Shown here: positions 1 to 64,000 of the stretch, one piece after another
How positions within the stretch are numbered: position 1 is the first letter of the stretch
Layout: each line of letters starts with the position of its first letter
Source: Embleya scabrispora DSM 41855
Lineage (GTDB): Bacteria > Actinomycetota > Actinomycetes > Streptomycetales > Streptomycetaceae
DNA: 64,000 nt
NCBI RefSeq assembly: GCF_000372745.1
Contig: NZ_KB889669.1
Span: 1-64,000 of the forward strand
Direction: 5' to 3'
The notes under the pieces: model-generated
Told to the model about the DNA's origin: nothing
Databases searched by the model: none
The model's input: only the letters and a program-made list of their open reading frames with translations
Position numbers and translations under genes: made by a program

Positions 1-92
1 GGAGGAGCGAAGCGGGGGAGCAAAAAAGTGGTGCCTCGCGAGCCGGCGACGAAGTCGCCCAACAAAGCAGCCAAACTCGGAGCATGGAACGC

Positions 93-512
93 ATGACCGA
101 GACCCAATGGCGGGCCTTCCTCCTGGCCGGTCCCCGCACCGGGAAGCTTGCCACCGTACGCCCCGACGGCCGACCGCACGTGACGCCGATCTGGTTCGAC
201 CTCGACGATCGGGGGGACACCGTCGAACTCGTGTTCACCACGTTCGCGTCCTCGGTCAAGGGCCGCAATCTCGCCAACGATCCGCGCGTGAGCCTGTGCG
301 TGGACGACGACCGGCCGCCGTACGCGTACGTCGTGGTCGAGGGCGAGGCCCGGATCTCGGCCGAACCGGACGACCTGAGGATCTGGCCGAGTCGGATCGC
401 CGCGCGGTACATGGGCGCGGACAAGGTGATCGATCGCGAGCCGGTCGACGGCGAACAGGTCGTCCACGTGCACATCCACCACGTGGTCGCGGATCGGAAC
501 ATCACCGGCTGA
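93..512 (+). CDS. PPOX/split-barrel family oxidoreductase (pyridoxamine 5'-phosphate oxidase-like)
   Basis: A 139-residue protein of the PNPOx-like split-barrel family, whose actinobacterial members bind FMN or F420. The N-terminal stretch GKLATVRPDGRPHVTPIWF is the typical first strand pair that cradles the cofactor, and VSLCVDDDRPPYAYVVVEG is the central strand pair. An upstream ATG at 84 is in frame, but the GGAG at 79-82 sits only 1 nt from it and 10 nt from the ATG at 93, so 93 is the better start. The gene stands alone and converges on the DoxX gene across a strong hairpin. Cofactor and substrate cannot be told from the sequence. Confidence 0.85.
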   Translation: MTETQWRAFLLAGPRTGKLATVRPDGRPHVTPIWFDLDDRGDTVELVFTTFASSVKGRNLANDPRVSLCVDDDRPPYAYVVVEGEARISAEPDDLRIWPSRIAARYMGADKVIDREPVDGEQVVHVHIHHVVADRNITG

Positions 513-531
513 AACGACCGCGACGCGGCAG

Positions 532-576
532 GACGTGCCGCAGGGCCCGCACATGGTGCGGGCCCTGCGGCACGTC
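532..576. terminator. Bidirectional hairpin terminator, 21-bp perfect stem
   Basis: The arms 532-552 and 556-576 are perfectly complementary with a 3-nt loop. The hairpin lies between the stop of the plus-strand oxidoreductase (512) and the stop of the minus-strand DoxX gene (590), so it probably ends both transcripts. There is no T-tract, as is usual for high-GC actinobacteria. Confidence 0.8.
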
Positions 577-589
577 GGACGTCCGGGGG

Positions 590-1873
590 TCAGCCGAGCA
601 GGCCGCCCAGTGGCCTGCCGGCGCTGCCGGCGGGCCCGCGCGCGCCGCCGGGGGAACCGGCCGTCGAGCTCGTGGAGCCGGCCGATCCGGCGGCCGGCGT
701 CGAGGGCCGGGCCGACTTCTTCTCCGTGCCGGCCTCCGGCGAGGCCGACTTGGCCTCGCCCGAGCCGGTCCTGGTGGTGGGCGAGGGAGTGGTCGTCGGG
801 CGCGGCGTGCTCTGCGGCTGTGCGTTCTCCCTGCCCGGCACGGCCGCCGCCGAGGGCTCGGTCATCGGTGGACGCGGCTGGGTGGCCACCGCATCGCCGT
901 GCTGCGCGGCCTCGGGAGCGACCGGGGCGGTGGAAGCGGTGGAGGTCGCGGGCTCCCGGTCGACGATCCGGCCGGTGTCCGACTCGTCGAGGTGCCGGTG
1001 ACCGCCGCCGAGCAACGAGCCCGCGAGCAGCGTCGTACCGACCCCGGCGCAGGCGAGCATCGAGCCGTAGCCGAGCTTGCGCCGCCGGGCCCGTACGGGA
1101 GTGATGATCGGGCCGCGCCAGGTGCGCAAGGACAACCACGCGTCAGCCGAGTACATCGGCGCTCCCGCCAGCGCCAACGGGCTGAACGCGGCCAGAAACA
1201 CCACGTAGGGCGCGTGATAGGGCGAGGAGCCGGTGCCCACCGCGATCAGCACGCCCAGCGAAAGCAGCATGCCGAGCAGACCCGCGAGCCGGGTCCACAG
1301 CCCCAGCACGACCGCGAAGCCGACCACCACCTGCCCGAACGCGAACAGCAGGCCGGCCCCGATCGCGTGGTCGGCGGCCAGGTCCATCACCGACGGCGAC
1401 AGGCTGCCGTCCCGCAGCACCCCGATGCGATGCCCGAACGAGTCGGTCGAACCCGGGTCCAGGAAGCCCGGTGCGTAGAGCTTGCGCAGCCCCTCGACGA
1501 GGAACGCCCCGCCCAGGAACAGCCGCAGCGGCAACAGCACCGTGCCGCCCTGGAGGGTCGCCCGGCGCCCGTGCGCCGGCGTCGCGGTGCCGTCCCGCTC
1601 GCGCCCGGCGCCCGGGTCGCGACGCGCGGGCGGCACCCGCCGCCGGGAGCCGTCGTCCCGGATCGCCGGCAACCGCGTGGTGACGTCGTCCGCCGGCCCA
1701 CGCGCTCCGGGCACGGGTCTGCCGGCGCCGCCGGTCCCGGGACCGGCGATCACCACTCGCAGGGTCTTCGAAGGGGTGGCGACCGACGCCGGATCGCCGG
1801 GGTCGCGCACTGCCGAGGGCGAGGGCAACAGCCCGACAGCACCGCCGAAGCTGCCTTCCGTTCTGGTGTCCAC
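590..1873 (-). CDS. DoxX-family membrane protein with long disordered ends
   Basis: A 427-residue protein. Residues about 115-250 hold four hydrophobic helices with the DoxX pattern, including LRLFLGGAFLVEGLRKLYAP and the glycine-rich helix VVVGFAVVLGLWTRLAGLLG. A further hydrophobic helix (MLACAGVGTTLLAGSLLGGG) comes near residue 290. Residues 1-110 are Arg/Pro-rich. The last about 120 residues are a Ser/Thr/Pro/Gly-rich tail that is probably disordered and outside the membrane. DoxX proteins are small membrane subunits linked to quinol or thiol redox; the extensions make this copy about three times the usual domain size. The start codon is GTG and the true start may lie further in. Confidence 0.75.
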   Translation of the reverse strand: MDTRTEGSFGGAVGLLPSPSAVRDPGDPASVATPSKTLRVVIAGPGTGGAGRPVPGARGPADDVTTRLPAIRDDGSRRRVPPARRDPGAGRERDGTATPAHGRRATLQGGTVLLPLRLFLGGAFLVEGLRKLYAPGFLDPGSTDSFGHRIGVLRDGSLSPSVMDLAADHAIGAGLLFAFGQVVVGFAVVLGLWTRLAGLLGMLLSLGVLIAVGTGSSPYHAPYVVFLAAFSPLALAGAPMYSADAWLSLRTWRGPIITPVRARRRKLGYGSMLACAGVGTTLLAGSLLGGGHRHLDESDTGRIVDREPATSTASTAPVAPEAAQHGDAVATQPRPPMTEPSAAAVPGRENAQPQSTPRPTTTPSPTTRTGSGEAKSASPEAGTEKKSARPSTPAAGSAGSTSSTAGSPGGARGPAGSAGRPLGGLLG

Positions 1874-1956
1874 GCATCAATAACCGCGCGAGGTCCCCCG
1901 AGGATGCGGTCCTTCGCGTATTACCCGATGCGGGGCCGGCCGGCCCCCGCGTAGCG

Positions 1957-2934
1957 CTACACTGCGCGGCGCCTGGCCACCTCGTAGAGCACGATGCTCG
2001 CCGCGACACCCGCGTTGAGCGACTCGTTGCCGCCCGCCATCGGGATCCGCACGGTGATGTCGCAGGTCTCCTGGACCAGCCGGCCCAGGCCCTTGCCCTC
2101 GGAACCGACGACCACCACGATCGGGTCGGTCGCCGCCGCCAACTCCTCCAGCGAGATGTCGCCGTCGGCGGCGAGGCCGACCACGGTCAGGCCCGCCTTC
2201 TTGTACGCCTCCAAGGCGCGGGTGAGGTTGGCCGCCCGAGCCACCGGCACCCGTGTGGCCGCACCCGCCGAGGACTTCCAGGCGCCCGCGGTCATTCCGG
2301 CCGCACGCCGCTCCGGCACGACCACGCCGTGACCGCCGAAGGCGGCCGCGGAGCGGATCACCGCGCCCAGGTTGCGCGGGTCGGTGACGCTGTCGAGCGC
2401 GACGATGATCGGCGTCTCGCCCCGGTCGTGCGCCTCGACCACCAGGTCGTCCGGATGCGCGTACTCGTACGGCGGCATCTGCAGGACCAGACCCTGGTGG
2501 ATCGCGCCGTCGGTCATCCGGTCCAGCTCGGGACGCGGGATCTCCATCAGCGGGATGCCCCGGACGTTGGCGATCTTCATCGCCTCGCGCACCCGGTCGT
2601 CGCTGTCGATGTACTGCGCGATGAACAACGACGTGGCCGGCGCCTCGGCGCGCAGCACCTCGAGCACCGAGTTGCGGCCCGCGACCAGCTCGTTCGAACT
2701 CTTGCCGCCGCGCCCGGGACGGCCGCCGGGGGCCCGGCGGGCGGCCGGCGCGGCGGCCTTGCGCTTGGCCGCGGCGTTGGCGGCACGCTGCTTGGCGTGC
2801 CCCTTGCGCATCTCCGCGGGCGGGGTCGGCCCCTTGCCCTTGAGCGCCCGGCGGCTGTGCCCACCAGTACCGACCGAGGGCCCCTTCTTGCTTCCCTCGT
2901 TGCGCTTGTTACGGCGCTCCGTGTTGCCGGCCAT
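1957..2934 (-). CDS. rlmB: 23S rRNA (guanosine-2'-O-)-methyltransferase RlmB
   Basis: A SPOUT-class methyltransferase of 325 residues, expected to methylate the 2'-O of G2251 in 23S rRNA. The first about 85 residues are Lys/Arg/Ala-rich (MAGNTERRNKRNEG...), typical of actinobacterial RlmB. A substrate-binding domain beginning VAGRNSVLEVLRA follows, then the knotted SPOUT domain with LDSVTDPRNLGAVIRSAAAFG, VVGSEGKGLG and IPMAGGNESLNAGVAASIVLYE. The ATG at 2934 has an AAGGGA about 9 nt upstream and begins the conserved MAGNTERR sequence; a longer in-frame extension to 3012 has no support. It lies downstream of cysS, separated by a hairpin, so it is probably transcribed on its own. Confidence 0.95.
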   Translation of the reverse strand: MAGNTERRNKRNEGSKKGPSVGTGGHSRRALKGKGPTPPAEMRKGHAKQRAANAAAKRKAAAPAARRAPGGRPGRGGKSSNELVAGRNSVLEVLRAEAPATSLFIAQYIDSDDRVREAMKIANVRGIPLMEIPRPELDRMTDGAIHQGLVLQMPPYEYAHPDDLVVEAHDRGETPIIVALDSVTDPRNLGAVIRSAAAFGGHGVVVPERRAAGMTAGAWKSSAGAATRVPVARAANLTRALEAYKKAGLTVVGLAADGDISLEELAAATDPIVVVVGSEGKGLGRLVQETCDITVRIPMAGGNESLNAGVAASIVLYEVARRRAV

Positions 2935-2992
2935 GACGGGTACATCCCTTCGTTGCGATCCCGGCCGCTCCGGAGGGCGACCGCCACTACAA

Positions 2993-3035
2993 CCGTACGG
3001 CCGGCCCGCCACCTCGTGGCGATCCGGCCGTACGG
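2993..3035 (-). terminator. Hairpin terminator after cysS
   Basis: Perfect 12-bp arms at 2993-3004 and 3024-3035 enclose a second 6-bp helix (3007-3012 with 3016-3021). It lies 35 nt past the cysS stop and 60 nt before the rlmB start, so it most likely ends the cysS transcript. Confidence 0.7.
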
Positions 3036-3069
3036 CACGTTCTCGTCGGGCGCTGGGGCCCTTGCCTGC

Positions 3070-4479
3070 TCAGTCCCGGTGCAGCGTCCACCGGGGGCCG
3101 TTGGGGGTGTCCTCCACCACGATCCCGGCAGCCGTGAGGCTGTCCCGGACCGCGTCCGCCGCGGCGTAGTCCTTACGGGCCCGCGCCGCTTCGCGCTGCT
3201 GGAGGGCGAGCTTGACCAGGTGGTCGACCACCCCGCGCAGCTCGTCCGAACGGCCGGCCGAGGCGCCCGCCGTCCACTGCTGTGACAGCGGGTCCATGCC
3301 GAGCACGCCCAGCATCGCCCGGATGTCCGCCGCATGCCGCACGACGGCGTCCTTGTCGCCCGCCGCCAGTGCGGTGTTGCCGTCGCGCACGGTGTTGTGC
3401 ACGACCGCCATCGCCTGCGGCACGCCCAGGTCGTCGTCCATCGCCGCCGCGAACACCGCCGGCACCCGCGCCGCCGGTTCGATCACCCCGGTTTGCTCGC
3501 CCGCGCGCTCCAGGAAACCCTCGATCCGCCCGAACGAGACCTCGGCCTCGCGCAGGGCCTCCTCGCTGTACTCGATCATCGACCGGTAGTGCGGGGTGGC
3601 CAGGTAGTACCGCAGGACCAGCGGCGACCAACGCTTGAGCATCTCCGTCACGAGCACGGAGTTCCCCAGCGACTTGCTCATCTTCTCACCGCTGAGGGTG
3701 ACCCAGGCGTTGTGCATCCAGTAGTTGGCGAACGGGTCGCCCGCCGCCTTGGACTGGGCGATCTCGTTCTCATGGTGCGGGAACACCAGATCCAGCCCGC
3801 CGCCGTGGATGTCGAACGCGGGACCCAGGTACTTGTGCGCCATCGCGGAGCACTCCAGGTGCCACCCGGGACGACCGAGCCCCCACGGCGTCTCCCACGA
3901 GGGCTCGCCGGGCTTGGCCGACTTCCACAGCGCGAAGTCGCGCCGATCCCGCTTGCCCGCCGCCCCCGCACCCGCGTCCTCCGCCTCGCGCATCGCGTCG
4001 GGCTTCTGCCCGGAGAGCGCGCCGTAGGCGGGAAACGAGGACACGTCGAAGTAGACGTCGCCACCGGACGGGTAGGCGTGTCCGGTCGCGATCAGCCGCT
4101 CCATCATCGCGATCATCTCGGGGATGTGCCCGGTCGCCCGGGGCTCCACCGTCGAGGGCAGGCAGCCGAGCGCGGTGTAGGCGTCCGCGAAGGCGCGCTC
4201 GTTGGTCTGGGCGAGCTGCCAGTGCGGAATCTCCTGCGCGCAGGACTTCGCGATGATCTTGTCGTCGATGTCCGTGACGTTGCGGCAGAACACGACGTCG
4301 TTGCCGCGGTGGGCGAACCACCGGCGCAGCACGTCGAAGTTCAGCCCCGATCGGATGTGCCCGATGTGCGGCGGCGCCTGCACGGTGGCACCACACAAGT
4401 AGATCGAGACCTGTCCCTCGACAAGCGGCACGAAGTCCCGGACCGTGCGGGTGCTGGTGTCGTACAGGCGCATGCTCAC
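3070..4479 (-). CDS. cysS: Cysteinyl-tRNA synthetase
   Basis: A class I aminoacyl-tRNA synthetase of 469 residues that charges tRNA-Cys. The HIGH signature appears as [11 protein letters not shown] (about residue 37) and the KMSKS loop as [18 protein letters not shown] supplies the first zinc-binding Cys and [11 protein letters not shown] the zinc-site His/Glu. The C-terminal anticodon-binding domain includes the [15 protein letters not shown] pattern typical of CysS. The GTG at 4479 is chosen because a TAAGCT hexamer (4492-4487) sits exactly 7 nt upstream, the arrangement of a leaderless transcript. An ATG two codons further in is the alternative. It is followed by a hairpin and rlmB. Confidence 0.97.
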
Positions 4480-4558
4480 ACGCGCAAGCTTAGAGCGTCG
4501 CGGCGGCGTGGCGTTCCCCGTTATCCCTCGGTTCGGACAACGATCATCGCCGGTGGAC

Positions 4559-5056
4559 TCAGGTCGCCACCACGAGCGCGGTGGCGATCGCGGCCACTCC
4601 CTCGGCCCGCCCGGTCAGGCCGAGTCCGTCGGTGGTGGTGCCCGACACCGACACCGGCGCGCCGACCGCGGCCGACAGGGCGGCCTCGGCCTCGGCCCGG
4701 CGCCGGCCCACCTTCGGCCGTACCCCGATCACCTGCACCGCGACGTTGCCGATCTCGAACCCGGCCGCGCGCACCAGCCGCGCCGCCTCGGTCAGCAGGG
4801 TCACCCCGGACGCCCCCGACCACTGTGGCCGCGAGGTGCCGAAGTGCGCGCCCAGGTCACCGATCCCGGCCGCCGAGAACAGCGCGTCGCACGCGGCGTG
4901 CGCGACCACGTCGGCGTCCGAGTGGCCGGCCAGCCCGGTCTCCCCGGGCCAGTGCAGACCGGCCACCCACAACTCGCGGCCCTCCTCGAAGGCGTGCACG
5001 TCCACCCCGATGCCGGTGCGGGGCAGCACGACACGGGGAGTGTGTTCACCGGGCAA
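4559..5056 (-). CDS. ispF: 2-C-methyl-D-erythritol 2,4-cyclodiphosphate synthase
   Basis: The fifth enzyme of the MEP isoprenoid pathway, forming the cyclic diphosphate and releasing CMP. At 165 residues it has the usual length. The zinc ligands are in GIGVDVHAF (Asp and His) and in the [11 protein letters not shown] motif. [13 protein letters not shown] near the C-terminus is the conserved substrate loop. Its first 11 nt overlap the end of ispD, so the two are translationally coupled. Confidence 0.96.
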
Positions 5057-5807
5057 CGTCGATCTCCGTACTCTCCGCGCCGATCGCCGGCTCGTCCCCC
5101 GCCTGCGCGCGGCGGGCCAGGAGCGCGCCGGCGAGCAACAGGTCGAACGGACGGGTCACCTTGAACGCCTCTTCGGAACCGGGCACCACCACGACCGTGC
5201 CGCCGAGGCGTTCGACCATGCCCGCATCGTCGGTCGCACCCTCCCCGCCGAACCCGCCGGCCTCGGCGTGCGCGCGCGCCAATACGGCGCGGCGAAAGCC
5301 CTGCGGGGTCTGCACGGCGCGCAGCAGCGACCGGTCGACGGTGCGCACCACCGTCTCCGCGCCGTCGGCCGAGGCAACCTCTTTGACCGTGTCCACCACG
5401 GGCAACGCGGGCACCACCGCGTCGGCCCCGTCGGCGACGGCGGCGATCACCGCCTCCACCACTTCGGCCGGCACGAACGGCCGCGCGGCGTCGTGCACGA
5501 GCACGACGTCGTACTCGGGCGACACGGCAGCGAGCGCCAATCGCACCGATTCCTGGCGTGTCGCACCGCCTGCGACCACCCGTACGGGTGATTTCGCCGG
5601 CAAATGCGCACGCAAGAGATCCCGGACACCGGCGACACCGTCCGGCGGTGCGGCGACCACGACCGCGGTTACCCCGCGGGCGGCCAACAGCGACCGGACG
5701 GCGTGCACCAGCATCGGGATGTCCCCAAGCTCACGCAACGCCTTGGGCGCACCGGGACCGAGCCGTTCACCACGCCCTGCAGCGGGCACAAGGACCGCAG
5801 CGTTCAA
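5046..5807 (-). CDS. ispD: 2-C-methyl-D-erythritol 4-phosphate cytidylyltransferase
   Basis: The third enzyme of the MEP pathway, making CDP-methylerythritol from MEP and CTP. The N-terminal nucleotide-binding motif is [20 protein letters not shown], and [10 protein letters not shown] is the conserved central motif. The TTG at 5807 has GAGGGG about 8 nt upstream and begins right before the conserved VLVPAAGRG strand, so it is preferred. An in-frame ATG at 5861 would add 18 Arg-rich residues with no family counterpart. That extension covers an 8-bp hairpin (cgacgcca/tggcgtcg, about 5841-5858) between carD and ispD. The 3' end overlaps ispF. Confidence 0.94.
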
Positions 5808-5900
5808 CGAAGTCCCCTCAAACCACCCGGGCGCCGACGCCACATGGCGTCGACACCGCACCGGCGGATTCGTCCGTCATCGACGGGCGGATCCTACGGC

Positions 5901-6383
5901 TCAGGAAGCCAGAACCTCGTCGAGGATGGCCTCGGCCTTGTCCTCGTTCGTGTTCTCGGCGAGCGCCAACTCGCTCACCAAGATCTGCCGAGCCTTCGCC
6001 AGCATGCGCTTTTCGCCTGCCGACAGGCCGCGGTCACGCTCGCGGCGCCATAGATCGCGCACGACCTCCGCGACCTTGATAACGTCACCGGAAGCGAGCT
6101 TTTCCAAGTTCGCCTTGTAACGTCGTGACCAGTTCGTCGGTTCTTCGGTGTGCGGAGCGCGCAGCACCTCGAAGACGCGGTCGAGCCCTTCCTGGCCCAC
6201 CACGTCCCGAACACCGACGAATTCCGCGTTGTCCGCAGGCACGCGGACGGTCAAATCACCCTGGGCGACCTTCAACACCAAATAGGTCTTGTCCACACCC
6301 TTGATCGTGCGCTGCTCGATCGCCTCGATCAGCGCGGCCCCGTGATGGGGGTAGACCACGGTGTCGCCAACCTTGAACGTCAT
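5901..6383 (-). CDS. carD: CarD-family RNA polymerase-binding transcription regulator
   Basis: A 160-residue CarD that stabilises open promoter complexes by binding RNA polymerase beta. The N-terminal Tudor-like RNAP-interaction domain ([20 protein letters not shown]) runs to about residue 60. The C-terminal helical DNA-binding domain follows, with the minor-groove tryptophan in [14 protein letters not shown]. The ATG at 6383 begins [12 protein letters not shown]; a longer frame to 6428 adds 15 unrelated residues. An AAGGGG lies about 10 nt upstream. It heads the carD-ispD-ispF run and is divergent from the lipoprotein gene. Confidence 0.95.
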
Positions 6384-6769
6384 GTGACAGGTACCCCTTC
6401 CGTGGCTTTCTAGGGTAACACGGGACACGCCCCTACTGAATGACGTTTGCGCAGGTCAGAGCCTTAGTCGGGGCTTGACAACGGGCCCGTGGCCGTGCTG
6501 GGACAGGGAACCCCACACCCGCAGGACTCGAACAAACAGGACATACAACTCCTCCCGGTCGCGAGCCGACCACTCTCCGACGACCCATATGTCACACGGG
6601 CCCCAGCGGTGTCGGTCCCTTGTTCGAGATCATCCGGCCGACTCGACCCGGTCGAAGCCGAGCGCCGGCGCGGTGAGCCGCGTACAAGTCGTCAGCGCGG
6701 GCTGAGTACGCTGTCCCCGGTCGTCCTGACCGGTCCTCGATCCAAGATCTTCAAGGAGATGCCGCCGCC
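6384..6769. other. Divergent intergenic region between carD and the lipoprotein gene
   Basis: This 386-nt stretch must hold the promoters for both flanking genes. A perfect TTGACA is at 6475-6480 on the plus strand, but no acceptable -10 hexamer lies 16-19 nt downstream, so I do not assign a promoter. I see no coding frame with a ribosome-binding site and no strong inverted repeat. Confidence 0.5.
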
Positions 6770-7462
6770 GTGAGCCGCAGCCTTCGACGCGGCGCCCTCG
6801 CCGCCACCATCGCCGTCGTCCTTCCCCTGGCCGCGGGCTGCGCCAGTGGCAAGGACGCCGAGACCAACGAGATCAAGCCCGACACCGCCAGTACGGCGTT
6901 CGGCTCGCTCAAGATCCAGAACGTTCAGCTGGTGACGGGCGACCCGGGCAAGCACCTGGTCGCGCTCGGTGGTGCGCTGTTCAACGAGGGCACCAAGCCC
7001 GAGACGATCACCAAGGTGACGGTCGACGGCGCGGGTCAGGCTCTGGGCGGTCCGCTGACCATCCCGGCCGGCGGCGCCGTGTACATGGTCAACCCGCCCA
7101 AGGACGTGGCGCCGGACAGCCCGCTGGGCAAGACCTTCCTCGGCCCGCTGGTCTTCCCGGACGCCGCCAAGGTGGAGGCCGGCTCGTTCCGCCGGGTGAC
7201 CTTCGCGTTCGGTACCGCCGGCGAGACCTCGCTGGACGTGTCGGTGCACTCGCCCACGAGCTACTACGCGCAGCTCAAGCCGACCCCGGCGTTCACCCCG
7301 CCGCCGCCGGCCCCGCCGACCTCGGCGGCACCGGTCACGGGCGCCGCCACCGTGCCTCCCGCCAACAGCACGGGCAACGCGACGACGCCCGCGACGGGCA
7401 ACACCGGTGCGGCCGGCAGCACGCCGCCGCGCAACAGCTCGTCGGCCCCGGCCGGCGGCTGA
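6770..7462 (+). CDS. Secreted lipoprotein, possibly DUF461/PCu(A)C-fold
   Basis: A 230-residue lipoprotein. The signal peptide (MSRSLRRGALAATIAVVLPL) ends in a lipobox AAGC with the modified Cys at residue 24. Residues 45-165 form a compact beta-rich domain (VQLVTGDPGKHLVALGGALFNEG..., ITKVTVDGAGQALGG). The last about 55 residues are Pro/Ala/Thr/Asn-rich and probably disordered. The domain resembles DUF461 proteins related to periplasmic copper chaperones, but I do not see the His/Met copper ligands of PCu(A)C, so function is open. GTG start with AAGGAG at 6753-6758. It lies between carD and phoP and converges on phoP. Confidence 0.75.
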   Translation: MSRSLRRGALAATIAVVLPLAAGCASGKDAETNEIKPDTASTAFGSLKIQNVQLVTGDPGKHLVALGGALFNEGTKPETITKVTVDGAGQALGGPLTIPAGGAVYMVNPPKDVAPDSPLGKTFLGPLVFPDAAKVEAGSFRRVTFAFGTAGETSLDVSVHSPTSYYAQLKPTPAFTPPPPAPPTSAAPVTGAATVPPANSTGNATTPATGNTGAAGSTPPRNSSSAPAGG

Positions 7463-7489
7463 CCGCACCCGGCATCCGCGCGACGGACA

Positions 7490-7550
7490 CATACGACGGC
7501 GCCCGCGCCACCCACCGTTGTCCGGTGGGTGGCACGGGCGCCGTCGTATG
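7490..7550. terminator. Long convergent hairpin terminator (28-bp stem, one mismatch)
   Basis: The arms 7490-7517 and 7523-7550 pair over 28 positions with a single C-A mismatch and a 5-nt loop. The hairpin sits between the lipoprotein stop (7462) and the phoP stop (7578), ending both transcripts. Confidence 0.85.
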
Positions 7551-7577
7551 CAAGAGGCGGTGCCGCCCCCGGCCCGA

Positions 7578-8258
7578 TCAGGGCTCGAACTTGTACCCGA
7601 GACCGCGCACCGTGACCAGGTAGCGCGGGGCGCCCGGGTCCGGCTCGATCTTGGCGCGCAGCCGCTTCACGTGCACGTCGAGCGTCTTGGTGTCGCCCAC
7701 GTAGCCGACACCCCACACCCGGTCGATCAGCTGCATCCGGGTCAGCACCCGGCCGGCGTTGCGCAGCAGCACTTCGAGCAGGTCGAACTCCTTGAGCGGG
7801 AGGTCGATCCGCCGACCCTCCACGGTGACCCGATGCGCCTCCACGTCGAGCCGCACCGGCCCGGCCTCGATCGCCCGGGGCTCGTCGGTGGGTTCGCCGC
7901 CCTGGCGCCGCAGCACGGCGCGGATCCGGGCGATCAGCTCGCGCGTGGAATACGGCTTGGTGACGTAGTCGTCGGCGCCGATCTCCAGACCGACGACCTT
8001 GTCCACCTCGCTGTCCTTGGCCGTCACCATGATGACCGGCACGTTGGACTTGGCCCTGAGCCCGCGAAACACCTCCGTGCCGGGCAGGCCGGGCAGCATC
8101 AGGTCGAGCAGCACCAGGTCGGCGCCGCCCTGGTCGAACAGCTCCAGGGCCTCGGGTCCGGTGGCGGCGACGGCCACCTCGAAGCCTTCCTTGCGAAGCA
8201 TGTACGACAGCGCGTCGCTGAAGGACTCTTCATCTTCGACGACGAGCACACGGGTCAT
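7578..8258 (-). CDS. phoP: Response regulator PhoP (OmpR family, phosphate regulon)
   Basis: A 226-residue OmpR-family regulator. The receiver domain has acidic residues E8/D9 and the phospho-acceptor D52 in LVLLDLMLPG, with Thr/Lys switch residues in VTAKD and VTKPYS. A winged-helix DNA-binding domain follows (LPLKEFDLLEVLLRNAGRVLTR, DVHVKRLRAKIE). Its pairing with the kinase next door and its position beside carD match Streptomyces PhoP, the activator of pst, ppk and related genes through PHO boxes. Its ATG overlaps the stop of phoR by 4 nt. Confidence 0.93.
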   Translation of the reverse strand: MTRVLVVEDEESFSDALSYMLRKEGFEVAVAATGPEALELFDQGGADLVLLDLMLPGLPGTEVFRGLRAKSNVPVIMVTAKDSEVDKVVGLEIGADDYVTKPYSTRELIARIRAVLRRQGGEPTDEPRAIEAGPVRLDVEAHRVTVEGRRIDLPLKEFDLLEVLLRNAGRVLTRMQLIDRVWGVGYVGDTKTLDVHVKRLRAKIEPDPGAPRYLVTVRGLGYKFEP

Positions 8259-9445
8259 CGTGAAGCCTCCATGGATGGGGTCGACGATGTCATCGACATC
8301 GATTGAGAGGTACTGGACTTGAAGGGCAGCACCAGGGTGAAGGTGGATCCCACACCCTCCAGGCTGCGCACGGTTACCTCTCCCCCGTGGCCCGCCGCGA
8401 TGTGCTTGACGATGGACAGACCCAAGCCGGTACCGCCGGTGGCCCGCGAACGGGCCGGATCGACGCGGTAGAACCGCTCGAAAATTCGGTCCAGGTCGCG
8501 CTGGGGAATGCCCAGCCCCTGGTCGGAAACGGTGATGACGGCCATCCGCGCCTCGGCTCTGACCTCGATGTCGACCCTCGTCCGCGCGGGACTGTAATTG
8601 ACCGCGTTCTCCACGAGGTTGCCCAGTGCCATCACCAGTTGATTGTGGTCCCCCGGCACGATCAGCTCGCGATCTCCGCCGATCGCCAGGGTGATCTGCT
8701 TGGATTCGGCGGCCTGTCGGCAGCGGTCGGCGGCCTCGGCCACCAACTCGTCGAGCGGCACCGGGCCCACGTGATGCAGCGGATGATCGTTTTGCACCCG
8801 GGACAGATCGATCAGCTCCTGCACAAGGTTGGTCAGCCGGGCCGACTCGATCTGCATGCGACCCGCGAAGCGGATGATCGCCTCGGGGTCGTCGCTGGCG
8901 TCCATGACCGCCTCGGCCAGCAACGACAGCGCACCGACCGGGGTCTTGAGCTCGTGGCTCACGTTGGCCACGAAGTCGCGGCGCACCGCGTCCACCCGGC
9001 GGGCCTCGGTACGGTCCTCGACCAGCAGCAGCACCAGCCGCGACCCCAGCGGCGCGACCCGGGCGGACACCTCGAACTCGTGCGCCTCCCCGTCGGCGCG
9101 GGCCAACAACAGATCCCGCTGCCTTATCTCGCCGTCGCGTCTGGTCTCCTTCGCCATCGCGAGCAGATCGGCGGGCACCAGTTGGTCCCCGCGGACCAGG
9201 CCGAACTTGTAAGCCGCCGAACTCGCCTTCACGACGGTGTCGAACTCGTCCAGGACCACCGCCGAGGAGCGCAGCACGGACAGCACCGTGGCCACTCCGG
9301 GCGGCAGCGACGGGGCCGCGGCAGCCGCCGCGGCCGTGCCTCTGCCCTGGGCCCGCTCACTCCAGCGGAAGGCCAGGGTGCCGGCCACACCCACGGCCAA
9401 TCCGGATACAGCGGCCAAAGCGGCAGCAGCAACGTTCACGTCCAC
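8255..9445 (-). CDS. phoR: Phosphate-sensing histidine kinase PhoR (SenX3-like)
   Basis: A membrane histidine kinase of 396 residues. A single N-terminal helix (about 3-27) anchors it and a PAS-like region spans about 55-145. The dimerisation helix carries the phospho-acceptor H164 in FVANVSHELKTPVG. The ATPase domain has the N box (GNLVENAVNYS), G1 (VSDQGLGIP), F box (IFERFYR) and G2 (GGTGLGLSIVKH). Only one membrane helix and no extracellular sensor match Streptomyces PhoR. GTG start. In other streptomycetes phoU is divergent from phoR; here a small Cys-rich gene takes that place. Confidence 0.92.
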   Translation of the reverse strand: MDVNVAAAALAAVSGLAVGVAGTLAFRWSERAQGRGTAAAAAAAPSLPPGVATVLSVLRSSAVVLDEFDTVVKASSAAYKFGLVRGDQLVPADLLAMAKETRRDGEIRQRDLLLARADGEAHEFEVSARVAPLGSRLVLLLVEDRTEARRVDAVRRDFVANVSHELKTPVGALSLLAEAVMDASDDPEAIIRFAGRMQIESARLTNLVQELIDLSRVQNDHPLHHVGPVPLDELVAEAADRCRQAAESKQITLAIGGDRELIVPGDHNQLVMALGNLVENAVNYSPARTRVDIEVRAEARMAVITVSDQGLGIPQRDLDRIFERFYRVDPARSRATGGTGLGLSIVKHIAAGHGGEVTVRSLEGVGSTFTLVLPFKSSTSQSMSMTSSTPSMEASR

Positions 9446-9506
9446 ATGTTCCAGGGTAGAGCTGCTCCGAACGGGTGAAACCGTCCAGAGGGTCCATCGT
9501 GCAGAT

Positions 9507-9528
9507 CTTCATGTGTCGTTCATCCGTG
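9507..9528. promoter_or_regulatory. Candidate PHO box between phoR and the metallothionein-like gene
   Basis: Two adjacent 11-nt units, CTTCATGTGTC (9507-9517) and GTTCATCCGTG (9518-9528), match the spacing and partly the consensus (GTTCAYC-type) of PhoP-binding direct repeats. The second unit is good and the first is weaker. The site lies 38-59 nt before the small Cys-rich gene and about 62-83 nt before phoR, where it could act on both. This is a pattern match only. Confidence 0.45.
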
Positions 9529-9565
9529 CGCCACGCCTGTCACCGGTGATCGTTCGGAGGTCGTC

Positions 9566-9691
9566 ATGCCCGACCCGCAGACCCCACCCCAGCCGCAGGC
9601 CCCCACGCCGGGCTGCAACTGCCCGTCCAGCTGCGGCTGTGGCTGTAAGTCCGGTTCCGCATGCAATTGTGGGGGCAGTTGCGGTCGCTGA
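9566..9691 (+). CDS. Metallothionein-like Cys-rich small protein (41 aa)
   Basis: An ATG with a perfect GGAGG (9556-9560) 5 nt upstream opens a 41-residue frame ending in TGA. The first 16 residues are Pro/Gln-rich. The rest has eight cysteines at positions 17, 19, 23, 25, 27, 33, 35 and 39 in C-x-C clusters (CNC, CGCGC, CNC) separated by Gly/Ser/Asn, with no hydrophobic core. This is the composition of a metallothionein that would bind several Cu(I), Zn or Cd ions. It is not obviously a homologue of mycobacterial MymT. A hairpin follows at 9721-9765. It lies where phoU is found in other streptomycetes, next to a possible PHO box. Confidence 0.75.
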   Translation: MPDPQTPPQPQAPTPGCNCPSSCGCGCKSGSACNCGGSCGR

Positions 9692-9720
9692 ACCGGCGCT
9701 CGGGTCCACGAGCCCGGCGC

Positions 9721-9765
9721 GCGCGGGGCGCCCGACCCCTTCCGTGACAGGTGGGCGCCCCGTGC
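9721..9765. terminator. Convergent hairpin terminator
   Basis: The arms 9721-9733 and 9753-9765 pair over 13 positions with one G-T wobble and a 19-nt loop. It lies between the metallothionein-like gene and the end of gpm on the other strand. Confidence 0.65.
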
Positions 9766-9798
9766 GGAGCCGATGGGATGTTCACCCGATGTTCGTAC

Positions 9799-10557
9799 CT
9801 ACTTGCGGCCCTGGTTCTTGACCGCCTCGATCGCGGCCGCGGCCGCCTCCGGGTCGAGGTAGCGCCCGCCCGGGGTGAGCGGGCGCAGGTTCGCGTCCAG
9901 CTCGTACAGCAGCGGGATGCCGGTGGGGATGTTCAGACCCGCGATGTCGGCGTCCGAGACCTTGTCCAGGTGCTTGACCAGGGCGCGCAGCGAATTGCCG
10001 TGCGCGGCGACCAGGACGGTGTCGCCGGCGAGCAGGTCCGGCACGATCGCGTCGTACCAGTACGGGAGCATGCGCTCGACGACGTCCTTGAGGCACTCGG
10101 TGCGCGGCCGGATCTCCTGCGGCAGCGACGCGTACCGGCGGTCGGCGAACTGCGAGTACTCGTCGTCGTCCGCGAGCGGCGGCGGCGGGGTGTCGTAGGA
10201 GCGACGCCAGAGCATGAACTGCTCCTCGCCGAACTCCTCCAGGGTCTGCTTCTTGTCCTTGCCCTGGAGGGCACCGTAGTGCCGCTCGTTGAGCCGCCAC
10301 GAGCGACGCACGGGCAGCCAGTTCAGGTCGGCCACGTCCAGCGCGAGCTGGGCGGTGCGGATCGCGCGGCGCTGCAGCGAGGTGTGCAGAACGTCCGGCA
10401 GCACGCCCGCGTCGAGCAACAATTGCCCGCCGCGCGCGGCCTCCTTCTCACCCTTTTCGGTCAGGTCGACATCGACCCAGCCGGTGAAAAGTCCGGCTTC
10501 GTTCCACTTGCTTTCGCCATGCCGCAGAAGGATCAGTTTGTAGAGAGCATCAGCCAT
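9799..10557 (-). CDS. gpmA: 2,3-bisphosphoglycerate-dependent phosphoglycerate mutase
   Basis: A glycolytic mutase of 252 residues interconverting 3- and 2-phosphoglycerate. The phosphohistidine motif is [20 protein letters not shown] near the N-terminus. The partner Glu is in [12 protein letters not shown] and the second His in [13 protein letters not shown]. The ATG at 10557 has a TAGGCT hexamer (10570-10565) ending 7 nt upstream, suggesting a leaderless mRNA. It follows mshA and the YbjN gene on the same strand but appears to have its own promoter. Confidence 0.96.
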
Positions 10558-10567
10558 GCCCAGGAGC

Positions 10568-11098
10568 CTAATCCAGGCGATCGGAGCGGTTCTCCGGGGC
10601 CGCGAAGCGGGCGAAGGCTTCCAGGTTCTTCAGGGATTCGCCGCGTTCGACGCGCCAGTCCCATTCGCGGCGGATCGAGGCGGCGAAGCCGATCTCCAGG
10701 AGCGTGTTGAAGCTGTCGTCGGCGGCCTGGAGCACCACGCCCAGAATCCGGTCCACCTCGTCGACGCTGACCGCGGCCAGCGGCAGCCGGCCGTTCAGGT
10801 ACACGTCGCCGAGGTTGTCGACGGCGAAGGCAACGCCGTACATCCGCACGTTGCGCTCGAGGAGCCAGCGGTAGAAGGCCGCGTGGTTCTCGTCCGCGTG
10901 CCGGATCACGAACGCGCTCACCGCCAGGGTGTGTGCGCCCACCGTGAGCGAGACCGCGGTCTTGAGCTTGCGCGTGCCCGGCAGCACCGCGACGAACGTG
11001 GTCGGCGCGGGCTGCTCCCATTCGATGCCGGCGTCCTTCAGGGCCGCGCGGACGGTCTCCGCGGCCCGATCCTTCTCGGCTTCCACGACCCACCCCAT
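10568..11098 (-). CDS. YbjN-domain protein
   Basis: About 176 residues of the YbjN family (type III secretion chaperone-like fold). Bacterial members are poorly characterised and do not imply secretion. Recognisable stretches are [32 protein letters not shown] and [16 protein letters not shown]. The start is uncertain: the ATG at 11098 ([12 protein letters not shown]) has only a weak purine stretch before it, and a GTG four codons in is possible. A longer frame to 11239 would overlap mshA and is unlikely. It is conserved between mshA and gpm in relatives. Confidence 0.75.
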
Positions 11099-11117
11099 TC
11101 GTCTCGACGCCTCGACG

Positions 11118-12437
11118 CTACTGCCCGCCCACGACCCGCCCACGCGGGGCCGCGCTGCGGGCCAGCGTGTCGGCGTAGACCTCGGCCATCGAGGCGGCCG
11201 CCGAGGACCATCCGAAGGCCGCCGCGTGCCGGATCGCACCGTCGGAGTAGTCCTCGCGCAGTCGGGGCGCGCGGATCAGATCGCGCAGGGCCAGGCCGTA
11301 GTCCACCGGGTTGTGGCCGCGGACCAGGGTGCCGGAGACGCCGTCGCGCACGGCGGTGGGCAGGCCGCCGACCGCCGCCGCGACCACGGGGGTTCCGCAC
11401 GCCTGGGCCTCGATGGCCACCAGGCCGAAGGACTCGTTGTAGGAGGGCACCACCGCGACGGTGGCCGCGCGGTACCAGTCCGCCAGCACGTCCTGGCGGA
11501 CCGGCCGCTGGAATCGGACCACGTCGTGGATGCCCAGTGTCGCGGCCAGCTTGTGCAGGTGTTCCGGCGCCGCCATGCCGTTGCCGCTGGGGCCGCCGAC
11601 CACCGCGACCACGAGCGAGTCGCGCAGCGCGGGATCGGCCTGCAACAGGTGGGCGATCGCGTACAGCAGCACGTCGGGGGCCTTGAGCGGCTGGATGCGA
11701 CCGGCGAACAGGATCACCGTGGCGTCCACCGGCACCCCCAGCCGGCGGCGCGCGTCGGCCATGTCACCGGGGCGGAACGTCTCCAGGTCCACGCCGGGGT
11801 TGACCACCGCGACCTGCTCGGGGGCCGCGTCGTAGAGGTCGATCAGTTGATCGGCCTCCTCGATCGTGTTGGCCACCAGCCGGTCCGCCGCCTCGACCAC
11901 CTGGGACTCGCCGATCACCCGGGCCCGGGGTTCGGGGGCGTCGCCGCCCGCCAGCGAGGCGTTCTTGACCTTGGCCATCGTGTGCATGGTGTGCACCAGC
12001 GGCACACCCCACCGTTCCTTGGCCAGCCAGCCGACCTGGCCGGAGAGCCAGTAGTGCGAGTGCACGAGGTCGTAATGCCCGGGGTCGCGCATCGCCTCGG
12101 TGCGCAGCACCCCGGAGGTGAACGCGCACAGCTGAGCCGGCAGGTCCTCCTTGGACAGGCCCTCGTACGGTCCGGCGGTGACGTGCCGGACCAGGACCCC
12201 CGGTGCCATCTCGACCACCGGCGGCAGGTCGCTGCCGGTGGCGCGGGTGAATATCTCCACCTCGATGCCGAGCGCGGCCAGCCGCTTGCTCAGTTCGACG
12301 ATGTACACGTTCATGCCACCGGCGTCGCCGGTGCCGGGTTGATGCAGCGGGGAGGTGTGAACGCTCAGCGTCGCGATTCGACGAGGTGCCCCCCGGCGCG
12401 CTCCCAATGTGATCGCGCGCTGGACGTGGTGGCTCAC
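11118..12437 (-). CDS. mshA: D-inositol-3-phosphate glycosyltransferase MshA (mycothiol synthesis)
   Basis: A GT-B, GT4-family enzyme of 439 residues that couples UDP-GlcNAc to inositol 3-phosphate, the first step of mycothiol synthesis. The N-terminal loop [19 protein letters not shown] binds substrate. [12 protein letters not shown] and [15 protein letters not shown] are characteristic, and the donor-site [17 protein letters not shown] holds the two Glu residues. The GTG at 12437 has a near-perfect GGGAGGT 6 nt upstream, so the longer frame reaching 12584 is rejected. Three direct repeats lie 41-93 nt upstream. Confidence 0.95.
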
Positions 12438-12477
12438 TCGTTGACCTCCCAGGCCGGCCCCGTGTCGTGCTGTCCGG

Positions 12478-12530
12478 TGTACAGAGCTACCACGTGTACA
12501 CAGAGCTACCAGTTGTACAGAGCTACTACC
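12478..12530. repeat. Three direct repeats upstream of mshA
   Basis: Units at 12478-12494 (TGTACAGAGCTACCACG), 12495-12513 (TGTACACAGAGCTACCAGT) and 12514-12530 (TGTACAGAGCTACTACC) share the core TGTACA..GAGCTAC. The sequence is notably AT-richer than its surroundings. It lies between the divergent starts of mshA (12437) and the methyltransferase gene (12667). The regular 17-19-nt spacing suggests a multi-site operator or promoter repeats; no regulator can be named. Confidence 0.65.
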
Positions 12531-12666
12531 GATCGTGTCGGCCGCCCGTCCATCGTCGCCGGCCCAACTCAAGGACCAACCCATCGTGGTGGAAGGGGAT
12601 TCCCCGGCGGAGTGTGATCCGGACCGCTCGCGGGGGCCGGTGGAGGCGTTCCCTTACCCTGCGAGC

Positions 12667-13551
12667 ATGGGTACGCGCGGCATGTCGGGATTGGGCACCC
12701 CGGGAGCGGGCGGTAGAGCCGCGTCCCGGACGCGACCCAGCGGGGTGATCACCCGGGGCACCACCAACGCGAACCGGCTGCGCCGGGTGGACCGGTGGTT
12801 GACCGGGGTGCACGGGCGACTGCTGCGCGGCGCGGCCGATCCGCTGGTGGTCGACGTGGGCTACGGCGCGTCGCCGGTGACCACGCTGGAAATGCTTCGC
12901 CGGCTGCGCACGGTGCGCGCCGACGTCGCGGTGGTCGGGTTCGAGATCGATCCGGAGCGAGTCGCCGCGGCGCTTGCCCATGCCGAGGGCGGGCTGAGCT
13001 TCGCCCGCGGCGGGTTCGAGGTGCCGCTGCCGGCCGGTCGGTCGGCGACCGCGATTCGGGCGTTCAACGTGCTCCGGCAGTACGACGAGGACGCGGTGCC
13101 GGCGGCCTGGGCCCGGATGTGCGCGCGGCTGGCCCCGAACGGGGTGCTCGTCGAGGGCACGTGCGACGAGTTGGGCCGGCGGGCGGTGTGGCTGGGCATC
13201 GGGTCGGACGCGCGGCCGCGCACGGTCACCTTCGCCACCCGATTGGCCGGCTTCGGGCGCCCGTCCGAGTTGGCCGAGCGGCTGCCGAAGGCATTGATCC
13301 ACCGCAACGTGCCGGGCGAGCCGGTGCACGCGTTCCTGGCGGCGTTCGACCGGGCCTGGGATCTGCACGCGCCGCTGGCCGCGTTCGGCGCCCGCCAGCG
13401 CTGGCTCGCGGCGACCGACACCCTGGCCCGGGACTGGCCGGTATGCGATCGGCCGGCCCGTCGGCGGCAGGGCGAGGTGACCGTGGCGTGGTCGGCGGTG
13501 GCCCCGCGCGGGGCCGAGATATCGGCCGGCGTCATTGATACATTCCGGTGA
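12667..13551 (+). CDS. Class I SAM-dependent methyltransferase-like protein
   Basis: About 294 residues. The glycine-rich motif I appears as VVDVGYGASPVTTLEML and the acidic end of strand 2 as VVGFEIDPERVAAA. NVLRQYDEDAVPAAWARM and LAPNGVLVEGTCDELGRR follow the usual Rossmann methyltransferase order. The substrate is unknown. The ATG at 12667 is preceded by TACCCT (12655-12660) 6 nt upstream with no ribosome-binding site, consistent with leaderless expression. A longer frame from 12535 would run through the mshA-side repeats and is not supported. Relatives also place this gene beside mshA. Confidence 0.78.
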   Translation: MGTRGMSGLGTPGAGGRAASRTRPSGVITRGTTNANRLRRVDRWLTGVHGRLLRGAADPLVVDVGYGASPVTTLEMLRRLRTVRADVAVVGFEIDPERVAAALAHAEGGLSFARGGFEVPLPAGRSATAIRAFNVLRQYDEDAVPAAWARMCARLAPNGVLVEGTCDELGRRAVWLGIGSDARPRTVTFATRLAGFGRPSELAERLPKALIHRNVPGEPVHAFLAAFDRAWDLHAPLAAFGARQRWLAATDTLARDWPVCDRPARRRQGEVTVAWSAVAPRGAEISAGVIDTFR

Positions 13552-13838
13552 CTCGTGTCCGATCCGGAACGGCGCATGAAATCTTGAGCACACCACGTTC
13601 ACTTGACCGTGGTTCAACTCGGCGTGTCATCCGTGAATAGCATGATTAGTCCGTTCCGATAACCGGACGATCGCGAATTCTCCTCTGCCCATCGTCGCCG
13701 GAACATGCAAGGATCCGACGCTGAGTCGGTCCTCGGGAACTGCCGTCCGAGAGCACCGATTCCGGTTCGAATCGACGTCGTCGGATGGAATCGGCCCGTA
13801 CGTCGCAGGCGAGCATCGAGTTCCGAAAGGGCGAAAGC
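13552..13838. other. Intergenic region before the NlpC/P60 gene
   Basis: This 287-nt, comparatively AT-rich stretch has no supported coding frame. It contains TAGCAT and TTGACC hexamers but no convincing -35/-10 pair. I compared it by eye with the c-di-AMP (ydaO) riboswitch that precedes some cell-wall hydrolase genes and did not find its conserved blocks. Confidence 0.4.
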
Positions 13839-15209
13839 ATGGTGAAACTCGGGGGCCGAATCGGCCTGCGAACCCGGGCTGTGACCAGCTGTGGCGCGGC
13901 GCTGTTGTGCGCGGTCCTGTTCGGCGGCAACGCGTGGGCGGACCCCGGCGTCCCGCCCGTACCGCCGGCGAATACCGCGATCACCTCCGTGCAGGACCTG
14001 CTGGCCGCCCAGGCCCGGGTGCAGGAGTTGTACCGCCAGGCCGAGCAGGCCACCGAGCGCTTCAACGCCACCACCGAACAGCTCGCCCGCACGCAGGTCA
14101 AGGTCAACGACGTGAACGCGGGCGTGGTGTGGGCCCGGCAGAACGTCGACAAGGCCAAGGAAGACCTCGGCCGGCTGGCCCGGTTGCAGTACACCACCCG
14201 CGGGATGGACCCGCTGCTCACCCTGATGTTGTCCTCGAACCCGCAGGGCTTTTTGCGCGACGCGCCGGCATACGAGCACATCTCGCAGACGCAACTGGAC
14301 ACCATCACCCGGGCCAAGCAGGCCGAACTCCAGCTCACCGCGATGCAAAAGAGCGCGGACACCCAGCTCGCCGAGAGCCGTCGGCTCGAGCAGGAGGCCG
14401 CCACCACCCGGACCGACATCCAGACCCGGATCGCCGAGGCCGAGAAGATACTGGCGGGCCTGACTCCCGAGCAGCTCGCCGAACTGGCCCGGATGGAGGC
14501 GCTGTCCGCGGAGGCCGGCCAGGCCCAGCTGAACACCCTGATCGGCAAGCCGGACCAACAGACCACCCCCAAGGCCGCGTTGGCCATCGCGTTCGCGATC
14601 GACAAGATCGGCAAGCCCTACATCTGGGGCGGCGTGGGGCCGGTGGGTTACGACTGCTCCGGCCTGACCTCGAAGGCGTGGGCGTTCGCGGGCGTGCCGA
14701 TCCGCCGCACCTCCCAGGAACAGTGGGCGTCGCTGCCGCGCGTGCCGGTCGCCGAGATGCGCCCGGGCGACCTGATCGTCTACTACTCCGACGCCAGCCA
14801 CATCGGCATGTACCTGGGCAACGGCAAGATCGTGCACGCGCCTCGACCGGGCCGCACGATCACCGTGGCCAACGCCGGCTCGATGCCGATCCTCGGCGTG
14901 GTGCGTCCCGACGCGGGTGCGGGCACGGTGAACGCCCCGGCGATTCCCAACGTCCCGACCCCGCCGCCGGCCAAGCCACCGGTCACCCCGCCGGTCACCC
15001 CGCCGGTCACCCCGCCGGTGACGACACCGCCGGTCACGCCGCCGGTGACCACTCCGCCGGTCACGCCGCCGCCGACCACCGAGCCGCCCACGACGCCGCC
15101 GCCGAGTTCGAAGCCGCCCACCTCGACGCCGCCGTCCACCGGCACGCCGAGCACCTCGAAATCGGGCTCCGCGTCGGGCAGCGCCAAGGCCACCTCGACC
15201 GGCACCTGA
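13839..15209 (+). CDS. Secreted NlpC/P60 peptidoglycan hydrolase with coiled coil and Pro-rich tail
   Basis: A 456-residue exported hydrolase. The signal peptide (VKLGGRIGLRTRA...LFGGNAWA) has its cleavage site after AWA, near residue 34. A coiled coil with many Gln/Glu/Ala heptads covers about 50-230. The NlpC/P60 domain has the catalytic Cys in YDCSGLTSKAW, the His in SHIGMYLGNGKIVHAP and GDLIVYY between them. The last about 85 residues are tandem PPVT/TTPP units and a Ser/Thr-rich end, probably spanning the wall. It should cut peptide cross-links in peptidoglycan. The ATG at 13839 has AAAGGGCG upstream. Confidence 0.92.
   Translation: MVKLGGRIGLRTRAVTSCGAALLCAVLFGGNAWADPGVPPVPPANTAITSVQDLLAAQARVQELYRQAEQATERFNATTEQLARTQVKVNDVNAGVVWARQNVDKAKEDLGRLARLQYTTRGMDPLLTLMLSSNPQGFLRDAPAYEHISQTQLDTITRAKQAELQLTAMQKSADTQLAESRRLEQEAATTRTDIQTRIAEAEKILAGLTPEQLAELARMEALSAEAGQAQLNTLIGKPDQQTTPKAALAIAFAIDKIGKPYIWGGVGPVGYDCSGLTSKAWAFAGVPIRRTSQEQWASLPRVPVAEMRPGDLIVYYSDASHIGMYLGNGKIVHAPRPGRTITVANAGSMPILGVVRPDAGAGTVNAPAIPNVPTPPPAKPPVTPPVTPPVTPPVTTPPVTPPVTTPPVTPPPTTEPPTTPPPSSKPPTSTPPSTGTPSTSKSGSASGSAKATSTGT
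14979..15108 (+). repeat. Tandem Pro-Pro-Val-Thr coding repeats
   Basis: A 12-nt unit close to CCGCCGGTCACC is repeated within the NlpC/P60 gene, encoding PPVT/TTPP units. Such arrays commonly vary in copy number between strains. Confidence 0.7.
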
Positions 15210-15216
15210 CGAGATC

Positions 15217-15266
15217 CGAACATGCGGGTGGGCCGGGCCTTCGGGTCCGGCCCACCCGCGTGTTCG
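15217..15266. terminator. Hairpin terminator after the NlpC/P60 gene
   Basis: The 20-nt arms 15217-15236 and 15247-15266 pair with one wobble and a 10-nt loop. It lies 8 nt after the hydrolase stop and just before the end of the convergent macrodomain gene. Confidence 0.8.
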
Positions 15267-15270
15267 GGGT

Positions 15271-15792
15271 TTACAGCGCCGCGAGCGCCTGCTCGAACGC
15301 CACGTACGCACGCGCCTCGAACAGCACGAAACACACCTGCGCCAACCCGGACGGCGTCGCCCGCACGGTCTCGACCGCGATCCGCGCCGCGTCCTCCAGC
15401 GGCCAGCCATAGGCACCCGCGGAGATCGCCGGGAACGCCGCCGAGGTCGCGCCGAGCTCGTCCGCCACCCGCAGCGCCTCGCGGTAGCAGGACGCCAACA
15501 GCTCGGACCGGTCCTCGGTGTGGCTGTACACCGGCCCCACCGTGTGCACGACCCACCGCGCCGGAAGCCGGCCCGCGGTCGTGGCCACCGCCGCGCCCGT
15601 CTTCAGGCCGCGGCCCAGCTTCGCCGCACGCAGCGCCCGGCACTCGGCCAGGATTTCCGGGCCACCCTTGCGGTGAATCGCCCCATCGACCCCTCCGCCG
15701 CCCATCAGGGACGAATTCGCCGCGTTCACGATCACGTCCGCGCGCTGCTCGGTGATGTCGCCGCGGACCAGCGTTATCGGTGTCATGGACAT
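15271..15792 (-). CDS. Macrodomain protein (ADP-ribose / O-acetyl-ADP-ribose binding)
   Basis: A stand-alone macrodomain of 173 residues. GDITEQRADVIVNAANSSL and GGGGVDGAIHRKGGP are the ADP-ribose-binding loops, and AFPAISAGAYGWPLEDAARIA is the distal-ribose loop. Such proteins remove ADP-ribose from targets or deacetylate O-acetyl-ADP-ribose. Two ATGs (15792 and 15786) are equally placed; the first is used. The gene is divergent from a MarR regulator with 55 nt between the starts, so control by that regulator is plausible. Confidence 0.92.
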   Translation of the reverse strand: MSMTPITLVRGDITEQRADVIVNAANSSLMGGGGVDGAIHRKGGPEILAECRALRAAKLGRGLKTGAAVATTAGRLPARWVVHTVGPVYSHTEDRSELLASCYREALRVADELGATSAAFPAISAGAYGWPLEDAARIAVETVRATPSGLAQVCFVLFEARAYVAFEQALAAL

Positions 15793-15847
15793 CAGCCTGC
15801 CGGCCCGAACGTGGCGCTCCCACTCGATTGGCCGGCACAGTGGTCGG

Positions 15848-16312
15848 ATGTCCGTGGCCCGAGGAGAAGGGGACCTGCCCGCGGAGCTGCTCGATCGTGT
15901 GGACTCACTGTGCGAGTGGATGGCCGCGGTGCGCGCCCACGCACACGGCGATCTGGGCGGGCGGGTGTCGCCGTCCCAGCTGCGGGCCCTGCTCGTGATC
16001 GCCGGCCACGACGGCATCAACCTGAACATGTTGGCCGCCCGGCTGCGGGCCATCCCGTCCTCGGCGAGCCGGTTGTGCGACCGCTTGGAGGATGCCGGCC
16101 TGCTGGTGCGCGAGCTGAGCGCGACCGACCGCCGAGAGGTGGTGCTGCGGCTGGCGCCCGACGGGGTCGGGTTCGTGGAGGAGCTGCGATCGGCTCGACG
16201 ACAGGCCCTGGCCAAAATCTTGATACATCTGGAGGCGGACGACCTGGACTCGCTCGTGCGGTCCCTCGCGGTGCTGCGCGACGCGGCACATCGGGCGGGC
16301 GGCCGGGATTAG
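15848..16312 (+). CDS. MarR-family transcriptional regulator
   Basis: About 154 residues with the winged-helix core of MarR proteins. VSPSQLRALLVIAGHDGINLNMLAARL leads into recognition helix AIPSSASRLCDRLEDAGLLVRE and wing ATDRREVVLRLAPDG, flanked by dimerisation helices. The start at 15848 (MSVARGEGDLPAEL) is chosen because earlier in-frame codons would overlap the divergent macrodomain gene. The usual role would be a ligand-responsive repressor of itself and the neighbouring gene; the ligand is unknown. Confidence 0.85.
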   Translation: MSVARGEGDLPAELLDRVDSLCEWMAAVRAHAHGDLGGRVSPSQLRALLVIAGHDGINLNMLAARLRAIPSSASRLCDRLEDAGLLVRELSATDRREVVLRLAPDGVGFVEELRSARRQALAKILIHLEADDLDSLVRSLAVLRDAAHRAGGRD

Positions 16313-16430
16313 GTCGGGCTCGGTTCGAGCCTCGTTCGGTTACCGCCTCACACCAGGCCGCGCTATCGTCCTTTTTCGATTGCCGAACGACAACGATTCG
16401 TGCGGCGACATCAATTCCGGAGGTGGTGGC

Positions 16431-17749
16431 GTGCGCCCCGCGTACGGCGGCGACGGCGGAGCGGTCGAACGGACCGACTACCGCGCGGTACCGGTGCCGG
16501 CTCCCTCGGCATCGGACCCGGCCGCCGCGTATCCGCTGCGCGTCCTGCTCATCGAGGACGACGCGGGGGACGCCTTCCTGGTCGAGGAACTGCTCGCGGA
16601 CTCGCCGGATCCGATGGAGATCGTCTGGGCCCGGTCGATGGCCGAGGCCATGGTCAAGCTCGGCGAGGACATCGGCTGTGTCCTGTTGGACCTGGGGCTG
16701 CCCGACGCCGAGGGGCTCAACGGGCTGCACCGGCTGCTGCTGTTCGCGCCGCGGACGGCGGTGATCGTGCTCACCGGCCTGTCCGACGCACATCGCGGCT
16801 CGGCCGCGGTGGCCGCCGGCGCCCAGGACTACCTGGTCAAGCAGGAGATCGACGGCTCGTTGTTGTCCCGGGCGATCCGTTACGCCCTGGAGCGCAAGCG
16901 GGCCGACGAGTCGCAGCGCCGGTTGGTCGAGTCCGAGCTGCGCGCGCAGGAGAACGCCCGCCTGGAGCGCGGGCTGCTGCCCGCCCCGATCCTGCGTGAC
17001 CCGTCGCTGGACTTTCGCGCGCGCTACCGACCCGGGCGACAGCGCGCGCTGCTCGGCGGGGACCTGTACGACGCGGTGCAGACCGCCGACGGGCGCGTGC
17101 ACGTGATGATCGGCGACGTCTGCGGCCACGGCCCGGACGAGGCCGCGCTGGGGGTGAACCTGCGGATCGCCTGGCGATCGCTGATCTTCGCCGGTCTCAC
17201 CGGCGGCGAGTTGCTCACCACGCTGGAGCGGATCTTCGAACACGAACGGCGCTCGGACGAGATGTTCGCCACGTTGTGCATGACCATCATCGAGCCCGAC
17301 CGGCGGCGCGGCCGGGTCTACCTCGCGGGCCATCCCGCCCCGCTCCTGCTCACGCCCAAGGGCATCGCGCCGCTGTCCGAGAGCGCCACCGGCCCGGCGC
17401 TGGGCCTGTTCCCGGACGGCCGATGGAGCCACGAGTCGATGGAGCTGGGCACGGACTGGTCGCTGCTCCTGTACACCGACGGGCTGATCGAGGGCCGGAT
17501 CGGCCCGGGCCCGGAGCGACTGGGCACCGACGGCCTGCTGCCGCTGATCGGCCGGCTGCTGGCGGCCGGCCATTCCGGCTACGACCTGATCGATTCGGCG
17601 GTCGCCGCGGTGGAAGACCTGCACGGGGGCAGTCTCAACGACGACGTGGCGGTATTGCTGCTGCGGCACGACCCGGAGCGCCCGCTGTACGGGGTGCAGG
17701 GCGAACATCCGGTGCTGCCGGGCCAGACGACGGGTGAGGACGATACGGC

Positions 17750-17753
<4 letters not shown>
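16431..17753 (+). CDS. Response regulator fused to PP2C-type serine phosphatase (RsbU-like)
   Basis: A 440-residue signalling protein. The receiver domain (about 35-155) has [18 protein letters not shown] and the phospho-acceptor Asp in [11 protein letters not shown] linker helix follows, then a PP2C/SpoIIE phosphatase domain with [38 protein letters not shown] and [11 protein letters not shown], supplying the metal-binding Asp residues. The GTG at 16431 has GGAGGT at 16419-16424 with a 6-nt spacer. Its GTGA overlaps the next gene. It probably dephosphorylates an anti-sigma antagonist when the receiver is activated by the co-encoded kinase. Confidence 0.93.
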
Positions 17754-19416
<1,663 letters not shown>

Positions 19417-19420
<4 letters not shown>

Positions 19421-19860
19421 CCCATCCTGTCGCGGGAGCCATCGAGGTCCTGTTGGTCGAGGACGACCCGGGCGATGTCCTGATGACGCGCGAGGCGTTC
19501 GAGGACAACAAGGTGCGCAACACCCTGCATGTGGTCAGCGACGGCGTCGAGGCGGTGGCATTTTTGCGGCGCGAGGGCAAGTACGCCGACGCGCCCCGCC
19601 CGGACCTGATCCTGTTGGACCTCAACCTGCCGCGCAAGGACGGCCGGGAGGTGCTGGAGGAGATCAAGGCGGACGAGGATCTGCGCCGGATCCCGGTGGT
19701 GGTGCTGACCACGTCCGAGGCCGAGGAGGACGTGCTGCGCAGCTACCACCTGCACGCGAACGCCTATGTCACCAAGCCGGTGGACTTCGAGCAGTTCATC
19801 AACGTGGTGCGGCACATCGACGAGTTCTTCGTCTCGGTGGTCAAGCTGCCCACCCGCTGA
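19417..19860 (+). CDS. Single-domain response regulator (Rcp1-like)
   Basis: A 147-residue stand-alone receiver with no output domain. [22 protein letters not shown] gives the acidic pocket, [17 protein letters not shown] holds the phospho-acceptor Asp, [15 protein letters not shown] the switch Thr and [11 protein letters not shown] the Lys. It is of the type encoded beside phytochrome-like kinases. The ATG overlaps the kinase stop (ATGA), with GGGAG upstream. It probably acts as a phosphorelay intermediate or phosphate sink. Confidence 0.92.
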
Positions 19861-19875
19861 GCGCGGCGAAGCGGT

Positions 19876-20220
19876 TCACCGGGGGCCGTACGGCCCCATG
19901 TTGCGACCGCCTCCGCGGCCGCCGGCGACCTCCTTGAGCGCGGGCCGCACGTCGACGAGGTAGACGATCGCCGCGACCAGGCCGGCGAGCATGAGCATCA
20001 GGCCCAGGCCGGTGGGCAGCACGTCGACCACGACCGCGACGCCCAGCAGGATCAGCCAGAAGGACTTCTTCTTCTTGTCCGCCGCGCGGTACGCGTCCTC
20101 GCGCCGGAAGGCGGCGTCGAACAGGCAGAACACCTTGAGCAGCAAAATGCCGAGGAAGAGCCAGGTCAGCACCTGGTCGAACTTGGCCGTCAGCAGACCA
20201 TCGGCCATGGCCAGTTCCAT
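19876..20220 (-). CDS. DUF2516-family membrane protein
   Basis: A 114-residue protein with three hydrophobic helices (VLTWLFLGILLLKVFCLFDAAF, SFWLILLGVAVVVDV, LGLMLMLAGLVAAIVYLVDV). Its basic loop DAYRAADKKKKS and C-terminal VDVRPALKEV are typical of the actinobacterial DUF2516 family. The ATG at 20220 has GGAGG 4 nt upstream; the second ATG four codons in is too far from it. No function is established. Confidence 0.82.
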   Translation of the reverse strand: MELAMADGLLTAKFDQVLTWLFLGILLLKVFCLFDAAFRREDAYRAADKKKKSFWLILLGVAVVVDVLPTGLGLMLMLAGLVAAIVYLVDVRPALKEVAGGRGGGRNMGPYGPR

Positions 20221-20332
20221 CGATCCTCCTCTGCGCGGCCGCCGCGTGCCGCCACGTCGTGCGGGCTTCCAGTCTGGCATGCCCGGCGCCGCACCCGGCG
20301 ACTTTCCCTGCGCCGCCGCGCCCGGCACGACG

Positions 20333-20368
20333 CAGGTGCCGCCTCGGGGGTCACCGAGGCGGCACCTG
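20333..20368 (-). terminator. Hairpin terminator after the HBHA-like gene
   Basis: Perfect 15-bp arms at 20333-20347 and 20354-20368 with a 6-nt loop lie 20 nt past the stop of the minus-strand HBHA-like gene. Confidence 0.8.
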
Positions 20369-20388
20369 ACGGATCGATGTGCCGAGGA

Positions 20389-20886
20389 TCAGCCGTGCGA
20401 GCCGCCGGCCGGCTTGTTGCCCGAGTCGCCGACCTTGCGGGCGGCCTGTTCGACGGCGCCGGCCGCCGCGTCCGCCGCCTTGCCGGCGGCGGTGGCCGCC
20501 GCCTTGGCCTGGATCTTGGCATTGGCCGCCCCGCGCTTGGTGGCGGTCGTGGCCGCCTTGGCCTTGCTCTCGGTCGTCCGCACGGCCACCTTGGCCTGCT
20601 TGGTGCTCTCCTGCCGGTCGACCCGCTTGACCAGCTTCTCGCCGCGTGCGGCGAGGTCCTCGTAGAGCTCCTTGGCCTTGTCCACCTGGGACTTGGCGAA
20701 GGTCTGGGTGCGGTCGGGGAGCGTCTGGAGGCGCTCGCGAAGCACCTTGGGGTCGGTGACGACCTCGGCCCGGAAGCGCTCGGGCAGCTCCCGCAGCTTC
20801 TCCACCACCAGGTCGCCGGCGCCGGCGACGGCGTACAGCGGGGTGGAGTCGGTCAGGGTCTTCTTCAGTTCCGTGGCGATAGCCAT
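20389..20886 (-). CDS. Heparin-binding haemagglutinin-like (HBHA-like) Lys/Ala-rich protein
   Basis: About 165 residues. The first about 100 form a long charged coiled coil (LRELPERFRAEVVTDPKVLRERLQ, VDKAKELYEDLAARGEKLVKRV). The rest is a Lys/Ala-rich tail (KAKAATTATKRGAANAKIQ..., AAGKAADAAAGAVE) like the heparin-binding tail of mycobacterial HBHA. In streptomycetes such proteins are probably membrane-associated or structural rather than adhesins. Three ATGs lie close together (20901, 20895, 20886); the last has GGGA at a suitable distance. It lies directly behind the XRE regulator and is probably co-transcribed with it. Confidence 0.75.
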   Translation of the reverse strand: MAIATELKKTLTDSTPLYAVAGAGDLVVEKLRELPERFRAEVVTDPKVLRERLQTLPDRTQTFAKSQVDKAKELYEDLAARGEKLVKRVDRQESTKQAKVAVRTTESKAKAATTATKRGAANAKIQAKAAATAAGKAADAAAGAVEQAARKVGDSGNKPAGGSHG

Positions 20887-20901
20887 GGTGTTCATTCCCA
20901 A

Positions 20902-21336
20902 CTACTCGAGATAGGTGTCGGTTACGGCCCGGCCGGCCTTGCCGTTCTCGGTTCCGTCGGCGGCGCCCCGCTCGTCGCGCACGGCGCCGTCCTGCGCGTT
21001 CTCCTTGCGGAATGCCTCGTAGATCTCGATGAGGACCCGCTTCTGGCGGTCGTTGATCGCCGGATCCGCCATGATCGCGGTGCGCACCTCACGGTCACCC
21101 TCCTCGCGTTCGTCGAGGATGCCCGCCTGCACATACAGCGTCTCGGCCGAGATGCGCAGCGCCTTGGCGATCTGTTGCAGGATCTCCGCGCTCGGCCGCC
21201 GCAGACCGCGCTCGATCTGGCTCAGATAGGGGTTCGAGACCCCGGCCGCCTCGGCGAGTTGCCGAAGCGAATATTGCGCGTTGCGGCGCTGCTCCCGGAT
21301 GTACTCACCCAGCGAACCGACGTTCAGACCAGCCAT
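20902..21336 (-). CDS. XRE-family helix-turn-helix regulator
   Basis: A 144-residue regulator. The HTH covers about 7-62 with LGEYIREQRRNAQYSLRQLAEAAGVSNPYLSQIERG and LRRPSAEILQQIAKAL. The C-terminal half (AIMADPAINDRQKRVLIEIYEAF) is a helical dimerisation segment, followed by a charged tail. A GTG at 21351 is an alternative start. An 18-nt near-perfect palindrome just upstream suggests autoregulation. The HBHA-like gene follows within 20 nt. Confidence 0.88.
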   Translation of the reverse strand: MAGLNVGSLGEYIREQRRNAQYSLRQLAEAAGVSNPYLSQIERGLRRPSAEILQQIAKALRISAETLYVQAGILDEREEGDREVRTAIMADPAINDRQKRVLIEIYEAFRKENAQDGAVRDERGAADGTENGKAGRAVTDTYLE

Positions 21337-21357
21337 GGCTCCAGCATGCACACACCA

Positions 21358-21375
21358 TGCTTGCTATTGCAAGCA
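21358..21375. promoter_or_regulatory. Palindromic operator upstream of the XRE gene
   Basis: TGCTTGCTATTGCAAGCA has 7-nt arms (TGCTTGC/GCAAGCA) around a 4-nt centre and lies 22-39 nt before the XRE ATG. A second short palindrome, TGCTAGCA, follows a few bases away (about 21379-21386). The position fits an autoregulatory operator; binding is inferred. Confidence 0.6.
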
Positions 21376-21478
21376 CAGTGCTAGCAGCCGTATGCGAAGA
21401 GGCGACGAACGGGTGAAATCGGTCGGGGCGATCGGATCGGACAGGTACCGTCGAGGCGGTCGCCGACCCGACAGCAGG

Positions 21479-22009
21479 TCATCTGCCCGACAGCAGGTCA
21501 TCCACCTTCGCCTCGCCCTCGCGGTAGCGGCGGGTGATCTCGGCGGCACAATCGTCGGCGGTGCGCTGGAGGCGATGCCGACGCGAGGACACCTCCTGCT
21601 CGTGGGCGCCGAGCTTGTCCAGCGCCTCGCCCAGCTCCGCGTCGGTATGCGCGGCCAGGTCGGACAGGCCCACGTCGGCGAGCAGTTGCTCGATCCAGCT
21701 GCGGTAGCGATCGGTGCGCGGCGGCTGGACGTTGACGTGCCGCGCGCCGCGGGTGGGCGGTCTGGACTCGGACAGGATCTCGGGCAGCCGGCCCACCACC
21801 GGCGAGGTCGGCTCGGCGCCGTCCCGGCCGGCTCGCCGGGCCAGTTCGGCGCGCAGGATGTCGATCCGCCCCTGGAGCAGCCTCCGCAGATAGGACAGAT
21901 CGTTCTCCTCGCGCTGGGCGTCGCGCATCAGTTCGCGAACCCGACTCAGCGTGAGTGCGCGGATGGCCTCCGGGGCCACTCCGTCGGGAAGATCCACCAT
22001 GAGACGCAT
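21479..22009 (-). CDS. rsiG: RsiG, c-di-GMP-responsive anti-sigma factor
   Basis: A 176-residue helical protein. Two copies of the motif E-x3-S-x2-R-x3-Q-x3-D are exact: E35/S39/R42/Q46/D50 and E137/S141/R144/Q148/D152. This duplicated motif is the c-di-GMP-binding signature of RsiG, which in Streptomyces holds the sporulation sigma factor WhiG when loaded with c-di-GMP. The linker (about 65-105) is Pro/Arg-rich. The ATG at 22009 lacks a clear ribosome-binding site, and the second ATG (22000) is possible. It is divergent from dtd. Confidence 0.9.
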
Positions 22010-22082
22010 CGTGTCATGTCGGGCAGACCACCGCGTGCCACATGGCGCGGAATCGGTCCGGACGGGTGTGCAGAATGGGCCC

Positions 22083-22508
22083 ATGCGTGCCGTCCTGCAG
22101 GTCGTGACCGAAGCATCCGTGACCGTCGAGGGGGAGGTGGTCGGCTCGATCGTGGGCCCGGGCCTGTGCGTCCTGGTCGGCGTGACGCACACCGACACTC
22201 CCGAGATCGCCCGCCGACTGGCCGCCAAGTTGTGGAGCCTGCGCGTCTTGGACGGCGAGAAATCCTGCTCGGACCTGTCCGCGCCGCTGCTGGTGATCAG
22301 CCAGTTCACCCTGTACGGCGACGCCCGCAAGGGTCGTCGGCCGACCTGGAACGAGGCCGCGCCGGGCCCGGTCGCCGAACCCCTGGTGGCCGAGGTCGTC
22401 GCGGCGCTGCGCGCGCTCGGTGCCGAGGTGGCCACCGGCGTCTTCGGTGCCGACATGAAGGTCGCGCTCGTCAACGACGGCCCGATGACCCTCGTCGTGG
22501 ACATGTGA
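22083..22508 (+). CDS. dtd: D-aminoacyl-tRNA deacylase
   Basis: A 141-residue DTD-family proofreading enzyme that hydrolyses D-amino acids from tRNA. The signature SQFTLYGD motif and the C-terminal [10 protein letters not shown] motif (cross-subunit GP) are both present, with the N-terminal [17 protein letters not shown] strand. The ATG at 22083 is preceded at 6 nt by CAGAAT, a near-consensus -10, and no ribosome-binding site, so it may be leaderless. It is divergent from rsiG with about 73 nt between them. Confidence 0.95.
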
Positions 22509-22628
22509 ACCGGGGGCGGATGCGAGATCCCGCCCGGGATTCACCGGTTCCGGGGGTTCTCCCCATGTTCCGCGGCGGAACGGGGAAGGAGAATGGGCGT
22601 CGGGTACACCGACCGAAGGGGTTGGACC

Positions 22629-22817
22629 ATGTCGCACCGCGGGCCGTACATCGCGGCCGGGATCGTCATCGCAATCATCGCGCTGATCGTGCTGCCCTCG
22701 TGGATCGCCTGGACCATCGTGGCGGTCGCGATCGGCCTGCCGGTCGTCGCCTACTTCGCCCTGGACCGCTCGCAGCGGCGGCGTCTGCACCGCATCCGCC
22801 GCCGCGAGATCCGCTAG
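22629..22817 (+). CDS. Small membrane protein (62 aa)
   Basis: A 62-residue protein with two hydrophobic helices (GPYIAAGIVIAIIALIVLP and IAWTIVAVAIGLPVVAYFAL) and a very basic C-terminus (RRRLHRIRRREIR), placing both ends inside the cell. GAAGGGG upstream supports the ATG at 22629. No family is recognised with certainty. Confidence 0.65.
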   Translation: MSHRGPYIAAGIVIAIIALIVLPSWIAWTIVAVAIGLPVVAYFALDRSQRRRLHRIRRREIR

Positions 22818-22863
22818 GTCGAGGCCGGGGCCGGGTCGAAGAGCCCGCGCGCGGGCCCCGAAC

Positions 22864-23814
22864 TCACGCGGGAACCACGACCTCCTGGGTCGCCGGCACA
22901 CCGCCGGCCAAGAGTTCGGCGTCCACCGCGGTGTTGCGCTTGATCAGCGCCAGCGCGATCGGGCCGAGTTCGTGGTGGCGCACCGAGCTGGTGACAAAGC
23001 CGACCTGACGACCCGCGAGTTCGACCGGTGCCCCGTGCTCGGGCAGCGCCTCCGGGGTGCCGTCCAGGTGCAGGAAGACCAGCCGGCGCGGCGGTCGACC
23101 CAGGTTGTGTACGCGCGCGACCGTCTCCTGGCCCCGGTAGCAGCCCTTGTCCAGGTGCACCGCGGTGTCGATCAGGCCCAGCTCGTGCACGATCGTGCGG
23201 TGATCGGTCTCCAGGCCCAGTCGAGGCCGGTACGCCGCGATCCGCAGCGCCTCGTAGGCCCACATGCCCGCCGGGTGCGCGTGCTCTCGCCCGTACCGCT
23301 CGAGCCGCTCGCGCGGCAGGAACAACTCGCGCCCGTACGCGGTCTCGCGCACCAGCACGTCCTCGGGGGTGTCGCCGCCCGTGCCCGCTTCGTGCACGAT
23401 CGCGAAGTCGGCGGACACGTCCGCGACCTCCACCCGCAGCATGAAGCGCATCCGGTCCAGGAACTCGACCAGGGCCGGCGCCTCACCGGGCTCCAGGTGG
23501 GCCCAGAACGCCTCGCCGTCGTCCACCCCGTACAGCGCGTGCTCGATGTGCCCGTGCGGGCTCAGCACGAGGGTCAGCGTCGCCTCGTGCGGCTTCAGCC
23601 CGGTCAGGTGTTGCGTGGTCAGCGAGTGCAGCCAGCTCAGCCGGTCCGGACCGCTCACCTTGATCACGTCGTGGTGCGAGAGGTCGACGAAGCCCTCGCC
23701 CGCTTCCAGCCGACGTTGTTCACGCAGGGGGTCGCCGTAGTGCGCGGCGACGCCGGCGTCGGGGGCTTCCGCGGCGACCGCGCCGGGCAGGGACAACAAA
23801 GGGCTCGTGGACAT
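22864..23814 (-). CDS. ygfZ: YgfZ/GcvT-domain folate-binding protein
   Basis: A 316-residue folate-binding protein related to GcvT that supports Fe-S cluster assembly or repair. The YgfZ signature KGCYRGQETVARVHN contains the conserved Cys. The GcvT-like N-terminal region has FVDLSHHDVIKVSGPDRLSWLHSL. The ATG at 23814 is preceded by TACTGT (23826-23821) at 6 nt, the leaderless arrangement. The larger frame to 23910 overlaps fur and is rejected. Confidence 0.93.
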   Translation of the reverse strand: MSTSPLLSLPGAVAAEAPDAGVAAHYGDPLREQRRLEAGEGFVDLSHHDVIKVSGPDRLSWLHSLTTQHLTGLKPHEATLTLVLSPHGHIEHALYGVDDGEAFWAHLEPGEAPALVEFLDRMRFMLRVEVADVSADFAIVHEAGTGGDTPEDVLVRETAYGRELFLPRERLERYGREHAHPAGMWAYEALRIAAYRPRLGLETDHRTIVHELGLIDTAVHLDKGCYRGQETVARVHNLGRPPRRLVFLHLDGTPEALPEHGAPVELAGRQVGFVTSSVRHHELGPIALALIKRNTAVDAELLAGGVPATQEVVVPA

Positions 23815-23860
23815 GTCCCCACAGTACGAGACCGGCTCGGCCGACACCGCTGCCGCTGCC

Positions 23861-24286
23861 TCAGCGAAGCCGGGCGGCGGTGCACTCGGCGCAGCGGCCG
23901 AAGATCGCAAAGTGCGCGAGGTCGATGTCGAAACCGTGCTCGGCGCGCAGCCGCTCGCCCATCGCGGCGGCGACCTCGGTGCCCACCTCGATCACCCGCC
24001 GGCAGTCCCGGCAGACCAGGTGCAGATGGCCGCCGACGTCGGCCGGGTGGTAGGTCGGCGCACCGTGGCCCAGGTGGGTGTGGGTGACCAGGTCGAGCTG
24101 TTCGAGCAGTTCGAGGGTGCGGTAGACGGTCGAGATGTTGATCCCGCCGGCGGTCTTGTGCACCTCGACCAGGATCTCGTCCGGCGTCGCGTGGCCCAGG
24201 GTGTTCACCGCTTCGAGGACGAGTTGGCGTTGCGGCGTGAGCCGGTAGCCCTTCTCCCGAAGTTCGTGCTTCCAGTCAGTGCTCAC
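23861..24286 (-). CDS. fur: Fur-family metalloregulator
   Basis: A 141-residue Fur-superfamily repressor. The winged helix runs from YRLTPQRQLVLEAVNTLGHATPDEI to INISTVYRTLELLEQLDLV. The dimerisation domain has the metal motif HLHLVCRDCRRV and a second CxxC in CAECTAARL, the structural zinc site. It could be Fur, Zur or a peroxide sensor; the sequence does not decide. The GTG at 24286 has TAAACT (24299-24294) 7 nt upstream and no ribosome-binding site, so it is probably leaderless. Confidence 0.92.
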   Translation of the reverse strand: MSTDWKHELREKGYRLTPQRQLVLEAVNTLGHATPDEILVEVHKTAGGINISTVYRTLELLEQLDLVTHTHLGHGAPTYHPADVGGHLHLVCRDCRRVIEVGTEVAAAMGERLRAEHGFDIDLAHFAIFGRCAECTAARLR

Positions 24287-24362
24287 GAACGGAAGTTTAC
24301 GAGGGCGGACCGGTCCCCGGGGTCACTCGACGCGGTCGCGTTCGGTCCGGCGCGGTCCGGCG

Positions 24363-24878
24363 CTATTCGGCCGCGAGGTCCGCGTCGACGCGCTTGAGTT
24401 GGGCGGAGACGTGGGCTTGGAGCGGGTGACCCATCGCGGCCATGTCGTACGCGTACATCAACTCGCCCTTGACCAGGCCGTACAGCCGGTGACCGGCGGT
24501 GTACTCCTTCGCGTCCTCGGTGCGCGCGACCACGTCGGTGCGCATCTCCAGCCGCGGGCCGTCCACCTTGCCGAGCCAGATCTCCACGATCCCGGTGGGG
24601 TGAGCGAGCGTCACGTCGACCGAGCCGTCCAGCTTCGAGCGCCAGAAACCGGTCTCGGTGGCCAGCGGACGCACCCGCTCGCCCGCGTCGTCCAGGAGCC
24701 AGGTGCGCGAGGTATAGGTGAGGAACGGCTTGTTCGCGATGTAGCCGAAGGTGACCTGCTGGCCGAAGCGGAACGCCTCGATGGTCGGGTAGTCGCCGAC
24801 ACCGGCGCCTTCCCAGGTGCCGAGCAGGAACGCGAGCGGGACGGCGTCGAAGTGCAGGTCGTCCGGGATTTCGATCAT
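24363..24878 (-). CDS. Nitrobindin-like FABP-family protein (DUF1794)
   Basis: A 171-residue beta-barrel protein. The family hallmark GTWEGAGVGDYP is near the N-terminus, and the C-terminal strand pair MYAYDMAAMGHPLQAHVSAQL carries the His positions used for haem in nitrobindins. Mycobacterial and plant relatives bind ferric haem and isomerise peroxynitrite. Whether this copy binds haem is inferred. It lies upstream of fur on the same strand with a 76-nt gap. Confidence 0.87.
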   Translation of the reverse strand: MIEIPDDLHFDAVPLAFLLGTWEGAGVGDYPTIEAFRFGQQVTFGYIANKPFLTYTSRTWLLDDAGERVRPLATETGFWRSKLDGSVDVTLAHPTGIVEIWLGKVDGPRLEMRTDVVARTEDAKEYTAGHRLYGLVKGELMYAYDMAAMGHPLQAHVSAQLKRVDADLAAE

Positions 24879-24933
24879 GGTGGGGCGGCCGCTTCCGGGT
24901 CGGGTACGGCGGGTCAGCCTACCGGGCTCGGCG

Positions 24934-25032
24934 TCAGTTCTGGCCCTTGTACAGCTTGGACACGGTCAGCGCGGCGAACCACGCGACGAGGACGCCGACC
25001 ACGGCCAGCAGCGCAATGAAGAAGATGTGCAT
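24934..25032 (-). CDS. 32-residue single-helix membrane peptide
   Basis: A short frame with an AGGAG about 10-14 nt before its ATG. It encodes Met-His, one long hydrophobic helix (IFFIALLAVVGVLVAWFAAL) and a short basic end (TVSKLYKGQN). The bias toward G/C at third positions continues through it. Such peptides usually act as accessory subunits of membrane complexes. It lies just upstream of the nitrobindin-like gene on the same strand and could be co-transcribed. Function unknown. Confidence 0.65.
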   Translation of the reverse strand: MHIFFIALLAVVGVLVAWFAALTVSKLYKGQN

Positions 25033-25118
25033 CGCCAGGGTGCTCCTCGTGCTTCGTACGGGTGGGCCAGGTCGACCTGGCCGGGTGCCAAACGGCCTCA
25101 GTGTATAGGCTGCGGGCC

Positions 25119-25481
25119 GTGAAGCGATCTCTCGTGGTCAAGGTCACCGCAGGTCAGGACGCGCCGGAGCGCTGCTCCCAGGCATTCACGGTGGCGTCGG
25201 TGGCGCTCGCGTCGGGTGTGGACGTGTCGCTGTGGCTCACCGGCGAGTCGTCCTGGTTCGCGCTGCCCGGGCGCGCCGCCGAGTTCGAGCTGCCGCACGC
25301 CGCGCCGCTGCCGGACCTGCTCGACGCGCTGATCGCGGGCGGCCGGGTGACCCTGTGCACGCAGTGCGCGGCGCGCCGGGAGATCACCGGTGACGACGTA
25401 CTGCCCGGAATCCGGATCGCCGGTGCCCAGGTGTTCGTCCAGGAAGCGCTCGCGGACGACGCCCAGGCGCTGGTGTACTGA
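25119..25481 (+). CDS. DsrE-family sulfur-relay protein
   Basis: A 120-residue DsrE/DsrF-like protein. SLVVKVTAGQDAPERCSQAF opens the Rossmann-like fold and TLCTQCAARREI carries a C-x2-C near the active loop. Family members relay sulfur or act as small regulatory domains. The GTG at 25119 is preceded by TAGGCT (25106-25111) at 7 nt and no ribosome-binding site, so it is probably leaderless. It is divergent from the membrane peptide. Confidence 0.8.
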   Translation: MKRSLVVKVTAGQDAPERCSQAFTVASVALASGVDVSLWLTGESSWFALPGRAAEFELPHAAPLPDLLDALIAGGRVTLCTQCAARREITGDDVLPGIRIAGAQVFVQEALADDAQALVY

Positions 25482-25505
25482 CCACCCGCCCGCGCGGGCC
25501 CGGGA

Positions 25506-25829
25506 TCAGTGGCTGATCCCGGAGATGTTCAGGCCGATCACGCCGAGCAGGACCAGGCCGATCGAGATCAGCTTGAGCGGCGACGAGCCCTCGTTCAGGA
25601 GCCAGATGCCCACCAGCGCGGTGCCCGCCGCGCCGATTCCGGTCCACACCGCGTACGCGGGGCCGACCTCCAGCGACTTGAGCGCGTAGGTGAGCAGCCC
25701 GAAGCTGCCCAGCGCACACACGGCGAAGCCGATCGTGGGCCACAACCGGGTGAATCCGTGGCTCTGTTTGAGCATGATGGCGAAGCCGGTCTCCAGGATT
25801 CCCGCGATGATCACGATCATCCATGCCAC
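25506..25829 (-). CDS. sugE: SMR-family exporter, SugE/Gdx type
   Basis: A 107-residue, four-helix transporter. The key Glu is E13 in IAGILETGFAIMLKQS, and AYAVWTGIGAAGTALVG supplies the Tyr/Trp of the SugE/Gdx subgroup, whose characterised members export guanidinium. The GTG at 25829 has GGGAGG 6-7 nt upstream; a longer frame is not supported. Two small hairpins with GGGG loops lie upstream but do not match known guanidine riboswitches. Confidence 0.88.
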   Translation of the reverse strand: MAWMIVIIAGILETGFAIMLKQSHGFTRLWPTIGFAVCALGSFGLLTYALKSLEVGPAYAVWTGIGAAGTALVGIWLLNEGSSPLKLISIGLVLLGVIGLNISGISH

Positions 25830-25956
25830 GTGTTGCCTCCCGGCGTCGCGCGCTGCTTCCGGTGTCCCCACACCCCGAAAGATCTGCCCCCGGCAGATCC
25901 ACCGAAGATACGGAAACCTTTCTGCCCCTGCGACCCGGGGCACACACCGGCAACGA

Positions 25957-25993
25957 CCCCACCCCTCCCCCGAGCACGTGGGGAGGGGTGGGG
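25957..25993. terminator. Hairpin terminator behind the sulfurtransferase-DUF1416 pair
   Basis: Perfect 14-bp arms at 25957-25970 and 25980-25993 with a 9-nt loop; a TTTT run lies at 25997-26000 on the plus strand. It lies 70 nt beyond the DUF1416 stop (minus strand) and upstream of sugE, insulating the two units. Confidence 0.7.
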
Positions 25994-26062
25994 CCGTTTT
26001 GCCGCCGATCGGGTCGCGGGGTCCGAGGGTGTACGTCCGAAGGAGACCCGCCCCCGTCGGGG

Positions 26063-26356
26063 TCAGACCGCGATCTCGACCTCGGCGACGGTGCCCTTCT
26101 CGGACACCACCACGCTGCGGTCCACGGTCGCGCCGGGGACGAGCGCCCGCACGGTCCAGTTGCCCGGCGCCGCGAAGAACCGGAACTGACCGGTCGCGGA
26201 CGTGGGCACCTCGGCGGTGAAATCGCCGCCCGCGTCGAGCAGGCGCACGTAGCCGTTGATCGGCTGCCCGCCCTTGGTCACCGCCCCCTGGATGATGGTT
26301 TCCTTCGCCACGTCAACTCCTGCCAGATCCGGGCCGCCGGCCTTCGCACCGCACAT
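26063..26356 (-). CDS. DUF1416 protein
   Basis: A 97-residue protein starting MCGAKAGGPDLAGVDVAKET. It has a beta-sandwich-like core (VTKGGQPINGYVRLLDAGGDFTAEV, GQFRFFAAPGNWTVRALV) resembling a carboxypeptidase-regulatory-like fold. DUF1416 is found almost always directly downstream of the actinobacterial sulfurtransferase, as here (42 nt), so it probably acts with that enzyme. The conserved N-terminal Cys-Gly may carry sulfur; this is inferred. Confidence 0.9.
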   Translation of the reverse strand: MCGAKAGGPDLAGVDVAKETIIQGAVTKGGQPINGYVRLLDAGGDFTAEVPTSATGQFRFFAAPGNWTVRALVPGATVDRSVVVSEKGTVAEVEIAV

Positions 26357-26398
26357 CGTTCTTGCTCCCTGAAGTCGGGTAGGTGGTGTAGCCGTCGG

Positions 26399-27238
26399 TC
26401 ACTTGCCGTCGCCGAGCTCGATCGGCACGCCCACCAGCGCGCCGTACTCGGTCCACGAGCCGTCGTAGTTGCGGACGTTGCCCTGCTCCAGCAGCTCGTG
26501 CAGGACGAACCAGGTGTGGGCGGAGCGCTCGCCGATCCGGCAGTAGGCGATGGTGTCCTTCGTCAGGTCCACACCCTCGCCCTCGTACAGCGCGGTGAGT
26601 TCCTCGTTGGTCTTGAAGGTGCCGTCGTCGTTGGCGGCCTTCGACCACGGGATGTTCTTCGCGGTCGGCACGTGGCCGGCCTTCTGCGACTGCTCCTGCG
26701 GCAGGTGCGCCGGGGCGAGCAGCTTGCCGGAGAACTCGTCGGGCGAACGCACGTCGACCAGGTTCAGCGAACCGATCGCGGCGAGCACGTCGTCGCGCCA
26801 GGCGCGGATCGACGTGTCCTGCTCCTTGGCCACGTAGTTCGTCGCGGCGCGCTCGGGCACCTCGACGACCAGCTCGCGCGAGTCGAGCTCCCACTTCTTG
26901 CGACCGCCGTCGAGCAGCTTGACGTCGCCGTGGCCGTAGAGCTTGAAGTACCAGTAGGCGTAGGACGCGAACCAGTTGTTGTTGCCGCCGTAGAGCACGA
27001 CGGTGTCGTCGTTGGAGATGCCCTTGGCCGACAGCAGCGCGGAGAAGCCGGCCTCGTCGACGAAGTCGCGCTTGACCGGGTCCTGCAGGTCGTCGCGCCA
27101 GTCGATGCGCACCGCACCACGAATGTGGTTCTTGACGTAGGCGCTGGTGTCCTCGTCGACCTCGACGAGCACGACCTTCGGGTCGTCCAGGTGGGCCTGG
27201 ACCCAGTCGGCGTCTACCAGAACGTCGGAGCGGCTCAT
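26399..27238 (-). CDS. sseA: Thiosulfate sulfurtransferase (two rhodanese domains)
   Basis: A 279-residue tandem rhodanese. The N-terminal inactive domain has VDADWVQAHLDDPKVVLVEV and the C-terminal catalytic domain has LVDVRSPDEFSG. The active-site loop is YCRIGERSAHTW with the persulfide Cys. It should transfer sulfane sulfur from thiosulfate to thiol or cyanide acceptors. The ATG at 27238 has GGAGGT 6-7 nt upstream. It is followed by DUF1416 and preceded at 235 nt by a Cys-rich leader peptide, which suggests cysteine-responsive expression. Confidence 0.94.
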   Translation of the reverse strand: MSRSDVLVDADWVQAHLDDPKVVLVEVDEDTSAYVKNHIRGAVRIDWRDDLQDPVKRDFVDEAGFSALLSAKGISNDDTVVLYGGNNNWFASYAYWYFKLYGHGDVKLLDGGRKKWELDSRELVVEVPERAATNYVAKEQDTSIRAWRDDVLAAIGSLNLVDVRSPDEFSGKLLAPAHLPQEQSQKAGHVPTAKNIPWSKAANDDGTFKTNEELTALYEGEGVDLTKDTIAYCRIGERSAHTWFVLHELLEQGNVRNYDGSWTEYGALVGVPIELGDGK

Positions 27239-27472
27239 GGGGATACCTCCGGTGCAGAAGTGCGCGGGATTGCCGCGGATGTGGGGGTACGCGGTCTCGG
27301 GGTACACCCGGGCGTGCCGCGGCGCCGCGGCAGGCGGGGTGTGGGTGTGTCCGTGGTTGCTACGCGGGGGCCGGGGGCCGTTCCACCGCGTCGTCACGCG
27401 GTTCGGGTCCCGGGTCCGACGGCCGGTCGCGATCCGCCTCGGGCGCATCGCCGATCGACGACTGTCGGCAAG
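27239..27472 (-). promoter_or_regulatory. Leader region between the Cys-rich peptide and the sulfurtransferase gene
   Basis: This 234-nt mRNA leader contains a perfect 18-nt palindrome (TGCCGCGGCGCCGCGGCA, 27315-27332) and several GC-rich segments able to pair. Alternative folding controlled by translation of the upstream peptide would be expected of an attenuator. I cannot assign terminator and antiterminator arms without a folding program. Confidence 0.45.
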
Positions 27473-27556
27473 TCAGTCAGCGCAACACAGGCAGGTCTGC
27501 GTGCGGCACAGGTCCACTGCGCGCCGCTTGGTGAGGTCATCCGCCTGTCGCTTCAC
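27473..27556 (-). CDS. Cys-rich leader peptide (27 aa) upstream of the sulfurtransferase
   Basis: A short frame whose GTG (27556) is preceded at 7 nt by TACGAT (27569-27564), so the transcript is probably leaderless. The 27 residues are basic at first, contain KRRAVDLCR, and end CLCCAD with four Cys in total (17, 22, 24, 25). Actinobacteria carry similar short peptides, often with a VDLCR-like core and a terminal Cys cluster, before sulfur-metabolism genes, where stalling at Cys codons senses cysteine supply. Here the next gene is the sulfurtransferase. The role is inferred. Confidence 0.7.
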   Translation of the reverse strand: MKRQADDLTKRRAVDLCRTQTCLCCAD

Positions 27557-27616
27557 ACCATCGATCGTAGGGAGCCTGGGCCACCCGTGTCATGCGTGGC
27601 CCATGATGTGAGACAA

Positions 27617-27648
27617 AATTGTCCGCCCATTGAGATGGGCGGACAATT
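27617..27648 (-). terminator. Rho-independent terminator of the sigma/anti-sigma operon
   Basis: Perfect 14-bp arms (27617-27630 and 27635-27648) with the loop TGAG; on the minus strand the stem runs into a TTTT tract (27619-27616). It lies 13 nt past the anti-sigma stop and is one of the few classical terminators with a T-run here. Confidence 0.88.
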
Positions 27649-27660
27649 GGCACCGATTTG

Positions 27661-28503
27661 TCATGGTTGTGCGGGCGGGATCTCCAGTAGTTGTTCGCCG
27701 TCGCCGACCGTTTTGACGGCGAACCGGGTGATCTCGCCGACCGGAATGCTGGTCGCGCCCCGAATCGGATCACCGGGTCCGTACTCGCCGTTCGGGACCA
27801 CCCACGAGGACGCCGTCTCCACCCGGCCCCGGGTGCCGTAGACGTCCAACTGGCAGCGGGTGCCCGGCCGGATGCCGGACAGCGACAGATCCACGCTGCT
27901 GCCCCACGCGGTGGCGGCGTAGCGCAGTTCGGCGCCCATACCGGAGCGCGGGTCGCCGCCGCGGGCGATCCGACCGGCCGGCCCGGGCGGTGTCGCGGTA
28001 CCGGCCGGCCCGGCCGTCGCGGACGGCCGGCCCGGGGCGGCCGTGGTCGGCGGCGCGGCGGCCGTGTCCCCGGTGTCCGAGGAGTCGCCCAGCGCCCAAC
28101 CGGTGAACCCGGCGAGGATCATCAGCACGGCCGCCGCGGCGGCCACCGCATGGCGCGACCGGCGGCGCCGATCCGCCTGCCGGGCCGCGGCGGACAACAC
28201 ACGTGCGGGCGCGGTGCCGCTCGCGGCCACACCGCTGGCCTGCGCCTCGGCCTCGGTCAGCCGGGCGAGCAGGGCGGGCAGGCCCGCGAGTTCCTCGTAT
28301 TCGGCCCGGCAGCGCGGGCACGTGGCCACGTGTTGCCGCACTCGCGCGGCCTCGTCCTCGTCGAGGGCGCCGACCACGAACGCGCCGAGGTCCAGGCGGG
28401 CCACCGCGCAGCCCAGCCGTGCGGGCGGGCCCGCCGGCTTCGGCGGATGCGCGTCGGGAGCGGCGCCGTTCGCCGTCGCGTTCTCGTCCCCGGTGTCCGT
28501 CAC
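27661..28503 (-). CDS. Zinc-finger anti-sigma factor (membrane-anchored)
   Basis: A 280-residue protein. The N-terminal anti-sigma domain carries the zinc-binding HVATCPRCRAEYEEL (H-x3-C-x2-C). One membrane helix (AVAAAAAVLMILAGFTGWALG) lies at about 130-150. After a Thr/Pro/Gly linker, an extracellular beta-rich domain (SVDLSLSGIRPGTRCQLDVYG, RFAVKTVGDGEQLLEI) resembles the RskA-type C-terminal domain. GTG start overlapping the sigma stop (GTGA), so translation is coupled. It should hold the adjacent ECF sigma until an envelope signal releases it. Confidence 0.9.
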   Translation of the reverse strand: MTDTGDENATANGAAPDAHPPKPAGPPARLGCAVARLDLGAFVVGALDEDEAARVRQHVATCPRCRAEYEELAGLPALLARLTEAEAQASGVAASGTAPARVLSAAARQADRRRRSRHAVAAAAAVLMILAGFTGWALGDSSDTGDTAAAPPTTAAPGRPSATAGPAGTATPPGPAGRIARGGDPRSGMGAELRYAATAWGSSVDLSLSGIRPGTRCQLDVYGTRGRVETASSWVVPNGEYGPGDPIRGATSIPVGEITRFAVKTVGDGEQLLEIPPAQP

Positions 28504-29225
28504 GGGACCAACCCCCTTTCCTCGAAGGCCACGCGCAGCGCTCGCAGCGCGTAATACGTCCGTGATTTGACCGTGCCCTCGGGCACCCCCAGCGTCTTGG
28601 CCGCGTCGGCCACCGAACTGCCCCGGTAGTAGGTCTCCAGCAGCACGGCCCGATGCTCGGGGCTGAGCGCGGCCATCGCGTCGGCGACGTCCCACGCGAG
28701 CACGGCCCGGTCGAACTCGGCCTCGGCGCCCTCGTCCGCCACCGTCGCCAGCACCGCGTCGCCGGTCTCGGGTGGTCGGGCCCGACGAGCCCGGCCGACG
28801 TCGATCACCACGTTGCGGGCCACCGTGCACAACCAGCCCCGCACCGAGCCCCGGGCCGGGTCCAGCGCCTCGGGGTGGCGCCAGGCACGCAGCAGCGTCT
28901 CCTGGACCACGTCCTCGGCCCAGGCCCGATCGCCGCCGGTCAGGCGCAACGCGAACCCGAGGAGCGGGCCGCCGTGTTCGAGGTAGAGCGTGCGGATGAC
29001 CGCCTCGTCGGCGGTCGATATTCGCGAGGCCGAGTGCAGGGGGTCGGCGGCGGGCCGCTCGTCGCCGGCGGGGGGCCGGGCCAAAAAGGCCCGGGCCGCC
29101 GCCGGATCCGCCTGGGCCTCGGCACCGAGCAGTTCCGAACGTTGCGCCACACCCTCTGCACGGGTGGGCGGGTCCGGCGGTTCATCCCGGCTCCCGGGAC
29201 GGGACCGGCGGTATATCCACGGCAT
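28500..29225 (-). CDS. ECF-family RNA polymerase sigma factor
   Basis: A 241-residue sigma-70 factor with an N-terminal Arg/Pro-rich extension of about 70 residues. Region 2 is YLEHGGPLLGFALRLTGG, EDVVQETLLRAWRHP and RGWLCTVARNVVIDVGR. Region 4 is ALSPEHRAVLLETYYRG, AAKTLGVPEGTVKSR and TYYALRALR. The ATG at 29225 has GGAGGAT 7 nt upstream. It is coupled to its anti-sigma, and the pair resembles the SigK/SigL-type groups. Confidence 0.93.
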   Translation of the reverse strand: MPWIYRRSRPGSRDEPPDPPTRAEGVAQRSELLGAEAQADPAAARAFLARPPAGDERPAADPLHSASRISTADEAVIRTLYLEHGGPLLGFALRLTGGDRAWAEDVVQETLLRAWRHPEALDPARGSVRGWLCTVARNVVIDVGRARRARPPETGDAVLATVADEGAEAEFDRAVLAWDVADAMAALSPEHRAVLLETYYRGSSVADAAKTLGVPEGTVKSRTYYALRALRVAFEERGLVP

Positions 29226-29266
29226 GGCCGCATCCTCCCGTGGCGGAGCCGCCGCCGCACGGTTAA

Positions 29267-30871
29267 TCAGCCGATCATGACCCTGCCCAGCAGATACGCC
29301 GCCGGAGCGGCGAGTGCGAGCGGCAGGGATACACCGGCGGTGAAGTGAACGAACCCGGACGGATGGTCGTAGCCGGCGACCCGGCGGCCGAGCAGGCCGA
29401 GCGCCGAGGCGGCGGCGCCGAGCAGCGCGGCGTACGGCGCTTCGCCGCCGAGCGCGATGCCCGCGGCGGCGCCGGCGGCGGTGCCGAGCAGCCAGGACGG
29501 GATCGGCGCGACGGCCGGCGGCAGCGGCACCGCCCGCACCAGCGTGGCGACACCGGCCGCGAGCACCGCGGACACCACGGCCGCGCCCGCGTCGATCGGG
29601 CCGCCGTGGAGTTCGCCCGCGACCAGGTAGGCCACGTCGAACGCGGTGATCAGCGCGGCGGACGTGGTCACCGTGAGCGCGGGCAACAACTCGCCCGGCC
29701 GAGCACCGCTCCGGGCCTGGAGCGCGAGCATCACCAGCAACGTCGCGGCGAGCACGGCGGGCACGCTCGCCAGGCCCTGCTCGCCCTTGGCGTACACCGC
29801 GATGTCGGTACCGAACGCGGCCACCACGACCAGCGCTATGCCCTGGCGCGCGGGCCACATGCCGTTGAGCCGGAACCACCCGGCGGCGGTGAGCACTTGC
29901 AGGAACGCCACGCCGAGCACGAGGGCCGGCTTCCCGGCGATCGCGGTCACCGCCAAGACGGCGGCGAGACCGACCGTGCACAGCGCCGGCAGCATGCCCG
30001 GCGGATCCCAGATCGGCGTCCGGGCCGAGCGCGCGGACGCCTCACCGGTGCGCTGGGCCGGCACGCGGGCGAGGCGGCGGCGGGAGTCGGCGGGGGCGTC
30101 GTCATCGGCGGGCGCGTCGTTCGGGTGGTCGTGGGCGTGGGTGAAGTCGTGGGCGAACTCGGGGTGGTCCTGCTCGTGGTCGAACGCCGCGTGGTCGACC
30201 GACTCGTCCCGCCGATGGGCATCCTCGGGGCGATACCCACCGTACGAATCCGGCTCGGACTCGGGAACCGGCTCGACGACGGCCGGCAGCACGCTCGTCG
30301 CACCGTCCCGGTCCGCGTACCCCGAGTCGTAACCATCCCGCCCGGGTTCGGCGAGCGCGGGCAACATCTCGGTGGCGTCCGGGTAGCCGTATCCGCCGGC
30401 CGCGGGCGCGCTCGGGAGCGGTTCGGCGTACGGCTGGAGGGCATGCGAGGCGTGCGGAGCCTGCGGGGCTTGCGGACCCTGCGGATAGGAGTCCTGGAGG
30501 TAGGGCTCCTGCGAGTAGGACTCGGGTGGGTAGGACCCCTGGGCGTAGTCGTCCTGGGGGTAGGGCTCGTGTGGCCGGGTTTCCGGCGGATACGGCGCTG
30601 CCGGGTAGCCGTACGAGCCTTGGTCGGCGGGCGGCTGGGCGTACTGCCCGGGCTCGGCGTAGCCGCCGAGTCGTCCGTCGTACGACTCGGCGGCCGGTGT
30701 GCCGTACTGCTCGCCGTAGTACTCGCCGGGCGGCGCGAACGCCTGCTCGCCGTAACCCGGCCCCGGCGGGCCCGGGTCGAGCGGCGCTTCGCCGGGGTGG
30801 ATCGCCGCGGGGTCGTAGCCGCCCGGTTCCTCGTATCGGTCGCCCGTCGGGCGCCCGCGCCGGCCGCTCAT
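29267..30871 (-). CDS. Polytopic membrane protein with long Pro/Tyr/Gly/Gln-rich N-terminus
   Basis: A 534-residue protein. Residues 1-275 are disordered, with degenerate YPQ/YPPE/GSYP repeats (PHEPYPQDDYAQGSYPPESY) followed by a His/Asp-rich patch (FAHDFTHAHDHPNDAPADDD). The rest has about eight hydrophobic helices (CTVGLAAVLAVTAIAG, ALVLGVAFLQVLTAAGWF, VPAVLAATLLVMLALQA). The start overlaps the stop of the ThiS/MoaD gene (ATGA). No function is recognised. The His/Asp patch could bind metal, but that is only a composition argument. Confidence 0.7.
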   Translation of the reverse strand: MSGRRGRPTGDRYEEPGGYDPAAIHPGEAPLDPGPPGPGYGEQAFAPPGEYYGEQYGTPAAESYDGRLGGYAEPGQYAQPPADQGSYGYPAAPYPPETRPHEPYPQDDYAQGSYPPESYSQEPYLQDSYPQGPQAPQAPHASHALQPYAEPLPSAPAAGGYGYPDATEMLPALAEPGRDGYDSGYADRDGATSVLPAVVEPVPESEPDSYGGYRPEDAHRRDESVDHAAFDHEQDHPEFAHDFTHAHDHPNDAPADDDAPADSRRRLARVPAQRTGEASARSARTPIWDPPGMLPALCTVGLAAVLAVTAIAGKPALVLGVAFLQVLTAAGWFRLNGMWPARQGIALVVVAAFGTDIAVYAKGEQGLASVPAVLAATLLVMLALQARSGARPGELLPALTVTTSAALITAFDVAYLVAGELHGGPIDAGAAVVSAVLAAGVATLVRAVPLPPAVAPIPSWLLGTAAGAAAGIALGGEAPYAALLGAAASALGLLGRRVAGYDHPSGFVHFTAGVSLPLALAAPAAYLLGRVMIG

Positions 30872-31128
30872 CCGCCGGCGAAGGGAGGCAGGACCTCGAC
30901 CGTGCCGCCCTCGGTCAGGATGATCGCCGTGTGGTCGCGCCGTCCGACGGGGTCGCCGTCCACGACGAACGAGCAGTTCGCGACGACCGCGCCGAAGCGG
31001 ATCGAGTCGCCGTGCCGCTCCCGGGCGCGCCCCAGCGCCTCGGCGAGAGTGGCCGCGTCGTACGGCTCCTCGGCCGTGCCCGCGGCTTCCTTCGCCGCGG
31101 CCCAGTACCGCATGGTGCCGACCGCCAT
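30868..31128 (-). CDS. MoaD/ThiS-family sulfur carrier
   Basis: An 86-residue ubiquitin-like protein ending in the diglycine (VEVLPPFAGG) that is adenylated and thiocarboxylated in this family. MRYWAAAKEAAGTAEEPYDAATLAEAL at the start and FVVDGDPVGRRDHT complete the fold. The size and DG-type turn fit MoaD (molybdopterin) better than ThiS, but no partner gene lies nearby. GGAGGG precedes the ATG at 31128. Its stop overlaps the membrane protein gene. Confidence 0.88.
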   Translation of the reverse strand: MAVGTMRYWAAAKEAAGTAEEPYDAATLAEALGRARERHGDSIRFGAVVANCSFVVDGDPVGRRDHTAIILTEGGTVEVLPPFAGG

Positions 31129-31732
31129 CGCGCGCCCTCCCGTGTGTCCGTGTGTACGTCGCGGCCTCCGGCGCCGGCGGCGCCGAAGTGTGCAGCATCC
31201 ATGATGACGCCTCCACACCGACCATTCGGCCCGGGCGCCCTCGGACCACCGGCTCGACCCGGCCGCGGAGCGGACGGTGTGAGCCGGCGCCCGGCGACCG
31301 GCTCGCGGTGGCCGCGGAGGGGACGGGCAACCGGTTGCGCCCCTGCCGGGTTGCCCACGCGGCGGGTCGTGCCCCGAACCGGTGAACCCGTGGAGGTTGT
31401 GGGGGCTTGGTCGGGTGGGTCCTGATCGGCTTTTCGGGGGTGCCCCCGCTGGTCCGCGCGATGAGGATGCGGGTTCGGGTGCAGGCATTCCGGTGAAAGT
31501 CGGGGCCGTGGGGTGTCCGCAGTGCGGGAAGATCCCCGGGTAGGTCGGTTCCCGGAGACATGTTCGCTATCCTGACTCCGCAGGCTCACCTCCGATGACG
31601 GGCACACCCCAAGGACCCCAGAAGTGGTTCCCGAACGGTTACGGAATCGGACGAGTCGGCGACCAATGAAGGATCCGGGCGACGATGCCCCGGGTCCTTT
31701 CGTGTTTTGTGCCTGTTTTGGGAGGTGTCCCG
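31129..31732. other. Divergent intergenic region between the MoaD-like gene and glnR
   Basis: A 604-nt gap, unusually long for this chromosome. Near glnR it holds a possible -10 TATCCT (31568-31573) and a terminator-like hairpin (31670-31699). The part 31129-31560 has open frames in several registers but none with convincing codon pattern and start; I assign nothing there. Confidence 0.5.
31670..31699 (+). promoter_or_regulatory. Terminator-like hairpin in the glnR leader
   Basis: The arms 31670-31680 and 31689-31699 pair over 11 positions with one wobble and an 8-nt loop, and are followed by a T-rich stretch (tttcgtgttttgtgcctgtttt). The hairpin ends 33 nt before the glnR start and about 100 nt after the possible -10, so it looks like an intrinsic attenuator, not a terminator of another gene. 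Confidence 0.6.
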
Positions 31733-32446
31733 TTGAGTGCACTGCTGCTGCTCACGAACGCGCTCCAGCCGTCGGCCGAGGTGCTGCCCGCGCTCGGTCT
31801 GCTGCTGCACCAGGTACGCGTGGCCCCGGCGGAGGCGTCCGCGTTGGTCGACGCGCCGGCCGCGGACGTCATCCTGGTCGACGGTAGGCGTGACCTCCCG
31901 CAGGTGCGCAGCCTGTGTCGGGTGTTGCGGACCACCGGGGTCGGCGCCCCGCTGGTGCTGGTGGCCACCGAGGGCGGGCTGGCCGCGTTGACCGCGGACT
32001 GGGGCGTCGACGACGTCCTGCTGGACACCGCCGGGCCCGCCGAGGTCGAGGCGCGGCTGCGGCTGGCGATCGGCCGGCTCCAGGCGGCGCAGGGGGCCGA
32101 GGACGAGCCCACCGAGATCCGCAACGGCGACCTGAGCATCGACGAGGCCACCTACAGCGCGAAGCTGCGCGGCCGAGTGCTGGACCTGACGTTCAAGGAG
32201 TTCGAACTGATCAAGTACCTCGCGCAGCACCCGGGCCGGGTCTTCACCCGAGCCCAGTTGTTGCAGGAGGTGTGGGGCTACGACTATTTCGGCGGCACCC
32301 GCACGGTGGATGTGCACGTGCGCCGCCTGCGGGCGAAACTCGGGCCCGAGCACGAGTCGTTGATCGGTACGGTGCGCAACGTCGGTTACCGGTTCGTGGT
32401 GCCCGATCGAGGCGTCGGCGAGCCCGCGCTCGCCGAGCGTACGTGA
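31733..32446 (+). CDS. glnR: Nitrogen regulator GlnR (atypical OmpR-family response regulator)
   Basis: A 237-residue orphan regulator. The start [20 protein letters not shown] and the stretch [18 protein letters not shown], with Asp50, are characteristic of actinobacterial GlnR, which works without a kinase. The winged helix includes [18 protein letters not shown] and [18 protein letters not shown]. GlnR controls glutamine synthetases, ammonium uptake and urease. The TTG at 31733 has GGAGGTG 5 nt upstream. At 237 residues it is shorter at the C-terminus than I recall for S. coelicolor GlnR; its stop lies inside a run of 15-nt repeats. Confidence 0.94.
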
Positions 32447-32515
32447 GTCGTACATACGTGAGTCGTGCGTACGTGACCCTTGCTCATGTGCCCCGTGCCC
32501 AGGTGACCCGTCGCT
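32441..32515. repeat. Five imperfect 15-nt tandem repeats at the glnR stop
   Basis: Consecutive units ACGTGAGTCGTACAT, ACGTGAGTCGTGCGT, ACGTGACCCTTGCTC, ATGTGCCCCGTGCCC and AGGTGACCCGTCGCT decay in similarity from left to right. The first contains the glnR TGA. In another frame they encode pentapeptides of the form [10 protein letters not shown]. They probably arose by local slippage. Confidence 0.65.
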
Positions 32516-32672
32516 CCGCGCCGGTCCGGCCGGTGGAGCCGACGGAGCGTCACATCCCTTACGCAGCAGTACAAAGCAGACTTATCCGGAGGAACGCGGA
32601 GGACCATCTCGTCCCGCGTCCAGGTTGTGAACTCCCGTGAGTCGCACCGGTCTCCATCCCTACAATGACCGC

Positions 32673-33692
32673 GTGCCCAAAGTGACCCGCGACGACGTCG
32701 CCCGCCTCGCGGGGACCTCCACCGCGGTGGTCTCCTACGTCGTCAACAATGGCCCGCGCCCGGTCGCGCCGGCCACGCGCGAGCGTGTGCTCGCCGCGAT
32801 AGACAAGCTGGGTTACCGGCCCGACAGCGTGGCCCAGGCGATGGCCAGCCGCCGGACCAACCTGATCGGCCTGGTGCTGCCCGACGCCCGGCAGGCCTTC
32901 TTCGCCGAACTCGCGCACACCGTCGAACAGGCCGCGTTCGAGCAGGGCCGGCTGGTGTTGATCGGCAATTCCGACTACGAGGACGACCGCGAACTGCACT
33001 ACGTGCGCGCGTTCCTGGGCATGCAGGTGTCCGGGCTCGTGCTGGTCAGCCAGGGCCCCTCGGAGCGCGCCGCGCGTGAGATCGCCACGCGGGACGTGCG
33101 GGTGGTGCTGATGCACCGTCAGCCCGATGCGCTCGGCGGTGACGCGGTCATCCTGGACGACGTCGAGGGCGCCTACACCGCGGTCCGCCACCTGCTCGAC
33201 ACCCACGGCTTCACCCGGGTGGACTGCCTGGGCGGTCCACCCAGCACGCCGGACTCGGGCGACCCGGTCACCGACCACGTGACCGGCTGGCGGCGGGCGA
33301 TGACCGAGCGCGGGCTGCCCACCGAGGGTCTGCTGCACGAGGCGCCCTTCGGCCGGTTCGGCGCCTACCAGGTCGCGCTGTCGCTGCTGACCGGCCCGGA
33401 TCGGCCCAGGGCGCTGTTCTGCTCGACCGACGACCAGGCGATGGGTGTCCTGCACGCGGCGCGGGAGGCGGGTGTGCGGGTACCGGACGACCTCGCGGTG
33501 GTGGGCTTCGACGACATCGCCGAGGCGGCCATCGCCGATCCGCCGTTGACCACGGTGACCTCCGACCGCCCGGGTATGGCCCGCGCCGCGGTGGAGCTGG
33601 CGCTGGAGCGCGAGCCGGCCGCCGCCGGCGACCCGCGGGTGCGTACCTTCCCGTCCACGCTGGTGGTCCGCCGCAGCTGCGGCTGCGGCTGA
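32673..33692 (+). CDS. LacI-family transcriptional regulator
   Basis: A 339-residue LacI-type regulator. The HTH is [24 protein letters not shown], and the hinge helix [18 protein letters not shown] follows. The periplasmic-binding-like effector domain begins [15 protein letters not shown] and contains LVSQGP and [13 protein letters not shown]-terminal CGCG is unusual but short. The GTG at 32673 is preceded by TACAAT (32661-32666) at 6 nt, so the mRNA is probably leaderless. No sugar gene is adjacent, so its target is unknown. Confidence 0.92.
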
Positions 33693-33736
33693 CGGCCGCG
33701 CGACGACCGCCGGCGCCGCTCAGTACCGTGGAGGCC

Positions 33737-34678
33737 ATGGACCTCGCGGATGTGTCGATCGAGACGGTGAATCGGGCCTCGGCGGAAGACGCCTCGGCCG
33801 TATCGGCCCTCGCGGAGGCGGCGGCCGGCGTCGACGGCGCCTCGCCGCTGTCCGAACAGTCCCGGCTCGAGCTACGGCACGGCGCGCCCGCGGCGCGCGA
33901 GGTGCTCGCCCGGGACGGCGCCGCCATCGTCGGCTTCGCGCACCTGGACGGCTCGGATCTCGTGGACGGCCCGTCCGCCGAACTGTTCGTCGCGCCGGCC
34001 GCGCGCGGCGCGGGCCTGGGCCGGGCGCTGCTGGAGACGCTGGTGAGCGAGGCGGCCCGGATCGAGGAGGCCGGCCGGTTGCGGGTGTGGGCGCACGGCA
34101 AGCTGCCCGCGGCCGAGCGACTGGCCGCGGCGCTGGGCTTCGCCGCGTTCCGCGAGTTGTGGCAGATGCGCCGCGCGGCCGCCACTTCGGTGCCCGACCT
34201 GGACCTGCCCGCCGACGTGCGACTGCGCACCTTCCGTCCGGGCGTGGACGACCAGGCTTGGCTCGCGCTCAACGCCAAGTCCTTCGCGCACCACCCCGAG
34301 CAGGGCGCGTGGACGGCGGACGACCTGCGCCGCCGGTTCGCCGAGCCGTGGTTCGACCCGGCCGGTTTCTTCCTCGCCGAGGACACCGACACCGGCGAGC
34401 TGCTCGGCTTCCACTGGACCAAGACACACCCCGCGACCGCGGACTCGGGCCCGCTGGGCGAGGTGTACGTGGTCGGTGTCGACCCGGCGGCGCAGGGCCG
34501 CGGGCTCGGCGCGCTGCTGACCTCGGTGGGTCTGCGGCACCTGGCCCGGCGCACCGTCGAGGGCCGTCCGCTCGCCGAAATCCTGCTCTATGTGGACGCG
34601 GACAACGAGGCGGCGGTCAAGGTGTACGCCCGTTTGGGCTTTCGCGTGCATACCGTCGATGTGATGTACCGGCGCTGA
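33737..34678 (+). CDS. mshD: Mycothiol synthase MshD
   Basis: A 313-residue double-GNAT acetyltransferase that performs the last step of mycothiol synthesis, acetylating Cys-GlcN-inositol. The C-terminal active GNAT domain has VYVVGVDPAAQGRGLGALLT with the acetyl-CoA P-loop and LLYVDADNEAAVKVYARLGF. The N-terminal GNAT is degenerate but retains LFVAPAARGAGLGRALL. The ATG at 33737 is preceded by TACCGT (33724-33729) at 7 nt, the leaderless pattern. With mshA, this window carries the first and last steps of the pathway. Confidence 0.95.
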   Translation: MDLADVSIETVNRASAEDASAVSALAEAAAGVDGASPLSEQSRLELRHGAPAAREVLARDGAAIVGFAHLDGSDLVDGPSAELFVAPAARGAGLGRALLETLVSEAARIEEAGRLRVWAHGKLPAAERLAAALGFAAFRELWQMRRAAATSVPDLDLPADVRLRTFRPGVDDQAWLALNAKSFAHHPEQGAWTADDLRRRFAEPWFDPAGFFLAEDTDTGELLGFHWTKTHPATADSGPLGEVYVVGVDPAAQGRGLGALLTSVGLRHLARRTVEGRPLAEILLYVDADNEAAVKVYARLGFRVHTVDVMYRR

Positions 34679-34762
34679 ACACGGTGTGAAACCTGGCGAA
34701 CATCTGTTTCGGGTCGCGGCCGCACAGGTGCGCATAGACCGCCGCGAAAAGACAATGGTCTG

Positions 34763-36940
34763 ATGAACGCCGAGAACCCCGCCGCTCGATCCTCCCGACA
34801 CCTGACCGTGGCCGTGCCGCCCGCGAAGGCCGGCGGCACGAACCCGGTCGCCGCGGCCCCGCCGCGATCGGAGGACGGGTTGCCGTTGGACCGGTTTCTG
34901 GACCGGGAGGGCAGCTGGCTGGCGTTCAACGAACGTGTGCTCGAACTCGCCGAGGACCCGAGCACACCGCTGCTGGAGCGGGCGCGATTTCTGGCCATCT
35001 TCGCGTCCAACCTCGACGAGTTCTTCATGGTCCGGGTGGCCGGTCTCAAGCGCCGGATCGCCACCGGTCTGGCGGTGCGCGCCGCCAGCGGCCTACAGCC
35101 GCGCGAGGTGCTGGAGAACATCTGGTCGCGCAGCCGCGCACTGATGGCCCGGCACTCCACGTGCTTCCACCACGACGTGCTGCCCGCGCTCGGCGAGGCC
35201 GACATCCAGTTGTTGCGCTTCGACGACCTGACCGACGGCGAGCGGCAGTCGTTGTACGCGCTCTTTCGCGAGCGGGTCTTCCCGGTGCTCACCCCCCTGG
35301 CGGTGGACCCGGCGCACCCGTTCCCGTACATCTCCGGCCTGTCGCTGAACCTGGCCGTGATCGTGCGCAATCCGCGCTCGGGCAACGAGCACTTCGCCCG
35401 GGTCAAGGTGCCGCCGCTGCTGCCGCGCTTCGTGGAGACCTCGCCGGCCCGCTTCGTGCCGCTCGAGGAGGTGATCGCCGAATTCCTCGGCGACCTGTTC
35501 CCGGGCATGGACGTGCTGGGCCACCACGCCTTCCGGGTCACCCGCAACGAGGACCTCGAGGTCGAGGAGGACGACGCGGAGAACCTGCTCCAGGCGCTGG
35601 AGCGGGAGTTGATGCGCCGGAGGTTCGGCCCGCCGGTCCGGCTCGAGGTCGAGGAGACCATCGACCCGCACGTGCTCGACCTGCTGGTGCGCGAGCTGGG
35701 CGTGGGCGAGAAGGAGGTCTACCCGCTGCCCGGTCCGCTCGACCTGACCGGTCTGCACGCGATCGCCGACCTGGACAAGCCCGAGCTCAAGTTCGGCCGC
35801 TTCGTCGCCGGCACCCATCGCGACCTGGCCGAGGTGGAGACCGCGCAGGCCGCCGACGTGTTCGCCGCGATGCGCAAGCGCGACATCCTGGTCCACCACC
35901 CCTACGACTCGTTCGCCACCTCGGTCCAGGCGTTCCTGGAGCAGGCCGCGGCCGACCCGGACGTGCTCGCGATCAAGCAGACCCTGTACCGCACCTCGGG
36001 CGACTCGCCGATCGTGGACGCGCTGGTGGACGCGGCCGAGTCCGGCAAGCAGGTACTGGTCCTGGTCGAGCTCAAGGCCCGCTTCGACGAGCACGCCAAC
36101 ATCACCTGGGCGCGCAAGCTCGAGCAGGCCGGCTGCCATGTCGTGCACGGCGTGGTGGGGCTCAAGACGCACTCCAAGCTGTGCCTGGTGGTCCGCCAGG
36201 AGGGCGACACGCTGCGCCGCTACTGCCACATCGGCACGGGCAACTACAACCCGAAGACGGCCCGGCTCTACGAGGACCTGGGCCTGCTGACCGCCGACCC
36301 GCAGGTCGGCGAGGACATGTCGAACCTGTTCAACCGGCTCTCCGGCTACTCGCGCGCGCAATCGTTTCGGCGGTTGCTGGTGGCCCCGCACTCGTTGCGC
36401 AACGGGCTGGTCGAACGGATAGAGCGCGAGGCGGCCAACCACGAGCAGGGGCTGCCGGCGTACGTCCGGCTCAAGTCGAACTCGCTGGTCGACGAACTGG
36501 TGATCGACGCGCTCTACCGTGCCTCGCAGGCCGGCGTCCCGGTCGATCTGTGGATCCGGGGCATCTGCGCGCTGCGCCCGGGCGTTCCCGGTCTGTCCGA
36601 GACCATCCGAGTGCGCAGCATTCTCGGCCGATTTTTGGAACACTCCAGAGTGTGGGTGTTCGCCGGCGGGGGCGAACCGGAGGTGTGGATCGGCAGTGCC
36701 GACCTGATGCACCGCAACCTGGACCGCAGGGTCGAGGCGGCGGTGCGGTTGCGCGGCGATCGACACCGCGACGAGATGACGTCCTTCATGGACCTGGGGA
36801 TGAGCGCGGAGACCGCGTCCTGGCACCTGGACCGGGACGGCACCTGGACCAGGCACGCAACCGCTGCCGACGGCAGCCGGCTTCGTGACGTGCAGGAGCA
36901 CCTCATCGAGACCCGGAGGCGCAGACGTGGGCCGGACTGA
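34763..36940 (+). CDS. ppk: Polyphosphate kinase 1
   Basis: A 725-residue PPK1 that makes polyphosphate from ATP. The N-terminal domain begins [20 protein letters not shown]. The C-terminal PLD-like domains carry the autophosphorylated His in [13 protein letters not shown], then [20 protein letters not shown], and the second His in [17 protein letters not shown] start; GACAAT lies 6 nt upstream, so it may be leaderless. It overlaps the CHAD gene by 14 nt, linking polyphosphate synthesis to a polyphosphate-binding protein. Confidence 0.97.
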
Positions 36941-37910
36941 GCAGACGACCGGTATTCCTCGGCAGCGCGCGGCGGCCGAGGACACCTCGGCCGGCGCGAT
37001 CCTGCTCGCCCATCTGGTCGGGGAGGCCGGCGCGTTCATCGACCAACTGCCCCGGCTGAGCGCGGGCGAGGAGGAGGCCGCGCACAACGCGCGGGTGGCC
37101 GCCCGGCGGATCCGCAGCGCGCTGGCCACGTGCGGGCCGCTGCTGGAGCCGGAGCCCGCCGCGCGTCTGCGCGCTCGGCTGCGCGAGGCGGCGGACGCCT
37201 TGGCGGGCGAGCGGGACGCCGAGGTGCTGCTGGAGCGACTGTCGGCCGACCTGGACACGCTGCCGGAGCGCCCCGGCTCGGCCCGGGCCCGGGCGATCGT
37301 CACCCGCCGACTGCGCGGCGATCTGGGCGCCGGGCGGACCCGCGCGCTGACCGCGCTCGGCTCGGGAGTGTTCACCACGCTGTCCGCGGACCTGGTGGAG
37401 CCGGCTCTGGGCCTGACGTTCACCAAGCGGGCCGCGGCGCCGGGCGCCGAACTCGTGCCCGGGTTGGTCGCCCGGACGCTGCGCCGGCTGGACCGCGCCG
37501 TCGACGCGCTGCCGCTGGCGGCGGCGGGCGAGCCCTATCCGGCGGACCGCGCCGGGTTCACGCCCTACGCGGGCACCGACGACGACGCCTGGCACCGGGT
37601 GCGGATCCTGGCCAAGCGGGCCCGCTACGCGGCCGACATGTGCGTGCCCGCGTTCGGCCCGCCGGCCGCTCGGTTGGCCAGGCGGCTCAAGGCGGTGACC
37701 GAGGTGCTCGGCGTGCACCAGGACGCGACCATCGCCGCCGACGCGGTCGCCGCACTCGCGGCCGGCCCCCGGGTCGGCGGGCCCGCCGCCTTCGTCCTGG
37801 GCGAGTTGTACGCGCACGAGCGGCGGGTCGCCACGGCTCAGCGGTACGCGTTCACCCGGGTGTGGCCCAGGGCGGGCGCCCCGGAGGCGCGGGCGTGGCT
37901 CGATGGATGA
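36927..37910 (+). CDS. CHAD-domain protein (polyphosphate-binding)
   Basis: A 327-residue helical protein with the conserved basic/His signature of CHAD domains: [16 protein letters not shown] in the first half and [17 protein letters not shown] in the second. Such domains bind polyphosphate granules. The GTG at 36927 has GGAGG 8 nt upstream and overlaps ppk, so translation is probably coupled. It is followed by a Nudix gene that overlaps it by 8 nt. Confidence 0.92.
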
Positions 37911-38715
37911 CCCTGCTCGGGTCACGCACCCCGACCACCACCCGGTACTCGCCGCGGGCGCGGTGTTGTGGCGTCGGGTGGGGGACGCGGTGCAGGTCGG
38001 GTTGGTGCATCGGCCGCGCTACGACGACTGGTCCTTCCCCAAGGGCAAGCTGGAGCCGGGCGAGCCCGCGGTGGTGGCCGCGGTCCGCGAGATCGCCGAG
38101 GAGACCGGGTATCGGGCCATTTTGGGGCGCGAGCTGGGCATGCGCAGTTATCCGTTGCGCTCGCGCGATCGACTCAAGGTCAACCGCTACTGGGTCGCCG
38201 AGGCGGTCGCGGGCGAGTTCGTCGCCAACCGGGAGGTGGACCGGATGTGGTGGGGTCCGCCGGAGCAGGCCGCGACGCTGACCGGGACCCCGGACTACAC
38301 CGCGTCGCTGACCGACGCGTTCCGCACCGGGCCGCCGCCCGCGACGGTGCCGGTTCTGGTGCTGCGCGCGGGCCCGGCGTTCGCCCGAGACCTGGTGCCG
38401 ATGCTGGCCGCGTTCGGACCGGTCGAGGTGTACGGCTGCGCGGAGCCGGCCGCCGCCGCGACGGTCGAGCCCTATGTCACGGCCGTGGGCGCGCGGGTGT
38501 GGGCGACCTCGTGCTCGGTGGCCCAGGCGCTGCGCGGCGGCCGGCCGACCCTGCTGTGCGCACCCGTTCCGGACCTGCCCGGCGCCGCCCCCGGGGTCGG
38601 TGCCACCCGGCTGGCCGCCGAACCCCTGTTGCCCGGGGAGTTCGTCGTATTGCACGCCTGGGCGGGTCGAGTCGTGGCCATGGGCCGTTACGCTCCCTAC
38701 CCGACGGGAAGCTGA
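37903..38715 (+). CDS. MutT1-like Nudix hydrolase with degenerate C-terminal phosphatase-like domain
   Basis: A 270-residue protein. The N-terminal Nudix domain has a perfect Nudix box ([23 protein letters not shown], about 49-71), as in enzymes that clear oxidised or polyphosphate-type nucleotides. The C-terminal half starts [12 protein letters not shown] where mycobacterial MutT1 has an RHG histidine-phosphatase motif; here the catalytic His and the RHG are lost, so this half is probably structural. It is the third gene of the ppk-CHAD-Nudix unit. Confidence 0.88.
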
Positions 38716-39003
38716 GCACTTGGTCAAGCCGTTGTCACGGTTTGCCCAACGTCACACTGCGTGCATCTGAACATCGGATGAACAAAATTCGGCCTGCGCG
38801 ACAAAGCCCCAGTTCACGGGTAGTAAATGCGCACATGAGCGGACAATTCATCCAGCGGTCGGCTTATCTGACTCGACCGTTCGAGTTCACCCTCGGTTCA
38901 CTTTGCGCGGCGGATCGCTTCATTCTCACGGCCTAACTTCATGGGAGACGGCGCCCGTTCGGGACGCCGCACCACGAGTTGAGTTCGATCGAAAGGGAGC
39001 GCC
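38716..39003 (+). other. pstS promoter region
   Basis: A 288-nt region, AT-rich for this genome, between the Nudix gene and pstS. It contains a clear PHO box and several other TTCA-type half sites (for example TTCACGG near 38812 and TTCATCC near 38847). Confidence 0.7.
38885..38906 (+). promoter_or_regulatory. PHO box (PhoP-binding direct repeats) upstream of pstS
   Basis: Two contiguous 11-nt units, GTTCACCCTCG (38885-38895) and GTTCACTTTGC (38896-38906), match the GTTCAYC-type direct repeat of Streptomyces PHO boxes. They lie about 98-119 nt before the pstS start. This should be the site where PhoP activates pstSCAB when phosphate is scarce. A possible -10 TAACTT is at about 38934. Confidence 0.85.
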
Positions 39004-40149
39004 GTGACCATTCGGCCCCGCAGTGTCCGTCGCGGTATCGGCTTCACCGGCCTGGCACTCGCCGGCGCGCTCACGCTGGCCGCGTGTGGCTCCGACGACA
39101 ACAGCTCGGGTGACGACAAGAAGTCGTCGACGAAGGCCGCGGCGGCCCCCGGCGCCGAGGCCCCCAAGGGTGACTGCGGCACCGGCAAGCTCGCCGCCGC
39201 CGGCTCCAGCGCCCAGAAGAACGCGATGGACGAGTGGATCAAGGCGTACCAGGCCAAGTGCTCGGGTGCCTCGATCGACTACGCGTCCTCGGGTTCGGGC
39301 ACCGGCCGTCAGTCGTTCTTCGACAAGCAGGTCACCTTCGCCGGCTCCGACTCGGCGCTCAAGCCGGAAGAGGTCGCCAAGGCCGGCGCGGCGTGCGCCC
39401 CCGGCCAGGCGATCAACCTGCCGATGGTGACCGGCCCGATCGCGATCGCGTACAACGTCTCCGGCGTCAAGGACCTGACCCTGGACGCGAAGACGATCGC
39501 GGGCATCTTCTCCGGCAAGATCACCAAGTGGGACGCCGCCGAGATCAAGGCGCTGAACCCGAACGCACAGCTGCCCGGCACCGCGATCCAGACCGTGCAC
39601 CGCTCCGAGGCCTCGGGCACCACCGAGAACTTCACCAAGTACCTCAAGGCCGCGGCCGGCGCCGACTGGACCTTCGACGCGGCCCAGGACTGGAAGGCCC
39701 CGGGCGGTCAGGGTGCCAAGGGCAGCGAGGGTGTCGCCTCCATCGTGAAGTCGACGCAGGGCGGCATCAGCTACATGGAGCAGTCCTACGCGGAGAACTC
39801 CGGCCTGGGCATCGCGCAGATCAACACGGGTGCGGCGGCTCCGGTCAAGCTCACTCCCGAGGCGGCGGGCAAGGCCGTCGAGGCGGCCAAGATCGTGGGC
39901 CAGGGCAACGACCTGAAGCTGTCGGTCGACTACGCGACCAAGGCCGAGGGCGCCTACCCGATCATCCTGGTCACCTACGAGATCGTCTGTGAGAAGGGCA
40001 CCGCCGCGGACAAGCTCCCGCTGCTGAAGTCCTTCCTCAACTACACCTCCAGCGCCGAAGGCCAGAAGGTCCTCGCGGGCATCGGCTACGCGCCGCTCCC
40101 GACGACGGTCGCGGACAAGGTTCGCGCCGCCGTGGCCGGTCTGTCCTAG
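39004..40149 (+). CDS. pstS: Phosphate-binding lipoprotein PstS
   Basis: The substrate-binding subunit of the high-affinity phosphate ABC importer, 381 residues. The signal peptide ends in lipobox LAAC with the lipid-modified Cys at 28. The phosphate-binding loops include GKLAAAGSSAQKNAMDEWI, SGSGTGRQSFF, FAGSDSALKPEE and HRSEASGTTENFTKYL. GTG start with GGGAG upstream. Its PHO box marks it as a PhoP target, and pstCAB follow. Confidence 0.97.
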   Translation: MTIRPRSVRRGIGFTGLALAGALTLAACGSDDNSSGDDKKSSTKAAAAPGAEAPKGDCGTGKLAAAGSSAQKNAMDEWIKAYQAKCSGASIDYASSGSGTGRQSFFDKQVTFAGSDSALKPEEVAKAGAACAPGQAINLPMVTGPIAIAYNVSGVKDLTLDAKTIAGIFSGKITKWDAAEIKALNPNAQLPGTAIQTVHRSEASGTTENFTKYLKAAAGADWTFDAAQDWKAPGGQGAKGSEGVASIVKSTQGGISYMEQSYAENSGLGIAQINTGAAAPVKLTPEAAGKAVEAAKIVGQGNDLKLSVDYATKAEGAYPIILVTYEIVCEKGTAADKLPLLKSFLNYTSSAEGQKVLAGIGYAPLPTTVADKVRAAVAGLS

Positions 40150-40186
40150 TCCGAGCCCGCTGAGCGACCGACTCGTACGGAGAGAG

Positions 40187-41182
40187 ATGTCCACCACCAC
40201 TCCCACCGCACCGGCGGAACCCGAGCGCAAGGCTCCCGCGGCCAAGCGCACCAAGGTTCGGCCAGGCGACCGGATCTTCTCCGGTGCCGCCCGCGGCGCC
40301 GGCATCAGCCTGCTCGCCATCATGGCCGCGATCGCGATCTTCCTCGTGGTCAAGGCGACGGACGCACTGTCGAAGAACCAGGGCAGCTTCCTGACCGACC
40401 AGGGCTGGGACCCGAACACGGCGAAGCCCGCGTTCGGTGTCGTCACGCTGGTGTTCGGCACGGTTGTCAGCGCCACCATCGCGATGCTCATCGCGGTGCC
40501 GGTCGCGGTGGGGGTGGCGCTGTTCATCACGCACTACGCCCCCCGGCGGATCGCCCAGACACTCGGCTACATCATCGACCTGCTGGCCGCGGTGCCCAGC
40601 GTGGTCTACGGCCTGTGGGGCTACATCTTCCTGGCCCCCAAACTGCTCGGCCTGCACTCGTGGTTGTCCGACTACCTCGGTTGGATCCCGGTGTTCGACA
40701 AGGAGCAGGCGGGCGTCACCGCGCGCACGCTGTTCACCGTCGGCATCGTGCTGGCCATCATGATCCTGCCGATCATCGCGGCGGTCACCCGTGAGGTCTT
40801 CCTCCAGGTGCCCCGCGCCCACGAGGAGGCCGCGCTCGCGCTCGGCGCCACCCGCTGGGAGATGATCCGGGTCGCGGTGCTGCCCTACGGCAAGCCCGGC
40901 ATCATCAGCGCGTCGATGCTCGGCCTCGGCCGCGCGGTCGGCGAGACGATCGCGGTCGCGATGGTGCTCTCGCCCAGCTTCGACCTCTCGATCCACATCC
41001 TGGACCCGGGCAACACCACGATCGCGGCGAACATCGCGAACCAGTTCGGTGAGTCCAACGAGATCGGCCGCGGCGCGTTGATCGCCTCCGGCCTGGTCCT
41101 GTTCATCATGACGCTGCTCGTCAACGGCGCCGCGCGCGTCGTCATCAACCGGCGCAAGGCGTTCTCTGGAGCGAACTCATGA
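40187..41182 (+). CDS. pstC: Phosphate ABC transporter permease PstC
   Basis: A 331-residue permease with six or more membrane helices. The coupling-helix EAA loop is [28 protein letters not shown], followed by [16 protein letters not shown], typical of PstC. ATG start with a purine-rich AGAGAG just before it. Its stop overlaps the pstA start by 4 nt. Confidence 0.96.
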
Positions 41183-42288
41183 CCGTCCTGGACACGGGCG
41201 ACAAGCGCCCGGGCATCGGTACGGACGCGGTCGAGGTCGGTCGCGCGGGTCTGGCGGATCCGCGGGCGGCGTCGCTGACCCGCCGGACCCTGCCGCGCCA
41301 GGTGCCGTGGGCGATCGCCGGCGGCGGCGTGCTGCTGACGATCGTGTTCAAGCTGACCCTGGACAACTGGGCACTCGCGGTCTTCCTCGCCGGGGTGATC
41401 TTCATCGGCGTCCTGTCCGCCGTCTCGTGGCGGTTCGAGGACGCCCGCCGGGCCCGGGACCGGTTCGCCACCAGCCTGATCTCCACCGCGTTCGTGCTCG
41501 CCGTGCTGCCGCTGGTGTCGGTGCTCGGCTACACGATCCAGCGCGGCTACGGCAAGCTGTCGCCGTACTTCCTGTCCCACTCGATGCGCGGCGTGGGCGC
41601 CCGGGACGACACCGGCGGCATCTACCACGCGATCATCGGCACCCTGGAGCAGGTCGGCCTGGCCGCCCTGATCGCGGTTCCCATCGGTCTGCTCACCGCG
41701 ATCTACCTGGTCGAGTACGGGCGCGGTCGACTGGCCAAGACGGTGACGTTCTTCGTCGACGTGATGACCGGTCTGCCGTCGATCGTCGCGGGTCTGTTCA
41801 TCTACGCCTTCTGGATCATGATGCTCGGCTTCCAGGCCTCCGGCTTCGCCGGGTCGCTGGCGCTGATGATCCTGATGTTGCCGACGGTGGTGCGCTCCGC
41901 CGAGGAGATGCTCAAGCTGGTCCCGAACGAGCTGCGCGAGGCCAGCCTGGCGCTGGGCATCCCGAAGTGGCGCACCGTGCTCAAGGTGGTGCTGCCCACC
42001 GCGTTCGGCGGCATCGTCACCGGCGTGATGCTCTCCATCGCCCGCGTGATCGGCGAGACCGCCCCGCTGTTGCTGCTCGTCGGACTCACCCAGTCGATCA
42101 ACACCGACCCCTTCTCGGGGTGGCAATCGGCGCTGCCGCTGTACGTGTTCGACCAGAACCACGCCGGCAACCAGTTCGCCGAGGACCGGGCCTGGGCCGC
42201 GGCGCTCACGCTGATCGTCATCGTCATGATCCTCAACCTGGCGGCGCGGCTGATCGCCCGCTGGAAGGCACCGAAGGCGGGCCGATGA
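41179..42288 (+). CDS. pstA: Phosphate ABC transporter permease PstA
   Basis: A 369-residue permease, longer than many PstA proteins because of an N-terminal cytoplasmic stretch of about 45 residues and two extra helices before the transport domain. The EAA loop is [28 protein letters not shown] and the following helix contains [15 protein letters not shown]. Its ATG overlaps the pstC stop (ATGA). Confidence 0.95.
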
Positions 42289-42350
42289 AGGCGACGACGA
42301 CCCGAACGGCCGACCGCGGCACCGACATCCGCACCGATCCAGAGGCAGGA

Positions 42351-43127
42351 ATGACCAAGCGCATCGAAGTTTCCGGACTCAACGCCTACTACGGCTCGCA
42401 CAAGGCCGTCGAGGACATCTCGATGACCATGGAGCCGCGTTCGGTCACGGCCTTCATCGGTCCCTCCGGCTGTGGCAAGTCCACCTTCATCCGCACCCTG
42501 AACCGCATGCACGAGCTGATTCCGGGCGCCTCGGTGGACGGGTCGGTCGCGCTGGACGGTCAGGACCTGTACGGCAGCGAGATCGACCCGGTCGCGGTCC
42601 GCCGCACGGTCGGCATGGTCTTCCAGCGGCCCAACCCGTTCCCGACCATGTCGATCTACGACAACGTCGCGGCCGGGCTCAAGCTCGCGGGGATCAAGCG
42701 CAAGGGCGACCTGGACGCGATCGTCGAGCGTTCGCTGCGCGGCGCGAACCTGTGGACCGAGGTCAAGGACCGGCTGAACAAGCCCGGCGCGGGCCTGTCC
42801 GGCGGCCAGCAGCAGCGACTGTGCATCGCGCGGGCGATCGCCGTCGAGCCGCAGGTGCTGCTGATGGACGAGCCGTGCTCGGCACTCGACCCGATCTCCA
42901 CGCTCGCGATCGAGGACCTGATCGCGCTGCTCAAGGAGCGGTACACGATCGTCATCGTGACCCACAACATGCAGCAGGCCGCGCGCGTCTCGGACAAGAC
43001 CGCGTTCTTCAACCTCGCCGGTCCGGGTCAGCCCGGTCGGCTGGTGGAGATCGGCGACACCGAGACGATCTTCTCGGCACCCACCGAGGAATCGACGGCG
43101 GACTACATCGCCGGCCGGTTCGGCTGA
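42351..43127 (+). CDS. pstB: Phosphate ABC transporter ATPase PstB
   Basis: A 258-residue ATPase. Walker A is GPSGCGKST, the Q-loop [12 protein letters not shown], the signature LSGGQQQRL, Walker B VLLMDEP and the switch His VTHNMQQ. The ATG at 42351 begins [15 protein letters not shown], as in other actinobacterial PstB; an upstream ATG at 42285 overlaps the pstA stop and would add 22 non-conserved residues. Last gene of pstSCAB, followed by a terminator. Confidence 0.95.
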
Positions 43128-43163
43128 GCGCGGAAGCGTCGACGGACGGCGGCGATGGACATG

Positions 43164-43201
43164 CGTGAGGGCCCACACCGGGACGGGTGTGGGCCCTCAC
43201 G
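43164..43201. terminator. Convergent terminator between pstB and pit
   Basis: Perfect 16-bp arms at 43164-43179 and 43186-43201 with a 6-nt loop, 37 nt after the pstB stop and 70 nt from the pit stop. Confidence 0.85.
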
Positions 43202-43271
43202 TTCGATGTCTCGCCCGCGGGCCGGATGCCCCGTACGTCCTGCATTACGTACGCGGCGCGTGGTCCGCGGA

Positions 43272-44267
43272 TCAGCCCACGATCAGGTGGGCAATCCAGT
43301 ACACGCCGGCCGCGACCAACCCGGCGGCCGGCATCGTGGTGAACCAGCCGATCAGGATGTTCTTGGCGACGCCCCAGCGCACCGCCTTGACCCGCTTGGT
43401 CGCGCCCACGCCCATGATCGCCGAGGTGATGATGTGCGTGGTGGAGATCGGCGCCTTGAAGACGTAAGCCGTGGTGTACAGGATCGAGGCGGCCGTGGTC
43501 TCGGCCGCGAAACCCTGCGGCGGGTCCAGCTCGATGATCTTGCGGCCGAGCGTGCGCATGATCCGCCACCCGCCCGCGTAGGTGCCCAGCGACAGCGTGA
43601 TGGCGCACGCGAGCTTGACCCACACCGGGATGCCGTCGCCCTGCTGATGACCGCTGATCACCAGCGCCATCACCACGATGCCCATCGTCTTCTGGGCATC
43701 CTGGATACCGTGCCCGAGCGCCATGCCGGCCGCCGAGACGGTCTGCGCCAGCCGGAAGCCGCGCTTGGCCTTGTGCGGGTTGGACTTACGGAACAACCAG
43801 ATGATCCCGACCATCACCAGATAGCCGGCGACCAGGCCGACCACCGGCGACAGGAACATCGGGATGACGACTTTGTCGAGCACACCGTTCCAGTAGACGG
43901 TGCTGGAGCCCGCGAGCGCGGCGCCGACCAGGCCACCGAACAGCGCGTGCGACGAGGACGAGGGCAGTCCGAAGTACCAGGTCAGCAAATTCCAGAAGAT
44001 CGCGCCGACCAGCGCCGCGAACAGGATGACCAGGCCATCCTTGCCTTCGGGGGTGGCGATCAGCCCTTCGCTGACGGTCTTGGCGACGCCTTCGCCGAGA
44101 AAGGCGCCCGCGAGGTTCATCACCGCGGCCATGGCCAGCGCCGCCCGCGGCGTCAGTGCCCGAGTGGACACCGAGGTCGCGATGGCGTTGGCCGAGTCGT
44201 GGAAGCCGTTGGTGTAGGTGAAGAAGAGCGCGACGCCGATGACGATGATCAGACCAGTGAGTTCCAC
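43272..44267 (-). CDS. pit: Low-affinity inorganic phosphate transporter Pit
   Basis: A 331-residue PiT-family carrier importing metal-phosphate by proton symport. The N-terminal repeat has FTYTNGFHDSANAIATSVSTRAL and the second repeat YVFKAPISTTHIITSAIMG. WNLLTWYFGLPSSSSHALFGGL is also diagnostic. GTG start, 4 nt after the stop of the DUF47 gene, so the pair forms an operon, equivalent to pitH2 and its partner in Streptomyces. Confidence 0.96.
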   Translation of the reverse strand: MELTGLIIVIGVALFFTYTNGFHDSANAIATSVSTRALTPRAALAMAAVMNLAGAFLGEGVAKTVSEGLIATPEGKDGLVILFAALVGAIFWNLLTWYFGLPSSSSHALFGGLVGAALAGSSTVYWNGVLDKVVIPMFLSPVVGLVAGYLVMVGIIWLFRKSNPHKAKRGFRLAQTVSAAGMALGHGIQDAQKTMGIVVMALVISGHQQGDGIPVWVKLACAITLSLGTYAGGWRIMRTLGRKIIELDPPQGFAAETTAASILYTTAYVFKAPISTTHIITSAIMGVGATKRVKAVRWGVAKNILIGWFTTMPAAGLVAAGVYWIAHLIVG

Positions 44268-44271
44268 TGGG

Positions 44272-44892
44272 TCAGGACTCCTTGACGGCGATCGTCTCGA
44301 CCGTGTTCGCCACGTGCTCGAACCCGTCGGCGGCCTCTTCGAGCACGTCGACGATGCCCTTGAGCTTGAGCACGGTCAGCGCGTCGTACGCGCCACTGAA
44401 CAAATGGGCCAGGAGCTTGCGGTGGATCTGGTCGGCCTGGTTCTCGAGTCGGTTGATCTCGATCCAGTACTCGGTCAGGTCCTTCATCGTGCGCAGCCGG
44501 GGCATCGCCTCGGCGGTCAGCTCCGAGGCCCGGACCAGCACCTCGATCTGATCGGCCACCTGCGGCGGAAGCTCGTCGAGCTGATACAGCACGACCAGGT
44601 CGACGGCCTCTTCCATGTAGTCCATGACATCGTCCAGTTGCGAGGCGAGGGCGTAGATGTCCTCGCGGTCGAACGGGGTGATGAAGGAGGCGTTGAGCTG
44701 GCGCATGATCGCATGCGTGGTGTCGTCACCGGCATGCTCGGCCGCGCGCATCCGTTCGGCGATCTCCGGACGAGCGGAGACCTCTGCGCCGAGCAACTCC
44801 GTCAGGAGCTTGGATGCGGTGACCAGGTTGCTCGCCGCTGCGGCGAACATGTCGTAGAAGCTCGTCTCCCTGGGGGTCAGACGCAATCGCAC
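44272..44892 (-). CDS. DUF47 (PhoU-like) accessory protein of Pit
   Basis: A 206-residue all-helical protein of the DUF47/PhoU-like group. Metal-ligand-rich stretches are RAAEHAGDDTTHAIMRQL and PFDREDIYALASQLDDVMDYMEE, and LKGIVDVLEEAADGFEHVANTVE closes the second bundle. Such proteins pair with Pit and probably regulate it. GTG start at 44892. It is the only PhoU-related gene in the window. Confidence 0.93.
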   Translation of the reverse strand: MRLRLTPRETSFYDMFAAAASNLVTASKLLTELLGAEVSARPEIAERMRAAEHAGDDTTHAIMRQLNASFITPFDREDIYALASQLDDVMDYMEEAVDLVVLYQLDELPPQVADQIEVLVRASELTAEAMPRLRTMKDLTEYWIEINRLENQADQIHRKLLAHLFSGAYDALTVLKLKGIVDVLEEAADGFEHVANTVETIAVKES

Positions 44893-45328
44893 TGGAGGTC
44901 TCCGGGATAATGAAAGTGGTCGGCGTCGATGCTAGGCGCTCCGGCGGTCGTGCACGCAAGCCGGGGAGTCGACGCGAACCGCGACCGTACCCGGCGGTAA
45001 CGAGACGCGCGCTCACAGCGACGAACGGGCATGCGGAACCACCCGTTCCGCCGCCTAGGACGCCCGTCACACGGCCAGAGTATGGGCCAGGGCGGCATTC
45101 GAGTGACAGTGCGACCTAGGCTCGATCCATGTCGTCCACATCACATGAACGAATCCGAGGGATCGGCCGCGATGTTCGCACCTGAGACGGGCGCGAGCGA
45201 CCGACACCACCGGCGCGGAATCGCAATGCTTGCCGGATATACCCCCCGGGGGTAAATTCGGATAATGGACGGTCACCCATCGGGCCATGGACACGTGGGG
45301 AACGGCCGCAGAGATACGGGAGACGACG
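44893..45328. other. Divergent region between the DUF47 gene and csoR
   Basis: A 436-nt gap. Near the DUF47 start is TAGCAT (about 44930-44925, minus strand), a possible -10. Near csoR is a CsoR-type palindrome (45240-45254) and GATAAT (45261-45266). A 36-codon frame at 45145-45255 overlaps the operator and lacks a ribosome-binding site; I do not call it. Confidence 0.5.
45240..45254 (+). promoter_or_regulatory. CsoR-type operator
   Basis: TACCCCCCGGGGGTA is a GC-tract palindrome flanked by AT (TA at both ends), the form recognised by CsoR/FrmR-family tetramers. It lies 75-89 nt before the csoR start, just upstream of a GATAAT -10-like hexamer, so metal-responsive autoregulation is likely. 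Confidence 0.8.
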
Positions 45329-45667
45329 GTGGAACAGGATCCGCAGAAGCCGGATACGACGGCGGCGCACGGCGCATCGGGGCACGGGCACGGCTACAGC
45401 GGGCGCAAGGACGAGCACCTCAAGCGGCTGCGCCGGGTCGAGGGGCAGGTGCGCGGGTTGCAGCGGATGGTCTCCGAGGACGAATACTGCATCGACATCC
45501 TGACGCAGGTCTCGGCGGCCACCAAGGCGCTGCAATCGTTCGCGCTCAGCCTGCTGGAGGAACACTTGGCGCACTGCGTCGCGAACGCGGTGGAAAAGGG
45601 CGGCCCGGAAGCGGACGAAAAGGTCAAGGAGGCGTCCCAGGCGATCGCACGCCTGGTGCGCTCCTGA
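45329..45667 (+). CDS. csoR: CsoR-family metal-sensing repressor
   Basis: A 112-residue DUF156/CsoR-type helical repressor. HLKRLRRVEGQVRGLQRMVSEDEYCIDILTQVSAA contains the DNA-binding and Cys ligand region, and EEHLAHCVANAVEKGG supplies the His-x3-Cys. The Cys-His-Cys set is the Cu(I) site of true CsoR. The N-terminus is His/Gly-rich (HGASGHGHGYSG). The GTG at 45329 has GGGAG 6-7 nt upstream. No copA or copZ is adjacent, so it may act at a distance. Confidence 0.88.
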   Translation: MEQDPQKPDTTAAHGASGHGHGYSGRKDEHLKRLRRVEGQVRGLQRMVSEDEYCIDILTQVSAATKALQSFALSLLEEHLAHCVANAVEKGGPEADEKVKEASQAIARLVRS

Positions 45668-45860
45668 GGCCGCGGCGACGGGGGCCGGCCCGGGTGTGGG
45701 TCCCTGTCCCCCAGCCGCCGACGAGTCCGAGCACGGCGTCGATCTGAGCCTGCGTGAGCGGACCCTCGCTCGCCGACGCCGCGATCATCAGGTCGCCGTA
45801 GAGCTCGATCTCGTCGAGGACGACGTGGTCGTGCACACCGCGATCGGAGAATCGTGACAC
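45624..45860 (-). CDS. Small conserved-looking protein convergent with csoR
   Basis: About 78 residues. The N-terminal half (SRFSDRGVHDHVVLDEIELYGDLMIAASASEGPLTQAQIDAVLGL) is amphipathic and well behaved; the C-terminal third is Arg/Gly-rich and overlaps the end of csoR by 44 nt. GTG at 45860 with GGAGG 8 nt upstream; an ATG two codons earlier is too near that site. The IELYGDLMIAASAS stretch looks like a streptomycete small-protein family with no known function. Confidence 0.6.
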   Translation of the reverse strand: MSRFSDRGVHDHVVLDEIELYGDLMIAASASEGPLTQAQIDAVLGLVGGWGTGTHTRAGPRRRGLRSAPGVRSPGTPP

Positions 45861-45987
45861 CCACATCACCTCCTCGTGCGCACCCCGGACGGGCCTCGGC
45901 CCATCCAGCGTAGGGGTGGCTCCGCGGCGCCGACATGGCACGCCTGGGTCATATGGGGACCGCCCGGAACGACTCCGCGCGAGTGAC

Positions 45988-46860
45988 TCAGCCGCGTCGC
46001 GCGGGTGTCCGGGACGGGCTCGGCGCGACGTACAGGTCCTTGGCCTCGGGCGGCTTGACGTCGACCACCACGCCGAAGTCGTACAGCTCCGCCGCGGAGA
46101 GCACCTTCGCGGTCGGTGCCGCCTTGCCCTGATCCGGGCCCATCGCGAAGGCGAACGACTCCTCGACCTTGCGCAGCCGCCCGGCGTCGTCGAGGTAGGC
46201 GTCGAACGGAATCGGCGCGCCGTCGAAGGTCTTGAGCGCGGCGGCCAGCGGGCCGCGCACCTCCGGCGCGGTCAGGTCGTGCGCCTTGCGGATGTCGAGG
46301 GTTCCCTTGTAGTGCCGCACCGTGTCCGCGCCCAGCTTCTCGGTCCCCACGAGCACCACGTCGTCGTTGACCCCGCGCAGTATCTCGAAGGACGTCCCGG
46401 GGTCGGTCGCACCGCCGCTGACCAGGTTGCCGTCGGCCAGCCCGTCGATCGCCAGCCGCACCCACTTGTCCTTGGGCACGCCCGGCGACCCGTTCTTCAT
46501 GTAGAGCGCGTCGGGGGTGAGGATCTCCTGGAGCGGGCCGGCGATGCCGGAGTCCTTGGGCGCGTCCACCGTGAGCGAGCCGATGTGCCGGACGTAGTCG
46601 AACATGCCCTGCCCGGTGAGCTTGACCACCCGGTCGGCGTTTTGCATGGTCATCGTGGTGCGGGTGCGCGAACTCTTCGCGCCGGTCGTGACATCGGCCG
46701 CCCTGCGGACCGCCAGGACCGCTGCGGGCGGGCCGTTCGATGCCCCGGCGCTGCCCTTGACCTGCGCTCCCTGAGGTTGCACGTCGTCGCCCTGACAGCC
46801 GGCGGCCCCGGCCAGGAGGAGCGCACAGCAGACACCCGTGAGCGCGGTACGGACCAACAT
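45988..46860 (-). CDS. LppX/LprAFG-like lipoprotein
   Basis: A 290-residue lipoprotein with lipobox AAGC (Cys22). The LolA-like beta-sheet domain of the LppX/LprG group is suggested by TRTTMTMQNADRVVKLTGQGMFDY, PDALYMKNGSPGVPKDKWVRLAI and GRLRKVEESFAFAMG. Mycobacterial relatives carry lipids or lipoglycans to the outer envelope; here the cargo is unknown. Confidence 0.82.
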   Translation of the reverse strand: MLVRTALTGVCCALLLAGAAGCQGDDVQPQGAQVKGSAGASNGPPAAVLAVRRAADVTTGAKSSRTRTTMTMQNADRVVKLTGQGMFDYVRHIGSLTVDAPKDSGIAGPLQEILTPDALYMKNGSPGVPKDKWVRLAIDGLADGNLVSGGATDPGTSFEILRGVNDDVVLVGTEKLGADTVRHYKGTLDIRKAHDLTAPEVRGPLAAALKTFDGAPIPFDAYLDDAGRLRKVEESFAFAMGPDQGKAAPTAKVLSAAELYDFGVVVDVKPPEAKDLYVAPSPSRTPARRG

Positions 46861-46949
46861 GTGGGGTTCTCCCGGATGCTCGGAATCCTCGCGTGACGGC
46901 CGGCCACGCGGCGGCGGCTCGACGGGACAACGAGCGAGGCGACGCCGGG

Positions 46950-47663
46950 TTACGGCCGTTCGGGGGACGGCGGGTCGGCGGGCGCGGGCAGCACGTCCGG
47001 GGCCGGGCGGCGCGACCAGGCCAGATGCCGCCGGGTCAACTCCTCGGCGCCGGCCCGATCACCGGCCTCGATCAGGTCGAGCAACCGGTGGTGCTCGGCG
47101 GCGATCCGGCTCCGGTCGGCCGGGTCGGCCAGCGGGTGCGGACCATGCAGCCGGGCCTGGGCCCGCAGTTCGGCGACCATCCGGACCAGGCGCGCGTTGC
47201 CGGCCAGGCCGAGCAGGTGGGCGTGGAAACGATCGTCGGCGTCCACGTAGGCCGGCGCGTCGACGCGGGCGACCGCGTCGGCGAGTTCGTCGACCAGTGC
47301 CCGCAGGGCCGGCAACGCGTGCGCGCAACCGTCCCGGGCGATCCGCCCGATGATCGGTATCTCCAGGAGTTCGCGCAGGTCGTGGATGTCGTCCAGGTCG
47401 GCGGCGGACATGCTGCGGATCCGAAAGCCCTTGTTGCGGACCGGCTCGACCAGACCGTCCTTGGCCAGATCGAGCAGCGCCTCGCGGACCGGCGTCGCGG
47501 ACACCCCGAATCGGGTGGCCAGGGCGGGCGCCGAGTAGACCACGCCGGGCTGCATCCGGCCCGCCACCAGCGCGGCCCGGACCGCGCGCGCCACCTGTTC
47601 GCGCAGGCTCAGCCGCTCGCCCAGGCGTCCGGCGTCGCGGCCGCCCTCGCTGTCCGTCCCCAT
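46950..47663 (-). CDS. GntR-family regulator (FadR/FCD subgroup)
   Basis: A 237-residue regulator. The winged helix is LREQVARAVRAALVAGRMQPG, FGVSATPVREALLDLAKDGLVE. The helical FCD ligand domain follows, with DLRELLEIPIIGRIA, DDRFHAHLLGLAGN and AAEHHRLLDLIEAGD, whose Asp/His residues bind a metal in this family. Ligands are usually carboxylic acids. Target unknown. Confidence 0.9.
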   Translation of the reverse strand: MGTDSEGGRDAGRLGERLSLREQVARAVRAALVAGRMQPGVVYSAPALATRFGVSATPVREALLDLAKDGLVEPVRNKGFRIRSMSAADLDDIHDLRELLEIPIIGRIARDGCAHALPALRALVDELADAVARVDAPAYVDADDRFHAHLLGLAGNARLVRMVAELRAQARLHGPHPLADPADRSRIAAEHHRLLDLIEAGDRAGAEELTRRHLAWSRRPAPDVLPAPADPPSPERP

Positions 47664-47691
47664 CGTGTCCGCCCCCTCGGCCGCGTCGCCG

Positions 47692-48327
47692 TCATCCCGC
47701 CGGGCGCGGCTCGGCCGTCACCAGCGGACGCAGCGGTCCGCGTTCGACCAGCCGCACCACCGGTTCCAGGACACGACCCATGAACAGCGACCCCACCAGG
47801 GCGACCAGCGCGCCCAGCGCGAACCCGGCGAGCACGTCGGTCGGGTAGTGCACACCCACGTACAGCCGGGAGAAACCGGTGAACACCGACGCGAGCACCG
47901 CCAGGATCCCGATCCGGCGATCCACCAGCAGGATCCCGACCGCCAGCGCCATCGTGGTCAGCGCGTGGTCGGAGGCGAAGGACGGATCGGTCTTGCCCTC
48001 GACGAGCACATGCAGCCCGTCGTGGCTCAGGAACGGACGCGGCCGGTCCACCCAGTCGCGCAGCGGGGCGTTCGCCAACTCGGCGACCAGGGCCGCGAGC
48101 GGAGCCCACACGAGGCCGGCCATCGCCGCGGTGTGGTCGGCCCGACTCCGGGCCCGCCACCACGCGAGCAGGGCGAGTACGGCGAGTACGGCGAACATGC
48201 CGTACTCGCCCATGAACTCCATGCCCCCGTGTGCCCATGAGGTGTGTTCGGTGAGCCCGTTGACGTCCCGCAGGACCTCGATGTCGAGATTGTCGTCGGT
48301 ACTCTCCGCCAGGACCTGCAAGGACAC
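47692..48327 (-). CDS. PAP2-family membrane phosphatase
   Basis: A 211-residue phosphatidic acid phosphatase type 2 protein with about five helices. The three active-site motifs are DWVDRPRP, PSFASDH and SRLYVGVHYPTDVLAG. It could dephosphorylate undecaprenyl pyrophosphate or a lipid phosphate; beside the wall-polymer locus, lipid-carrier recycling is plausible. GTG start with GGGG upstream. Confidence 0.88.
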   Translation of the reverse strand: MSLQVLAESTDDNLDIEVLRDVNGLTEHTSWAHGGMEFMGEYGMFAVLAVLALLAWWRARSRADHTAAMAGLVWAPLAALVAELANAPLRDWVDRPRPFLSHDGLHVLVEGKTDPSFASDHALTTMALAVGILLVDRRIGILAVLASVFTGFSRLYVGVHYPTDVLAGFALGALVALVGSLFMGRVLEPVVRLVERGPLRPLVTAEPRPAG

Positions 48328-48349
48328 CGGTGAACCCCTTCGCGTGGTG

Positions 48350-48394
48350 CATTGTGGTGCGGGTGGTGCGCGTGGTGCGGGTGGTGCCGTGCAG
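48350..48394. repeat. Short GTGGTGCGG tandem repeats
   Basis: About four imperfect 9-nt units of the form GTGGTGCGG lie between the PAP2 start and the end of the ABC ATPase gene. This is a low-complexity stretch without a visible role. Confidence 0.5.
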
Positions 48395-48402
48395 CGGTGT
48401 CG

Positions 48403-49269
48403 CTACTTGCCCTCGTAGGCGTTGACGACCTCCGCCATCGGCCCGTCCATCTTGATCACGCCCTGATCGAGCCAGATCACCCGGTCGCAGGTGTCCCGGA
48501 TCGACTTCATGCTGTGGCTGACCAGGAAGACCGTGCCGGCCTCCTTGCGCAGCTCGCGAATCCGGGCCTCGCTCTTGAGCTGGAACTCACGGTCGCCGGT
48601 GGCCAGCGCCTCGTCGATCATCAGCACGTCGTGCGTGCGCGCGGCGGCGATGGAGAACCGCAGCCGGGCCGCCATGCCGGACGAGTACGTACGCATCGGC
48701 AGCTTGGTGAAGTCCTTGCCGTTGTAGTTGTTGAGGCCGGAGAACGTGGCGATCTCGTCGTAGTTCTCCTCGGCCTCCCGCTGGGTCATGCCCATCGCCA
48801 GGCAGCCCAGGATGATGTTCCGCTCACCGGTGAGGTCGTTCATCATCGCGGCGTTGACGCCCAGCAGCGACGGCTGGCCGTCGCTGTAGATCTTGCCCTT
48901 GGTGGGCGGCAGCAGGCCGGCGATGCACTTGAGCAGCGTGCTCTTGCCGGAGCCGTTGCGGCCGATCAGGCCGATCGCCTGGCCCTTGTAGGCGACGAAG
49001 CTGACGCCGCGCACCGCGTGCACCTCGGTGACGCCGGTGGCCTTCTTGCGCAACGCCAGCCGGGACAGCGCGGAGGTCGCGCTGCCCTTGCCCGAGGAGG
49101 CACCGTGCACCCGGTAGATCAGGTGCACGTCGTCGACCACGACGGTCGGCGGGACCTCCTCCTGCTTCGGGGCTTGCTCGGGTTCGTGCGGTTGGCTCTG
49201 TTCGGGCACCTCGACCTCGGGCTTCTCGGTGACCTCGCTCCAACTCATGATTGCCGGCTGCTCAGCCAC
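48403..49269 (-). CDS. Wall-polymer export ABC ATPase (TagH/Wzt-like)
   Basis: A 288-residue ATPase. Walker A is GLIGRNGSGKST, the signature YSSGMAARLRFS, Walker B VLMIDEALATGD and switch His LVSHSMKS. The lack of a Wzt-like C-terminal carbohydrate domain fits the TagH type. The acidic N-terminus (about 40 residues) is variable. Its start overlaps the permease stop by 8 nt; together they export the polymer from the cytoplasm. Confidence 0.93.
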   Translation of the reverse strand: MAEQPAIMSWSEVTEKPEVEVPEQSQPHEPEQAPKQEEVPPTVVVDDVHLIYRVHGASSGKGSATSALSRLALRKKATGVTEVHAVRGVSFVAYKGQAIGLIGRNGSGKSTLLKCIAGLLPPTKGKIYSDGQPSLLGVNAAMMNDLTGERNIILGCLAMGMTQREAEENYDEIATFSGLNNYNGKDFTKLPMRTYSSGMAARLRFSIAAARTHDVLMIDEALATGDREFQLKSEARIRELRKEAGTVFLVSHSMKSIRDTCDRVIWLDQGVIKMDGPMAEVVNAYEGK

Positions 49270-50182
49270 GGCCGTACCTCTCTTCCGCCTTCCAGAAGTA
49301 CACGTAGCCGCCGAAGCCCATCACGAACGCCCAGCCGATGGCGTAGGCCCAGGTGTGCGGGGGCACCTTGGTGTGGCTGTCGATCAGCGCGTCGCGCACC
49401 AGCTCGATGTACACCGCGCCCGGGTTCGCCTCCAGCACGCGGGCCACCCAGGACGGCGCCGTCTTGGTGTAGTTGTCCAGGCTGTAGAAGACGCCGCTGA
49501 TGTAGAGCCAGGTGCGCAGGATGAACGGCAGCAGCTGCTTGATGTCCACCATCACGGCGCCGATGCGGGCCAGCACCAGGCTCAGGCCGACGTTGAAGAC
49601 GAACTGCAGCATCAGCGCGGGCAGGATGAGCAGCCATTTCAGCGTAAGCGGCTCACCGGTGCCCAACACGATCGCGCACAACACGACCATGGAGAACAGC
49701 AGTTGCTGGAGCTGCACGATGGTGAACGAGATCGGCAGACACGCGCGCGGGAAGTGCAGCGCGCGGATCAGGTTGAGCTGATCGCTGATCGCCCGGCTGC
49801 CCGCGAGGACCGCGCTCTGCGTGAACGTGAACACGAAGACGCCGGTGACCAGGAAGGCGACGTAGTTGTCGATGCCGCCCTTGGTCTTCACCAGGTAGCC
49901 GAAGATCAGGTAGTACACGGCCGCGTTCAGCAGCGGGGTGAGCACCTGCCAGACCTGGCCGAGTTTGGCGGTGCTGTAGGTCGCCCGGGTCTTGGCGTTG
50001 GCGAAGGCCACCACGAAGTGGCGCCGGGCCCAGAGCTGCTTCGTGTACGAGAGCAGCCCCGGTCGGGCGCCGCTGACCGTCAGCTTGTAGCGGGCGGCGA
50101 GATCCGCCAGAGGTTCGGACGAACCGGGGGGCGCCGACGTCCCCTGTGGGCTCAGGGTGTCGGCCTGCGCGCTGTTGGCCAC
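49262..50182 (-). CDS. Wall-polymer export ABC permease (TagG-like)
   Basis: A 306-residue ABC-2-type permease with six helices. The N-terminal amphipathic segment (YTKQLWARRHFVVAFANAKTRATYSTAKLGQVWQVL) is typical of O-antigen/teichoic-acid permeases, and RTWLYISGVFYSL with NPGAVYIELVRDALI completes the family pattern. GTG start. A 57-nt gap separates it from the upstream GT2 gene. Confidence 0.93.
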   Translation of the reverse strand: MANSAQADTLSPQGTSAPPGSSEPLADLAARYKLTVSGARPGLLSYTKQLWARRHFVVAFANAKTRATYSTAKLGQVWQVLTPLLNAAVYYLIFGYLVKTKGGIDNYVAFLVTGVFVFTFTQSAVLAGSRAISDQLNLIRALHFPRACLPISFTIVQLQQLLFSMVVLCAIVLGTGEPLTLKWLLILPALMLQFVFNVGLSLVLARIGAVMVDIKQLLPFILRTWLYISGVFYSLDNYTKTAPSWVARVLEANPGAVYIELVRDALIDSHTKVPPHTWAYAIGWAFVMGFGGYVYFWKAEERYGRG

Positions 50183-50239
50183 GTTGACACTTTCGTCTGC
50201 GTCGGATCGAAATCGAAACGGTACGAGAATTCCAGCCTG

Positions 50240-51160
50240 TCAGATGACGGGCGGACGGCCGAGCCTGGTCATCCGCCAGACGGTCCGCCAGGACATCGGC
50301 TTGCGCGGGCCGCTCGGGGTCTTCCACCCCTCGCGGAAGCCGCCCAGCCACGCCTGGGCGTTCTCCCTGGACGGCCGGCGGGCGGCGGTCAGGACGACCC
50401 AGGTGCCCAGGTAGGCGGGCACGATCGGCCACGGCAGGTTGCGGCGGGCCAGGTAGACGCGGTTGCGCGCGTTCATCCGGAAGAAGGCCGCGTGCCGCGC
50501 CGGGCTGGTCTTGGGGTGCTCCAGCACGATGTCCGCGCGGTACTCGATCTCCCATCCGGCATCGAGCGCGCGCCACGCGAGGTCGGTCTCCTCGTGCGCG
50601 TAGAAGAAGTCGTCGGGCAGCCCGCCGACCTCCTCCAGCACGGCCGCACGGACCGCGCTCGCGCCGCCGAGGAAGGTGGTCACCGGGCCCGAGCGCAGCG
50701 GGTCGCCGACCCGGATCCTGGGCACGTGTCGGCGCTGGGTCTCACCGCTCTCCGGGTCCACGATCCGGAAGCTGACGATGCCCAGGCGCGGGTTCGCCGC
50801 GAACGCCTCGCGCAACAGCCGACCGGCGTCGGTACCGCCGAGGCGGCCGTCGTCGTCGAGGAAGAGCACCACGTCGGTGCCGGCCGGCAGGCCCGCGGTG
50901 CCCACGTTGCGGCCGGCGGGGATGCCCACGTTCTTCGGCAGGGGGATGCCCACCGCGCCCTCGGGCAGTTCCGGCAGCGGACCGCCGTTGGCCACCACGA
51001 CCACCGCCATCGGGTCGCCGACCTGGTCGGCGACCGAGCGCAGCAGCCGGTCCAGCTCGACCGGGCGGTCGCCCATGGTCAACACGACCGCGCCGAGTGT
51101 GATGCGCTCCGCCGCGGCGACGTCGCCGGCGCGCTGCCCCTCGGCAGCCTCGGCGGTCAC
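50240..51160 (-). CDS. GT2-family glycosyltransferase
   Basis: A 306-residue GT-A enzyme. LGAVVLTMGDRPVELDRLLRSV opens the nucleotide-binding fold. The DXD motif is VLFLDDDGRLG and the acceptor-site EE/ED motif FFYAHEETDLAWRALDAG; a basic C-terminus may bind the membrane. Its ATG overlaps the CDP-alcohol transferase stop (4 nt). It probably adds a sugar to the exported polymer. Confidence 0.9.
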   Translation of the reverse strand: MTAEAAEGQRAGDVAAAERITLGAVVLTMGDRPVELDRLLRSVADQVGDPMAVVVVANGGPLPELPEGAVGIPLPKNVGIPAGRNVGTAGLPAGTDVVLFLDDDGRLGGTDAGRLLREAFAANPRLGIVSFRIVDPESGETQRRHVPRIRVGDPLRSGPVTTFLGGASAVRAAVLEEVGGLPDDFFYAHEETDLAWRALDAGWEIEYRADIVLEHPKTSPARHAAFFRMNARNRVYLARRNLPWPIVPAYLGTWVVLTAARRPSRENAQAWLGGFREGWKTPSGPRKPMSWRTVWRMTRLGRPPVI

Positions 51161-51939
51161 CGGAGCCTGCTCGACATGAGCACGCTGACCAGGTGCAGCA
51201 CGGTCTGCAGGAGCGCGATGGCGGCGAGCGCGCCGACCGCGATCCTGCTGTACAGCAGGCCGCCGTCGTCGGCCACCAGGTCGAGCACGCCTGCCAGAAG
51301 CAGGAAGATCGACGCCTCGACGGCGCCGACCAGGCGGTGGAACTTGAGCGAGGCGACCAGCTTGCGGGCCGATGCCGCACCCGAGGAACGCGGCACGGCG
51401 GCGGCGTCCTGCACCGGCGGCAGGCCGCTCTTGGCCCGGGCGCCGTCGACCAGGTCGGTCTCCGACTTGATCAGGATCGCGCCCAGCGCGGCGACCACAC
51501 CCAGCGTCGCGTAGCCGTTGAAGCCGCCGCCGTCCAGGACGCCCGCGGCGTGCAGGCCGGCGCCGGAGAGCAGTGCCGCCTCGGAGAGGTAGTGGCCGAC
51601 CCGGTCGAGGTAGACACCGGTGACCGAGGTCTGCCGACGCCAGCGGGCCACCTCGCCGTCGACGCAGTCGAGCAGCAGGTAGAGCTGCACCAGGATCAGC
51701 GCCGCGAGCGGCCCGGCGATCCCGGGCAGGATCAGCGCGGCGCCCGCGGCGATGCCCGCGAGGATCATCATGTAGGTGAGCCCGTTGGGCGTCACCCGGG
51801 TCCCGACGATGCGTCGGGTGACCTGGAGGGAGATCTGCCGCATGTAGATGCGTCCGGCCCAGTGCTCGCCACTGCGCCGGTCGAGCAGGCCCTCGGGGTG
51901 TACGACCGAGCGAAGCTCAGCCGCCGTAGGTGTGGACAT
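51157..51939 (-). CDS. CDP-alcohol phosphotransferase with His in place of the last motif Asp
   Basis: A 260-residue integral membrane protein of the CDP-alcohol phosphatidyltransferase family. The signature D-x2-D-G-x2-A-R-x8-G-x3-D-x3-D is seen as D91, D94, G95, A98, R99, G108 and D112, but the eighth position is H116, not Asp. In studied members the last Asp is the proposed catalytic base, so activity may be altered. Six helices are visible. It overlaps the GT2 gene by 4 nt and the dehydrogenase gene by 23 nt. Confidence 0.86.
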   Translation of the reverse strand: MSTPTAAELRSVVHPEGLLDRRSGEHWAGRIYMRQISLQVTRRIVGTRVTPNGLTYMMILAGIAAGAALILPGIAGPLAALILVQLYLLLDCVDGEVARWRRQTSVTGVYLDRVGHYLSEAALLSGAGLHAAGVLDGGGFNGYATLGVVAALGAILIKSETDLVDGARAKSGLPPVQDAAAVPRSSGAASARKLVASLKFHRLVGAVEASIFLLLAGVLDLVADDGGLLYSRIAVGALAAIALLQTVLHLVSVLMSSRLR

Positions 51940-52987
51940 ATTCGGTCACCGAATCCCGGATGGCGTCATTGTCGAGGTCGAGATGTTCGAGGACGGTGAA
52001 GCGTCCCGGACGGGTCTGGGGCGCGTGACTCACCGCCGCCACGAATTCGTCGATGGTCAGGCCGAGATGCTCCGGCACGACCGGCAGCTTGTGCCGATCG
52101 AGGGTGCTCGTCAAGAGCTTCGTCAGCTCGACGTCGCCGCGCAGGTGGGTGGCGAACGCGGCTCCCAGGCCGACCTGTTCGCCGTGCAGCCCGTCGTGGC
52201 CGTCGCGCTCGCCGTAGAGCAGGTCGATCGCGTGCGAGATCTCGTGACAGGCCCCGCTGCAGGGGCGCGTGGTGCCGGCCACGGACATCGCGATGCCGGA
52301 GAGTACGAGGCCCTCGGCCAAGGCCACGAGGAAGTCGTCGTCCTCGATGCCGCCGGGGCGGTGCAGTATCGAGTCGCCGGAGGTGCGGGCCAGCGCGACC
52401 GCCAGGCCGTCCACCGGCTCGCCGGTCTCCCGCTGGGAGAGCTCCCAGTCGGCGACCGCGCACAGGTTGGACAGCGACTCGCCGATGCCCGAGCGCACGA
52501 AGCGCTGCGGCGCGGCGCGGACCAGGTCCAGGTCCACCACCAGCGCGATCGGCGTGGGCACGCCGTAGGAGCCGCGGCCCGCGTCGTTGTCGAGGATGCT
52601 CACCGGCGAGGCGATGCCGTCGTGGGCGAGGTTGGTGGCGACCGCGACCATGGGCAGGCCCACGCGCGCGGCGGCGTACTTGGTCGCGTCCAGGACCCGG
52701 CCGCCGCCGAGGCCGACCACCGCGTCGTAGGCCCCGCCGCGCATCCGGTCGGCCAGGTCCACGGCGGCGGTCAGCGTGCCGCCGGCGACGCTGTACCACT
52801 CGGCGCCCGGCAGTTGCGGCGCGAACCGTTCGCGCAGCCGCGCGCCGGAACCCTCGCTGACCACGACCGCGATCCGGCCCGAGGTGGAGACCCGCCGGTC
52901 GGCCAGGATGGCCGCGAGGTCGTCGACCGCGCCCGCGCGGATGTCGACGGTGAGCGGTGTGGGAACCAGTCGGGTCAGTACCGGCAC
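51917..52987 (-). CDS. Glycerol-1-phosphate dehydrogenase-like enzyme (Fe-ADH/DHQS superfamily)
   Basis: A 356-residue protein. The NAD-binding GLGGGRVLDATKYAAARVG and metal-binding HDGIASPVSIL, CSGACHEISHAIDLLYG and LHGEQVGLGAAF match the sn-glycerol-1-phosphate dehydrogenase (AraM/EgsA) group, which reduces dihydroxyacetone phosphate. A related polyol-phosphate substrate is possible. The GTG at 52987 has GGGAG 5 nt upstream and overlaps the cytidylyltransferase by 13 nt. The link suggests its product is activated with CTP. Confidence 0.82.
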   Translation of the reverse strand: MPVLTRLVPTPLTVDIRAGAVDDLAAILADRRVSTSGRIAVVVSEGSGARLRERFAPQLPGAEWYSVAGGTLTAAVDLADRMRGGAYDAVVGLGGGRVLDATKYAAARVGLPMVAVATNLAHDGIASPVSILDNDAGRGSYGVPTPIALVVDLDLVRAAPQRFVRSGIGESLSNLCAVADWELSQRETGEPVDGLAVALARTSGDSILHRPGGIEDDDFLVALAEGLVLSGIAMSVAGTTRPCSGACHEISHAIDLLYGERDGHDGLHGEQVGLGAAFATHLRGDVELTKLLTSTLDRHKLPVVPEHLGLTIDEFVAAVSHAPQTRPGRFTVLEHLDLDNDAIRDSVTEYVHTYGG

Positions 52988-53742
52988 GCGATCTCCCGCG
53001 CGACCATGAGGTCCTCGGTGGTGTCGATCTCGGTCCACGGCACCCGGGTGTCCGGCGCACTGATCGGCTGCACGTCGACCCGGCCGCCGCCGTTCACCAG
53101 TTCCTGGTAGCCGTCCTCGTAGTACAGCTGCGGGTCGCGCTCGAAGGTCACCCGGAGCGACTCGATCAGCGCGGGCGCCGCGTGGCCCTCGATCAGCGTG
53201 ACGCCGATGTACTCGCCGGCCGCGTCGGCCGGGTCCATCAGCTTGGTGATCCGGCTCATCCGGCCGTCCTCGCCGAGGGTGACCTTCATTTCCTCGTCGG
53301 CGAGCGGCTTGGCGGTGTCCAGGGCCAGGATTATGCCCTTGACGCCGTCCCGAGCGGCCAGCATGGTCTCCTGGACCGAGACCGGGTGCAACGTGTCGCC
53401 GTTGGCCAGCAGCACGCCGTCCGCGAGGTGCTCGCGCGCGCACCACAGGGAGTAGGCGTTGTTCCACTCCTCGGCCTTGTCGTTGTCGACCATGTGCAGC
53501 TTCAGGCCGTACCGACGCTCGAGCACGCTCTGCCGCTCGCGGATCGCGTCGCCGCAGTAGCCGACCACGATCGCGGCCTCGGTCAGCCCGACCGAGGCGT
53601 AGTGCGACAGCGTGACCTCCAGGATCGACCGTTCGCTGTCCGGCGCACCGGGCGCGCCCACCGGCACCAGCGCCTTGGGCAACGTGTCGGTATGCGGGCG
53701 CAGCCGGCGGCCGGCGCCGGCTGCGAGAACGAGGCCGATCAT
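52975..53742 (-). CDS. Nucleotidyltransferase (LicC/phosphocholine-cytidylyltransferase-like)
   Basis: A 255-residue sugar/alditol-phosphate nucleotidyltransferase. LVLAAGAGRRLRPHTDTLPKALVPV is the nucleotide-binding loop, VGYCGDAIRERQ and LLANGDTLHPVS the metal/substrate sites. The C-terminus (PWTEIDTTEDLMVAREI) fits the phosphocholine-cytidylyltransferase-like group. It should make a CDP-linked alcohol for the CDP-alcohol transferases beside it. ATG with GGAGA upstream, overlapping the DUF5941 gene by 4 nt. Confidence 0.87.
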   Translation of the reverse strand: MIGLVLAAGAGRRLRPHTDTLPKALVPVGAPGAPDSERSILEVTLSHYASVGLTEAAIVVGYCGDAIRERQSVLERRYGLKLHMVDNDKAEEWNNAYSLWCAREHLADGVLLANGDTLHPVSVQETMLAARDGVKGIILALDTAKPLADEEMKVTLGEDGRMSRITKLMDPADAAGEYIGVTLIEGHAAPALIESLRVTFERDPQLYYEDGYQELVNGGGRVDVQPISAPDTRVPWTEIDTTEDLMVAREIACRY

Positions 53743-55622
53743 GAAAGGTCTCCAGTTCGATCGAAGGCCGCCGCGGCGGCCTCCAGGGGGCGGTACGACG
53801 GCGTCGAGGCCGTGGGAGCCGGACCCACCGGAGTCGCGTCCTCGATGTCCGGGCGCGCACCGCGCACCCAGAACGTGACACTCTCGGTGAGCACGATCGC
53901 CGCGAGCACGACGGCCGTCACGATCAGGCCGGTGCGCAGGGTCCCCGAACCCAGTGCGGCAAGCACGGTCACCAGGAGCACACGCCCCTCGTGACCCAGG
54001 ACCAGCCACACCAGTGCCCGGGGCGGTGCCCCGTAGCCGCCACGCAGGCGGTACACCGTGTCGTAGTGATGGTAGGCCGTGGCCGCGACCAAGCCGAACG
54101 CCGCCGCCACCGCGGTGGGCGCGACCTTCGCGGCCAGGATGGTGATCGCGGCGTACTCGGCGGCCCGGAACACCGGCGGCACCACCCAGTCGAGCCGACG
54201 CACCAGCGGCCGGCCGATCGCCACGCCGGCGCACAGTGCGTACACACCGGCACCGGCCAGGCCCCACCACTCGCCCGCGCCGCCCGCGAGCAGTACGGCA
54301 AGCAGTGCGGCGGTGCCGGCCAGCGCCGCGGCGGGAGCGGGCACCCGCAGCCGCAGTCGGGCCACCGCCTCGGCGAGCGGGCCGCTGTCGGCGAGCGCGG
54401 CGAGGTGTTCGCCCACCTGCGGGACGAACGCCGTGCGGCGCGGCAGCGAGCGCAGGATCCGGCCCAGCGAGGTGTAGCAGGCGGCCAGCACGCAGCCGAC
54501 GATCAGCACGACGAAGGTGATCCGCGGCGTGGTGGTCGCGGTGAGCACGGCGATCAGCGCCCAGCGCTCGCCGATCGGCAGGATGATCATCCGCCGCGCC
54601 CACACGGTCCAGCCGACCGAGTTCAGCTTGCCGGAGAGCTTGGCGCCGGCGCCGCCGTCGGCGCTGTCGTCGTCCCCGCCGCCGATGCCGCGCCGGGTCT
54701 CGTTGAAGGCGAAGTCGACGATGTGTCGGGTGGTCATCACGACCATGGCGACCAGCGCGAGGGTCCACACGTCGTCGTCGTGCCGAGCCGCGCCCAGGGC
54801 CAGGCCCGCGTAGACCGCGTACTCCTTGGCCCGGTCGAAGGTGGCGTCCAGCCACGAGCCGATCCGCGAGTAACTCACCGCGTAGCGGGCGAGTTGGCCG
54901 TCGGTGCAGTCCAGCACGAAGGACAGGTACAGGCCCAGGGCGGCACCGATGTAGCCCGCCCGGGTACCGGTGGCGGCGCCCGCGGCCGCGGCGAGCGCGA
55001 CGAACAGCGAGGCGACGGTGACCTGGTTGGGCGTCAGGGCCCGGCGGGCGCACCAACGCGCGAGATGGCGCGACCAGGTGCTCACCGCGAAGGTGGTGAA
55101 GAACCCGTCACGGGCCTTGACCGCCGAATCCAGCCGGATGCGTTCCTCGTCCACGGCCGCCACCGCGGCCAGCGCGTGCTCGCGTTCGGCACGATCACGC
55201 GGGACCGCGGCGACCAGGTCGCCCAACGGCACCTCGCGCAGCGTCACACCGGCGGCGACCAGGCGCTCGGCGATCAGGTCGGGGAGACAGTCCTCGTCGG
55301 CCGGCCGCAGCGCGGCCGCGATACGCGCGGCCGCGGCCCGCGCCTCACCTTCCACGACGAGCACGCCCGGAACGTGGGTGGCCGCGAAGCGCGTGTCGGC
55401 GATCGCCAGCCGCAACGCGTGCCGATGCCCGACGAACCGCTCGTCGACGAGAGCGATCCGCTGGTCGTCCCCGTCGAGAAGGTCGAGTGCCCGATTCGTC
55501 GTGCTCCGGATCTCCGGCACGCTACGGGTCAGCCCGGCGAGATCGCCGAGCAGCGGTGCGCAATCGGTCACGGTTGTCCCGGAGGACGGCGAGAGCACCG
55601 TAATCACCAGAGCCGTGGACAT
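53739..55622 (-). CDS. CDP-alcohol phosphotransferase with N-terminal domain and DUF5941-type C-terminus
   Basis: A 627-residue protein, first gene of the minus-strand operon. Residues 1-165 form a soluble domain reminiscent of nucleotidyltransferases (VDERFVGHRHALRLAIADT). The CDP-alcohol motif is complete: D238, D241, G242, A245, R246, G255, D259 and D263. The remaining about 340 residues hold about eight more helices of the kind called DUF5941. It transfers a phospho-alcohol from a CDP donor; acceptor unknown. Confidence 0.85.
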   Translation of the reverse strand: MSTALVITVLSPSSGTTVTDCAPLLGDLAGLTRSVPEIRSTTNRALDLLDGDDQRIALVDERFVGHRHALRLAIADTRFAATHVPGVLVVEGEARAAAARIAAALRPADEDCLPDLIAERLVAAGVTLREVPLGDLVAAVPRDRAEREHALAAVAAVDEERIRLDSAVKARDGFFTTFAVSTWSRHLARWCARRALTPNQVTVASLFVALAAAAGAATGTRAGYIGAALGLYLSFVLDCTDGQLARYAVSYSRIGSWLDATFDRAKEYAVYAGLALGAARHDDDVWTLALVAMVVMTTRHIVDFAFNETRRGIGGGDDDSADGGAGAKLSGKLNSVGWTVWARRMIILPIGERWALIAVLTATTTPRITFVVLIVGCVLAACYTSLGRILRSLPRRTAFVPQVGEHLAALADSGPLAEAVARLRLRVPAPAAALAGTAALLAVLLAGGAGEWWGLAGAGVYALCAGVAIGRPLVRRLDWVVPPVFRAAEYAAITILAAKVAPTAVAAAFGLVAATAYHHYDTVYRLRGGYGAPPRALVWLVLGHEGRVLLVTVLAALGSGTLRTGLIVTAVVLAAIVLTESVTFWVRGARPDIEDATPVGPAPTASTPSYRPLEAAAAAFDRTGDLS

Positions 55623-56035
55623 GCGCCATCACTCCTTATCGGCGTCCGCCACAGCGACGCCCTGGCGCAGGAAGAAATCGGGGGCCGAGCCCCTGAACAA
55701 CGAGACAGGCTAGCCGATCAACCGCCGCCGGAACACGCTCCTCCGCCCCCGAGCGAGCGGGCGGGCGGGCCGACTCTCGAAGACGGAGCCAGTGGGCCGG
55801 CGACGGAACCGACCGGACCCGGCTGCGCGTCCTGATGGGCGCAGATCCCGCGCGTCGGCGATTCGAGCGCTTTGACCGAGGCCATACTGTGATTGATACA
55901 GTCGATACGATTCACGTTCGAGTCCGAGCCCTGTGGCAAAACCGTCCGCGACACGCGGGGATTGGCCCACGGCCGGCGGCGGAGGTCTCTCGCGCCGCAT
56001 ACGACTTCGAGATCCTTGCCTTTGGAGGTGGCCGC
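55623..56035. other. Divergent promoter region of the polymer locus
   Basis: A 413-nt gap between the two arms of the locus. A plus-strand promoter may be TTGACC (55872-55877) with TACAGT (55897-55902), spacer 19 nt. A longer in-frame extension of the polymerase gene to 55835 lacks conservation signs. Nothing else is assigned. Confidence 0.5.
55872..55902 (+). promoter_or_regulatory. Candidate promoter of the TagF-like operon
   Basis: TTGACC (55872-55877) and TACAGT (55897-55902) with a 19-nt spacer, about 134 nt before the TTG start. The spacer is slightly long, so the call is tentative. Confidence 0.4.
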
Positions 56036-58900
56036 TTGTCCATGACGCCGGCACCGGACGTCAGCATCGTCGTCATCGTTTACAACGATGCGGACCGCCT
56101 GCCCCGAGCGGTGGACTCGCTGCTGGCTCAGACGCTCGACAATATCGAAGTCCTGATCGTGGACGACGCCAGCACCGACCACAGTTTCTCGGTCGCCGAA
56201 AGCCTGGCCGCGCAAAACCCGGACAAGGTTTCGGCCATGCGCCTCCCGGAGAACAGTGGTGGCTGCAGCCGACCCCGCAATGTGGGAATCGACGCGGCCC
56301 GCGGCACCTATGTGATGTTCCTCGACAGCGACGACACTCTGGACCGCCACGCCTGCAAGAACATGTTGGCTGCCGCCGAGGAGACCGGCGCGGACCTGGT
56401 CTCCGGTTTGTGTGTTCGACTGCACGTGGACAAGCAGAACAAGATGACGAAGTGGTACCCGCACCTTTATGAACAGCATGCGGTGTACGAGTCCCTGAGC
56501 GAGCAGCCGGACCTTCTCTACGACACCCTGTCGACGAATAAATGCTATCGGCGGGATTTCCTGAACGATAACGCGCTGCGTTTTCCGGAGGGGTATCACT
56601 ACGAGGACCTGCTGTTCTCCGCACAGGCATATCTGGCTGCCGAGCGCATCGCACTGGTCCCGTATACGGTCTATTACTGGCACGTCATCGACAAGACGGA
56701 CGCCAAGTCGATCTCGAATCGCCGGGACGAGATCGGAAATTTCGTGGACCGCATTCGGATCCACAAACTGATCGACCGACAGCTGGTCGAACGTCTTCCC
56801 GCCGAGCAAGCGCACCTGCTCAAGGTCCACAAGGACAAGAAGTTCGTCAAGCACGACCTCGTCCTGTATCTGTGGGGTCTTCCGTTCCAGGACGAGACCT
56901 ACCGTCGGGAGTTTCTCGCCCTCGCGAAGCCCTACGTGGAAACGCTCGATCGCAGCGCGTTCCTGGACAGCAAACCGATCCCCGCTCTGGCCGCGTACCT
57001 GATCATGCGCGACGACTGGGACAACCTGCTCCCGGCACTGGACACGGTGCTCAACCCGAACAAGCTGGCGACCGAATTGCATCGGGAGGGCGAGCGGGTC
57101 TACTGGTGCGCCGATCACCTCGACGACGAGCTCGGTCGACAGGTCCTCGACGTCACGGACACACTGCCGTGGTCGAAGCCGCTCTTCCAGACATGGTTCG
57201 GCAACCGACTCACCTCGTTCCGCAGCTCCGGCTCGGTCCTGACGATGTCGGGAGAGATCAACAATGCGCTGGGGCGGCTCGATCCGCAGTCGGCCATCGC
57301 GGCGACCCTGGAATTCCGGGCCCGTCGCAAGAAGTTGGCCAAGATCGCCGTGCGCGTCCCGGTCACTACCGTGCGACACGAGGGCTCCGTCCTCACCTGG
57401 ACCTCGGAGTTCGACCTCGCCGAGCACGTTCGGCCGATCGGATTGATCGACCCGGTGTGGGACGTCCGCCTACAGCTGCGCGTGGACGGCGAGATCACCT
57501 CGACCCGACTGTTCGCGACCTCGCTGCCGGAAGGCACCACCTCCATTCCGATCCGGCCGCGGTTGAGCCGGCTGGCCGGCGACAACCTGCTGCCGCACCT
57601 GACTTCCAAGGGGCATCTCGCCTTCGCCGTCGTCAGCGAGAGCGAACTGGCCCGCAAGAGCCAGGAGTTGATGTTGCGCTCCGCGCACAGTCCGCTCGGG
57701 CACAAGGCCATCCGTTCGCTCAAGGACCAGCTCAAGCAGGGCAAGGCGCGCAAGAAGAGCATTCTCGATCTGGGCAAGCGCACCCTCTCCCAGTTGCCTG
57801 TGCACAAGGGGACGATCGTCTTCGAGAGCCACCTGGGACAGCAGTACAGCGACAATCCCAAGTACATCTATGAGGAACTGCGCCGCTCCGGGATCGAGAT
57901 CAATGCGATCTGGTCGTATTCCGGCAGCACCGAGGGCTTCCCCAAGGACGCGAAACTGGTCAAGCGTCATTCCTGGGCCTACTACAAGGCATTGGCGCAG
58001 GCCGAGTTCTGGATCGACAATCAGGGCTTCCCCGCGGACGCGGTCAAGAACAAGGGCACCACCTACATCCAGACCTGGCACGGCTCGGCGCTCAAGCGGA
58101 TGGGCTTCGACATCCCGACCGTGAAGCAGGCGAGCGAGGCCGAACGCGACCGGCTGCAGACCGCCGTCGACCGGTTCGACCACTTCGTGGTCCGCTCCGA
58201 GCACGACGTGCGCACGCTGGTCGCCGCGTATCGACTGCGCGCCGAAATCCTTCGAGTGGGCTACCCGCGCAACGACGCCCTGGTGGACCCGTCGCACATG
58301 GACGACGAACTCACCCGCTTGCGCACGGAATTGGGACTGGACGCGGACGACACTCGGCGGGTGCTGCTCTACGCCCCGACCTTCCGGCAGGCGCCGGAGG
58401 GATCGATCATGCCGTTCGAAATGCCGTTCGACCTGGAACGGTTCGCCGAGCGCTTCGGCGACCGGTACGTACTCTTGATCCGCACTCACTACCGCAACAC
58501 CGTCGAGGTCCCGCCGTCGCTGGCCGCCGTGGTGCGCGACGCCTCGCGGGTCCACGACATCACGCCGCTGCTCCTGCTCGCGGACGCCCTCGTCACGGAC
58601 TATTCGTCGATGATGTTCGACTACGCCCTGCTGGCGCGACCGTTGGTGCTCTTCACCTACGACTACGACGAGTACACCGGCCAGTCCCGCGGGGCGTACT
58701 TCGATCTGGCCGAGCATGCCCCGGGCCCGCTCGTACACGACGAGGACGCCCTGTTCGAGGTGCTGGACGATCTCGACGCGACCCAGCTCGCGCACGCGGA
58801 CCGGCGGCAGCGATTCGTCGAGGAGTTCGGCGAATACGACACCGGCACGGCGGCAAAGGCCATCGTGGAACGCTTCTTCGGACCCGGAGGAACAGCGTGA
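56036..58900 (+). CDS. Two-domain GT2 / CDP-glycerol glycerophosphotransferase (TagF-like polymerase)
   Basis: A 954-residue protein. Residues 5-250 are a GT2 domain (VSIVVIVYNDADRLPRAVDSLL, VDDASTD, MFLDSDDTLD). A middle region is mixed. The C-terminal about 330 residues are a CDP-glycerol glycerophosphotransferase domain with NPKYIYEELRRSG, IQTWHGSALKRMGFD, VLLYAPTFR, LIRTHYRN and TDYSSMMFDYALLARP. It should polymerise phospho-polyol units and decorate or prime them. The TTG at 56036 has GGAGGT 6 nt upstream; the ATG at 56042 is the alternative. It overlaps the GT4 gene by 4 nt. Confidence 0.92.
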   Translation: MSMTPAPDVSIVVIVYNDADRLPRAVDSLLAQTLDNIEVLIVDDASTDHSFSVAESLAAQNPDKVSAMRLPENSGGCSRPRNVGIDAARGTYVMFLDSDDTLDRHACKNMLAAAEETGADLVSGLCVRLHVDKQNKMTKWYPHLYEQHAVYESLSEQPDLLYDTLSTNKCYRRDFLNDNALRFPEGYHYEDLLFSAQAYLAAERIALVPYTVYYWHVIDKTDAKSISNRRDEIGNFVDRIRIHKLIDRQLVERLPAEQAHLLKVHKDKKFVKHDLVLYLWGLPFQDETYRREFLALAKPYVETLDRSAFLDSKPIPALAAYLIMRDDWDNLLPALDTVLNPNKLATELHREGERVYWCADHLDDELGRQVLDVTDTLPWSKPLFQTWFGNRLTSFRSSGSVLTMSGEINNALGRLDPQSAIAATLEFRARRKKLAKIAVRVPVTTVRHEGSVLTWTSEFDLAEHVRPIGLIDPVWDVRLQLRVDGEITSTRLFATSLPEGTTSIPIRPRLSRLAGDNLLPHLTSKGHLAFAVVSESELARKSQELMLRSAHSPLGHKAIRSLKDQLKQGKARKKSILDLGKRTLSQLPVHKGTIVFESHLGQQYSDNPKYIYEELRRSGIEINAIWSYSGSTEGFPKDAKLVKRHSWAYYKALAQAEFWIDNQGFPADAVKNKGTTYIQTWHGSALKRMGFDIPTVKQASEAERDRLQTAVDRFDHFVVRSEHDVRTLVAAYRLRAEILRVGYPRNDALVDPSHMDDELTRLRTELGLDADDTRRVLLYAPTFRQAPEGSIMPFEMPFDLERFAERFGDRYVLLIRTHYRNTVEVPPSLAAVVRDASRVHDITPLLLLADALVTDYSSMMFDYALLARPLVLFTYDYDEYTGQSRGAYFDLAEHAPGPLVHDEDALFEVLDDLDATQLAHADRRQRFVEEFGEYDTGTAAKAIVERFFGPGGTA

Positions 58901-60072
58901 AGCCCCGTGACAGCGTGCCCGGCCCCAAGGCACGACGTGACATCTTCATCGTCTGCAACAACATCGAGGAGCTCGGCGGCCTGCAGCGCTGGGCGCACCA
59001 CACCGCGGGCCTGCTCGCCGGGCAGGGCCACGACGTGCATCTCGTGGGCATCGTGCACCCGAACGAACCGCACGACTTCAAGCCCGGGCACTCGTACCGC
59101 ACGAGTGTCCTGTACGACGTTCACCCGCCGAGCGCGTGGTCGCCCAAGCGGTTGCGCGATCACGCCAACGTCCCGGCCCGGGTCCGCGAGACCCGACGCC
59201 GGGAAGAGGCACACGAGGTCGCGGACCGGCTGACCGAGATGTTCCGCGCGGCCCGACCCGGTGCGATCGTGATCGTGCCCCAGGTGTGGGCCATGGAATG
59301 GGTCGCGCTCGCCGACACCACCGGGCTGCGGGTGATCGGCATGAGCCACGAGTCGTTCGAGGCGTCCAAGGCTTCCTCCCGATTCGCCCGGGTCCAGCGC
59401 TATTTCAGCGATGTCGACCGGTTGCTCCTGCTCACCCGCGAGGACGCCGAGGCGTGGGCGCGCGCCGGGATGAACAACACGGGCGCGCTGCCGAACCCGT
59501 TGCCGATCGACCCGACCACCTCCTCCGACCGTCGCCACAAGGTCGTGGTGAGTCTGGGCCGTTTCTCCTACGAGAAGGGCTACGACCTGCTGCTGGAGGC
59601 GTGGGGGGAGATCGCGCCGAAGCACCCGGACTGGAAGCTGCGCCTGTACGGCGGCGGATCCGAGGACGCGGCGCTGCGGGCGCAGGCGCTGCGCTTGGGT
59701 GTAGCCGGGAGCGTTGAGTTCCCCGGGCCGACGGCGGACGTCGAGGGTGCGCTGCGCGAGGGGGCGATCTTCGCGTTGTCCTCACGGGCGGAGGGTTTCC
59801 CGATGTCGCTGCTGGAGGCGATGTCGATGGGCATTCCGTGTGTGGCCTTCGACTGCGCGCCGGGCGTTCGTGAGATCATCTCCCACGAGAACAACGGACT
59901 GCTCGTCGCGCGCGGCAACACGGAAAGCTTCGCGGGTGCCGTGCGCACGCTCATGGCGGACGCGGAGTTGCGCGACCGGCTGGGCGAGCAGGCGTTGAAG
60001 GACGTGCAACGGTACGCTCCCAGTTCGATCCTCCAGCGCTGGGAACAACTTTTCGAGTTCGTCTACCGCTGA
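58897..60072 (+). CDS. GT4-family glycosyltransferase
   Basis: A 391-residue GT-B enzyme. NNIEELGGLQRWAHHTAGLLA is the acceptor-side glycine loop. VVSLGRFSYEKGYDLLLEAW and the donor-site AEGFPMSLLEAMSMGIPCVAF with E-x7-E are typical of retaining GT4 enzymes. GTG start overlapping the polymerase stop. It probably glycosylates the polymer or its linkage unit. Confidence 0.92.
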   Translation: MKPRDSVPGPKARRDIFIVCNNIEELGGLQRWAHHTAGLLAGQGHDVHLVGIVHPNEPHDFKPGHSYRTSVLYDVHPPSAWSPKRLRDHANVPARVRETRRREEAHEVADRLTEMFRAARPGAIVIVPQVWAMEWVALADTTGLRVIGMSHESFEASKASSRFARVQRYFSDVDRLLLLTREDAEAWARAGMNNTGALPNPLPIDPTTSSDRRHKVVVSLGRFSYEKGYDLLLEAWGEIAPKHPDWKLRLYGGGSEDAALRAQALRLGVAGSVEFPGPTADVEGALREGAIFALSSRAEGFPMSLLEAMSMGIPCVAFDCAPGVREIISHENNGLLVARGNTESFAGAVRTLMADAELRDRLGEQALKDVQRYAPSSILQRWEQLFEFVYR

Positions 60073-60132
60073 GGATCTCGAACACCATTCGAGTTGCCGG
60101 ACGCCGCTCCGGGGCACCGGACAGGATTGTGC

Positions 60133-62790
60133 ATGCAGAAAGTCGCCGATGGTACGCCGGCCGGAGTGACCGACATCGGTGATCCCGGCGAACCGGCGGG
60201 GCCGGGGCTTCGCCGGGGCTTTCGGCTGCGGCGCTTCGCGATCCGCCTCTCCGGGCCGCTGCTGGCTTTCGTCGCCACGGTGACCGCCTACTGCACCGCG
60301 TGGGTGGCCCGTGGCGTCTATCCGTTCGGCGACATACCCCGGGGCGTCAACGACCTGGCGAACCAGTACGTGCCTTTCCACCAGAACCTGTGGGATCTGG
60401 CGCACGGACAGGCCGCCGGCGATCCGTTCTTCAATTGGCGCAGCGGCTTCGGCCAGCAATTCCTCTCCGATTACCATACTTATCTGGGCAATCCGGTATC
60501 GCTGATCGCCATCCTCGTCCCGCGTGAGCACGTCGACTTCGCCGTTTACCTGGTGAGTCCACTGACCATGGGCATCGCGGCGGCGGCAATGACCGTCTAC
60601 CTCAAACATCTGGCACCCGGGTCGCGGTGGATGCGCGCCGCGCTCGGAGTCGCGTACGCGCTGTGCGGATGGTCGGTGAGCGACGCCTCCTACATCCCGA
60701 TGTGGACATGGGGCCTGGTCTCGCTTCCGCTGATCGGACTCGCGGTCGAGTGGTGTATCCAGGGTCGCCGTTGGGTGGGCGCGACCGCGTTCGTCGCGAT
60801 CGCCTGGACCGGCAACTACTACACCGCGATCATGGCCACCCTCGCCGGCGGAATCCTGTTGCTGATCCGGCTCGCCACGCTGGACGTCGACTGGCGCCGA
60901 CGGGTGGACGCCACCGTGCGAGCGGGCAGCGCCTTCATGCTGGGAGCCGCGGTGACCCTGCCGCTGCTGCTGCCGTCGTACCTGTCGAGCAAGGCGTCCC
61001 AGCCGACCGAGGCGGGCGAATTCGTCGCCGAGCGCTCGGAGATCTTCTTCGCGTCGATGCTTCCGGCGACGCATCTCTGGGGTGGCCGCCCGAAGCTGTA
61101 CATCGCGAGCCTGGGCATGATCCTCGCCCTCGCCTTCCTGGCGAATCGGGCGGTGGCACCACGCACCCGAGCGGTGTGGGGCGGCGCGATGGTCCTGCTG
61201 GCCGCGTCCTTCCAGTGGTCGCCCACCCAGTACCTCTGGCACGGGCTCGCCGTGCCCAACGGCAACCCCTACCGCGAGACCTTCGTCTTCAGCGCGATGC
61301 TGGCGATGCTGGCCTGGATGTGCCTGGCCAACCGGCCCGGGATGTTGCCGGTGGCGGGAGCGGCCCTGTCCCTGGTCCTGCTCACCTTCCTGGTCCGCGA
61401 CGTCGACGACTTCGGCCGGTACACCTGGTGGGCGGTGCTCGGAGGCGGCGGCATCTCGGTGTTCGCGCTGTGGTTGCTCAAGTTGTCCCGCCCCGACATG
61501 AACGTGGGCAGAATGCACCGAAGGGACCGCGGCCGACCCCTTCTGATGATCGTCGCCACCGTCCTGATGGTCGGCGTGGTGGTCGCCGAGTCGGCGATGG
61601 CCACCGCCGTCGCCGATGTGCGTCGCGGACGCGAGCGATGGGCCTGGCCGGTCGCCACCTCCGGCACGGCCTTCGACAACAAGTTCCGGGCGACCGGGGA
61701 AGCCGACGGGTGGCCGCGGTACCGCACCGACACCGGCACCCAGTACTTCGCGTACAACGATCCGCTGCGCATGCGCGGTGAGGGTCCGGAGTACTACAGC
61801 AGTTACACGCCCAAGGTGACCTTCGACGCGCTCGCTCCGCTGGGATACGGCTGGATGAACGGCGGGCGGACCATTTTCGGTGCGGACAATCCGGTGCTCG
61901 ACGCGATCTTCTCGGTCGGCGCACGCGTTCGCCCGACCAACGCCGCCGCCACCCGCTTCGAGGCGTCGCGGTTTTCGACCACTCCGCTCGTCACGGTCCA
62001 CCCCGGCGGGAACGCGCCCACCGGCACCGCCTTCGACAGCGTCTACGCACGGCAGGAAGCCGTCCTGGGAAGCACCGTCTACCAGGTGCCCACTCCCGTG
62101 GTGTCCGGCCAGGAAACCGCGATTTCGGTCACCGGTACCGGGCCGTACCGCTTGGCTCCGCGCGAGTCGGGAACGACGCTCACCTTCACCGCGAAATGCA
62201 CGCCGGGCAACGGTGTCTACTGGTACAGCCCGACCCTGTACGGCCCGGTGAACCAGAACGGCGCGGAGGCCCTGAGCGAAGGCAGCACCGGCGACGCCCA
62301 GGCCGGTGTCGTCCCGGTGGGCACGGTGCCCGCTTCGGGCATCGTCGAGGTCAAGGTGTCGACCACGGCCGACGCCGACATCCCGGCTCGCCCGATCGGC
62401 TGTCTCGACCCCGGACTGCTGGCGAAGTCGGTGCGACAGCTCACCACGACAGGCGCGACGGCGGTGTCCGTCGGCGGGCATTCGATCGAAGCCCGATTGC
62501 CCGCGGGCAGCACCGGTACCGCGGTGATCGCCACGACCGCCACCGACGGCTGGGTGTGCTCGCGACAGGGTGGCGCGATGAAGAAGCCCGACAACCGGTA
62601 CGGCCTGATCGCCATTCCGGTGGAACCGGGGACCACTCGCATCGCGTGTTCCTTCACCCCGCCCGGGCTGCGTGCCGGACTCGCGGGCGGCGGTGCGGCA
62701 CTCCTGGCCGTCCTCGCCGTACCCGCCACCGTATGGTTGCGACAACGCAGGAACAGGAAGACCCCGGCAGGGGTGGACACGATTGGGTGA
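60133..62790 (+). CDS. YfhO-like multi-pass membrane protein
   Basis: An 885-residue protein with about 12 membrane helices and a large extracytoplasmic C-terminal region before a last helix and basic end. FGDIPRGVNDLANQYVPFHQNLWDL and DPFFNWRSGFGQQFLSDYHTYLGNP follow the first helix and match the YfhO family, which in Bacillus/Listeria adds sugars to lipoteichoic acid from a lipid donor outside the cell. The ATG at 60133 is chosen; an in-frame TTG at 60094 is possible. The stop lies 3 nt before the next gene. Confidence 0.85.
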   Translation: MQKVADGTPAGVTDIGDPGEPAGPGLRRGFRLRRFAIRLSGPLLAFVATVTAYCTAWVARGVYPFGDIPRGVNDLANQYVPFHQNLWDLAHGQAAGDPFFNWRSGFGQQFLSDYHTYLGNPVSLIAILVPREHVDFAVYLVSPLTMGIAAAAMTVYLKHLAPGSRWMRAALGVAYALCGWSVSDASYIPMWTWGLVSLPLIGLAVEWCIQGRRWVGATAFVAIAWTGNYYTAIMATLAGGILLLIRLATLDVDWRRRVDATVRAGSAFMLGAAVTLPLLLPSYLSSKASQPTEAGEFVAERSEIFFASMLPATHLWGGRPKLYIASLGMILALAFLANRAVAPRTRAVWGGAMVLLAASFQWSPTQYLWHGLAVPNGNPYRETFVFSAMLAMLAWMCLANRPGMLPVAGAALSLVLLTFLVRDVDDFGRYTWWAVLGGGGISVFALWLLKLSRPDMNVGRMHRRDRGRPLLMIVATVLMVGVVVAESAMATAVADVRRGRERWAWPVATSGTAFDNKFRATGEADGWPRYRTDTGTQYFAYNDPLRMRGEGPEYYSSYTPKVTFDALAPLGYGWMNGGRTIFGADNPVLDAIFSVGARVRPTNAAATRFEASRFSTTPLVTVHPGGNAPTGTAFDSVYARQEAVLGSTVYQVPTPVVSGQETAISVTGTGPYRLAPRESGTTLTFTAKCTPGNGVYWYSPTLYGPVNQNGAEALSEGSTGDAQAGVVPVGTVPASGIVEVKVSTTADADIPARPIGCLDPGLLAKSVRQLTTTGATAVSVGGHSIEARLPAGSTGTAVIATTATDGWVCSRQGGAMKKPDNRYGLIAIPVEPGTTRIACSFTPPGLRAGLAGGGAALLAVLAVPATVWLRQRRNRKTPAGVDTIG

Positions 62791-62793
62791 GGG

Positions 62794-64000
62794 ATGGCAG
62801 CGAAGGACGCAGTGAGCGTCGTCGTCATCACGTACAACGACGCCGTGCACCTACCGGATGCCATCGAGTCGGCACTGGCCCAAGGCGAGATCGTGCACGA
62901 GGTCGTCGTGGTCGACGACGCCTCGACCGACGACACTCCCCAGGTCCTCGGACGCTGGCCCCGCGATCGGGTGCGCGTGGTGCGACGGACCGTGAACAGC
63001 GGTGGGTGTGGGGCGCCCCGCAACGACGGAACCGCGTTCGCGCGGGCCCCGTGGGTGCTCTACCTGGACAGCGATGACGTGTTGCCCCCCGGGGCGGTGC
63101 AGAAGTTGCTGGCCGCGGCCGAGGCCGCCGACGCGGACTTCGCCGTCGGCGCGTGCGTGCGGCACGAACTCCCGGAGAATCGCGATGTACCGTGGCAGCG
63201 CGAACTGTTCACGAACCGGGGCGTGTATTCGCTGGCCCTCCGCCCGGAGACGCTCTGGGACACGTTGGCGGTCAACAAGCTCTACCGGCGCTCGTTCCTG
63301 ACCGCGAACAAGATCCAGTTCCCGGACGGCGACGAGCACTACGAGGACTTCGTCTTCACCGCCGACGTGTACGCGGCGGCGACCCGCTTCGCGGTGATCC
63401 CGGATCACGTCTACACCTGGAACGTGCGGCGTCGCTCGGCCGCGCCGTCGATCTCGTTGCGCCGGGATCAGCTGAAGAACTGGCAGGACCGGCTCAAGGC
63501 GCATACCCACGTCCTGAAGACGATGCGCGCCACCGGCGAGACCCGGCTCGTGGACGCCGCCGAACGCAAGTTCGTCGAGCACGATCTGGCGCTGTACCTG
63601 CGCGACCTGCACACCAAGGACGCCGATTACCAGCAGCAGTGGTGGGACGCCACGCGCGCACATCTGGACACGTTCGGTTACCGCGGGATCGAGACGGCCA
63701 ACGCGCCGATGCGCTGGATCTCGGCACTGATCGCGCTGCGCGGGCAACCGACCGCCCTGCCTCGGCTGGCCGAGTTGGCCGCCGAGCCCGCGCGACTCGT
63801 CCCGCCGTACGCCGGCACGCCGAACCGTCCCCTGTGGGACGACGAGGAGCCGTCGGTGCCACTGACCGGGCTGACCACCGAGTCGCCCGATCGGCTGCCC
63901 ATCAACATCGAGGCCGCGGTGACGATGAGCGGGCCCCGGCTCGCGTTGGTGTTGCGGGTGGCCGACCTGTACGGGTTGCTTTCGAGGGCCGGTGCGGTCG
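62794..64000 (+). CDS. GT2-family glycosyltransferase (cut by the window edge)
   Basis: At least 402 residues; the frame runs off at 64000. VSVVVITYNDAVHLPDAIESALAQ, VVDDASTDDTPQVL and LYLDSDDVLPPGA define the GT-A domain, and NRDVPWQRELFTNRGVYSLALRP plus YEDFVFTADVYAAATRF follow the same layout as the N-terminus of the 56036 protein. It may therefore also carry a C-terminal CDP-glycerol transferase domain outside the window. It follows the YfhO-like gene by 3 nt. Confidence 0.85.
   Translation, partial: MAAKDAVSVVVITYNDAVHLPDAIESALAQGEIVHEVVVVDDASTDDTPQVLGRWPRDRVRVVRRTVNSGGCGAPRNDGTAFARAPWVLYLDSDDVLPPGAVQKLLAAAEAADADFAVGACVRHELPENRDVPWQRELFTNRGVYSLALRPETLWDTLAVNKLYRRSFLTANKIQFPDGDEHYEDFVFTADVYAAATRFAVIPDHVYTWNVRRRSAAPSISLRRDQLKNWQDRLKAHTHVLKTMRATGETRLVDAAERKFVEHDLALYLRDLHTKDADYQQQWWDATRAHLDTFGYRGIETANAPMRWISALIALRGQPTALPRLAELAAEPARLVPPYAGTPNRPLWDDEEPSVPLTGLTTESPDRLPINIEAAVTMSGPRLALVLRVADLYGLLSRAGAV

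Follow-up and report, generated by a model that had tools for sequence, protein, structure and literature searches.

How did a metallothionein-like gene come to lie directly beside phoR, at the place where phoU is found in Streptomyces? In the window, as the whole stretch of 64,000 nucleotides from Embleya scabrispora DSM 41855 analysed here is called, the gene for the sensor kinase PhoR (8255..9445, minus strand) encodes HisKA and HATPase_c domains, with a PAS-like region from the TM to HisKA assigned by position only, and its end is overlapped by phoP (7578..8258, minus strand), encoding a response regulator with Response_reg and Trans_reg_C domains. Beyond a divergent intergenic region of 120 bp (9446..9565) an open reading frame of 41 codons starts on the plus strand (9566..9691), convergent with the phosphoglycerate mutase gene gpm (9799..10557, minus strand; His_Phos_1). 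In E. coli and mycobacteria, PhoR is said to respond to phosphate by way of the negative regulator PhoU (excerpt of PMC12301784); for Streptomyces, PhoU is given as a negative regulator of phoRP (excerpt of PMC7244524), and phoU deletion mutants are reported to grow poorly and often to gather compensatory mutations in phoR, phoB or pstSCAB (excerpt of PMC9218956). An earlier note on this DNA had suggested that a metal-binding peptide replaced phoU, or else that phosphate starvation and metal handling are linked here. The account proposed below, in which mtpA would have remained in its ancestral place and phoU would have been lost, together with a suggested role and control of MtpA, is in our view very probable as a whole. 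The clade-wide loss of phoU beside mtpA is the unusual fact; as a family gene the metallothionein is unremarkable and has been little studied, and the gene and its phosphate link are already known (passages in PMC2267785, PMC3282765 and PMC7866108).

The mtpA gene and its product

The open reading frame at 9566-9691 translates to MPDPQTPPQPQAPTPGCNCPSSCGCGCKSGSACNCGGSCGR, with eight cysteines among 41 residues arranged as CxCx3CxCxCx5CxCx3C, and is preceded by a perfect GGAGG ribosome-binding site (9556..9560, plus strand) 5 nt before the ATG, which is aligned across 11 rows of the clade of two genera described below, reading GGAGA in one of them. The pattern CxCx3CxCxCx5CxCx2-3C near a C terminus has a single match in the six-frame translation of the window, which is this very reading frame, and only 5 of 99,847 stop-free 23-residue windows in the 64 kb contain at least eight cysteines. 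Moreover, dN/dS lies between 0.01 and 0.11 in seven Embleya-type gene pairs that differ in protein sequence, with dS saturated in some and with L010 and L021 being the same genome, and between distinct Embleya-type species the 25-residue cysteine core shows zero or one replacement against 6-13 silent changes. The reading frame is a real gene under purifying selection. What the earlier note had seen, a metallothionein-like protein divergent from phoR and behind a perfect ribosome-binding site, is borne out in these respects. Its terminator fared less well: a GC-rich, terminator-like hairpin does exist (9715..9766; -36.2 kcal/mol, z -3.2) but has no T run, and since it sits between two convergent genes it is probably shared with gpm and not mtpA's own.

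Curated profiles offer no family for the product, as the window MtpA matched none at E <= 1 in Pfam or in NCBIfam, and no solved relative was found in the PDB at E <= 10. Could the peptide then be a RiPP precursor or a signal peptide? An N-terminal part rich in Pro and after it a C-terminal part rich in Cys, Gly and Ser, the former varying between species, would suit such a product, but the part that is conserved is the cysteine core and the profile-checked neighbours phoP, phoR and gpm encode no modifying enzymes, which makes this explanation very improbable. In the second genus of the clade (L022, L023, L012) the N-terminal part is about 20 residues longer and the cysteine core nearly the same.

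mtpA in its usual place

Is the gene a newcomer to the locus? In S. coelicolor mtpA, phoU, phoR and phoP are listed as SCO4227, SCO4228, SCO4229 and SCO4230 (excerpt of PMC2267785), and in Streptomyces WAC07094 mtpA is described as lying directly downstream of phoU and divergent from phoRP (excerpt of PMC11019849). The earlier note was therefore right that S. coelicolor holds phoU at this place, but it had missed that mtpA is also present beside it. For a comparison of loci the 80 with the PhoR closest to that of the window were taken out of 535 confirmed relatives, so that the sample leans to near relatives. Four of the 80 are without phoU, namely those of Embleya hyalina, of two Yinghuangia and of L020, which is labelled Streptomyces sp. 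SID3343 and has a PhoR 94-95% identical to the window's. The other 76 (Streptomyces, two Wenjunlia and one Actinacidiphila) contain phoU, and in every one of these named loci mtpA is found together with it, phoU being the one nearer phoR; both the cysteine spacing and the place between phoU and gpm match the window mtpA in 76/76 (71 copies were found by a strict cysteine pattern, the remaining 5 by a looser one). The same gene order occurs in loci of other Streptomycetaceae genera. The gpm side and the phoR side of the window locus are thus both as in Streptomyces and phoU itself is gone; the place of 9446-9565, next to phoR, is taken in Streptomyces loci by phoU together with the region upstream of it.

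Judged by its sequence and neighbours, the window gene is the ortholog of the known Streptomycetaceae mtpA, in its usual place. It shares with SCO4227 of S. coelicolor and S. lividans the eight-cysteine core spacing and the neighbourhood of the phoU-phoR-phoP locus, but differs in standing next to the divergent phoR without a phoU separating them, in the short N-terminal part of its 41 residues and in the motifs CNCPSSC and KSGSACNC, which in most Streptomyces copies read CGCGSGC and QSGxPCQC. Likewise, the window resembles the Streptomyces mtpA-phoU/phoR-phoP locus, as far as excerpts of PMC11019849 and PMC7866108 describe it, in phoR-phoP, in mtpA, in a PHO-like box in the divergent region and in an unlinked pst, whereas phoU is missing both in the window and in the seven clade genomes searched. 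A search with the window MtpA gave 81-86% identity in the second genus and 52-65% in other genera of the family, with E values down to 9e-4; at E <= 0.001, 12 of 61 genomes match and 49 do not. Within about 1.5 kb on each side of 15 phoU loci outside the family (L100, L106, L108, L112-L114, L116-L118, L120, L121, L123, L125-L127), searched with the strict pattern only, no mtpA was found. Homologues with the same cysteine spacing thus occur in Streptomycetaceae beside the pho locus, a neighbourhood check that the earlier note had proposed.

These comparisons bear directly on the suggestion that a metal-binding peptide moved in where phoU had been and perhaps also took on its function. It is true that phoR now has mtpA as its immediate divergent neighbour and that no phoU was found in the genome. 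Yet mtpA and phoU coexist in all 76 PhoU-bearing named loci and in other genera, with gene order and cysteine spacing unchanged, and deletion of phoU accounts for the window arrangement without any replacement. A replacement of phoU by mtpA is therefore rejected as most improbable: in the Streptomycetaceae loci examined, mtpA normally stands beside phoU. The preferred reading is that mtpA would have stayed where it was in the ancestor, flanked by gpm and the pho locus.

The earlier note had further held that the genes between gpm and phoR of S. coelicolor are absent here. This applies to phoU; the others need no loss, because in loci of several further family genera (L101, L103, L107, L109, L110, L111, L119, L122, L128) gpm directly adjoins mtpA, which makes the additional genes in many Streptomyces look inserted. 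In many Streptomyces (e.g. L025, L032) gpm is kilobases away from mtpA, the stretch between them being a variable insertion site. Ten of the 76 loci carry mtpA in inverted orientation with respect to phoU (L024, L029, L066, L069, L070, L077, L082, L093, L097, L098; about 4.5-5.1 kb), and read-through from phoU can therefore not be general.

Loss of phoU in two genera

The gap of 120 bp between phoR and mtpA is too short for phoU, whose absence from this place the earlier note had recognized, and the search of the whole genome that it had recommended returned no PF01895 match either (draft of 190 contigs, 98.34% complete). The same holds for all four genomes of the window's genus and all three of the second genus, whereas 386 of 394 family genomes drawn contain PF01895, the eight misses being these seven and one genome that is 71% complete. 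Since several loci and genomes lie on the same contigs (G001 = L021, G003 = L020, G004 = L022, G030 = L023), the clade amounts to seven species. In addition, a search of the seven genomes with a Streptomyces PhoU protein found no match better than E 0.02, the best being 27% identity over 91 residues inside an open frame of 979 residues; in the control genome G006 the same search reached E 4.7e-110.

Draft assemblies could of course miss phoU, and the window genome is such a draft; some fragmented genomes of the class also show apparent absence of PhoU. A phoU that escaped notice, through an assembly gap or through strong divergence, would nevertheless have had to do so in every one of the seven species of the two genera, even in G020, assembled as a single contig, and in G002 with its 8 contigs, at a locus that is continuous and has no room for it, and with a negative protein search as well, and this explanation is scarcely credible. 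In trees of PhoR the phoU-less sequences are monophyletic, which makes a single loss the simplest account. We infer from these genome comparisons that phoU, once between mtpA and phoR, was almost certainly deleted once, in the common ancestor of both genera, with phoR-phoP and Pst being kept. The open-access literature searched contained no report of a phoU loss in this clade.

Apparent absence of PhoU occurs elsewhere too. PF01895 was found in 136 of 148 genomes of the class, and in 120 of 127 once completeness of 90% or more and contamination of 5% or less are required; some of the genomes that miss it are fragmented. Six class genomes at least 90% complete and without PF01895 (G060, G426, G440, G443, G488, G521) may be independent losses or assembly gaps. 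Outside the class, Bacillus subtilis, the one of 14 control genomes that was not among the 13 matching PhoU, likewise combines a PhoR-PhoP system with a genome without a PF01895 match; its PhoR signal is named as a teichoic-acid intermediate (excerpt of PMC7866108).

Phosphate genes retained without phoU

What is left of phosphate control and uptake in the clade? The window carries ppk and the genes of a CHAD protein and a NUDIX protein (together 34763..38715, plus strand), called pptA-like and nudA-like after names in an excerpt of PMC7866108, followed on the same strand by pstS (39004..40149; PBP_like_2), two permease reading frames (40187..42288; BPD_transp_1), which are pstC and pstA by position, and pstB (42363..43127; TIGR00972 above cut-off), and then on the minus strand by a DUF47/PhoU_div gene (44272..44892). 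This arrangement from ppk to DUF47 is much as described for Streptomyces in the excerpt of PMC7866108. Two further reading frames of the pst stretch, at 43155-44285 (plus) and 45988-46860 (minus), have no match in Pfam. PstB is above the cut-off in 61 of 61 genomes, those of the seven clade species included.

The DUF47 gene is present in all seven clade genomes. As a new substitute for PhoU it was rejected: the gene is ordinary in the family, being found in 54 of 61 relatives, and almost all of these possess PhoU as well.

A clade of large-genome actinomycetes that lacks phoU and keeps PhoR, PhoP and Pst makes silencing of PhoR without PhoU directly testable. PhoR of this clade is probably switched off without PhoU, by another route.

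Changes in PhoR

Has PhoR itself changed in the absence of its partner? Between 104 rows from PhoU-bearing loci and 11 phoU-less rows (7 species), seven PhoR columns are at least 93% uniform in the former and different in 11/11 of the latter (80, 111, 267, 303, 307, 360 and 372); five of them are in the HATPase domain, and E303 and W360 are uniform in all PhoU-bearing rows with a letter there. An excess of lineage-specific changes was rejected as a count, since the clade stem, of length 0.336, carries 7 such columns and the similarly long stem of the order-level genus g19 (0.371), tentatively taken for Catenulispora, carries 31. Change is spread unevenly over PhoR: in a tree of 54 sequences the clade stem makes up 5.6% of the PhoR tree length in the CA domain, 2.9% in the PAS-like region and 0.6% in HisKA, and the g19 stem 3.0%, 4.0% and 5.7%, respectively. 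The CA (ATP-binding) domain is one of the two surfaces that PhoU has been modelled to touch in enterobacteria. A concentration of PhoR changes in this domain is a weak lead only, because it concerns one branch only.

It should also be noted that the PhoR of E. coli, a partner of PhoU, carries E at 360, V at 372 and a residue other than R at 267. V372 is the residue of the phoU-less clade, and only E303 is common to E. coli PhoR and the PhoU-bearing rows; the E. coli residues at 360 and 372 argue against the idea that W360 and R372 contact PhoU in general. Among the coupled CA residues of PMC4423584 only D316 adjoins a changed site, 267. A more far-reaching scenario would make Embleya and Yinghuangia natural phoU-null actinomycetes whose PhoR is silenced without PhoU, whose CA domain changed fastest on the branch of the loss (E303V/I above all, W360R, R372V, R267H) and in which mtpA took over the freed PHO-box promoter, so that a formerly PhoP-independent gene came under the direct control of PhoP; taken together, this is rather unlikely.

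A possible role of MtpA

What could MtpA do at low phosphate? From the number and spacing of its cysteines, MtpA would be expected to bind metal, and a soft thiophilic metal, Cu(I) or Zn(II), which it would buffer at low phosphate, is the somewhat favoured assignment. More likely than not, MtpA would act as a small thiolate buffer for Cu(I)/Zn(II), with its eight cysteines, and would be made when phosphate, and thus polyphosphate, runs low. In WAC07094 the mtpA promoter is described as answering to magnesium and not to zinc or manganese, so that a zinc role is not favoured, and mtpA as dispensable for the saquayamycin phenotypes tested (excerpt of PMC11019849). A different hypothesis, voiced in an excerpt of PMC7866108, places PhoU and MtpA in oxidative-stress sensing or resistance. 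The second idea of the earlier note, a link between phosphate starvation and metal handling, remains plausible, a metallothionein-phosphate link being in print (passages in PMC2267785, PMC3282765 and PMC7866108).

The region between phoR and mtpA

If phoU is gone, what drives mtpA? The earlier note had pointed to a possible PHO box between phoR and mtpA, and a possible, weak one was located: a PHO-box-like pair of 11-nt units, 11 bp apart (ATCTTCATGTG TCGTTCATCCG; 9505..9526, plus strand), recovered by weight matrix and alignment. The matrix was built from 206 units of 76 Streptomyces-type phoR-phoU regions, which are closely related and make it over-sharp, and with it the pair scores 3.2 (8.0 for one unit and -4.8 for the other) against 31.0 for the strong box upstream of pstS (GAGTTCACCCT CGGTTCACTTT; 38883..38904, plus strand), the top-scoring site of the window. 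The pair ranks 7th of 255,894 placements in the window, and four of the six that outscore it are in the nudA-pstS region. Shuffling the 120-bp region gave an equal or better score 44 times in 2000, and 3 of 1055 other 120-bp pieces of the window reached it too, the pst box and target pieces being left out. Box scoring in the clade covered 6 of 10 rows, and L020, L023, L011 and L013 were included in the alignment instead; in 11 aligned rows of both genera a core CTTCAY-N5-GTTCAYC is kept, and much around it drifts. A BLAST search of the intergenic region against E. coli genomes gave no match.

The pair ends 39 bp before the mtpA start in the window, which suggests that mtpA may have inherited a PhoP-controlled promoter region. 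With phoU removed, mtpA would begin just past the PHO-like box and may answer directly to PhoP; such direct responsiveness is a real possibility, if slightly less than an even one. It would be a change, since mtpA of Streptomyces is described as induced by phosphate limitation in a PhoP-independent way (excerpt of PMC3282765, citing Ghorbel 2006). The box is weak, and it could serve phoR rather than mtpA. About equally tenable, therefore, and again a little short of even, is that the box belongs to phoR only or is a chance match and that the mtpA promoter is PhoP-independent as in Streptomyces, unaffected by the loss of phoU. Besides the description of Streptomyces mtpA, this is favoured by autoregulation of phoRP by PhoP from a promoter upstream of phoR (excerpt of PMC7244524) and by the low score of the box with its 44 equally good shuffles; the distance of only 120 bp between phoR and mtpA and the repeat units reading toward mtpA on the plus strand tell against it. 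In the second genus (L022, L012) mtpA starts about 170-180 bp past the box, compared with 39 bp in the window, and may keep a promoter of its own.

A second conserved island lies closer to phoR, at 9467-9479 (CCGAACGGGTGAA, reverse TTCACCCGTTCGG); it is preserved across the 11 rows of the alignment, apart from a single change in L012, and may be a single PhoP unit facing phoR.
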